Shown here: piece by piece, positions 1 through 35,688 of the stretch
How the letters are laid out: the number at the start of each line of letters is the position of its first letter
Numbering within the stretch: position 1 is the stretch's first letter
Source: Deltaproteobacteria bacterium
GTDB lineage: Bacteria > Myxococcota > Myxococcia > SLRQ01
Length of the DNA stretch: 35,688 bases
NCBI GenBank assembly: GCA_029210625.1
Contig: JARGFU010000008.1
Span: 202,661-238,348 of the forward strand
Direction: 5' to 3'
Notes under the pieces: generated by a model
The model's database searches: none
Seen by the model: only the letters and a program-made list of their open reading frames with translations
What the model was told of the DNA's origin: nothing
Position numbers and translations under genes: made by a program

Positions 1-897
1 CTCACCTGGCTGGTGCCCACGAACCTGCAGGACGTCGACTACAACGGCTGCCCCACCCGCGGCAGCGTCCGCCTCGTCGCGGCCGGCGGGCTGCTGCGCT
101 TCGGCCGCGTCGGCGCCGGGGTCTTCATCGATCAGGTGGCCTTCCCCTCCCTCGGGGACCGCGCCCTCTCCCTGACGGTGCTGCGCTCCACCGCCGGCGT
201 CGCCTGGGCCCTTCCCGGTGACGCCTGGGTGGTGGGCGTCGGCCTGCACACCCTCGCCTACGACCTGACGACCGCGACCCGCGGCCTGGGCGCCCTGGCG
301 CTCGGCGCCGGCGCGAACGTGCTCTGGCGGCCGACCGGCCGCCGCTGGCGGCTGGGCCTCTCCATGCGCCTGCCCCAGGCGGCGCGGGTCGTCCCCGACA
401 GCGGCACCCTGACCGCCGACCTGCCCGAGGCGGTGGTGGAGCCCTGGCAGTTCACCCTGGGGGGCGCCTGGTGGATCGGTGAGGGAGCGCTCAACCAGCG
501 CATGGCCGTCACCGAGAACGACGAGGGCAGCCCGCCGGCGATCGACGGCATGCTCCTGACCGGCGACCTGATGCTGGTGCTCCCCCGCAAGGTGAACGGG
601 CGCGACGCCGCGGGCCTCGAGGCCTTCTTCGAGGGGCGCACTCAGGTGGTGAACCCGCGGCCGACCGTCGGCCTGCGGGTGGGCACCGAGACCGAGCCCA
701 TCGCGGACCGGGTGCGGATGCGCGGCGGCCTGTGGCTGGAGCCCTCCCGCTTCGAGGGCATCACCCCGCGCCTGCACGTCACCGGGGGGATCGACGTGCG
801 GATCTTCGAGCTCTACGGCTACGACATCCGGGGCAGCCTGGCGGGGGACGCCGCGCCCGGCTATGGCGCCGCCTCACTCTCCGTGGGCTTCTGGTAG
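1..897 (+). CDS. Outer-membrane beta-barrel protein, FadL/OmpP1-like (5' truncated)
   Basis: The reading frame is open from the first base, so the true start lies left of the window and only the C-terminal ~298 residues are visible. The sequence alternates hydrophobic and polar residues in short strands, is rich in Gly and aromatic residues, and ends in a strand closing with Phe-Trp, the usual C-terminal signature of outer-membrane barrels recognised by the Bam machinery. The pattern of strands separated by acidic and Pro-rich turns, with a VVEPWQFTLGGAWW stretch, resembles FadL-type hydrophobic-substrate channels, but the diagnostic N-terminal plug region is missing, so the family is tentative. 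The last 24 bases overlap the end of the convergent gene on the minus strand. I cannot name a substrate. Confidence 0.6.
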   Translation, partial: LTWLVPTNLQDVDYNGCPTRGSVRLVAAGGLLRFGRVGAGVFIDQVAFPSLGDRALSLTVLRSTAGVAWALPGDAWVVGVGLHTLAYDLTTATRGLGALALGAGANVLWRPTGRRWRLGLSMRLPQAARVVPDSGTLTADLPEAVVEPWQFTLGGAWWIGEGALNQRMAVTENDEGSPPAIDGMLLTGDLMLVLPRKVNGRDAAGLEAFFEGRTQVVNPRPTVGLRVGTETEPIADRVRMRGGLWLEPSRFEGITPRLHVTGGIDVRIFELYGYDIRGSLAGDAAPGYGAASLSVGFW

Positions 898-1848
898 CCG
901 CAGCGAGGGCCGGGGGTTCGTCGGAGCCGGCCGCTTCCGGGCCTTCTCGAGCAGCTCCCGGTAGGTCTTCTGGCAGGGCCCCTTCTGCCGGGCGAGGAGC
1001 GCGTAGAGCGGCTCGAGGTAGGGCTCCTCCACCAGGTGGCAGAAGGGGCGCTTCGGCTCGGCCTGGTGGTGACGCCGCTGGATGGCGAGGAGGACCTTGG
1101 CGAGCTGGCGCAGGGCCGCGGGCTCGGGCTCACCCGAGAGCTGGATCAGGTCGATGGTCTGCCCGGGGGCGCCCACCCCGGTGGGCAGCTCGGTGTCGGC
1201 CACGGTGGGAGGCAGCTTGCGGGGGGGCGGGATCCGCACCCGCACCTCGCGCGTGGAGGGCGGCGCGCCGGCCTTCACCTCCAGGGAGATCGCCGGCCGC
1301 CCCGCCCCGGCGGCGGCCTCGCTGAAGTCCGCCAACCCCGCCAGCCGCACCCCCGACTCGATGTCGTGGCCCGCCAGCCAGTGCCAGGCCAGGAGCTCCA
1401 CGTCGGCGAGCTTCGGCAGCGGCCCCTCGAAGGGGCTCGCGCCGTAGCCCGGATCGGGCACCCTCACCGGATCGGGCAGCTCGCCCCCCTTCGAGGCCGC
1501 CCGCGCCCAGGAGAGGGTCCCCCCGTCGACCTCGAGGCGCAGGACCTCCAGGGGGGCCTTGCCCTCCTGAGGGCGGGCCAGGGAGCGAGCCAGGGTGGGG
1601 TCCACCCCCGAGGGGGTGGAGTCGAGCAGCAGGTGCCAGCCGCCCTCCTTCGCCGGCGCGATCAGCAGCAGCTCCCGCCGGGCCCGCCCCTCGGTGGCGC
1701 CGGCCCCCTGCGCCTCGAGGTGCGCCAGGACCCGCGCGCCGATCTCGGCGCCCGGCGCGCCGCGGACGTAGACCTGGCCCACCCTCACCGCTGCGCTCGC
1801 GCAAAGGGGCATACCACCCACCAACAGTGCAATTATTGCGCATCTCAT
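874..1848 (-). CDS. Secreted protein of unknown function
   Basis: A 324-residue protein whose start I place at the ATG at 1848, because it gives a clear signal peptide (MR, then a hydrophobic stretch to about residue 20 ending Ala-Ser-Ala) and an AGGA lies just upstream. A longer in-frame extension to 2058 would overlap ccmE and destroy the signal peptide. The mature part is Pro/Ala/Glu-rich with a basic, lysine-rich C-terminus and a few short beta-like stretches. I recognise no catalytic motif or named domain. It runs divergently from the ccm cluster, sharing a 190-bp spacer, and converges on the barrel gene with a 24-bp tail overlap. It is probably periplasmic or exported; function unknown. 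Confidence 0.7.
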   Translation of the reverse strand: MRCAIIALLVGGMPLCASAAVRVGQVYVRGAPGAEIGARVLAHLEAQGAGATEGRARRELLLIAPAKEGGWHLLLDSTPSGVDPTLARSLARPQEGKAPLEVLRLEVDGGTLSWARAASKGGELPDPVRVPDPGYGASPFEGPLPKLADVELLAWHWLAGHDIESGVRLAGLADFSEAAAGAGRPAISLEVKAGAPPSTREVRVRIPPPRKLPPTVADTELPTGVGAPGQTIDLIQLSGEPEPAALRQLAKVLLAIQRRHHQAEPKRPFCHLVEEPYLEPLYALLARQKGPCQKTYRELLEKARKRPAPTNPRPSLRLPEAHGE

Positions 1849-2038
1849 CTTCCTGAAACCCCTTGTCTGCGTCGAGACGTGCGGCCTCCTCGCGCATTCA
1901 GTGCACTTAGGCGACTCCTGCGCGGGGTATGGATCTTGCTCGACATACGGCGTACACGGCACCACACTTTGTAGCCCCGGGGCAGCGCCTCCGGACCCAC
2001 GATGAAACGTCGCCGCGAGGGCGGCAGGAGCAACTTCG
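1849..2038. promoter_or_regulatory. Divergent intergenic region upstream of ccmE
   Basis: This 190-bp spacer separates the secreted unknown gene from ccmE and must hold promoters for both. It is less GC-rich than its flanks (for example around 1925-1970). I see no hexamer pair convincing enough to call. The ccmE ribosome-binding site is GGAG about 8 bases before the ATG at 2039. Confidence 0.4.
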
Positions 2039-2482
2039 ATGTCCAGGAAGCTCATCAAGATCGTCGCCAGCGTTGTCGTGGTCGGTGGAGGGCTGGGGGC
2101 TCTGGTCTACCAGAGCCTGGGGGACAACCTGGAGTACGACAAGCAGGTCGACGAGGTCATGGTCGATCCGGGCGCCTGGCAAGGCAAGCGCCTGAAGCTC
2201 GGGGGCCACGTCACCAAGGGCTCCATCTTCAACAAGCAGGGCACCCTCGACTACCTCTTCACGGTCGAGAAGAACGGCAAGAGCCTCCAGGTGCACTACG
2301 CGGGCATCGTGCCCGACACCTTCAAGGACGACGCCGAGGTGGTCGTCGCCGGAAAGCTCACCGAGAAGGGGACCTTCGAGGCCCACGAGGTCGTCGCCAA
2401 GTGCCCCTCCAAGTACGAGGCCGCTGACAAGTCCGGCCTCACCCACCCCGACGGCGCCGAGGAGGCGACCACGGACTCCTGA
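2039..2482 (+). CDS. ccmE: Periplasmic heme chaperone CcmE, CxxxY type
   Basis: CcmE takes heme exported by CcmABCD and passes it to CcmF for attachment to apocytochrome c. The 147-residue protein has an N-terminal signal anchor (residues 5-25) and an OB-fold core, including GGHVTKGSIF and the AxVVVAGKL and EAHEVVAK strands. In the classical family the covalent heme ligand is His in an HxxxY motif. Here the motif is C122-P-S-K-Y126, so cysteine replaces histidine. CxxxY CcmE is known from archaea and Desulfovibrio-type deltaproteobacteria ('System I*'), which also lack CcmH, as this locus does. The C-terminal tail is short and acidic. It is the first gene of the ccm cluster, 117 bp before ccmF with hairpins in the gap. 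Confidence 0.95.
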   Translation: MSRKLIKIVASVVVVGGGLGALVYQSLGDNLEYDKQVDEVMVDPGAWQGKRLKLGGHVTKGSIFNKQGTLDYLFTVEKNGKSLQVHYAGIVPDTFKDDAEVVVAGKLTEKGTFEAHEVVAKCPSKYEAADKSGLTHPDGAEEATTDS

Positions 2483-2485
2483 TTC

Positions 2486-2507
2486 CTCACCCTGCGCGCA
2501 GGGTGAG
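2486..2507. repeat. Perfect 22-bp palindrome between ccmE and ccmF
   Basis: Each 11-base half starts CTCACCCTGCG and is followed directly by its exact reverse complement, beginning 4 bases after the ccmE stop codon. A second small hairpin (CCTCTC, 5-base loop, GAGAGG) lies at 2537-2553. Neither is followed by a T-run, so a simple intrinsic terminator is doubtful. An RNA processing site, a partial attenuator setting the CcmE:CcmF ratio, or a protein-binding palindrome are alternatives. Confidence 0.6.
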
Positions 2508-2599
2508 CAGCAGCTGACACCGCGACCTCCCGGCAGCCTCTCCTGAAGAGAGGGCGACGGGAACGCCCACCCGCTCCACCCGACAGGGAGCCTCTACAG

Positions 2600-4579
<1,980 letters not shown>

Positions 4580-4614
4580 CGGTCCTTCCCTCGCACGGAC
4601 GAAAGACTCCCTCC

Positions 4615-5367
4615 ATGAAGACTCCCATCGCAGCATCGGACCTGCTCGGTGTCCCCGCCCGGGGTGACCGGCAGAAGAAGGCCGGAACGATCTGGATCTG
4701 GATCCTCGGCGCCCTCGCCTTCGCCTTCGTCATCGGCTTCGGCCGGGGCACCGACCCGGCGGCCGCCCGGGTCCTCCTGGCGCTGACCGCCGCCACGGCG
4801 ACCCTCGCCGTCCTCCTCCTCGGGGAGACCTTCGCCTCCCTGCGCGGCAGGCGGGACAGCTCCCTGGCCGAGTCGCTGACGAGCCACGCGGCCCTCGAGG
4901 AGGAGAAGAAGCAGATCCTCACCGCGCTCAAGGAGCTCGACTTCGACCGCTCCATGAACAAGATCAACGAGAGCGACTTCCAGGTGCTCCGCACCCGCTA
5001 CGAGCGCGACGCCCTGCGGGTGCTCAAGGCCATCGACGAGGAGTTCGAGGGCTGGCGCCAGAAGGCCGAGGCCCTGGCCACCGAACACCTCGGCAAGGCC
5101 ACCGGCGCCGCAGCGAGCCGTGAGCCCCGGAAGGCCGAGACGACCAAGGCCGCCCCGCCGGCGGCCGAGGCTCCGGCGAGCGCAGACTCGACGGGCGTCA
5201 CCTGCCCGAGCTGCAAGACCTCCAACGACGCCGACTCCAGCTTCTGCAAGAAGTGTGGGAGCCGCCTGCCCCTGCCGGTGGTCTGCGGCTCCTGCGAGAC
5301 CCGCAACGAGGCGGACGCCGAGTTCTGCACCCGCTGCGGCACCAAGCTCGGTGGAGGTGAGGCATGA
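4615..5367 (+). CDS. Membrane protein with CcmI-like helices and two zinc ribbons
   Basis: A 250-residue protein starting at the ATG at 4615 (an upstream in-frame start at 4528 would overlap ccmF). It has two N-terminal membrane segments (about residues 24-42 and 47-66), then a charged helical hairpin, roughly residues 95-145, with the pattern 'LKELDFDRSMNKINESDF...R', which resembles the GRIDEEEY/R helical motif of CcmI. An Ala/Pro linker follows, then two CxxC...CxxC zinc ribbons at the C-terminus (CPSC...CKKC and CGSC...CTRC). Its position between ccmF and ccmA suggests a role in cytochrome c maturation. Its stop overlaps the next start (ATGA). Ribbons on the cytoplasmic side would fit a regulatory or scaffolding job; the biochemical function is unknown. 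Confidence 0.8.
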   Translation: MKTPIAASDLLGVPARGDRQKKAGTIWIWILGALAFAFVIGFGRGTDPAAARVLLALTAATATLAVLLLGETFASLRGRRDSSLAESLTSHAALEEEKKQILTALKELDFDRSMNKINESDFQVLRTRYERDALRVLKAIDEEFEGWRQKAEALATEHLGKATGAAASREPRKAETTKAAPPAAEAPASADSTGVTCPSCKTSNDADSSFCKKCGSRLPLPVVCGSCETRNEADAEFCTRCGTKLGGGEA

Positions 5368-6509
5368 AGCCCTCGATCACCCGGCTCCTCCTCCTCTCCC
5401 TCCTCCTGCTCCCCCTGGGCGCGCTGGCCCAGCAGGACGGCCCCCTCGAGAAGGTCACCGTGAAGGTGACCCAGGAGGGTGAGCCCGTCGCCGGCCTCGC
5501 GCTGCGCCTCATCGGCGAGCCCCCCGGCGGGGGCCAGATCACCTACGGCGAGGGCACCACCGACGCGGCCGGCCTCTTCGTGGTCGACGTGCCCTTCCGC
5601 GTGGGCGTGGTCCTCTTCGCCGAGGGCCGCTTCGACGGCGTGAAGTTCACCTCCCCCGAGAAGGCCTTCGCCGGGCAGCCGGGCGCGGGCCTCTCCCTGG
5701 AGATGAAGGTCTTCTCCTCCTCCTCTGCCTCGATCGCGGATCTCTCCTTCGGCCCCGACAGCCACGTGCAGCTCGAGAACATGGGCAACCGGCTGGAGAT
5801 CACCGAGGTCTTCTTCATCCAGAACGCGAGCAAGAGCGCCTTCTCGCCCGAGGGCGGCCTCGCCATCCCCCTGGCCAAGGGCTTCAAGAACGTCACGGGC
5901 GTCGGCGGGAACCCCGTCTTCCAGCTCGAGCACGTCGGCGCCTCGGTGCCCGGCCCCTTCATGCCCGGCCAGACCGAGGTGCAGGTGCGCTACGACCTGC
6001 CCCTCGACTCCTCGACCGTGCGCTTCGAGCAGAAGGTGGAGGTGCCCTGGAGCACCGCCCGCGCCTTCATGCAGGAGGAGCCCGGCCTCGAGTTCACTGG
6101 CCCGCAGGTCGAGCGGCAGGAGCTCCGGGAGAGCAACGGCCGCCAGTGGCGCCTGGCCACCCTGCGCCCGCAGTCCGGCACCCTGAGCTTCACCATCAAC
6201 AACCTCGAGGTCCGCTCGCAGAAGGGCCGCTGGTACGCCCTGGTCCTCTCGCTCCTGGTGGCCCTGGTCGGCTTCGGCTTCGGGCTGGCGCCGGTGAAGG
6301 ACGAGCAGCTCGAGAGCGCCGCCCGCAAGGGCCTGCTCCAGGAGCGGGACACCCTCCTCGCCGACCTCGAGGAGCTCGAGCGCGACCGGGCCGAGGGCCG
6401 GATCGACGAGGAGGCCTTCACCGAGGACCGGCAGGCGGCCATCGACCAGCTGGCGGCGGTGCTGCGGACCCTGGAGAGCACCTCCGCGGAGCCGCAGGAG
6501 CGCCCTTGA
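5364..6509 (+). CDS. Exported carboxypeptidase-regulatory-like protein with a CcmI-like tail
   Basis: A 381-residue protein with a signal peptide (residues 1-22, ending ALA-QQ), a beta-sandwich resembling carboxypeptidase regulatory or Ig-like domains (about 28-110), a second beta-rich region to about 285, one membrane segment near residues 293-310, and a cytoplasmic coiled tail. The tail carries LLADLEELERDRAEGRIDEEAF, a helix-turn-helix pattern like that of CcmI and of the preceding protein. It overlaps the upstream gene by 4 bases (ATGA) and its own stop overlaps the TTG start of ccmA, so it is part of the ccm operon. It could hold apocytochromes or bridge CcmF to other factors in a system lacking CcmH; that is inference. 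No catalytic residues are evident. Confidence 0.8.
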   Translation: MKPSITRLLLLSLLLLPLGALAQQDGPLEKVTVKVTQEGEPVAGLALRLIGEPPGGGQITYGEGTTDAAGLFVVDVPFRVGVVLFAEGRFDGVKFTSPEKAFAGQPGAGLSLEMKVFSSSSASIADLSFGPDSHVQLENMGNRLEITEVFFIQNASKSAFSPEGGLAIPLAKGFKNVTGVGGNPVFQLEHVGASVPGPFMPGQTEVQVRYDLPLDSSTVRFEQKVEVPWSTARAFMQEEPGLEFTGPQVERQELRESNGRQWRLATLRPQSGTLSFTINNLEVRSQKGRWYALVLSLLVALVGFGFGLAPVKDEQLESAARKGLLQERDTLLADLEELERDRAEGRIDEEAFTEDRQAAIDQLAAVLRTLESTSAEPQERP

Positions 6510-7252
6510 GCCACGCGGCGCCGACCTTCGACACGGTCACCTGCGAGAAGGTCGGCCGGGTCTTCGGGCGCACGCGCGCGCTGCAGAACTTCAGCTTCGA
6601 GCTGCGCGCCGGCGAGGTCACCGCCCTGGTCGGGACCAACGGGGCCGGGAAGTCGACCCTCCTCGCCATCCTCTCCACCCTCCTCTCCCCCTCCTCGGGG
6701 AGCGTGCGCTACGGCGAGCTCTCCTTCCGGGAGGCGGGCGAGCGGGCGCGCGGGTCCATCGGCCTGGTCTCCCATGCCGCGCTGGTCTACCCCCAGCTCT
6801 CGGCCCGGGAGAACCTCGACTTCTTCGGCAAGCTGCACCACGTGCCCGAGCGGCGCGCGGCCATCGAGGCGATGCTCCAGAAGGTCGGCCTGATCCAGGC
6901 CGCCTGGGATCGCCCGGCCTCGACCTACAGCCGGGGCATGCTGCAGCGCCTGGCCCTGGCCCGGGCCCTGATGACCGACCCGCGCCTCCTGCTCCTCGAC
7001 GAGCCCTTCACCGGCCTCGACCGCGAGGCCTCCGAGCGCCTCATCGAGATCGTCCGGCAGGCCAAGGCCGCCGGCCGGATCGTCCTGCTGGTCTCCCACG
7101 ACCTGCAGGTCACCGCCGAGCTCGCCGACCGGACCGTGATCCTCGCCCGGGGCAAGCTGCAGCACGTGGTCGAGGAGCCGGTGAGCGGAGAGCAGCTCTC
7201 CGAGCTCTACCGGCAGCACACGGCGGCGGTGAAGGCTCGGGCCAGCGCTTGA
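6506..7252 (+). CDS. ccmA: Heme exporter ATP-binding protein CcmA
   Basis: The ATPase of the CcmABC complex, which drives release of heme-loaded CcmE. I place the start at the TTG at 6506, overlapping the previous stop (TTGA), which gives a 248-residue ABC domain of normal length; an upstream in-frame extension is noise read across the preceding gene. Visible motifs are Walker A (GTNGAGKST, about residues 43-51), a signature region YSRGMLQRLALARAL in the CcmA style rather than LSGGQ, Walker B (LLLLDEPFTGLD) and the H-loop (VSHD). No signal peptide; it acts at the inner face of the membrane with CcmB and CcmC. Unusually, a small lipoprotein gene separates it from ccmB. Confidence 0.95.
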   Translation: MSHAAPTFDTVTCEKVGRVFGRTRALQNFSFELRAGEVTALVGTNGAGKSTLLAILSTLLSPSSGSVRYGELSFREAGERARGSIGLVSHAALVYPQLSARENLDFFGKLHHVPERRAAIEAMLQKVGLIQAAWDRPASTYSRGMLQRLALARALMTDPRLLLLDEPFTGLDREASERLIEIVRQAKAAGRIVLLVSHDLQVTAELADRTVILARGKLQHVVEEPVSGEQLSELYRQHTAAVKARASA

Positions 7253-7323
7253 CGCCGCTCACATCCACCCCCCGGAGCCGGGTGCTAACGATGAATGCTC
7301 TGTAACGATTTCCTGGAGGTGGC

Positions 7324-7563
7324 GTGCCGATGAGCTCCCTTCCCATCCGCTCCGGGCTGCTCCTGATCCTTCCCTTCCTGCTCCTCTCCGGCGGCTGCTT
7401 CGGCGCCGTGGACGACTCGGACAGCCGCGACGGCAGCAGCCCGGACGCCTACCTCGAGATCCGCACCGGGGTGGGGGTCGACTACCCGCTGACCGCCAAC
7501 CCCAGCTCACCCTTCCGTCCCCGGCGCTGGAACGGCACCGTCCACTATTGCCTCACACCCTGA
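7324..7563 (+). CDS. Small lipoprotein between ccmA and ccmB
   Basis: A 79-residue protein with a lipoprotein signal: hydrophobic stretch and lipobox LSGGC near residue 25, followed by an acidic, Ser/Asp-rich linker typical of anchored lipoproteins. The start may be the GTG at 7324 or the ATG at 7330; GGAGGT at 7315-7320 is better spaced for the latter. The mature part is about 55 residues with one further Cys near the C-terminus and no domain I recognise. It lies in the ccm cluster on the same strand and is followed by a strong hairpin before ccmB. It could be a genuine accessory factor or an unrelated insertion into the operon. Confidence 0.55.
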   Translation: MPMSSLPIRSGLLLILPFLLLSGGCFGAVDDSDSRDGSSPDAYLEIRTGVGVDYPLTANPSSPFRPRRWNGTVHYCLTP

Positions 7564-7566
7564 TCG

Positions 7567-7599
7567 CCAGCCGGCCCGGAGCGCCTCCGGGCGGGCTGG
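7567..7599. terminator. Strong GC hairpin between the small lipoprotein gene and ccmB
   Basis: Inner stem CCCGGAG/CTCCGGG with a 3-base loop, extended through a 2+2 internal mismatch by CCAGCC/GGCTGG. It starts 4 bases after the lipoprotein stop codon. There is no T-run, so Rho-independent termination is uncertain; it may instead attenuate transcription or protect the upstream transcript's 3' end. Confidence 0.5.
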
Positions 7600-7634
7600 A
7601 CACCCCACCGAGCTTTCGGCGATAGGAGGGCCCC

Positions 7635-8315
7635 ATGGCCATCCTCAGAGAAGCCAGCGCCGTGCTGGCCAAGGACCTGAAGATCGAGCTGCGCTCGGGC
7701 GAGCTGCTCATCTCGATGCTGCTCTTCTCGGTCCTGGTGGTCCTGGTCTTCTCCTTCGCCTTCGTGCGGGGCGGGGCGCCCCTGCCGGACGTGGCCGCGG
7801 GCATCCTCTGGGTCTCCCTGGCCTTCGCCGGCACCCTGGGGCTCTCCCGCGCCTGGGACCGCGAGCGGGAGGCGGACGGCCTGCGGGCGCTGCTCCTCTC
7901 GCCCGCCGAGCGGCCGGCCATCTACCTGGGCAAGGCCCTGGGCATCTTCTTCTTCCTGCTGGTCACCAGCACCCTGATCGTGCCCCTGGTGGCGGTGCTC
8001 TTCGACGTCCCTCTCTTCCTCCACGGCGGCTGGCTCCTCCTGACCCTGCTGCTCGGCCTGCTCGGCTTCTCGGTGGTGGGGGCCTTCTTCGGGGCGCTGA
8101 TGGCGCGCAGCCAGGCCCGCGACCTGCTGCTCTTCATCGTCCTCTACCCCCTGCTGATGCCCCTCTTCATCTCGGGGGTGATGGCCACCACCCAGGCCTT
8201 CTCCGCCGAGCCCCACTGGGATCAGCTGAACTTCTTCCTCACCCTGCTGGGGGTCTTCGACGTCCTGATGTTCGTCGGCGCGCTCTGGACCTTCGAGCGG
8301 CTGGTCATAGACTAG
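7635..8315 (+). CDS. ccmB: Heme exporter membrane subunit CcmB
   Basis: The membrane subunit that pairs with CcmA in the CcmABCD complex. The 226-residue length and about six hydrophobic segments fit the family, as do the N-terminal LAKDLKIELRSGE stretch, the RAWDREREADGLRALLLSP cytoplasmic loop that contacts the ATPase, and the closing FDVLMFVGALWTFERLVID helix. A strong ribosome-binding site (AGGAGGG) precedes the ATG at 7635. It is followed by ccmC after 7 bases, so the two are co-transcribed. Confidence 0.94.
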   Translation: MAILREASAVLAKDLKIELRSGELLISMLLFSVLVVLVFSFAFVRGGAPLPDVAAGILWVSLAFAGTLGLSRAWDREREADGLRALLLSPAERPAIYLGKALGIFFFLLVTSTLIVPLVAVLFDVPLFLHGGWLLLTLLLGLLGFSVVGAFFGALMARSQARDLLLFIVLYPLLMPLFISGVMATTQAFSAEPHWDQLNFFLTLLGVFDVLMFVGALWTFERLVID

Positions 8316-8322
8316 GAAGCCC

Positions 8323-9006
8323 ATGAAGAACCTCCTCTTCGCCGCCGCCTGGCTGGTCTCGGCCGTGCTCCTCTCCTGGGGCACCTGGCTGACCTTCTTC
8401 CACGCCCCGGTCGAGGCCCAGATGGGCTTCGTCCAGAAGATCTTCTACTTCCACGTGCCCGTGGCCTGGATCTTCTTCCTGGCCGTGGCCGCCAACGCCG
8501 GCTCGAGCATCGGCTACCTGATCACCAAGAAGGACGGCGCCGATCGGGCCGCCCGCGGGGCCGCCGAGCTCGCCGTGATCTTCGGCCTGATGGTCCTCAT
8601 CACCGGCCCCCTCTGGGGATGGAAGGCCTGGGGCCGCCCCTGGGTCTGGGACGTGCGCCTGACCTCCTCCCTGCTCCTCTGGCTGGTGCTGGTCGCCTAC
8701 CTGGTGGTACGCGCCTACGGCGGCCACTCGGCGCGCAACCTCGCGGCCGGCCTCTCGATCTTCGCGGTGCTGCAGGTGCCCCTGATCTACTGGTCGGTGG
8801 ATCTCTGGCGCGGCACCCACCCCCCGCGCCTCGTCTCCGAGGGCGGCCTGAACTCCGACATGGCCACCGCCCTGTGGACCTGCGTCTTCGCCTTCATCTT
8901 CCTCTTCGCCGTCCTCTATGCCCTCCGCCTGGCCATCGGCCGGCAGGAGGGGCGCCTGGACGAGCTGCACCTCCACCTCGAGGACCTCGAGGAGATCCAC
9001 GGATGA
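8323..9006 (+). CDS. ccmC: Heme-handling membrane protein CcmC
   Basis: CcmC loads heme onto CcmE at the periplasmic face. The 227-residue protein has six membrane segments, the WWD motif (GPLWGWKAWGRPWVWDVRLTSSL, about residues 98-120), and the two family heme-ligand histidines in YFHVPVAW (about residue 45) and RGTHPP (about 167). A charged C-terminal helix (EGRLDELHLHLEDLEE) extends beyond the last membrane segment. The stop overlaps the next start (ATGA at 9003), so ccmC and the CcmD-like gene are translationally coupled. Confidence 0.95.
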   Translation: MKNLLFAAAWLVSAVLLSWGTWLTFFHAPVEAQMGFVQKIFYFHVPVAWIFFLAVAANAGSSIGYLITKKDGADRAARGAAELAVIFGLMVLITGPLWGWKAWGRPWVWDVRLTSSLLLWLVLVAYLVVRAYGGHSARNLAAGLSIFAVLQVPLIYWSVDLWRGTHPPRLVSEGGLNSDMATALWTCVFAFIFLFAVLYALRLAIGRQEGRLDELHLHLEDLEEIHG

Positions 9007-9389
9007 CCCTTCGCCTGATCGCAGCCCTCCTCCTCCTCTCGCCCACCCTCTGCCTCGCCCAGGGCGAGGTCGCGGCCGACGCCACCACCCCGGAGGCCGA
9101 GGCCGCCGAGCCCGTCGTGGCCGAGGCCGCCGCTGAAGCCGCCGCCGAGGCTCCCGCCGAGCCCGCGGCCGCCCCCGAGGCGCCCACGCCCCCTCCGGGC
9201 TACGAGCAGGTCAGCGGCGCCGGCTCCGCGCAGTCCCCCATCGAGGCGCCGCCCCTGGTGATCGTCTCCTACGTGGTGATCTGGCTGCTCACCCTCCTCT
9301 ACCTCTTCTACCTCTGGCGCCGGCAGGCGGCCCTCAAGGCCGAGATCGACGCCCTCCAGGCCCGGCTCCTGGAGCTGGACGGAAAGTAG
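9003..9389 (+). CDS. CcmD-like single-pass membrane protein with signal peptide
   Basis: A 128-residue protein starting at the ATG overlapping the ccmC stop. It has a signal peptide (residues 1-20, ending LCLAQ), an Ala/Glu/Pro-rich low-complexity segment (about 22-75), one membrane segment near residues 83-100 (VIVSYVVIWLLTLLYLFYLW), and a short charged helix RRQAALKAEIDALQARL. Membrane helix plus basic coiled tail right after ccmC is the CcmD architecture; CcmD normally is about 60 residues and tethers CcmE to CcmC. The added signal peptide and Ala-rich region are unusual for CcmD, so the assignment rests mainly on position and topology. Confidence 0.7.
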   Translation: MTLRLIAALLLLSPTLCLAQGEVAADATTPEAEAAEPVVAEAAAEAAAEAPAEPAAAPEAPTPPPGYEQVSGAGSAQSPIEAPPLVIVSYVVIWLLTLLYLFYLWRRQAALKAEIDALQARLLELDGK

Positions 9390-9398
9390 GACGCCCCC

Positions 9399-9596
9399 AT
9401 GGAAGAGTCGCACTTCACGCTGGCCCACATCCTCTACATCCCCGTCTGCGTGGCCGTCGGCCTCGTCGCCGGCTGGGTCCTCGGCGGCCGCGCCGCGCTG
9501 CGGGAGGCCGAGAACCAGAAGAGCCGCGAGGCCTCCCGCGAGGAGGAGCGCGAGCGCCGGAAGGCCGAGCGCGCGGCGAGGCACGCCCAGCAGTAG
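9399..9596 (+). CDS. Small membrane protein at the end of the ccm cluster
   Basis: A 65-residue protein with one hydrophobic segment (about residues 9-31, including VCVAVGLVAGWVLGG) and a highly charged Arg/Glu C-terminal helix. It begins 9 bases after the CcmD-like gene and is the last gene of the cluster. No strong ribosome-binding site is visible. The topology resembles a second CcmD-type or CcmI N-terminal segment, but it is too short and low in complexity to assign. Confidence 0.6.
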   Translation: MEESHFTLAHILYIPVCVAVGLVAGWVLGGRAALREAENQKSREASREEERERRKAERAARHAQQ

Positions 9597-9609
9597 GGCC
9601 GCACCCCAT

Positions 9610-9660
9610 TTGACGGCATCGGTGGGGCGGATCCACATTGTCCGCCTTCGAATCGGGAGG
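9610..9660 (+). promoter_or_regulatory. Possible promoter and ribosome-binding site before the IscA-like gene
   Basis: A TTGACG at 9610-9615 matches a -35 element, but the -10 candidates around 9632-9641 (CACATT, CATTGT) are weak and spaced 18-20 bases away. A 6-bp inverted repeat (GGCGGA/TCCGCC) overlaps this position and could be an operator. GGGAGG at 9655-9660 is a clear Shine-Dalgarno 5 bases before the ATG at 9666. Confidence 0.3.
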
Positions 9661-9665
9661 TTTGC

Positions 9666-10043
9666 ATGAGCACCGACGCCGCCAACGAGAGCACGCCCGC
9701 AGCCGAGCTGCCCACCTCCGGGCCGGTGGTCCTGACCGACGCCGCGCTGGAGCAGATGCGCACGGCCCTCGAGGCCGAGCCCGACCCCGACCTGGGCATC
9801 CGGGTCGCCGTGGTCGGCGGCGGCTGCGCCGGCTTCCAGTACTCGATGAACCTCGAGAAGGGCTCGCGGCCGGGCGACACCGTCTGGGTACAGCAGGGCA
9901 TCTCGTTCTTCGTGGACAAGCTCTCCATCGGCTACCTCGCCGGGTGCCAGGTGGACTGGGTCAGCAGCCCGATGGGCGCGGGCTTCAAGTTCACGAACCC
10001 CAACGTCACGACCACCTGTGGTTGTGGCTCCTCCTTCGCCTGA
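9666..10043 (+). CDS. Iron-sulfur cluster carrier, IscA/ErpA/HesB family
   Basis: A-type carriers accept Fe-S clusters from the assembly scaffold and deliver them to apoproteins. The 125-residue protein has an unconserved N-terminal 20 residues, then the family fold. The three ligand cysteines are present: C54 in GGGCAGFQYSM and C118/C120 in the C-terminal TTCGCGSSF. An additional Cys sits at 94. The paralogs IscA, ErpA and HesB cannot be separated by eye. GGGAGG precedes the ATG at 9666. It is followed closely (15 bp) by an MBL-fold gene, suggesting one transcript. Confidence 0.92.
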   Translation: MSTDAANESTPAAELPTSGPVVLTDAALEQMRTALEAEPDPDLGIRVAVVGGGCAGFQYSMNLEKGSRPGDTVWVQQGISFFVDKLSIGYLAGCQVDWVSSPMGAGFKFTNPNVTTTCGCGSSFA

Positions 10044-10058
10044 TACGAGGAAGCTCCC

Positions 10059-10700
10059 ATGTCCCTCTTGTTCGAAGGCCTCGAAGGGGGGCCCTTCCTG
10101 GAGAACACGTGGATCGTCGGTGACCCCGAGAGCGGGGACGCGGTCCTGGTCGATCCCGGCTCCTTCGACGCCGCGGACCTCGACGCCCTCGTCGGCCGCC
10201 TCGAGCACCACGGGCTGACGCCCCGGGCCATCGTGAACACCCACGGGCACATCGATCACATCGCCGGGGTGCACGCCCTCCAGGAGCGCTTTGGCCTCCC
10301 CTTCTACATTCACCCGGGGGAGAAGATGTGGCTCTCCTCCCTGCCGCAGCAGTGCGCGATGTTCGGCGTGCCGCCGATCCCGACGCCGAAGGTGGATCAC
10401 TGGATCTCCGACGGCGACCTGCTCGAGTTCGGCACCCTGAAGATCGAGGTGCGTCACCTCCCGGGCCACACCAAGGGGGGCTGCGCGCTCCTCCTGGATG
10501 GTCACGTCCTGGTGGGCGACACCCTCTTCGCGGGCAGCGTCGGCCGGACCGACTTCCCGGACGGCGACGCCGACACCCTCGCCCGGAGCATCCGCGAGGG
10601 GCTCTACAGCCTCGACGACGAGACCATCGTCCACTCGGGGCACGGCCCGGACACCACCATCGGGCGCGAGCGGCAGACCAACCCCTTCGTGCGAGGCTAG
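10059..10700 (+). CDS. MBL-fold hydrolase, glyoxalase II-like
   Basis: A 213-residue single-domain metallo-beta-lactamase-fold protein. The dinuclear metal site is complete: THGHIDH (His62, His64, Asp66, His67), LPGHTKGG (about residue 134), VGDTLF (bridging Asp) and VHSGHGP (final His). This arrangement is typical of glyoxalase II-like and related thioester or persulfide hydrolases that use two metal ions. The separate C-terminal substrate-binding domain of true glyoxalase II is absent, so the substrate is not clear. It starts 15 bp after the Fe-S carrier gene with a GAGGA site and ends 3 bp before the aldehyde dehydrogenase gene. Confidence 0.9.
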   Translation: MSLLFEGLEGGPFLENTWIVGDPESGDAVLVDPGSFDAADLDALVGRLEHHGLTPRAIVNTHGHIDHIAGVHALQERFGLPFYIHPGEKMWLSSLPQQCAMFGVPPIPTPKVDHWISDGDLLEFGTLKIEVRHLPGHTKGGCALLLDGHVLVGDTLFAGSVGRTDFPDGDADTLARSIREGLYSLDDETIVHSGHGPDTTIGRERQTNPFVRG

Positions 10701-10703
10701 ATC

Positions 10704-12170
10704 ATGGGCGAGGTCGGCGAGATCCGGTTCAGGCAGCTCTTCATCGACGGAGCGTTTCGTGACGCCGCGAGCGGCGCGACCCTCGAGGTGATCGAGCCGG
10801 CCACCGAGGAGGTGCTGGCCGAGGTGCAGGCCGCGGGCGCGGCCGAGGTCGACCTCGCGGTGACCGCCGCGCGCCGGGCCTTCGACGATGGCCGCTGGTC
10901 GGGCCTCGACGCGGGCCAGCGCGCCCGGATCCTCTTCGAGATGGCGCGCATCCTCGACGAGCGCCGCGGCGCTATCGCGCCGATCGAGAGCCGGGACGCG
11001 GGCAAGACCCTCTTCGACTCCGGCAAGATCGAGATCCCCTTCGCCGCCGAGCTGCTGCGCTACTACGGCGGCTGGGCGACCAAGCTCCACGGCCAGACCT
11101 CGCTGAACAAGCCGGGCACCCTCCTCTACACCCTGCGCCAGCCGGTGGGGGTCGTGGGCGCGATCGTGCCCTGGAACTTCCCCCTGCTGATGGCCATGTG
11201 GAAGGTCGCGCCGGCCCTGGCCGCCGGCTGCACGGTGGTGCTCAAGCCCGCCGAGCTCACCCCCCTCTCGGCCCTCGAGCTCGCCGACATCGCCCGGGAG
11301 GCCGGCCTCCCCGACGGCGTGCTGAACGTCATCCCCGGCCTCGGCTCGGTCGCCGGGCAGGCGCTGGTCGAGCACCCGGGCGTCGACAAGATCGCCTTCA
11401 CCGGCTCGACCGCGGTGGGCCAGCAGGTGATGCGCACCGCCGCCGGCTCGCTCAAGCGCCTCTCCCTGGAGCTGGGCGGCAAGAGCGCCAACATCGTCTT
11501 CGCCGACGCCGACGTGGACGCGGCGGTGAAGACCGCCCTGACCGGCATCTTCTACAACAAGGGCGAGGTCTGCGCCGCGGGCTCGCGCCTGCTGGTGGAG
11601 CGACCGATCTACGAGCAGGTCGTCGAGGCGGTCACCGCCAAGGCCGGCAAGCTCACCCTGGGCTCGCCCCTGGAGAAGACCACCCGGATGGGGCCCCTGG
11701 TCTCCGCCGGGCAGCTCGAGCGGGTGCTCGGCTACATCGAGAAGGGCAAGGCCGAGGGCGCCCGCCTCTGCTGCGGTGGCGAGCGCGACACCTCTGCGAC
11801 CGGCGGCAAGGGCTACTTCGTGCAGCCGACCGTCTTCGCCGACGTCGACCCGGCGGCCACCATCGCCCGGGAGGAGATCTTCGGCCCGGTGCTCTCGGTC
11901 ATCCCCTTCGAGGGCGAGGCCGAGGCCGTGAAGATCGCCAACGGCACCGCCTACGGCCTCGCCGCCGCGGTGCACACCGCCGACGGCGCCCGGGGTCACC
12001 GGGTGGCGCAGGCCCTGAAGGCCGGCACCGTCTGGATCAACACCTACAACATGTACGATCCCGACCTGCCCTTCGGCGGCTTCGGCGAGAGCGGCTTCGG
12101 CCGCGAGCTCGGCGGCCACGCCCTGGATCTCTACACCGAGACCAAGAGCGTCTGGACGCACCTGGGCTGA
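10704..12170 (+). CDS. NAD(P)-dependent aldehyde dehydrogenase
   Basis: An enzyme of about the usual length for the superfamily (488 residues) that oxidises an aldehyde to a carboxylate with NAD(P)+. Key residues are visible: Asn158 in VPWNFPL, Lys181 in KPAE, the cofactor-binding FTGSTAVG, the general base Glu256 in LELGGK, and the nucleophile Cys290 in GEVCAAGSRL, plus EEIFGPV and the C-terminal FGGFGESGFGRELG. The sequence style is closest to betaine/phenylacetaldehyde-type ALDHs; I cannot tell the substrate. It follows the MBL-fold gene by 3 bp, so the two could act in sequence on a reactive carbonyl or thioester; that pairing is inference. Confidence 0.94.
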   Translation: MGEVGEIRFRQLFIDGAFRDAASGATLEVIEPATEEVLAEVQAAGAAEVDLAVTAARRAFDDGRWSGLDAGQRARILFEMARILDERRGAIAPIESRDAGKTLFDSGKIEIPFAAELLRYYGGWATKLHGQTSLNKPGTLLYTLRQPVGVVGAIVPWNFPLLMAMWKVAPALAAGCTVVLKPAELTPLSALELADIAREAGLPDGVLNVIPGLGSVAGQALVEHPGVDKIAFTGSTAVGQQVMRTAAGSLKRLSLELGGKSANIVFADADVDAAVKTALTGIFYNKGEVCAAGSRLLVERPIYEQVVEAVTAKAGKLTLGSPLEKTTRMGPLVSAGQLERVLGYIEKGKAEGARLCCGGERDTSATGGKGYFVQPTVFADVDPAATIAREEIFGPVLSVIPFEGEAEAVKIANGTAYGLAAAVHTADGARGHRVAQALKAGTVWINTYNMYDPDLPFGGFGESGFGRELGGHALDLYTETKSVWTHLG

Positions 12171-12246
12171 GGCCTCCGCCCGGCGCTTCGGGCACAGCGA
12201 CGCGCTGCCGTAGTATCGTCTCCAGGACTCGACGCCGGGGGCCCTG

Positions 12247-14055
12247 GTGACCGCAGCGATGATCCGGAGAACCGACACCCACGCGGGGAGGCCCCGCGCG
12301 CTCGGTGTACGCCTGCGCCGGCTCGGATCGAGGCTGTTGATCGTGCTCTGGCTCGCCCCGCTCCCCGCCCGGGCCAGCAGCGGGGTCACCCTGCGCTGGA
12401 AGCCCGTGCTGGGCGCCGATCACTACCTGCTGCAGATCGCGAGCGACCCCGCCTTCGCCCGCCCGGTCCTCGAGGTGAAGGTCCCCACCACCCGCTACGT
12501 CTGGAAGGATCCGCCCCGCGGCACCTTCGTCTACCGGGTGCGCTCCGTGGACGCGGACGACCGGGCCGGCCCGTGGAGCGCGACCAGGGAGATCACCCTG
12601 GGGATGGTCGATCCGCCCCGGCTCGAGGCGCCCCCGGATCGCGCCCGGATCACCCCGCAGGAGGCCGGAGCGACGATGGAGCTGGTGCTCGCCGGACCCG
12701 AGTCGCGGCCCGGTCAGCTGACCCCGGTCCGCTTCGTCGTCGAGATCTCCCGCGATCCTCGCCTCGCCGAGGGAACGACCCGCTTCGAGACCGGCGACCT
12801 GCGAAGCCGCCGGCCCGTGCCCGGGCTCGGCCGCTTCCACTGGCGCGCCTGGGGCATCGACGCGGGCGGCGCCCGCTCGGCCCCCACCGAGGCTCGCAGC
12901 TTCGTGGTCGAGCTGGCGGCGCCGGAGATCCTCGCCCCCGGCGCCCGCGCCTTCCTCGTCGAAGGCGAAGGTGAGGTCGAGCTGCGCTGGAGCGAGGTGC
13001 CGCTGGCGACGGGCTGGGAGGTGACGCTCCGGCGAGGCAAGCTCGCCCCCACCCTCCACCAGAGCCCCACCAACCGACTCCGGCTCCCCGTGCCCCCGGC
13101 CGGACGCATCGAGTGGACGGTGCGGGGCCTCGGTAGCGCGGGGGAGAAGGGGCCCGTCACCCGGGGCCGCTTCCAGGTGCAACCCAGCGGCCCGCTCCTG
13201 GTCGCGCCCGAGGACGGCTTCGTGCAGGCCCCGGACGCCCCGACCCTCCGTCCGAGCTGGAGGGCCTACCGCGAGGCAGCGGACTACCAGGTCAAGCTCG
13301 CCCGGGCGGACGGGGACGAGGTCGTCGTGGGGTGCACGGTGTCCGCGCTCGACTGCGAGCTGGCCGGGCTCGAGCCCGGCGCCTACCGCTGGCAGGTGGT
13401 GGCGAGGGGGAAGCGCGGGGCCTTCGCCTCGGCCTGGCGGACCTTCGAGGTCTCGGCGCCCGAGCTCGAGAGGGAGGACGGCCGCCCGCCCGCGGCAACG
13501 AAGGAGGTGGTCGCCGCCGCCGGCCCCTCACGCTCGACGATCGCCGTCGGGCTCGGCGAGGCCTCGCCCGGCCTGCGGGTGGGCCCCCAGGTGGGGGTGC
13601 TGAGCACCCTGTCGCCGGCGACCGCCCTGCTCCTGGGGATCCGCGGTGATGCCCCCCTGCCCTTCCTCTCCCATCGCCTCCGCCTCTCCCTGCTCTCGGG
13701 CTTCTGGTGGCGGGGAGGAGAGATCCCGGCCCAGCCCGGCCTGCCGGAGCCCATCGTGCAGCGGGTCCGGGCGCTCGACCTGGGGACGGCGCTCGCCCTC
13801 GAGCTCCCGACCCCGGCGCTCCTCTTCCGCGTGGGGGTGGGGCCCCACCTGGGGCTGGTCTGGGCGCGGGTCGGCCCGGAGCGGGCCGTCATCGCTCGCC
13901 CGGGCGGGCTGCTCTTCCTCGGCGGCGATCGCCGCCTCGGCCCCGGCTCGCTCTCGGCCGAGCTGGTCTTCACCCTCGAGGTGGGTCAGCCGGAGCTCAT
14001 CGAGCTCCCCCGGGCGACCCTGGTCTTCACCCTCGCCTACCTGCTGGACCTCTAG
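12247..14055 (+). CDS. Exported Fn3-repeat protein with a barrel-like C-terminus
   Basis: A 602-residue envelope protein. GTG at 12247, ATG at 12259 and GTG at 12307 are all possible starts; the last gives the most compact signal peptide (RLRRLGSRLLIVLWLAPLPARA). The mature part has at least three Fn3-like repeats with the W...A..Y.lQiA pattern (VTLRWKPVLGADHYLLQIA; VELRWSEVPLATGWEV; LRPSWRAYREAADYQV), then a C-terminal 180 residues of alternating strands ending ...LVFTLAYLLDL, which look like an outer-membrane barrel segment. It may be a surface-anchored binding or structural protein. It converges on the LamG lipoprotein gene with a 10-bp gap. Confidence 0.75.
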   Translation: MTAAMIRRTDTHAGRPRALGVRLRRLGSRLLIVLWLAPLPARASSGVTLRWKPVLGADHYLLQIASDPAFARPVLEVKVPTTRYVWKDPPRGTFVYRVRSVDADDRAGPWSATREITLGMVDPPRLEAPPDRARITPQEAGATMELVLAGPESRPGQLTPVRFVVEISRDPRLAEGTTRFETGDLRSRRPVPGLGRFHWRAWGIDAGGARSAPTEARSFVVELAAPEILAPGARAFLVEGEGEVELRWSEVPLATGWEVTLRRGKLAPTLHQSPTNRLRLPVPPAGRIEWTVRGLGSAGEKGPVTRGRFQVQPSGPLLVAPEDGFVQAPDAPTLRPSWRAYREAADYQVKLARADGDEVVVGCTVSALDCELAGLEPGAYRWQVVARGKRGAFASAWRTFEVSAPELEREDGRPPAATKEVVAAAGPSRSTIAVGLGEASPGLRVGPQVGVLSTLSPATALLLGIRGDAPLPFLSHRLRLSLLSGFWWRGGEIPAQPGLPEPIVQRVRALDLGTALALELPTPALLFRVGVGPHLGLVWARVGPERAVIARPGGLLFLGGDRRLGPGSLSAELVFTLEVGQPELIELPRATLVFTLAYLLDL

Positions 14056-14065
14056 GCCGGCTCCT

Positions 14066-15499
14066 CTAGGGGTGCGCCTCAGCGGGACCGACCCGCAGGA
14101 AGGTCGAGGGGTCGGCCTGGTTCGCGTACTCGAGGGCGATCCACTCCGGGGTGCGGTCGACGCTCGAGAAGCGGACCTCGTCGATCATCCCATCGATCGT
14201 GCTACCGGTTGCCTCGAAGATCCGCCCGCCCATGTTGAAGGGGCTCGACGAGCTGCCCAGGGCGGCCACGGGGATCCGGTGCTTCTCCTGACCGTCGACG
14301 TAGAGGATGGCCTCGGCCCCGTCGAGGGTGGCCGCCAGGTGGAACCAGGCGTCGAGGGGAAACTCGGCGGTGCAGAGGCTCTGGGCGGTCTTGCCCGGGC
14401 ACAGCTCGGTCTGGTCGGGCGTCCAGAGGTTGATGCGATCGGACCAGAAGAGGCCCAGCTCCATGGCGTTGTCCTGGCCGACCAGCCCCGGGCGGATCGC
14501 GTTGTCCGTGCTGCGCAGGTGGACCCAGAGGGTCACCGAGGCCCTGGCCTGACCGTCGATGAGGCTCACGCCGGTGGTCAGGAAGTCGTCGACGCCGTCG
14601 AAGTCCTGACCCCACCCGATCTGGGCCGGCACCCGGGCCGGGACGCTGGCCGCCACCCCGTCGCCGCCGGTGGCGTCGTTGGCGCTCGCGCTCGCGTCCC
14701 GGAACTCGCCCGCCGTGCCCGCGCCGAGCTCGGCCAGGTGCCAGACTCCCTCGAAGCCCCTCGACCACACCGAGGCGACGCTCGGATCGGCGGCGACGGT
14801 GGGATCTCCGTAGTAGAGGAAGAAGGTCGTGCCGGCCACGGTGTCCAGGACCGGGAGCTTGACCCAGGCCACGAGCTCCCCCGTCCCCGGGTCGAAGTGC
14901 TCGAGCTCGTGTTCGAGCCGGTTGCCGGCGAGGTCGGCGAAGGTCAGATCCCAGCCGCTCGGGAGCGCGCTCGCCCGGAGCTCGGCGTCACGCCCGAGGT
15001 GGACCAGCACCGGGAAGTCGCCCTCGGTGGTCGCCGGAGCTCGGGCCGGGATGTCGATCCGCTTTCGGTGGGCGTGGCCGTCCAGGATCGCCGGCCAGGG
15101 CACCACCGACCCGGGCGGCGAGACCAGGACCGGCGCGGCGAGGGAGGCTCGACGGCCCCGCGGATCCCTGAGGCTCAGCTGGTAAGCCCCGGCGCCCAGG
15201 GTCGCCGGTGACTCGAACTCGAGCTGGCCCTCGGCGACGAGCTCGGCCTGCACCTCGATCTGTTCCGGGTCGCCGACCAGCTCGACACGGAAGCGACCGT
15301 CGACCGACGCGGCCCCCGGATCGACGAGATCGCCCCGGACCCGGGAGTAGAGGTGCTCTCCCTCGAGGCGCAGAGTGACCGTCTCGCCCTCGATCCAACC
15401 CGCGGGCACCAGGGCCTCGAGGCGGGGCGGCGGCGGCGCGTCCCGACAGGCGGCCAGCCCGGCCAGCGCGGCAAGGAGGAGGGGAGTGGCGGGGCGCAG
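14066..15499 (-). CDS. Probable lipoprotein with DUF2341 and LamG-like domains
   Basis: From the GTG at 15409 downstream this is 447 residues. The frame stays open upstream to a stop at 15514-15512, and that stretch encodes a textbook lipoprotein signal (RPATPLLLAALAGLAAC), so the real start must be farther up. No ATG, GTG or TTG is there; CTG at 15499 or ATC at 15505 are the candidates, the latter about 8 bases after a GAGG. I use 15499. Domains: an N-terminal Ig-like beta region, a DUF2341 module (FPVLVHLG...ELRASALPSGWDLTFAD...FFLYYGDP), and a concanavalin-like LamG domain (about residues 200-440 from 15409, with GVWHLAE, DFDGVDDF, IDEVRFSSVDRTPEWIALEY). Likely surface-exposed and carbohydrate- or protein-binding. 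Confidence 0.75.
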   Translation of the reverse strand: MRPATPLLLAALAGLAACRDAPPPPRLEALVPAGWIEGETVTLRLEGEHLYSRVRGDLVDPGAASVDGRFRVELVGDPEQIEVQAELVAEGQLEFESPATLGAGAYQLSLRDPRGRRASLAAPVLVSPPGSVVPWPAILDGHAHRKRIDIPARAPATTEGDFPVLVHLGRDAELRASALPSGWDLTFADLAGNRLEHELEHFDPGTGELVAWVKLPVLDTVAGTTFFLYYGDPTVAADPSVASVWSRGFEGVWHLAELGAGTAGEFRDASASANDATGGDGVAASVPARVPAQIGWGQDFDGVDDFLTTGVSLIDGQARASVTLWVHLRSTDNAIRPGLVGQDNAMELGLFWSDRINLWTPDQTELCPGKTAQSLCTAEFPLDAWFHLAATLDGAEAILYVDGQEKHRIPVAALGSSSSPFNMGGRIFEATGSTIDGMIDEVRFSSVDRTPEWIALEYANQADPSTFLRVGPAEAHP

Positions 15500-15691
15500 G
15501 AAGATGGTCGTCTACCTCGATGGGGAACCGTCCAACCGGGGAATCGAGAGGGGCGAGCCTCCCGGCAGCCTACACCCGGTGGACCGGCGAGCGCGATCGA
15601 CCGGGCCCACCCGCGTCCGGCTTGCTCGCATCTCCGCCCCGAGGAGCCCGGTTCTCGCAGATCGCAGCGAGACCTCGTGCGTAGAGAGGGC
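15500..15691. promoter_or_regulatory. Divergent spacer between the LamG lipoprotein and FG-GAP genes
   Basis: About 190 bp. It contains a 6-bp inverted repeat CTCGAT/ATCGAG (15516-15548 region) around a related pair of GGGGAA tracts. No convincing -10/-35 pair was found by eye. Confidence 0.3.
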
Positions 15692-16918
15692 ATGGCCCGA
15701 GCTGCGCCCTGCCTCCTCCTGATCTTCCTCTGCCTGGGGGCGGGCGAGCGCCAGCAGCTCCTGCCCGCGAGCGAGGCCCCGGCCCGCGACTGGTTCGGCT
15801 ACCGGGCCGACGCCTCGGCCGCCGGCCGGGTGGTGGGCGCGCCCTTGACGGAGGTCCGCGGTCAGAAGGAGGCCGGGGCGGTCTACCTCTACCGGCGGGA
15901 CGGGGCGCGGCCGATCCAGCGGATCCCGGCGCCGCAGCCGAAGCTCGGGGGGCGCTTCGGCGCGGCGGTGGCCCTCGGCGACGACGCGCTGCTGGTCGGC
16001 GCCCCGGGGAAGGCCTGCGCCTACCTCTACGCGCCGGATCCGGACGGGCGCTGGCAGGTGGTGGCCACCCTGCGCCCGCCTACCGGGGGCGCCTTCATCG
16101 GCCACAGCTGGTTCGGCAACGCCGTGGCGATCTTCGGCGACACCCTCGCGGTGGGCGCGCCCTCCCAGGAGGGCGGCGGGCTCGACCCCGCCGGCAGCGT
16201 CCACCTCTTCCGGCGCGGCGAGGACGGGCAGTGGCGGCACGCGGGCGCGCTCCACCACCCCCGGGGCGAGCCGGGCGACGGCTTCGGCATGAGCCTCGCG
16301 GGGACCGGCGACCTGCTGGTGGTGGGCGCCCCGAGAGATCACGTCGACCGGTGGTGGTTCCGGGGCACAGCGCACCTCTTCCGCCGGGACGCCGAGGGCC
16401 GCTTCCACCACGAGCGCGAGCTGGAGCCGGTCGGACCCCCCTGGCGCTGGAGCCACTTCGGGGGCGCCGTCGACGTGGACGAGCGGGGCCGGGTGGCCAT
16501 CGCCGGTGGCAGCAGCCGCTGGGCCCTCGACGGCGCGGCGGTGATCTACCAGCCCGGCCCCGGTGGGGCCTGGGAGGGGGTGGCCCTCTTTCCTCGCCTC
16601 CCCGGGGATCTGCCGCCCCCCTCCCGGCACCCGACCAGCCACACCACCGAGGTGCGGCTGGCCGGCGGCCGGCTCTTCCTGGCGGCCGCGCAGCCCGGCT
16701 TCGGCCTCGAGCGCCCCGGCGTGCTGGTCTTCCAGGAGAGCGACGCCGGGTGGGTGCCCGGCGAGAGCCTCGAGCTGCCCCCGCAGAACGCCGCCGCTCA
16801 GTACTGGTACCTGAGCCTGGCGGCGCACGGCGAGGAGGTGGTCGTGGGGGTGCTCCACCACGACACCTCGGTGGGGGCCCGCGCCCGGGGCTCGGCCCAC
16901 CTCTTCGAGCTGCGCTAG
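15692..16918 (+). CDS. Exported FG-GAP beta-propeller protein
   Basis: A 408-residue protein starting at the ATG at 15692 (AGAGGG just upstream), with a short signal peptide (ARAAPCLLLIFLCLGAG). The body is a series of blade repeats of the type 'FG.AVAL.GD.LLVGAP......G.AYLY...', as in integrin-alpha FG-GAP propellers: RFGAAVALGDDALLVGAPGK, WFGNAVAIFGDTLAVGAPSQ, GFGMSLAGTGDLLVVGAPRD and HFGGAVDVDERGRVAIAG. At least six blades can be traced. It may be anchored through Cys7 but the lipobox is poor. It is divergent from the LamG lipoprotein gene; the two may work together on the cell surface. Confidence 0.85.
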   Translation: MARAAPCLLLIFLCLGAGERQQLLPASEAPARDWFGYRADASAAGRVVGAPLTEVRGQKEAGAVYLYRRDGARPIQRIPAPQPKLGGRFGAAVALGDDALLVGAPGKACAYLYAPDPDGRWQVVATLRPPTGGAFIGHSWFGNAVAIFGDTLAVGAPSQEGGGLDPAGSVHLFRRGEDGQWRHAGALHHPRGEPGDGFGMSLAGTGDLLVVGAPRDHVDRWWFRGTAHLFRRDAEGRFHHERELEPVGPPWRWSHFGGAVDVDERGRVAIAGGSSRWALDGAAVIYQPGPGGAWEGVALFPRLPGDLPPPSRHPTSHTTEVRLAGGRLFLAAAQPGFGLERPGVLVFQESDAGWVPGESLELPPQNAAAQYWYLSLAAHGEEVVVGVLHHDTSVGARARGSAHLFELR

Positions 16919-16922
16919 CGCC

Positions 16923-17222
16923 CTAGGGCAGGCTCAGCTCGAGGAAGTGCCCGGCCACCTCGAAGGGGGGACCCTCCTCGCTGCAGCGCAATACTTGAAG
17001 CGTCGCCACCATGGCCTCCTCGAGGCCGGCCTCCCGGTCCTCCTCGGCGACCACCCGCAGCTTGAGCTCCTGGCCGGGCGTGAAGGGCACGTCGGAGGAG
17101 ACGCTGATCCCCTCCATGGTGATGTTGGTCACCCGCCCGTGGGCGACGACGTCGGAGACTGAGTCGTGAAGGGTCACCTCGGCGTCGAGCGGGACCCGCG
17201 GCAAGCTGCGTTGTTCGGTCAT
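16923..17222 (-). CDS. PilZ-domain protein
   Basis: A 99-residue single-domain protein. I use the ATG at 17222 (GAGGGAG about 8 bases upstream) because longer in-frame starts to 17390 run through the divergent promoter. PilZ domains bind cyclic di-GMP through RxxxR and (D/N)xSxxG. Here RxxxR is intact (Arg5-Ser-Leu-Pro-Arg9). The second motif reads N33-I-T-M-E-G38, with Thr replacing Ser, which is tolerated in some members. Binding is therefore likely but unproven. Its gene is divergent from the bd-type oxidase; shared regulation is possible. Confidence 0.87.
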   Translation of the reverse strand: MTEQRSLPRVPLDAEVTLHDSVSDVVAHGRVTNITMEGISVSSDVPFTPGQELKLRVVAEEDREAGLEEAMVATLQVLRCSEEGPPFEVAGHFLELSLP

Positions 17223-17265
17223 CGGCGCTCTCCCTCGTCGCCCCCCACGAGAAGTAGACGGACTC

Positions 17266-17271
17266 ATCATA
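17266..17271 (-). promoter_or_regulatory. Possible -10 element for the PilZ gene
   Basis: Reads TATGAT on the minus strand, 5 of 6 to the sigma-70 consensus, about 44 bases before the ATG. No matching -35 is visible. Confidence 0.3.
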
Positions 17272-17329
17272 GGACCAGCCTCGGCCCCAGGACCAGGGAA
17301 GCGGCGGCCCTCCCCCCCTCCTTTCACCA

Positions 17330-17357
17330 TTGAATCTGCGGCCGTGAAGACTATTGT
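17330..17357 (+). promoter_or_regulatory. Candidate promoter for the bd-type oxidase genes
   Basis: TTGAAT at 17330-17335 and TATTGT at 17352-17357 are separated by 16 bases, each 4 of 6 to the sigma-70 consensus, and lie 35 bases before the TTG start. The match is modest and such pairs occur by chance. Confidence 0.35.
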
Positions 17358-17392
17358 GCCCCCCGCAACCCAGGCGCACTCCGGAGGCAATC

Positions 17393-18913
17393 TTGAGCTA
17401 CCCCTTCTGGGACATCCCCTTCGGCTACGGCCCCCTCATGGGTGGGCTAGCCATCTTCCACGTCTTCATCTCTCACTTCGCGGTGGGCGGCGGCCTCTAC
17501 CTGGTGGTGGTCGAGACCATCGCCCGCAAGAAGAACGACACCGAGACCCTCGACTTCCTCGAGGGCCTCTCGAAGTTCTTCGTGCTGACCACCCTGGTGA
17601 TGGGGGCGCTGACCGGCGTCGGCATCTGGTTCATCATCGGCCTGCTGAACCCGGCGGCCACCGAGGCCCTGATCCGCCACTACGTCTGGGCCTGGGCGAT
17701 CGAGTGGACCATGTTCGTGGTCGAGATCGCCGCGGCGATCCTCTACTTCTACGGCTGGAAGAAGATGGACCCGAAGGCCCACCTCAAGCTGGGCTGGCTC
17801 TACTTCGGCGCGGCCTGGGGCTCGCTCCTGGTGATCAACGGGATCATCACCTTCATGCTCACCCCCGGCACCTGGCTGGAGACGGGCAGCTTCTGGGACG
17901 GCTACTTCAACCCGACCTTCTGGCCCTCGCTGGTCTTCCGCACCGGCATCGCCATCACCATGGCGGGCCTCTGGAGCGTGATGGTCCTCTCTCGCCGGAA
18001 GGCCGACGACTTCAAGGCCCGGGCGGTGCGCCACACCACGGCCTGGGGCCTGCTGGGCCTCGCGATCACGGTGCCCTCCTTCTACTGGTACTGGCTGGCC
18101 ATCCCCGAGGCGATGCGCACGACCCTCGTCGAGCAGATGCCCACCCCGATGATGGCCTTCAAGATGACCTACGTGCTGGCCGCCGTGCTGGCGGGCATCT
18201 TCCTGGTCTTCGGCATCGCCCTCTCCCGCCGCTTCGTCTTCCCCATCGCCGCGGTGGCGATGGTCGTGGGCATCCTCTCCTTCGGCTCCTTCGAGTGGTT
18301 CCGGGAGTCGGCCCGCAAGCCCTACGTCATCGGCGGCTACATGTACGGCAACGGGATCGAGGTGGCGAAGGTCGAGACCTTCCAGAAGGAGGGGATGCTG
18401 ACCCACATCCCCTACCGCACCGAGGACGCCGGCGCCGACCTCTTCCGGCACGCCTGCCGGCACTGCCACACCCTCGACGGCTACAAGCCCCTCGAGCCCG
18501 CCCTCGGAGGCATGGACACCGACTTCATCGCGGGCGTGATCAAGGGCACCCAGGTCATCAAGGGGAACATGCCCCCCTTCGCCGGGAGCGAGGGGGAGGT
18601 CCAGCTCCTGGCCGACTACCTGGCGCGGGCCACCGACCAGCGGCCCCTGGCCGAGATCACGGGACTCTCGGGCAAGGCGCTGGGCGCCGAGGTCTACGCC
18701 CGGCGCTGCGGGATCTGCCACGAGCTCGGGGGCTTCCGGGACATCAGCGAGTCGCTGGTCGACTCGGACGCCGAGGAGCTCGGCGCGCTCCTCGACTCGG
18801 CCGGTGAGTACGCCGAGGAGATGCCCGCCTTCACCGGAGACGACACCGAGCGCGCGGCGCTGATCGAGTTCCTCGAGGCGCTCGAGCCCGCCGCCCAGGA
18901 GGACGCATCGTGA
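17393..18913 (+). CDS. bd-type oxygen reductase subunit I with two fused c-hemes
   Basis: A CydA-related membrane protein with a C-terminal cytochrome c region, 506 residues from the TTG at 17393 (GGAGG at 17383-17387, 5-base spacing). Residues 12-310 hold about nine membrane segments. Recalled alignment to E. coli CydA suggests His23 = the heme d ligand, Glu104 and Glu111 = E99 and E107, and Glu305 in FRESARKPY = the heme b595 ligand. Arg183 (VFRTG) stands where the heme b558 ligand His186 would be, and no Q-loop is visible. The soluble tail has CRHCH (355-359) and CGICH (439-443). This matches bd-superfamily oxidases that probably take electrons from cytochrome c rather than quinol. The stop overlaps the next gene (GTGA). 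Electron source and heme content need checking. Confidence 0.85.
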   Translation: MSYPFWDIPFGYGPLMGGLAIFHVFISHFAVGGGLYLVVVETIARKKNDTETLDFLEGLSKFFVLTTLVMGALTGVGIWFIIGLLNPAATEALIRHYVWAWAIEWTMFVVEIAAAILYFYGWKKMDPKAHLKLGWLYFGAAWGSLLVINGIITFMLTPGTWLETGSFWDGYFNPTFWPSLVFRTGIAITMAGLWSVMVLSRRKADDFKARAVRHTTAWGLLGLAITVPSFYWYWLAIPEAMRTTLVEQMPTPMMAFKMTYVLAAVLAGIFLVFGIALSRRFVFPIAAVAMVVGILSFGSFEWFRESARKPYVIGGYMYGNGIEVAKVETFQKEGMLTHIPYRTEDAGADLFRHACRHCHTLDGYKPLEPALGGMDTDFIAGVIKGTQVIKGNMPPFAGSEGEVQLLADYLARATDQRPLAEITGLSGKALGAEVYARRCGICHELGGFRDISESLVDSDAEELGALLDSAGEYAEEMPAFTGDDTERAALIEFLEALEPAAQEDAS

Positions 18914-19974
18914 ACCTTCCCACCCATGACTTCCTCTCCGCGCCCCTCTGGCTGCTGACCACCCTCCACATCCTGACCCTCACCCTCCACTTCGTGGCGA
19001 TGAACTTCGTCCTGGGCGGGGTGGCGATCATGATCTGGGGCAAGTGGACCGATCGCTGGGAGAACCCGGTCGTCCAGACCTTCGTGAAGGCCTTCCCCTC
19101 GGTGATGGCCGCCACCGTGACCCTGGGCGTGGCGCCCCTGCTCTTCGCCCAGCTGGTCTACGGCCAGGTGATCTACTCGGCGGCGGTGACCAGCGCCTGG
19201 TTCTTCCTGGCCATCGTGCCGGTGGTCATCCTCGGCTACTACTCCTTCTACGGCGCCGCCCTCTTCGACCTCTCGGGTGAGCGCAAGTCCCGCCTGCTGG
19301 TGGTGGCGCTGACCTGCCTGGTCTACGTCAGCCTGGTCTACGTCACCGTCTTCGCCATGGCGGAGAGCCCCGAGAAGATGGCCGCGGCCTACGCCAACAG
19401 CCCCGGCGGCTGGGTGATCTACCCGGTGGTGGGGGAGTGGTTCTTCCGCTGGGCGCACATGTTCCTGGGGGCCCTCACCGTCGGCGGCTACTTCGTGGGC
19501 CTGCTGGGCCGGGAGAACGAGGAGGCCTTCAAGATCGGCAAGACCTTCTACCTCTGGGGCCTCATCGGCGCCTCCCTGGCTGGCCTCGCCTACGTGGGCA
19601 TGCTGGGGGATCACCTCAAGCCCTTCATGCAGAGCTCGGGCATCTGGGTGCTGACGGTCGCGGTCGTCCTCTCCCTGGGCTCGGCCCACCTCTTCTTCAA
19701 GAAGAAGTTCGTGCCGAGCGGCGCCCTGATCTTCCTCTCCCTGCTGGGGATGGTGATCACCCGCCACATCCTGCGCCTGGTGAAGCTGCGCGAGGTCTTC
19801 GACCCCGCCAGCATCCGGGTGGACGCCCAGTGGAGCCTCGCCGGCCTCTTCATCCTCTGCTTCGTGATCATGCTCGGCCTGCTCTTCTGGATGGTGAAGC
19901 TTTTCCGTACTACCGGGGGTGCCGCGCACCCCCGCCCCACCGGCGAAGCCGTCGGGGCCCCACCCCCGCGCTGA
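18910..19974 (+). CDS. Second CydA-like membrane subunit of the bd-type oxidase
   Basis: A 354-residue protein with eight or nine membrane segments starting at the GTG that overlaps the previous stop. Its first helix (TTLHILTLTLHFVAMNFVLGG) and the following 'VVQTFVKAFPSVMAATVTLGVAPLLFAQ' resemble the start of CydA rather than CydB, so it looks like the CydA' partner seen in bd-superfamily oxidases that lack CydB. It carries histidines in helix 1 (His20, His27) and others (EWFFRWAHMF, DHLKPF, SAHLFF). It has no CxxCH. The C-terminus is a short Gly/Pro/Ala tail whose coding sequence forms a hairpin. Two GC hairpins follow, consistent with the end of a two-gene operon. Confidence 0.78.
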   Translation: MNLPTHDFLSAPLWLLTTLHILTLTLHFVAMNFVLGGVAIMIWGKWTDRWENPVVQTFVKAFPSVMAATVTLGVAPLLFAQLVYGQVIYSAAVTSAWFFLAIVPVVILGYYSFYGAALFDLSGERKSRLLVVALTCLVYVSLVYVTVFAMAESPEKMAAAYANSPGGWVIYPVVGEWFFRWAHMFLGALTVGGYFVGLLGRENEEAFKIGKTFYLWGLIGASLAGLAYVGMLGDHLKPFMQSSGIWVLTVAVVLSLGSAHLFFKKKFVPSGALIFLSLLGMVITRHILRLVKLREVFDPASIRVDAQWSLAGLFILCFVIMLGLLFWMVKLFRTTGGAAHPRPTGEAVGAPPPR

Positions 19975-20017
19975 AGGGGGAGCTCTCGCCCCCCTTCCCG
20001 GCAGGAGACCTGCCGGG
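19915..20017. terminator. Three consecutive hairpins at the end of the oxidase operon
   Basis: Three inverted repeats in about 100 bases: GGGGGTGC/GCACCCCC with a 3-base loop at 19915-19933 (inside the gene's end), GAAGGGGG/CCCCCTTC with a 9-base loop at 19973-19997 (overlapping the stop codon), and CCCGGCAGG/CCTGCCGGG with a 3-base loop at 19997-20017. None has a T-run after it. They probably terminate or insulate the oxidase transcript. Confidence 0.6.
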
Positions 20018-20057
20018 TCCCTACCCCCACACCCGTCTACGACGAGAACGATCCGGA

Positions 20058-20675
20058 GTGAGCGAGCGGCGGCAGCACTGGGAGCAGATCTACGCCTCGA
20101 AGGCCCCGGAGGGGGTCTCCTGGTACCGGCCACACCTGGAGCAGTCGCTGGGCTTCATCGATCGCTGCGCGCTCCCCGCCGACGCGCGGATCGTCGACGT
20201 GGGTGGGGGAGCCTCCACCCTGGTCGACGATCTGCTCGCCCGGGGCCACCGAAACCTGGCCGTGATCGATCTGGCCGCCCCGGCCCTGGAGGCCGCGCGC
20301 GCCCGCCTCGGCGAGGACGGCGCGGCGATCGACTGGATCGTCGGGGACGTGACCACGCCCCTGCTCGAGCCGGAGAGCGTCGACCTCTGGCACGACCGGG
20401 CCGTCTTCCACTTCCTGGTCGAGGAGGAGGCCCGGGCCGCCTACCTCTCGCAGGTCCTGCGGGCGCTGAAGCCCGGCGGCCTCTGCCTGGTCGCCACCTT
20501 CGCCCCCGACGGCCCCGAGCAGTGCAGCGGCCTGCCCGTCGTCCGCTACGACGCCGACGGCCTCCACGCGGTCTTCGGCGGTAGCTTCGAGAAGCTCGGC
20601 TCGGCCACCGAGCAGCACGAGACCCCCTGGGGCTCCGCCCAGAGCTTCACCTACTGTTTCTGTCGCCGGGTCTAG
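20058..20675 (+). CDS. Class I SAM-dependent methyltransferase
   Basis: A 205-residue protein starting at the GTG at 20058. SAM motif I is VDVGGGASTLVDDLL (around residue 40), with an acidic residue at the end of beta-2 (LAVIDLAAPALEAAR), motif II/IV around WHDRAVFHFL, and a hydrophobic strand GGLCLVATF. The N-terminal RRQHWEQIYASKAPEGVSWYRP is typical of a small-molecule methyltransferase family often annotated as 'trans-aconitate-like or class I SAM methyltransferase'. The substrate is unknown. Its stop shares CTAG with the convergent SUMF1-fold gene. Confidence 0.88.
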   Translation: MSERRQHWEQIYASKAPEGVSWYRPHLEQSLGFIDRCALPADARIVDVGGGASTLVDDLLARGHRNLAVIDLAAPALEAARARLGEDGAAIDWIVGDVTTPLLEPESVDLWHDRAVFHFLVEEEARAAYLSQVLRALKPGGLCLVATFAPDGPEQCSGLPVVRYDADGLHAVFGGSFEKLGSATEQHETPWGSAQSFTYCFCRRV

Positions 20676-21688
20676 GGCCAGACGCAGCGGAGACCGACGT
20701 CGGGGTGGGCCTCGCCGGGGGCGAGCGGCGATCGGCGCGTGCTGCGGGCGTCGAAGCGCGCGCGGTGATCGGAGGGGCTGGCGTAGCCGCCGCCCTTGAG
20801 GACCTTGCGGGTGTCCGTCTCCCGGCCCTGGCCGGGGGTGCGCAGCAGCATCGCCTCGGGGTCGGGGGGCGGCAGCCTTCCCTCGGGCAGGCCCTCGGGT
20901 CCGGTGGGATCGGCCGCGGGCGAGCGGGCGAAGTAGCCGGCGTCGTACCAGTCGAGGGTCCACTCCCAGACGTTGCCGGCCATCCCCCGGGCGCCCTCCG
21001 GGGTCGCGCAGTCGGAGTGGGCGTCGACCGGCGCCGGCGCCTCGAGCCCGATCGGGCAGCGGCCCGCCTCCCAGGCGCCCTCGAAGGGATAGGCTCGCCC
21101 ACCCTTGCCCCGGGCCGCCCGCTCCCACTGCGCCTCGGTGGGCAGGTCGCCGCCGGCCGCCCGGCAGTAGACCCGGGCGTCCCGCCAGGTCAGCCAGCGC
21201 ACCGGCAGCTCGGCCTCGCGGCGCAGCCGCTCGCGGTGCGGCTCCAGCGACAGGCCCGCGATCCCGGCGCGCGCGTCCTCGCCGGTGGCGGCCCGCACCG
21301 CGGCGATCGTCGCCTGCCAGCGCGCCCGGACCTGCGGCTCGAGGCTCGCCTCGACCTTCGAGAGCGGCCCGCCCTGCTCGCGCTCGAGCTGGGCGAGCCC
21401 CTCGAGGGCAAGCTCCAGGCTGCCCAGGTAGGGCTGGCCCTCCAGGGTCCCGAAGCCGCCGTGCTCGCGCAGGTGGGAGAGGAAGTCGGCGTTGCTCACC
21501 TCGTGCCGGCCGATCCGGTAGGCGCGCAGTCGCACCGGGTGGGCCGGCGCCTCCTCGGCGGGGCCGCCGTCCCGGCCGACGATCGCCGGGCCCGCCGGGA
21601 TCGAGATGGCGTCCTCGGGAGCGGCGGCGAGCGCCGGGCTCGAGAGCAAGAGCGCCAGCAGCGCCGCGACGAGGGAGGGGCGGTTCAA
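20672..21688 (-). CDS. Secreted SUMF1-fold protein, probably not a formylglycine enzyme
   Basis: A 338-residue protein starting at the TTG at 21688 (GGGAGGGA upstream, TTGA overlap with the previous stop). Signal peptide to about residue 19 (ALLALLLSSPALA-AAPE), then the formylglycine-generating-enzyme fold: ISIPAGPAIVGRD, HEVSNADF, PTEAQWERAARG, GMAGNVWEWTLDW, VLKGGGYASPSDHRARF, DVGLRCVW. An insertion between about residues 70 and 150 is rich in Glu/Arg helix. In FGE the catalytic cysteine pair lies in the stretch following GGS; here that region has no cysteine, so formylglycine formation is unlikely. SUMF1-fold proteins also act in other roles, such as NirV-like partners of redox enzymes. 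Last gene of a five-gene operon. Confidence 0.85.
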   Translation of the reverse strand: MNRPSLVAALLALLLSSPALAAAPEDAISIPAGPAIVGRDGGPAEEAPAHPVRLRAYRIGRHEVSNADFLSHLREHGGFGTLEGQPYLGSLELALEGLAQLEREQGGPLSKVEASLEPQVRARWQATIAAVRAATGEDARAGIAGLSLEPHRERLRREAELPVRWLTWRDARVYCRAAGGDLPTEAQWERAARGKGGRAYPFEGAWEAGRCPIGLEAPAPVDAHSDCATPEGARGMAGNVWEWTLDWYDAGYFARSPAADPTGPEGLPEGRLPPPDPEAMLLRTPGQGRETDTRKVLKGGGYASPSDHRARFDARSTRRSPLAPGEAHPDVGLRCVWP

Positions 21689-22644
21689 GCGTCCCTCCCG
21701 ATGCGGAAGCCCAGGTCGAAGTTGCGGAAGGTGGGCTCGCGCTGCTCGCGCGCGCTGCAGCGCACCTGGGAGGGGACGCTGCGGCTGCTGCCCCCGCGGA
21801 TCACCCGCGCGGCGCCCGGCGCCCCCTCGACCCGCGGGTCGCGCCGGGGCGTCTCGGGGTAGGGGGCGAAGGCGTCCGCCACCCACTCGGCGGCGTTGCC
21901 GGCGAGGTTGCGGCAGCCGAAGGCGCTCTGGCCCTGCTCGAAGTGCCCGGGGGCCACGGGGTAGACGTGGGGATCCCCCTTGCCGCCGATGTTCGCGTGG
22001 CCCGTGCGCCAGTCGTCCCCCCAGGGCCAGCGCCGCTGCGCGCCCGTGGTGCCGCCGCCGCCGCAGGCCCACTCCCACTCGGCCTCGGTGGGCAGGCGCC
22101 CGCCGGCCCAGGCGGCGAAGGCGTGGGCGTCGTACCAGTCGACGCCGACCACCGGCGCGTCGTCGGCGAGGAAGGTCCTCCCGTCGAAGGGCGCGGCGGC
22201 CGCGTAGGCAGCGTCCTTCAGGAAGGGGTTGAACTCGCCCCAGTAGCGGGGGGTGTGGTCCTTGTCCGCGGGCTCGTCGGGGTGGCAGTGACGGTGGCCG
22301 ACCGTCTCGAGGGCCTCGAGGAAGCGCCGGTAGCGTGCGTTGCTCACCTCGTCGCGATCGAGGCGGAAGGCGCCGAGGCGCACGGGGTGGGCCGGCGTCT
22401 CCTCGGCCTGCCGCCACCCGGAGGACGCCCGGTAGAGCAGCACCTGCTGGGGACGCAGGGGCTTCTTCCCGGCGCCCTCGGCGGGCAGATCCTCGTGGAA
22501 GGCCTTCGCGCCCATGACGAAGCTCCCGCCGGGGATCGGCAGGAGGGCCGCCCCCTCGTCGGGCGAGGCCGACCCCGCTCCCCCCTCCCCGGAGGGACAG
22601 CCGGCGAGGCCCAGCAAAAGGCCGATGAGGAGGAGGCGCTTCAC
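21685..22644 (-). CDS. SUMF1-fold lipoprotein, lacks the FGE cysteine pair
   Basis: A 319-residue lipoprotein starting at the GTG at 22644. Lipobox LAGC with Cys16, then an acidic linker and the SUMF1 fold: LPIPGGSFVMGAKAF, RDEVSNARY, GVDWYDAHAFAAWAGGRLPTEAEWEWAC, NLAGNAAEWVADAF, RVIRGGSSRSVPSQVRCSAREQ, NFDLGFRIG. Where FGE has CxxxxC after the GGS motif, this protein has only the later RCxxR-type Cys, so it should not form formylglycine. It is the fourth gene of the chain (GTGA overlaps with the gene before, TTGA with the gene after). Membrane anchoring suggests it binds or shields the cytochromes encoded by its neighbours. Confidence 0.87.
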   Translation of the reverse strand: MKRLLLIGLLLGLAGCPSGEGGAGSASPDEGAALLPIPGGSFVMGAKAFHEDLPAEGAGKKPLRPQQVLLYRASSGWRQAEETPAHPVRLGAFRLDRDEVSNARYRRFLEALETVGHRHCHPDEPADKDHTPRYWGEFNPFLKDAAYAAAAPFDGRTFLADDAPVVGVDWYDAHAFAAWAGGRLPTEAEWEWACGGGGTTGAQRRWPWGDDWRTGHANIGGKGDPHVYPVAPGHFEQGQSAFGCRNLAGNAAEWVADAFAPYPETPRRDPRVEGAPGAARVIRGGSSRSVPSQVRCSAREQREPTFRNFDLGFRIGRDA

Positions 22645-25600
22645 TCGATGCTCTGGAGAAAGGAGACGAGGTCGTCGATCTCGTGGGCGCGCAGCTGAGA
22701 GGTGCCGCCGTGGGTGTCGAGGCCGAGGCGTCCGCCCGAGGCCATGTGGGCGCGCACCCGGCGGTTCGGGGCCGGCACCAGCCAGGTCTCGTTGAGGCCA
22801 ACCTCCCGGCGGCCGGGCCGCTCGGGCTCGGTCCCCAGGACGGGCTCGTAGGGGAAGGTGCGCAGGCCCTCCTGGCCCGGGACGCAGAGCACCTCACGCA
22901 GGGTGCGGGCGGTGCCGGCGTGGAGGAAGACGGGCGGCCGGTCCCAGAGGCCCCGCAGGGGGAAGGTGGTGTAGTGGCTCTCGTTCTCCTCCGCCCGGCC
23001 GACGTCCCAGGGCTCGAGGTCCCGGCGCAGGCCGTTGAGGGCGTCGAGGCGGTTCATGCCGATCAGGGTGAAGGAGGCGTCGCGGTTGCTCACCGTCACC
23101 ATCGCCGGCATCGACTGGGTCGGGTTGTCCGGCAGGTCCTTGAGGGCGAAGTGGGGTGGCGGGTGGCAGGAGACGCAGCCGACCTGCGGGTGCTCGAAGA
23201 GGGCCTTGCCCCGGGCCACGGCCGGGGCGTCCGGGTCGAAGGGGTTGGGCAGGAGCCTTCCTTCCGTGATCTGCCAGGCGCCGACGAAGCGGACGATGTC
23301 CCGCAGGCCGTGGGCCTTGCCGAAGACCTCCAGGCTGCGCCGCTGCAGCATCGCCTCCCGGCGAAGCTCGAGGGTCGCCTCGAAGGAGGTCGTCGCGTCC
23401 ATGCTCGACTGCACGTCGTCCACCCCGAGGTTCACCGTCGGCGCCACGAGGTGGGTGAAGTCTCCCTGCGGGGTCGGCCCGGCGAAGTCGTCGGCGGGGA
23501 TGTGCTCCATCAGCATCGAGCGGGGCTCGAAGGCCGAGAGGGTCCCCTCGAAGAAGAAGGGCTGGATGGCGAAGAGGCCTCGCATCTGCGGCACGCTCAT
23601 GGTCCCGCCGATGATCAGGCGGCCCGCCTCGTCCCCGGGGTGATCGTAGACCTGCCCCACGACCTGGCTGACGCCCCAGGGGCGGCCGTCTCCCAGATCG
23701 AGGTAGTGGCAGTGCACGCAGGAGGTGTCGCCGTCCGCGGAGAAGAGGGCGGTGTGGGCGAGGATCTCCCCGGTCTCGGCCTCGGTGGCCGGCACCGGCA
23801 GCTCGAGCACGCTGGGATCGACGACGATCTCCCGGCCCTCGCCACTCTCGAGCTCGAGGACGGAGAGGGAGCCGCCGAGGAAGTTCGCCACCAGCACCCT
23901 GCCCGCGGCCGGCCCCACCTCCCCGCCGTAGGCGATCCCGATCGGCTGCATGCCGGTGGAGAGGGTGCGAAGCGGCAGCAGGCGCTCGCTCGGATCGCGC
24001 GCCCCGGGCTGCAGCCGCAGCACCTGCACCAGGTTGCTGCCCTGCATCGTGACCAGCAGGCGGTCGCCGGCCGCGGCCATCTTCTCGGGGAGGGCGCCCA
24101 CGACCCGCATCAGGTCGGGGGGGATGTCGCCGTGCACGTCGCCGGCGGTCGACTCGGCGGTGTCGGAGGTGTAGCGCACCCAGGCGGCGTGCGACTCGTA
24201 GCGGGTCGGGGAGAGCAGGGGCGCGAGCCCGCCGGCGGGCGGCGCCTCGGGCACCTCGAGGGCGTCGAGATCGACGACCACCAGATCGTTCTGGATGTCG
24301 CGGAACTTGATCGCCGCCGTCCCGTCCACCGCGTCGGCGGGGCCGAGGAGGTCCTGCTGCTCTCGCGGCAGCACCCGGCCGGTCTCGAGGTCGCGGCGGA
24401 CGGTGTACTCGGCCGCCGGGTTCTCCCGATCCCAGCTGTCCGAGCCCCAGGGATCGCGGGCGACCCCGACGCCGAAGCCGATCCCCTCGGTCGTGACCAG
24501 CAGCCACTCCCGGCCGCCGCCCTCCATCACCCGCAGGTCGTTGACGACGTTGCCCACCCGGATCGATCCGACCTCCTGGCCGGTCGCGGTGCGCACCACC
24601 GCGATGTCCTGGGTGCCGGTGTTCCCGACCAGGAGCAGCTCACCCCCCCGGGCCAGGGCCAGAGCCTTGGGCTTGGAGCGGGGGTTGCCCACCGGGATGC
24701 CGGGCCCCGAGAGCGGCGCCTCGAGGAAGGCCCGCAGGGCCAGGGCGTCGGGGTCGCGGCCGGGCGCCTTGAAGATCACGCCCCCGGCGTGCGCCTTCTC
24801 CCGGGGCAGACGATCGGCGTAGCCCCCCTCCCGGGTGCGCACCGCCGCCCGCCAGAGCTGGGAGTTCGTCGCCGGCCCCGGGCGCCAGAGCTCGAGGAGG
24901 GAGAGGAAGCTCGCCTCGGCGTCGGCGGCCGCGACGAAGGCCCCCCGGCGCGTGGCGTGGCAGGCCTCGGCGCCGCAGCGCCTCACCAGGCGCTCGTGCA
25001 CGGAGGGGGAGCCAGCCTTGAAGTCCGCCAGCGAGAGCCCGCCCCGCTCCTCCACCTCGGCCGTGAAGCGATCGCCCTCGACCTTCACCCGCAGCGCGAG
25101 CACCTGATCGAGGTAGCGGATCGAGACCCAGGCCCGCTCGCCCCTGGCGTCGAAGATCAGCTGCTGGGCGTGGAAGTCCAGGGGGATCTCGGCGCTCACC
25201 CGATCGACCTCCGTGTCGATCACCGAGGCGAAGTTCGAGAAGCGGTTGGTCACCACCAGGAAGCGGCCCCCGGGGTGGAAGGTCAGGCGGTGAGGCGAGC
25301 TGCCCGGCGGGCCGTCCTCTCCCGGCGGGCGCAGCGCGATCCGGTGCACGGAGTCGTCGGCGAGATCGACCACCGCCACCGCGCTGCCGGGGTCTCCTTC
25401 CGAGCCGTGGAGGGAGAGGTAGACCTTTCGACCCCCGGGGTGGACCACGACGTCGAAGGGGTGATCGCGCAGGGGCTGGAGCTCGGGGTCGGGGTGCGGG
25501 TTCGCCACCGGGGGCAGCGTGGCCCGCGCGTACCTCGCGCCGTGGGCCCAGCGGGCGCTGGCCTGCACCCCGAAGCGGGAGGGCGCGCCGGCCCCGGCCG

Positions 25601-25676
25601 GCCAGGCCAGCACGGCCGCGGCCGTGGCCGCGAGGATCGTCGCCCCGGTGACGAGCTGCTTGGACGAGAGGCTCAC
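22641..25676 (-). CDS. Large beta-propeller c-type cytochrome
   Basis: A 1011-residue exported protein starting at the GTG at 25676, overlapping the previous stop (GTGA). Residues 1-30 form a signal peptide or anchor (SSKQLVTGATILAATAAAVLAW). The body has YVTN-like blades (VVVHPGGRKVYLSLHG; LTFHPGGRFLVVTNRFSNFASVID; LVGNTGTQDIAVVRTATGQEVGSIRVG; RVLVANFLGGSLSVLELES). Heme sites: an atypical C234-G-A-E-A-C239-H (CX4CH), CVHCH at 653-657 and CVSCH at 834-838, the last two within cytochrome-peroxidase-like regions. The family resembles propeller/cytochrome fusions near NirF/NirN-like or MauG-like proteins, but I can name no substrate. It probably passes electrons between a periplasmic donor and the diheme cytochrome. 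Confidence 0.85.
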   Translation of the reverse strand: MSLSSKQLVTGATILAATAAAVLAWPAGAGAPSRFGVQASARWAHGARYARATLPPVANPHPDPELQPLRDHPFDVVVHPGGRKVYLSLHGSEGDPGSAVAVVDLADDSVHRIALRPPGEDGPPGSSPHRLTFHPGGRFLVVTNRFSNFASVIDTEVDRVSAEIPLDFHAQQLIFDARGERAWVSIRYLDQVLALRVKVEGDRFTAEVEERGGLSLADFKAGSPSVHERLVRRCGAEACHATRRGAFVAAADAEASFLSLLELWRPGPATNSQLWRAAVRTREGGYADRLPREKAHAGGVIFKAPGRDPDALALRAFLEAPLSGPGIPVGNPRSKPKALALARGGELLLVGNTGTQDIAVVRTATGQEVGSIRVGNVVNDLRVMEGGGREWLLVTTEGIGFGVGVARDPWGSDSWDRENPAAEYTVRRDLETGRVLPREQQDLLGPADAVDGTAAIKFRDIQNDLVVVDLDALEVPEAPPAGGLAPLLSPTRYESHAAWVRYTSDTAESTAGDVHGDIPPDLMRVVGALPEKMAAAGDRLLVTMQGSNLVQVLRLQPGARDPSERLLPLRTLSTGMQPIGIAYGGEVGPAAGRVLVANFLGGSLSVLELESGEGREIVVDPSVLELPVPATEAETGEILAHTALFSADGDTSCVHCHYLDLGDGRPWGVSQVVGQVYDHPGDEAGRLIIGGTMSVPQMRGLFAIQPFFFEGTLSAFEPRSMLMEHIPADDFAGPTPQGDFTHLVAPTVNLGVDDVQSSMDATTSFEATLELRREAMLQRRSLEVFGKAHGLRDIVRFVGAWQITEGRLLPNPFDPDAPAVARGKALFEHPQVGCVSCHPPPHFALKDLPDNPTQSMPAMVTVSNRDASFTLIGMNRLDALNGLRRDLEPWDVGRAEENESHYTTFPLRGLWDRPPVFLHAGTARTLREVLCVPGQEGLRTFPYEPVLGTEPERPGRREVGLNETWLVPAPNRRVRAHMASGGRLGLDTHGGTSQLRAHEIDDLVSFLQSIE

Positions 25677-27520
25677 AGGCTCTTCAGGTAGGCGACGAGA
25701 TCCGAGAGCTCCGCCTCGCTCAGATCCTTCGTGCGGCCGTGCAGCCCCCGGGGATCGTGCTCGCGGAAGATCGACTCGAGGGTGGGGGCCGTGCCGCCGT
25801 GAAGGTAGGGGGCGCTGCGGTAGCACTCCCGCAGGGAGGGCGTGTCGAAGCGCGCGTGCAGATCGTCCGGCCCGCGCAGGCCCAGATCGTGGGGGCGCTG
25901 GTCGGTGAAGGTCCCTTCCGGGTGGCAGGTGTCACAGAGGGCCCGCTGGAAGACGAGGCGCCCGCGGGCGATGGCGAGCCGGCCGTCCCGGTAGGGGTTC
26001 GGGGGGCGGGGCGGATCCGAGAGGAAGGCGATCAGGGCCGCGTGCTTCTCCTCCTCCGGCAAGAAGCCCTCGAAGCGCTGGCCGGCCCGGGTGGCGGCGT
26101 CCATGTCCGCCCGCACCCCTCGCCACATGGCCGGGGCCGTGTCGTGCACGTTGCGCAGGCTCTTGGCGTTCTTGAAGTTGCCGGTGCCGTCGTTGGGCAG
26201 ATCCCAGTTCAGGCCGTCCATCCCCGCGTCCTCCTCGTGGCAGGACACGCAGGAGTACCAGGTCTGGAAGCCCAGCCGGCCGTCGTTGAAGAGGCGCTCG
26301 CCCTCGCGCCAGAGGGCGACCGCCGGCGCGAGCTCCTGCGGCGATCCCAGCGGGACGCGCCGCTTCAGCTCGCCGGTGCGCGCGTCGAGGACCGAGAGGC
26401 CGTCGCCGAAGTAGGTGGCGACGAGGAGCTCGTCGTGCCCCGGCCGCAGCGCCAGCCCCCGGGGCCCCTCCCCGCCGGCCGGCAGGCGGCGGGCGATCCC
26501 CTGGCGCCGGAGGAGCTCCACGTCCTGCGCCCGGCGCTCGACCGCCTCCGGGGCCGTCGCCTCGGCCAGGGCGAGGACGCGGGGCAGGTCCACCAGCGCG
26601 ACCTGGTGGATCCCCGCGAGGGCGACGGCGAAGGCGCTGGCGTCCGGCAGCACCACCACCCCGTTGGGGTTGGTGGCCCCCTCCAGGAGGGTGTCGAGGA
26701 GGAGCGTGACCCGGTGACCGGGCTGGTCCAGGTCGAGGATCGAGAAGCCGTTGGAGTGGATCCAGCCCCGCTCCATCTGCAGGGTCGTGACCCGGTCCCG
26801 GGAGAGGACGTGCGTGACGATGGCGTGGCGGCCGTCGGGGGTGAGGGCGACGCCCCGCAGGAGGGAGGCGACCCCGAGGGGCCGGTGCTCGAGCACCTCC
26901 CCGGTCGCGGCGGAGAGGAGGGTCACGCTGCGCCCCAGACCGTTGGCGACGACGAGCCGCGCTCCGTCGGGGGTCAGGGCCAGCGCGCTCGGCCCCCGGC
27001 CCACCCGGGCCTGCCAGAGGAGGCGGCCGGCGGGCAGCGCCAGGGCCGAGACCCGATCCTCGAGCCCACCGGTGACGAAGAGGCGCTGGCCATCGAGAGA
27101 GAGGGCGAGGCCTCGGGGCTCGGGGGAGACGGGCAGGCTAGCGCCGACCTCCCCCGCCGCCAGATCGATCCGGGCCACGGCAGCCCCGTGCTGCAAGGTC
27201 ACCCAGAGGTGCTCCTCGCCGGGGGAGAGCACGGCGGCCACCGGCCGACCCTCGACCGGGATCCGCCGCCGCACCTCGCCGCGCTGCAGGTCGAGCTCGT
27301 GGACGAGCTCGGCCCCGGCGTCGATCACCCAGGCCCGGTCCCCGTCGGCCGAGGCCACGACCGCCTCCGGCGAGCGGATCCCCCGGGTGAGGGAGGCGCC
27401 GCTCTCCTCCCCGGCCGCGGGGACCGGGGTGGGCGGCGCGGCCGCGGATCCACCCGCCGGCAGGGAGAGCGCGAGGGTGACGAGACCGCAGAGAGGCAGG
27501 ACGAGGAAGAGGCGCCTCAC
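25673..27520 (-). CDS. Beta-propeller c-type cytochrome with MauG-like tail
   Basis: A 615-residue exported protein starting at the GTG at 27520 (GTGA overlap with the previous stop; the long upstream extension is noise from the neighbouring gene). Signal peptide RRLFLVLPLCGLVTLALSLPAGGSA. Residues 45-400 hold about seven YVTN-type blades (AVLSPGEEHLWVTLQHGAAVARIDLAAGEV; ALTPDGARLVVANGLGRSVTLLSAATGEV; ALRPGHDELLVATYFGDGLSVLDARTGEL). The C-terminal third has CVSCH (424-428) and CDTCH (529-533) in a diheme-peroxidase-like context (SLRNVHDTAPAMWRG, FDTPSLRECYRSAPYLHGGTAPTLESIF). It is paralogous in layout to the next, larger gene but shorter. Confidence 0.88.
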   Translation of the reverse strand: MRRLFLVLPLCGLVTLALSLPAGGSAAAPPTPVPAAGEESGASLTRGIRSPEAVVASADGDRAWVIDAGAELVHELDLQRGEVRRRIPVEGRPVAAVLSPGEEHLWVTLQHGAAVARIDLAAGEVGASLPVSPEPRGLALSLDGQRLFVTGGLEDRVSALALPAGRLLWQARVGRGPSALALTPDGARLVVANGLGRSVTLLSAATGEVLEHRPLGVASLLRGVALTPDGRHAIVTHVLSRDRVTTLQMERGWIHSNGFSILDLDQPGHRVTLLLDTLLEGATNPNGVVVLPDASAFAVALAGIHQVALVDLPRVLALAEATAPEAVERRAQDVELLRRQGIARRLPAGGEGPRGLALRPGHDELLVATYFGDGLSVLDARTGELKRRVPLGSPQELAPAVALWREGERLFNDGRLGFQTWYSCVSCHEEDAGMDGLNWDLPNDGTGNFKNAKSLRNVHDTAPAMWRGVRADMDAATRAGQRFEGFLPEEEKHAALIAFLSDPPRPPNPYRDGRLAIARGRLVFQRALCDTCHPEGTFTDQRPHDLGLRGPDDLHARFDTPSLRECYRSAPYLHGGTAPTLESIFREHDPRGLHGRTKDLSEAELSDLVAYLKSL

Positions 27521-28290
27521 TCGCGCTCCCTCCGGAGCCAGGCGAGGTAGGCGACCATCGCCTCGAGCTCGGCGTCGGAGACGTGCTCCCGGTACGCCGG
27601 CATCTGGATGCGCTGCCCCTCCAGGTAGCGGCGGGCGAGCGCGCTCTCTGTCAGGCGAGGCGGAGCGCCGTCGAGGATCCAGGCGCGCAGCTCGTCGTCG
27701 TCTCGCACGAGCTCGGCGTACCACTCACCCTCCCAGGAGGGGATCACGCCCTTGAAGCTGCCGGGGTTGGGCAGGCCGCCGATCCCCGAGGGCCCGTGGC
27801 AGCCGAAGCAGCCCAGGCGCCGGGCGAGCTCCTTGCCCTCGTAGGCGGCGCCCGGCATCCCCTCGTCCCAGGCGGCCACGGCGAGGACGTAGGCCATCAG
27901 ATCGTCCACCTGTCCCTCCGAGAGCAGGTCGCGGTAGGCGGGCATGGGCAGGAGGCCTCCGGGCCGGGCCTCGGGCGGGCGGTCCTTCAGGCGCTCGGAG
28001 ACGCCGTCGAGGATCCACTCGCGGATCTCGGCCTCGCTCCGGGCGTAGCTCTGGAGCACTCCCCCCGACCAGCCGGGCACCCCGGCCTCGGGGAGGAGGG
28101 GATCCTCCACCCCGCCGCGGCCCGCGGGACCGTGGCAGCCGAAGCAGCCCAGCTCCCGGGCGAGGGCCTCCCCCCGCAGGGCGGCGGTGTCCTCGGCCGC
28201 GCCCCGGGGACCCCGCTCCCAGCCCTTCACGATCACCCAGATCACCAGGACCAGGGCGAGGAAGAGGAGGAGACGGGCACCGGACTTCAT
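27517..28290 (-). CDS. Diheme cytochrome c with duplicated heme domain
   Basis: A 257-residue protein with an N-terminal membrane anchor (residues 6-23) and two tandem cytochrome c domains. Heme motifs are CFGCH at 49-53 and 161-165, with distal methionines plausible in LLPMPAYRDLL and RIQMPAYREHV. The two halves align well (LARxLGCFGCHGPxGxGG..., xxxPAYRxxxSxxxxxxxMAYxLA), so the protein arose by internal duplication. It is the first gene of the five-gene minus-strand operon and is likely the electron exit or entry subunit anchored at the periplasmic face. The next gene overlaps its stop (GTGA). No ribosome-binding site is obvious before the ATG at 28290. Confidence 0.92.
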   Translation of the reverse strand: MKSGARLLLFLALVLVIWVIVKGWERGPRGAAEDTAALRGEALARELGCFGCHGPAGRGGVEDPLLPEAGVPGWSGGVLQSYARSEAEIREWILDGVSERLKDRPPEARPGGLLPMPAYRDLLSEGQVDDLMAYVLAVAAWDEGMPGAAYEGKELARRLGCFGCHGPSGIGGLPNPGSFKGVIPSWEGEWYAELVRDDDELRAWILDGAPPRLTESALARRYLEGQRIQMPAYREHVSDAELEAMVAYLAWLRRERE

Positions 28291-28390
28291 GGGTTCGCAG
28301 CGCGGTGCGTTCGAAGGGCTCGCGCCGCAGCCTATGACGATACCCGATCACCGGGCTGTGGTGACCGCCATCCATGATAGTTTCGTCGCC
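28291..28390. promoter_or_regulatory. Divergent control region between the cytochrome operon and the RidA-like gene
   Basis: The only spacer from which the five-gene cytochrome operon can be transcribed. It contains TCACC/GGTGA, a 5-bp inverted repeat with a 7-base loop at 28348-28364, which could be an operator, and ACGATACCCGATCAC at 28337-28351, which recurs with one mismatch at 29547-29561 beyond the RidA-like gene. No confident promoter hexamers. Confidence 0.4.
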
Positions 28391-29536
28391 GTGAGTAGCG
28401 ACGGCGGCAAAGGCTCCCCCGCCCCGTCCACCGCGTCGGCTGGCGCCGGCGGGGTGAACAGGCAGAGCGCGGGCGATCTCCAGCGGTGCACCATCGACCG
28501 TGGTAGCCACCGCGAGACCTGGGTGAGCGGGCGGGTGCTGGCCAACCCCTCCGCCGATCTCCGGATGCTGCGCGAGCTCCACGACGGGCGCGCCGACGGC
28601 AGCCTGGCTCGCTTGCGCCTCTTCGGCGCGAGCACGGTCGAGGCCGCCAGCCTCCTCGAGCACCTCCCGGGCTGGGAGTCCGACCTCTACCTCTCTCCCC
28701 GCCCCGGCACCCTCCCCTTCTTCGGGCTGCAGGCCCTGATCCTCGAGCCCGCCGAGGGCAGCCGCCTCGAGGCGCGGCCCCTCGAGGGTGGCGGCGAGGC
28801 CTGGCTCCTCGACGACCCCACCGGCGATCGGCGCCTGGCCTACCTCTTCCACGTCGCCTCGAGCGAGCGCGACACCCTGCGGGCCTACGAGGCCACCTAC
28901 CGGCGCGCCTTCGAAGAGCTCGCCGCCCTCGGCTTCGCGGCCCCGGAGGTCGCCCGGACCTGGTGCTTCTTCCGGGACGTCCTCGAGGACTACCCCGGCT
29001 TCAACGCGGTACGGCGGGGCTGCTTCCAGGGGCTCTCCCTCCTGGGCAGCGAGCGCATCCCGGCCAGCACCGGCATCCAGAGCATCCTCGCCAGCGGCGA
29101 GCACCTCACCCTCGACGCCCTCGCCGCGTCCGGGAGCGGCGTGACGCTCCAGCAGATCGAGAACCCGGCCCAGTGCGAGGCGACGAGCTACGGCTCGCTC
29201 TTTTCCCGGGCCATCCGGATCGAGGGCCTGGGTCCCCCCATGCTCCTGATCTCGGGGATGGCCTCCATCGACGACGACGAGGGGCTCACCCTCCACGTCG
29301 GCGACGCCCGGGCCCAGCTGGACACCACCCTCGAGAAGGCCGCGGCCCTCCTCGAGGCCGGGGGCTCGGCCTGGGAGCGGGTGGTCTCGGGCATCGTCTA
29401 CGTGAAGCCGGGACACGAGGCCCTCTTCGAGGATCCCCGCCTGGTCCGCCTGATGGACGAACACCCCCTGGCCGTGAGCCTGGCGGACGTCTGCCGCGAC
29501 GACCTGCTGGTCGAGATCGAGCTGCTGGCCGTCTAA
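28391..29536 (+). CDS. RidA/chorismatase-like protein
   Basis: A 381-residue protein if started at the GTG at 28391; an ATG at 28334 gives a longer form but leaves only 43 bp for two divergent promoters. The N-terminal 30 residues are low-complexity. The rest resembles the FkbO/Hyg5 chorismatase and RidA-like superfamily: YHxx-like ARTWCFFRDVLEDYPGFNAVRRGCFQG (central), then a C-terminal RidA-type domain with GSLFSRAIRIEG, LLISGMASIDDDEG and AWERVVSGIVYVKP. RidA proteins hydrolyse reactive imines, and chorismatases hydrolyse chorismate; the catalytic residues cannot be assigned by eye, so either activity is possible. It is divergent from the cytochrome operon and its stop codon lies inside a 25-bp inverted repeat. 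Confidence 0.75.
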   Translation: MSSDGGKGSPAPSTASAGAGGVNRQSAGDLQRCTIDRGSHRETWVSGRVLANPSADLRMLRELHDGRADGSLARLRLFGASTVEAASLLEHLPGWESDLYLSPRPGTLPFFGLQALILEPAEGSRLEARPLEGGGEAWLLDDPTGDRRLAYLFHVASSERDTLRAYEATYRRAFEELAALGFAAPEVARTWCFFRDVLEDYPGFNAVRRGCFQGLSLLGSERIPASTGIQSILASGEHLTLDALAASGSGVTLQQIENPAQCEATSYGSLFSRAIRIEGLGPPMLLISGMASIDDDEGLTLHVGDARAQLDTTLEKAAALLEAGGSAWERVVSGIVYVKPGHEALFEDPRLVRLMDEHPLAVSLADVCRDDLLVEIELLAV

Positions 29537-29698
29537 ACCAGAAATCACGATTCCCGATCACGTCTGGCTTGCAGGCCGCACCCGCCTGCGGCGTCAGGCC
29601 TCGGTCACCTAGCTAAGGCTAGGCTCCCTCACCCTTCCTTGCATCCGGGCACGTCCGCGGCGCCATCCGCTGTTCGGGAATCATGATCTCTGGTTTAG
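29533..29698. repeat. 166-bp element with 25-bp imperfect inverted repeats
   Basis: The arms lie at 29533-29557 and 29674-29698. They are reverse complements except at two positions, which would be A/C mismatches in plus-strand RNA but G-U pairs in RNA made from the minus strand. The left arm contains the stop codon (TAA, 29534-29536) of the RidA-like gene; the TAG stop of the MCP gene lies 3 bases beyond the right arm. The 116-base interior holds two perfect hairpins: GCCGCA/TGCGGC at 29575-29592 and CCTAGC/GCTAGG at 29608-29623. No transposase is encoded and no target-site duplication is clear. Confidence 0.8.
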
Positions 29699-29700
29699 CG

Positions 29701-31758
29701 CTAGCCGTCGACCCGGAAGCGGCCGAGCTCTTCCTCCAGCTCGTGCGCGTGCCGCTGCAGCGCCCCGATCAGCTCGCCGAGGCGATCGGCCGACTGGCTC
29801 TGCTGCTCGCTGACGCTCTCGATCGCGGTGATCGCGTCGAGCACGTCGGAGGAGGTGCGCGTCTGACCCTCCTGCCGGTGGTTGACGTTCTCGATCATCG
29901 TCGTGATCTCGTGGATGGACGCGAGCACTCGATCCGAGCTCGTGGCCTGCTGCCGGCTGGAGGCGTGCACCTCCTGATTGAGCTGCTGCATCTTGTGGGT
30001 GCTGTCGAGCACCAGGCTCGAGCCCTTCGCCTGGACGGCCGAGGCCGTGGCGATCTCGTCGACGGTGGAGGCGATGCGGGCGATCGACTCGGCGATCGAA
30101 CGGTTGCCATCGGCCTGCTCGACCGAGGCCTGAGCGATCTCCTCGACCATCCGGCGGGCGTCCCGGGAGGAGCCCTGGATGCGCGCTAGCGCTCGCTCGG
30201 CCTGCTGCCCGAGGGTGACGCCGGCCTCGACCGACTCGGCGCCACGGGCCATGGCCGCGATGGCGCTGCCCGAGTCCCGCTGCACGTTGTTGATGAGCTC
30301 GTTGATCTCGGCCGTCGAGTGCTTCGTCCGATCGGCCTGCGCCGAGATGATGGCGGCGTTCAGGGCCAGCAGCTCGGTCTGCTCGGTGATGTCGTCGATG
30401 ACGATGAGAATCTTGGAGACGTCCCAGAGGCGCTGCACCAGGTGATCGAGGGCCTCGGAGGCCGAGGTGAACGAGGCTTGCATCTGGTGGATGCCCTCGA
30501 GGGTCTCGGTCAGGGCCTCGACCCCCTTGTCGGCGTCGTCGGCGACCCGCTTCGAGAGCTCGGCGGTGGTCTGCGCCCGCTCCCCGACCCGCTGTACCGT
30601 CTCCTCGAACTGCCGGCTGAAGGAGGAGGTGTCCGCCAGGGTGTCGTTGACCTGCTCGATGCTCGAGGCGATGTCCCTCACCGAGCGCGCCATCGCGTCG
30701 ATGGTCTGGGTGGTGGTCTCGACGAAGGACGCCATCGACTCGATGTGGGTGGCCGACTGGCTGTTGGTGTGGGCCATCTCGAGGATGGTGTCGTTGCCGT
30801 GCTCGGCGTTGGAGCGCAGGGTCGTCAGGTCGCCGGCCATCTGCTGGATCGACTCGAGCATCTGCCCCATGAGGCGGGAGGTCTCCTCTACCTGGTGCTG
30901 AACCTTGCCCGCGCCCACGGCCACCACGGTCCCGGTGGCGGACATCTCGTCGCTCACCTCGGTGAGGGTCCGGGTGACCCGCTGGAGTGCGCGCAGGGTG
31001 CTGCGCTGCCACTCGACCATCTGGCTGAACGCCTCCGCGAGGTCGCCGATCTCGTCGTTGGCGCCCGCCGGGATCCGGGTGGTCAGGTTGCCGGTGGCGA
31101 TGATGGAGGTGGTCACCTCCCGCAGCAGGGTGATCGGGCCGATGAGGATCCGCTCCAGGAGGAAGCTCAGGACCACCCGCCCCGCCACGAAGACCAGCAG
31201 GGTGATGCCCGCGATGGCCAGGGTGTTCGCCCTGCGCTCGGCCTCGATCTCCGCCATGGAGAAGCCGAGCTGGAGGTAGCCGCGGGCGCCGGAGGGGGTC
31301 TCGATGAGGGCGAGGACGTGCAGGGTCCCCTGGAGGGTCTGCACCTGGGGACCATCGGCGGGATCGAGCGCGAGGGCCTCGATCTTGAACTCGCGAGGGT
31401 TCCAAGTGCCCAGGGGCGCTCGCCGCTCGTCGAGGATGGCCCCGTAGGTGGCGCCGGGCGCGTCCTCCAGCAGGGTCAGCAGCTTGGTCAGCTCCGCCGG
31501 CCCCTTAAACTCGGCCAGGTCGTACGGAGCGCGCCCCGCGCTGGCGATCACCAGCGCCAGCCCCTTCGCCCTTCGCTCCGCCCACTTCTGGGAGGCCTCG
31601 TTCATCCGCAAGGGGATGTAGATCGCCATCAGCAGGGCCATCAGCGACATCATCAGGCCGACGATGACCGTCAGCTTGAGCCGCAGGGACCTACGACGGG
31701 CCGATCTGTGGGGAGCGTATTCTCGAAGCCGCGTCAACGGGGTTCCCGTCGAGTCCAC
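29701..31758 (-). CDS. Methyl-accepting chemotaxis protein with altered signalling tip
   Basis: A 685-residue receptor. Residues 27-51 are TM1, 52-178 the periplasmic sensor region (no named domain recognised), 179-201 TM2, about 202-255 a HAMP domain, then a long coiled-coil signalling domain with repeated S/T/A/E/Q heptads. The conserved hairpin tip begins normally with EQTELLALNAAI (459-470) but the usual [20 protein letters not shown] stretch is missing: the sequence goes straight to ISAQADRTKHSTAEINELINN. About 18 residues around the turn appear deleted, which may weaken CheA/CheW contact. The start is the GTG at 31758; it is the last gene of a minus-strand set with a YfiR-like protein and a solute-binding fragment. 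Confidence 0.88.
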   Translation of the reverse strand: MDSTGTPLTRLREYAPHRSARRRSLRLKLTVIVGLMMSLMALLMAIYIPLRMNEASQKWAERRAKGLALVIASAGRAPYDLAEFKGPAELTKLLTLLEDAPGATYGAILDERRAPLGTWNPREFKIEALALDPADGPQVQTLQGTLHVLALIETPSGARGYLQLGFSMAEIEAERRANTLAIAGITLLVFVAGRVVLSFLLERILIGPITLLREVTTSIIATGNLTTRIPAGANDEIGDLAEAFSQMVEWQRSTLRALQRVTRTLTEVSDEMSATGTVVAVGAGKVQHQVEETSRLMGQMLESIQQMAGDLTTLRSNAEHGNDTILEMAHTNSQSATHIESMASFVETTTQTIDAMARSVRDIASSIEQVNDTLADTSSFSRQFEETVQRVGERAQTTAELSKRVADDADKGVEALTETLEGIHQMQASFTSASEALDHLVQRLWDVSKILIVIDDITEQTELLALNAAIISAQADRTKHSTAEINELINNVQRDSGSAIAAMARGAESVEAGVTLGQQAERALARIQGSSRDARRMVEEIAQASVEQADGNRSIAESIARIASTVDEIATASAVQAKGSSLVLDSTHKMQQLNQEVHASSRQQATSSDRVLASIHEITTMIENVNHRQEGQTRTSSDVLDAITAIESVSEQQSQSADRLGELIGALQRHAHELEEELGRFRVDG

Positions 31759-31786
31759 ACCCGGCGGGGTGCGCAGCAGATACGGA

Positions 31787-32347
31787 TCATCGAATGATGC
31801 GCGCCAATCTCAGGAGCTGCGAAGAGAAGGTGTGTCCTTCGGTGCTGACCCGAAGGATGTTCACCACGATCTTCGGCCGCCCCCCGGACGCGATCTCGAG
31901 ACCAATGGAGACATCTCCGTCCTCGACGAACTTCGGGTTCCCGGTGATCGAGAGGACGCTGTGTGCTGCGCAGAGTTTGCCGACTGCCTCTGCGTCGACG
32001 CCGGTCATGACGTAGACGACGTGGGCCTCGCGGATCTTGTTCTTCAGATCGCTCTCCGAGACCGGCTTGGCCCGCGCGCCGGTCTTGGAGAAGCCGGCGA
32101 TCAGCTCGAGGGCGCCCGAGAGCTTGCCGGGGGCGTAGACGATGAGGATCTCGTACCCGCCGCTCTTCTCCTTGGCCAGCTTGTAGTCGTAGCTGAAGAT
32201 CTTGGTGAAGAGCGCGACCTGCAGGTTGACGGGCACCTCGGCGGCGTGACCGACGCTCGGCGCCAGCAGGAGGGCCAGGATCACCAGGGTCGCGCCGAAG
32301 CCTCGGCGGCTCGGGCGCCTTCGTGTCGGCTGATTGGACAGAAGCAT
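31787..32347 (-). CDS. YfiR-family (DUF4154) periplasmic protein
   Basis: A 186-residue exported protein. I use the ATG at 32347, which gives a compact signal (RRRPSRRGFGATLVILALLLAPSVGHAAEV); a longer in-frame form would overlap the upstream gene. The core has ALFTKIFSYDYKLA, EILIVYAP, HVVYVMTG, VLSITGNPKFVEDGDVSIGLEIASGGRPKIVVNI and FSSQLLRLARII, the usual YfiR layout. YfiR proteins are periplasmic regulators that modulate a membrane partner, classically a diguanylate cyclase. Here the nearest membrane partner is the MCP gene 28 bp downstream, so it may feed a signal to that receptor; this is inference. Confidence 0.85.
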   Translation of the reverse strand: MLLSNQPTRRRPSRRGFGATLVILALLLAPSVGHAAEVPVNLQVALFTKIFSYDYKLAKEKSGGYEILIVYAPGKLSGALELIAGFSKTGARAKPVSESDLKNKIREAHVVYVMTGVDAEAVGKLCAAHSVLSITGNPKFVEDGDVSIGLEIASGGRPKIVVNILRVSTEGHTFSSQLLRLARIIR

Positions 32348-32354
32348 CAAGGGG

Positions 32355-33131
32355 CTACTCTTCGATGAATATATCACTATCGACGTGCCAGAATCGGTTT
32401 CCACTGGCTTCGACGTCGCCACGGCTGTCGAAATTCACGGCGCCGGTGGTGCCGATGAAGTCGATGTCCTCCCCGTTCCTTACCGCTGCCAACGCCTGAG
32501 GGAGTTCCTGCCAGGTGTAGGCCGTCCCCGGCGGCGAGGAGACCTCCAGCAGCTTCTGGGCGACCTGGGCGCCCGTGGGATCGGCCGAGCCCGTACGGGC
32601 GGCCTCGGAGGCCAGGGCCCAGAGGAGGATGGCGTCGAAGTAGAAGTAGCCGGGCGCCAGGGGCCGATCGCCGTCCCAGCGGTCGGAGAAGAGGGTCTCG
32701 AAGGCCGCGGAGTCGTCGCCCAGGGCCGGGGAGATGCCGACCATGTCATCGACGACCCCGGGAGGGATGTTGTCCAGGAAGACCTGGTCGTGGAGGGCCG
32801 GAACGAAGTACCAGCGCTTGCCGAGCCCCAGCGAGGCCCACTCCTCGACCACCGCGGCGCCGGTGCGGGCCCGGGCCACGAGCACCACCGCCTGCTCGTT
32901 GCTACCGAAGGCTCGCCGCAGGTCCGCATCGACCGAGGTGGCCTCCGGGGAGAAGGCGGTCAGCCCGGTGGAGGTCCCGCCGAGGGCGCGGAAGCTGCTG
33001 TCGATCATGTTGGCCCAGCCGGCGCCGTACTCGTTGCCCTCGTAGAGCACCGAGGCGCGCTCGATCCCGTCGGCCACCATCCGCTCCGCGAGGGCCTGGC
33101 CCATCGTGACGGCCGAGGGCACGGTGCGGGA
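32355..33131 (-). pseudogene. C-terminal fragment of a type 1 (LivK-like) solute-binding protein
   Basis: From GTG at 33122 this is 255 residues; homology begins slightly earlier, with SRTVPS at 33131-33114, just after an in-frame TGA at 33134-33132. The family pattern is clear: 'RTVPSAVTMGQALAERMVADGIERASVLYEGNEYGAGWA', VVLVARARTGAAVVEEW, RWYFVPALHD, YFYFDAILLWALASEAA and GAVNFDSRGDV. A whole protein of this family has about 400 residues plus a signal peptide, and the N-terminal lobe is absent. On the other strand, starting at the same point, is the C-terminal part of an unrelated binding protein, so both genes are broken at a common junction. It still precedes the YfiR and MCP genes as in a sensory operon. 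Confidence 0.8.
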
Positions 33132-33345
33132 TCAGGTCGACGCCAAGAAGGCCGAGATCGAGGCCGGCACCTGGGACGTCTTCCACGGCCCCTTCAACAA
33201 GCAGGACGGCACCGAGTGGGTCGCCGCCGGCGCCTCCCTCTCGGACGGCGAGATGCTCGGCATGATCGGCTTCGTCGAGGGCATCGACGGCGAGATCCCC
33301 ACCTGCTGCAACCTGTGTGGGCCCTCCGTTCCGGCCTGCCCCTAG
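33106..33345 (+). pseudogene. C-terminal fragment of a BMP-family solute-binding protein
   Basis: A 79-codon reading frame. From about 33121 it matches the C-terminus of BMP/PnrA/Med-type nucleoside-binding proteins: VRDQVDAKKAEIEAGTWDVFHGPF, QDGTEWVAAGASLSDGEMLGMIGFVEGIDGEIP. Complete members have about 330 residues and a lipoprotein signal, so at least three quarters of the protein is missing. It begins where the minus-strand solute-binding fragment begins, in the opposite direction. The extra Cys-rich end (CCNLCGPSVPACP) is unusual for the family. Confidence 0.75.
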
Positions 33346-33682
33346 CCTTCGAATCCGGTCTGCAGGGGGCCCCACGAGGCACCCCTGCAGGCCACGGGCT
33401 GCTCCGGGTGGCCAGGGGAGTCCCCTCGGCCACCCCGGAGCGGGTCTGGCAACAGATCGTTCCATCGTGCCCTCCCCACCTCTGGTTGGCACGATGTTCC
33501 TTTTTTGGGCAGCCCTTCACCCATTCCCATCGCTGTGGCGTAGCACCAGAGGTGGGTGTCTCGTATCGAGATCGAGATCTCGAAAGCGAGACCCGAAAGC
33601 GGCAGAAGCCCCGAATTCTGGTTTTAGAGGCCCTCTACCAGTTGATCCGCACCTGGCATCCCCCTTGCTCGACAGGACCCTC
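33346..33682. other. 337-bp gene-free region rich in inverted repeats
   Basis: No open frame here looks coding. It holds, in order: CTGCAGGGG/CCCCTGCAG (33360-33368/33382-33390); a long stem 33401-33441 (GCTCCGGG-TGGCC-AGGGGA against TCCCCT-GGCCACCCCGGAGC, one bulge); a 12-bp pair CCCACCTCTGGT/ACCAGAGGTGGG (33475-33486/33545-33556) around a T6 run at 33501-33506; a nested palindrome at 33558-33592 (GTCTCG...TCGAGAT CGAG ATCTCGA...CGAGAC); and a weaker stem-loop near 33618-33641. The first two are likely terminators for the BMP fragment. The rest could be a regulatory leader for the receiver gene. Confidence 0.7.
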
Positions 33683-34120
33683 ATGCAGGTCACCTCTTCC
33701 CCGGACAGTCCATCGATGAACGACAAGACCTCAGGCACCAACCCCCTCCGGAGCAACGGCAAGATCCGCAAGGTCCTGCTCCTGGACGACAGCCCCACCG
33801 TGCGCTGCGCCGCGGTGGAGGCCCTCGAGGAGATCGGCCTCGAGGTGGTCGAGACCGACAACCCCATCGGCATCCCCTATCTCCTCTGGAAGGAGAACCC
33901 GCAGCTCCTCATCCTCGACGTGAACATGCCCGCCATGACCGGGGACCGGGTGGCCAGCATGCTGCGCAAGGAGAACACCGAGAACATCAAGATTCTCCTC
34001 TACTCCTCCCTCGACGACGGCGAGCTCTCCCGCCTCGCCCGGGAGTGTGGGGCCGACGGCCACGTCCACAAGACCGCAGATCCGCAGAACCTGATCAAGG
34101 CGCTGCGGAAGTGGCTGTAG
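33683..34120 (+). CDS. Single-domain response regulator receiver protein
   Basis: A 145-residue protein, start at the ATG at 33683 with AGGA 6 bases upstream (a second ATG at 33716 is possible). The receiver fold is complete: acidic pair Asp35-Asp36 (VLLLDDSPTV), phosphoacceptor Asp79 (LLILDVNMPAMTGD), Ser108 (LLYSSLDD) and Lys130 (HVHKTADP). There is no output domain, so it acts like CheY or a phosphate sink. The first 25 residues are an unconserved Ser/Thr/Asn-rich extension. It lies 13 bp before the cheW-like gene, consistent with a chemosensory operon. Confidence 0.9.
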   Translation: MQVTSSPDSPSMNDKTSGTNPLRSNGKIRKVLLLDDSPTVRCAAVEALEEIGLEVVETDNPIGIPYLLWKENPQLLILDVNMPAMTGDRVASMLRKENTENIKILLYSSLDDGELSRLARECGADGHVHKTADPQNLIKALRKWL

Positions 34121-34133
34121 GAGAAGAGGCGAG

Positions 34134-34799
34134 ATGTCCCCCACGCCCCCGCAGGACCAGGCGCTCTTGCGGCGCCTCGCGGAGCTCGAGGACGAGCTCG
34201 CGAAGCTGCGGCGCCAGGTGCAGCCCGAGCGCACCCGGGAGTCCCTGCCCGCCGGCCGCTTCTCGGCGCTCACCCTGAACATCGGTACCGAGCTCTACGC
34301 CGTGCCGCTGGCGATGGTCCGGGAGGTCATCCGGGCCGTGTGGATCACCCCCGTCCCGGAGGTCTCCGAGTCGATCCTGGGGGCGATGAACCTGCGCGGC
34401 CGGATCATCCCGGTGATCGACGCCCGCAAGCGGGTGGGCATCTCGGCCCCGAAGCTCGACCTGCAGACCCCGATCGCCATCCTCGCCCCCGTCACCGGGG
34501 AGGTCGGGGTCGTGGTCGATCGGGTGCTGGACCTGATCTCCCTCGACGGAGATCGCCTCGAGGTCGCGACCGGCCCCCTGGCCGCCGCCCAGTGCGTTGC
34601 CGCGATGGCGCCCGGCCCGGACGACGAGATCATCCAGATCCTGGACCTCTACCAGCTCCTCCAGCCCACCTATGAGCTCGAGCTCCCCGAGGAGCTCCCC
34701 CTGCAGTCCCCCGCGCCCTCCCCCGCCGCCGACGCGACCCCCGGGAAGCCCCCGTCCAAGGCCCGGGCGAAGGCGAAGAGCAAGTCGAAGAAGGCGTGA
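34134..34799 (+). CDS. cheW: CheW-like coupling protein with extended tails
   Basis: CheW links receptors to the CheA kinase. The 221-residue protein has an N-terminal charged coiled stretch (residues 10-35), the CheW fold (FSALTLNIGTELYAVPLAMVREVIR, ESILGAMNLRGRIIPVIDARKRVG, VGVVVDRVLDLISL, IIQILDLYQLL; about 42-182) and a Pro/Ala then Lys-rich tail ending KAKSKSKKA. The normal CheW length is about 160 residues, so both tails are extra. Ribosome-binding site is AGAGGCGAG before the ATG at 34134. Its stop overlaps the CheR start (GTGA), so the two are coupled. The gene symbol reflects the domain only. Confidence 0.92.
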   Translation: MSPTPPQDQALLRRLAELEDELAKLRRQVQPERTRESLPAGRFSALTLNIGTELYAVPLAMVREVIRAVWITPVPEVSESILGAMNLRGRIIPVIDARKRVGISAPKLDLQTPIAILAPVTGEVGVVVDRVLDLISLDGDRLEVATGPLAAAQCVAAMAPGPDDEIIQILDLYQLLQPTYELELPEELPLQSPAPSPAADATPGKPPSKARAKAKSKSKKA

Positions 34800-35688
34800 G
34801 CTCCGGGCGTCAGAGCGAGCCGGCGTGGCTCGAGGAGGCCTGCGCGCTGCTCGACCAGCGGGTCGGGCACCGGGTCCTGGAGCGCCACCGCCCGGACCTG
34901 GCCGAGAAGGTCGTCCAGCTCGCCAGCCAGTCGGGGCTCGCCTCTCCCGGGCAGGTCGTCGAGCGCCTGCGCTCTCGCCCCCTCGACGACCCCACGGTTC
35001 GGGACCTCCTGGCGAAGGTCACCGTCAACGAGTCCTACTTCTTCCGGGACGCCTCGACCATGGAGACCCTGCGCACGCAGGTGCTTCCCCGGCTGATCGA
35101 GAGCCGCTCCCGGCAGAAGCTCCTCCGCGTCTGGAGCGCCGGCTGCTCCCGGGGCGAGGAGCTCTACTCCCTGGCCATCCTGCTCCAGGAGTGCCTCCCC
35201 GATCCCGCCTCCTGGTCGGTGACCCTGGTCGGCACCGACGTGGCCCAGAGCTCCCTCGAGGCGGCGCGGGCGGCCCTCTACTCGGACTGGTCCCTGCGGA
35301 CCCTCTCCCCCCAGGAGCGAGATCGCTACTTTCTGCGGGAGGGCCGGCGCTGGCACCTGCGGCGCGAGTACCGACGCAACGCGACCTTCGCCCTGCAGAG
35401 CATCACCACCGATCCGGCGCCGGCGCCCCACGAGTTCGACCTGCTCTTCTTCCGCAACGTCGCCATCTACCTCTCCGTCGAAGCGACCGAGGCCGCCTTC
35501 GAGCGGCTGCGGCAGGCGATGGCCCCGGGCGCCTTCCTGGTGGTGGGCCCCTCCGATCCCAGCCCCCCCTACCCCTGGCCGACGGAGATCGCCCCCGGCG
35601 CCCTCTATGCCCGGCGGCCCCCCAGAGACGCGCCGGCCCCGCCCGCGCCCCCGCCGGCCGTGGCGGAAGCGCTCCCCGCGCCCGCCCC
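34796..35688 (+). CDS. cheR: CheR-type methyltransferase (3' end beyond the window)
   Basis: Starts at the GTG overlapping the cheW-like stop and stays open to the last base, so it is incomplete at the C-terminus; 297 codons are visible. CheR methylates glutamates of MCPs. The N-terminal helical domain is followed by VTVNESYFFRD (family NE(T/S)xFFRD), the SAM site WSAGCSRGEELYSLAI, LVGTDVAQSSLEAAR, and DLLFFRNVAIYL (family DxIxCRNVLIYF). The sequence after about residue 270 is a Pro/Ala linker, suggesting that a further domain such as TPR repeats follows outside the window. SAM-binding and methyl-transfer residues look intact. Confidence 0.93.
   Translation, partial: MSSGRQSEPAWLEEACALLDQRVGHRVLERHRPDLAEKVVQLASQSGLASPGQVVERLRSRPLDDPTVRDLLAKVTVNESYFFRDASTMETLRTQVLPRLIESRSRQKLLRVWSAGCSRGEELYSLAILLQECLPDPASWSVTLVGTDVAQSSLEAARAALYSDWSLRTLSPQERDRYFLREGRRWHLRREYRRNATFALQSITTDPAPAPHEFDLLFFRNVAIYLSVEATEAAFERLRQAMAPGAFLVVGPSDPSPPYPWPTEIAPGALYARRPPRDAPAPPAPPPAVAEALPAPA

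Follow-up and report, generated by a model that had tools for sequence, protein, structure and literature searches.

Five consecutive minus-strand genes, encoding a diheme cytochrome, two heme-containing beta-propeller proteins and two SUMF1/FGE-fold proteins, raise the question of which enzyme they form and what it acts on. The genes lie in a 35,688-nucleotide stretch of contig JARGFU010000008.1 from a Myxococcota genome, hereafter the window. The best reading of the evidence is a form of periplasmic oxidoreductase of the hydrazine synthase (HZS)-like/MauG type that the literature searched does not describe. The coordinates, strand and 4-base overlaps of genes A to E given in an earlier note were verified: the four junctions (GAGTGAGG, CTGTGAGC, GAGTGAAG and GCTTGAAC) overlap by GTGA three times and then by TTGA. 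The extent assigned there (20672-28290) is right for these five genes and leaves out a conserved sixth, F, which lies on the opposite strand just upstream of A (Table 1). By inspection, all five products look exported or anchored, as had been claimed, with a membrane anchor at the N-terminus of A, signal-peptide-like N-termini in B, C and E, and a lipobox-like 'LLLGLAGC' in D. The count of seven heme sites (two in A, two in B and three in C) also stands, and their Cys-Cys-His residues are conserved in every locus having the gene. The third-position GC of the cassette genes is 0.94-0.97, like that of neighbouring genes, so A to E are well-adapted genes.

Table 1. Genes of the cassette, the adjoining gene F, and heme-related sites (positions in the window)
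Feature	Position	Strand	Description
Gene A	28290-27517	-	N-terminally anchored di-heme class-I-type cytochrome c, 257 aa
Gene B	27520-25673	-	YVTN propeller and diheme MauG/bCcP/HZS-gamma-like domain, 615 aa; HZS beta-gamma fusion-like
Gene C	25676-22641	-	Propeller with inserted cytochrome segment and HZS-gamma-like diheme domain, 1011 aa, three heme sites
Gene D	22644-21685	-	Putative lipoprotein, SUMF1/FGE-fold, 319 aa
Gene E	21688-20672	-	SUMF1/FGE-fold, the second such protein; 338 aa, signal peptide at the N-terminus
Gene F	28379-29536 (start approximate)	+	FkbO/Hyg5-chorismatase/Rid-like; divergent from A
Heme sites of A (CFGCH, twice)	28146-28132 and 27810-27796	-	
Heme site of B (CVSCH)	26251-26237	-	
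Heme site of B (CDTCH)	25936-25922	-	
CX4CH site of C, CGAEACH (C234, C239, H240)	24957..24977	-	In the segment inserted into the propeller
H296 of C	24791-24789	-	Invariant; candidate distal ligand of the CX4CH heme
CVHCH site of C (C653, C656, H657)	23706..23720	-	Invariant in 13 orthologs and the 23-sequence alignment
CVSCH site of C (C834, C837, H838)	23163..23177	-	Invariant in 13 orthologs and the 23-sequence alignment

The five-gene order, which the earlier note had proposed to look for elsewhere, recurs in 12 further genomes, six of Planctomycetota and six of Verrucomicrobiota, giving 13 loci with that of the window. In GTDB contigs, a scan recovered all five genes in this order from two Verrucomicrobiota, DG1235 and Pelagicoccus sp. 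SDUM812002, and wider searches added four more members of the phylum. A cassette-type C was present in 5 of 388 genomes in these wider searches (DG1235 included) and in 6 of 343 Planctomycetota genomes, there at 59-64% identity; the 12 cassette C orthologs together are about 52-64% identical to the C of the window. The order B-C-D-E is preserved in all 13 loci, E included, and A is seen in 11; in the two loci lacking A (L133 and L134) the cassette starts less than 700 bases from the contig start. Spacing is tight nearly throughout, with estimated gaps mostly between -61 and +140 bp, the exception being L133, where D and E are 941 bp apart. Since the order is kept in all loci and the genes are closely spaced nearly everywhere, the cassette is not a chance arrangement. 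The genes were thus not found scattered in relatives, and the literature searched held neither a description of the cassette nor a characterised operon of the same order.

The cassette is rare and cross-phylum. It was absent from 58 relatives of the same class and from the other 194 Myxococcota genomes searched, and a plasmid collection searched with C gave no match; these statements hold for the genomes searched, and the assembly that contains the window is split into 64 contigs. Myxococcota matches to C are about 25-36% identical and lack the CX4CH insert, and no homolog of A, D or E was seen around them in the stretches read. Two further kinds of match were not accepted as cassette members, namely B-like matches in Myxococcaceae, which cover mostly the C-terminal heme domain, and E-like matches, which are confined to the generic SUMF1 core. 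In the tree of C, the 13 cassette sequences form one clade (100/99), and the Myxococcota sequence of the window sits on a long branch whose placement among Planctomycetota the tree leaves open. With this branch and the absence from relatives, the Myxococcota copy looks horizontally acquired; a recent transfer is not supported, as third-position GC matches the neighbours. Near the cassette but not conserved with it, positions 17354-19974 (+) encode an unusual oxidoreductase, a cytochrome-bd-subunit-I-like protein (Cyt_bd_oxida_I, 2e-12) with a pair of c-type heme domains at its C-terminus, and after it a membrane protein that matched no Pfam family.

Gene A matches the Pfam families Cytochrom_C/Cytochrome_CBB3 in two stretches and is a double class-I cytochrome c. 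Both Cys-Cys-His sites, Met116 and Met230 are invariant in 11 orthologs, and the two methionines are candidate axial ligands; heme ligands were assigned from conservation alone. In three Verrucomicrobiota loci (L116, L117 and L118), A and B are encoded as one continuous reading frame (about 860 aa) that contains four heme motifs. This fusion is the strongest evidence that A is, very probably, the electron partner of B.

Gene B was compared with two families. Against the NCBIfam model hydrazine_BC it scored 163.6 bits (E 5.5e-48) over both propeller and heme domain, below the curated cut-off of 1250 bits for the beta-gamma fusion. Among solved proteins it comes closest to an archaeal surface-layer propeller of the YVTN type, to HZS beta and to HZS gamma, with PDB matches to 5c2v_B (E 1.7e-32) and 5c2v_C (E 5.8e-22). 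The AlphaFold model (pLDDT 65), which was built on a 3-sequence alignment and is unreliable in the heme domain, has 5c2v_B as its top Foldseek match (TMt 0.86). By profile and fold, B combines a seven-bladed YVTN propeller with a diheme gamma-type domain, and the earlier description of B and C as beta-propeller cytochromes is confirmed. At the same time, B exceeds the cut-off of Pfam CCP_MauG PF03150 (37.9 against 25.6 bits) and carries an invariant 'TPSL...H.G' motif. Trp466, invariant in 13 of 13 orthologs, occupies the position that is His144 in HZS gamma and the catalytically important Trp in CCP/MauG (PMC12758564). The two c hemes, the inter-heme Trp466 and the CCP_MauG domain place B in the MauG/bCcP superfamily.

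These MauG-type features would also be expected of a periplasmic peroxidase, in which B uses H2O2 with A as donor in the manner of bCcP, or of a MauG-like maturation enzyme, in which the target of oxidative modification by B is a residue of D, of E or of some other protein; the A-B fusion resembles donor-enzyme fusions. However, the heme domain of B alone scores 85 bits to HZS gamma and 35 bits to the best di-heme peroxidase or MauG-kind enzyme in the PDB, C and F are left without a role, and B was rejected as MauG and as MbnH on equivalog scores far under the cut-offs (35.5 of 443.9 and 39.7 of 362.9 bits, respectively). We consider a peroxidase or maturation function unlikely.

Gene C reached no Pfam cut-off on its own, its heme domain included. 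The profile of 23 C sequences (A2) matched HZS beta with 87.8 bits and HZS gamma with 50.7 bits in the PDB, and the AlphaFold model (pLDDT 72, pTM 0.81), which is weak around two hemes, has 5c2v_B as its top Foldseek match (TMt 0.70). Profile and fold together give C the propeller and diheme gamma-type domain of HZS. The Cys-Cys-His of its CX4CH site is kept in 13 of 13 orthologs, the L133 variant being CGSCH (CX2CH). No activity is known for many proteins that combine a propeller with a cytochrome, and the heme domain of C falls under all Pfam cut-offs, both of which agree with a generic electron conduit of cytochrome and scaffold proteins that has no enzymatic active site. Yet B has invariant Trp466, Arg and His residues around its hemes, and C has a long conserved core in its heme domain, a pattern that resembles an active site and not a wire; a pure conduit is accordingly very improbable.

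Hydrazine synthase, the anammox enzyme that makes hydrazine from NO and ammonium, is the best-matching solved enzyme for both B and C by profile and fold. The parallel drawn in the earlier note, NirV beside nitrite reductase, is not the closest one; B and C are HZS beta-gamma-like. The match would suit a divergent nitrogen-oxide enzyme in which B and C perform HZS-type chemistry (NO reduction or N-N/N-O chemistry). Alternative substrates have been proposed for HZS-like families (PMC10732223), and an octaheme HAO-family gene occurs in 4 of the 13 host genomes, the window's among them. Several observations speak against such an enzyme. No HAO-family match was obtained in the other nine genomes, and of the 13 cassette genomes 12, the window's included, lack the HZS_alpha domain (PF18582). 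The cysteine that provides the third thioether to heme gammaI in HZS, gamma-Cys165 (PMC12758564), has no equivalent in B, where the pairwise alignment, gapped in this region, places AGQRFEGF against VCGRDPGF of HZS gamma; a cysteine is absent from this segment in all 13 B orthologs. The gamma-His144 position is taken by Trp466. Finally, Met ligation would give the hemes of A a high potential, whereas HZS hemes are reported to be low-potential (PMC12607021). Nitrogen-oxide chemistry is, in our estimate, quite unlikely. Hydrazine synthase itself was rejected on the missing alpha, the missing Cys165, the His144-to-Trp replacement and the hydrazine_BC score; judged by its sequences, the cassette is HZS-like and not a hydrazine synthase.

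Two multiheme HAO-family matches (PF13447) were located in the window's own genome, at C3:254860-255372 and C7:109817-110599. An HZS-alpha-like gene lies beside the cassette at L129:14523-17426 (-), and the planctomycete genome G1031 contains 11 HZS_alpha matches.

The SUMF1 fold assigned earlier to D and E is borne out by PF03781, with 156.6 bits for D and 120.5 bits for E (cut-off 23.3), which identifies an FGE-sulfatase domain in both; the closest solved relatives of D are CalU17 and FGE. The kinship does not extend to the catalytic cysteines. FGE carries its catalytic copper-binding Cys pair in the segment compared here, and this segment reads GGSSRSVPSQVRC in D and GGGYASPSDHRARF in E, with no Cys pair in either. 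Both were rejected as formylglycine-generating enzymes on this ground: they share the PF03781 fold with the FGE/SUMF1 family (FGE, EgtB, PvdO, GldK and CalU17) and differ in lacking the pair. A NirV-type role was dismissed as well, since neither the cassette nor the adjacent genes that were scanned include a nitrite reductase.

Gene F is found with the cassette in 10 of the 13 genomes and was not seen near L129, L133 and L134. It adjoins A divergently in the window and follows E in nine other cassettes; in L118 (14168-15375) it is split over two overlapping frames, which suggests a frameshift or sequencing error. The identity of the window's F is only 27-31%, its score against TIGR04444 is 52 bits, below the cut-off of 325, and its best solved relative is FkbO (4bps, E 3.3e-8). 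The family profile best matches the Hyg5-type structures 5ag3 and 5a3k and FkbO chorismatases, followed by Rid proteins. DAHP synthase, which catalyses the first step of the shikimate pathway, is encoded after F in three Planctomycetota loci (L130-L132; the L132 copy scores 378.9 bits, cut-off 335). The Glu of the LLVEIE motif aligns with Glu-334 of Hyg5, and E379 and E381 are invariant in F orthologs; Rid proteins may have a Glu at this position too, so the shared residue is not diagnostic. In Hyg5, Glu-334 is catalytic (PMC7170507). F shares with the FkbO/Hyg5 chorismatases, its best solved relatives, the aligned Glu, but differs in its low score and could have another Rid-superfamily activity. 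The family of F and its DAHP synthase neighbour are the only substrate clue, from which we infer that chorismate or one of its derivatives is the probable substrate of F.

Taken together, the genes of the cassette probably specify a multi-heme oxidoreductase that works in the periplasm and belongs to the HZS-like/MauG-bCcP superfamily. The tightly coupled periplasmic electron-transfer system of the earlier note holds as regards the unit, for which the order across three phyla, the seven heme sites and the A-B fusions speak; complex formation and the direction of electron flow are predicted. B would be the likely catalytic subunit, with a reactive heme and a bCcP/MauG-type Trp between the hemes. 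C would be either a further catalytic unit or an electron relay, and would add a third heme, the CX4CH heme, probably bis-His with H296. A, as a membrane-anchored di-heme cytochrome of His/Met type, would exchange electrons directly with B and thereby link the unit to the respiratory chain, and D and E may be non-catalytic scaffold or assembly proteins. If F acts in the cytoplasm on chorismate or a related metabolite, the periplasmic reaction would most likely concern a small chorismate-derived aromatic, which would be oxidised, its electrons leaving through A. That an aromatic compound is the substrate is put forward as a tentative and in itself rather doubtful proposal. A further step is more speculative still, and we give it little credence: an HZS-like complex outside anammox would have been redirected to a chorismate-derived aromatic that F, together with DAHP synthase in some hosts, makes in the cytoplasm and that the heme complex of A, B and C transforms in the periplasm. 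If this were true, HZS, MauG and the cassette would be branches of one versatile enzyme architecture.

The cassette is of interest for the origin of HZS, being a compact relative that is spread over three phyla and contains two beta-gamma-like proteins. Its natural A-B fusion points to the electron partner, and the metabolic clue given by the chorismatase/Rid-like gene and DAHP synthase has not been reported for alpha-containing clusters. Because a Pelagicoccus strain has the cassette, its function is directly testable.

Compared with known systems, the cassette shares the CCP_MauG domain and the Trp in B with diheme cytochrome c peroxidase, MauG and MbnH, and differs from them in the propeller fusion, the three-heme partner C and scores far below the equivalog models. 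With HZS beta-gamma (the fused HzsBC of Scalindua and the K. stuttgartiensis HZS, PDB 5c2v) it has in common the seven-bladed YVTN propeller and diheme gamma-type domain of B and the propeller and diheme domain of C, whereas alpha is mostly missing, A, C, D, E and F are additional and scores lie far below the HZS equivalog cut-offs. Non-anammox HZS-like clusters, grouped in clades I-IV, combine an alpha-like with a beta-gamma protein, some with FG-GAP/CRTAC1 or ABC substrate-binding genes, and clades I-III have Trp at the gamma-His144 position (PMC12758564). They share with the cassette the fused beta-gamma-like protein, the conserved Trp and, in some clades, extra heme sites; none is described with two beta-gamma-like proteins, a SUMF1 gene or a chorismatase-like gene (PMC12758564).

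A second operon type (L061-L075) comprises, besides C, a four-heme protein resembling HZS alpha, ApbE (where seen), a small cytochrome with three hemes and RnfC/RnfG/RnfD-like proteins. It is widespread in Bacteroidota, Acidobacteriota, Planctomycetota, Verrucomicrobiota, Pseudomonadota and Myxococcota, and also includes two small membrane proteins (e.g. L064:9001-18808 and L072:9001-20290). Its C ortholog has the same CX4CH insert as that of the cassette at 37-40% identity, and a CGTxxCH-type site occurs in nearly all C proteins of this type and is absent from distant Myxococcota paralogs. Two intermediates, L060 and L135, which are sister to the cassette clade in the C tree, combine C with an HZS-alpha-like gene and with an ApbE that is joined in one protein to a SUMF1 domain resembling D; L135 has, in addition, a SUMF1 gene that resembles E. 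The ApbE flavin transferase-SUMF1 fusions (L060:7940-9898 and L135:7318-9207) link SUMF1 proteins to flavin-dependent electron input. In contrast to the cassette, the second operon type has flavin/Rnf-type electron input in place of cytochrome A and no B, and D/E appear only in the two intermediates. Based on the C tree and gene content, the cassette may derive from an alpha-containing system in which the flavin/Rnf-type input was exchanged for A and B.
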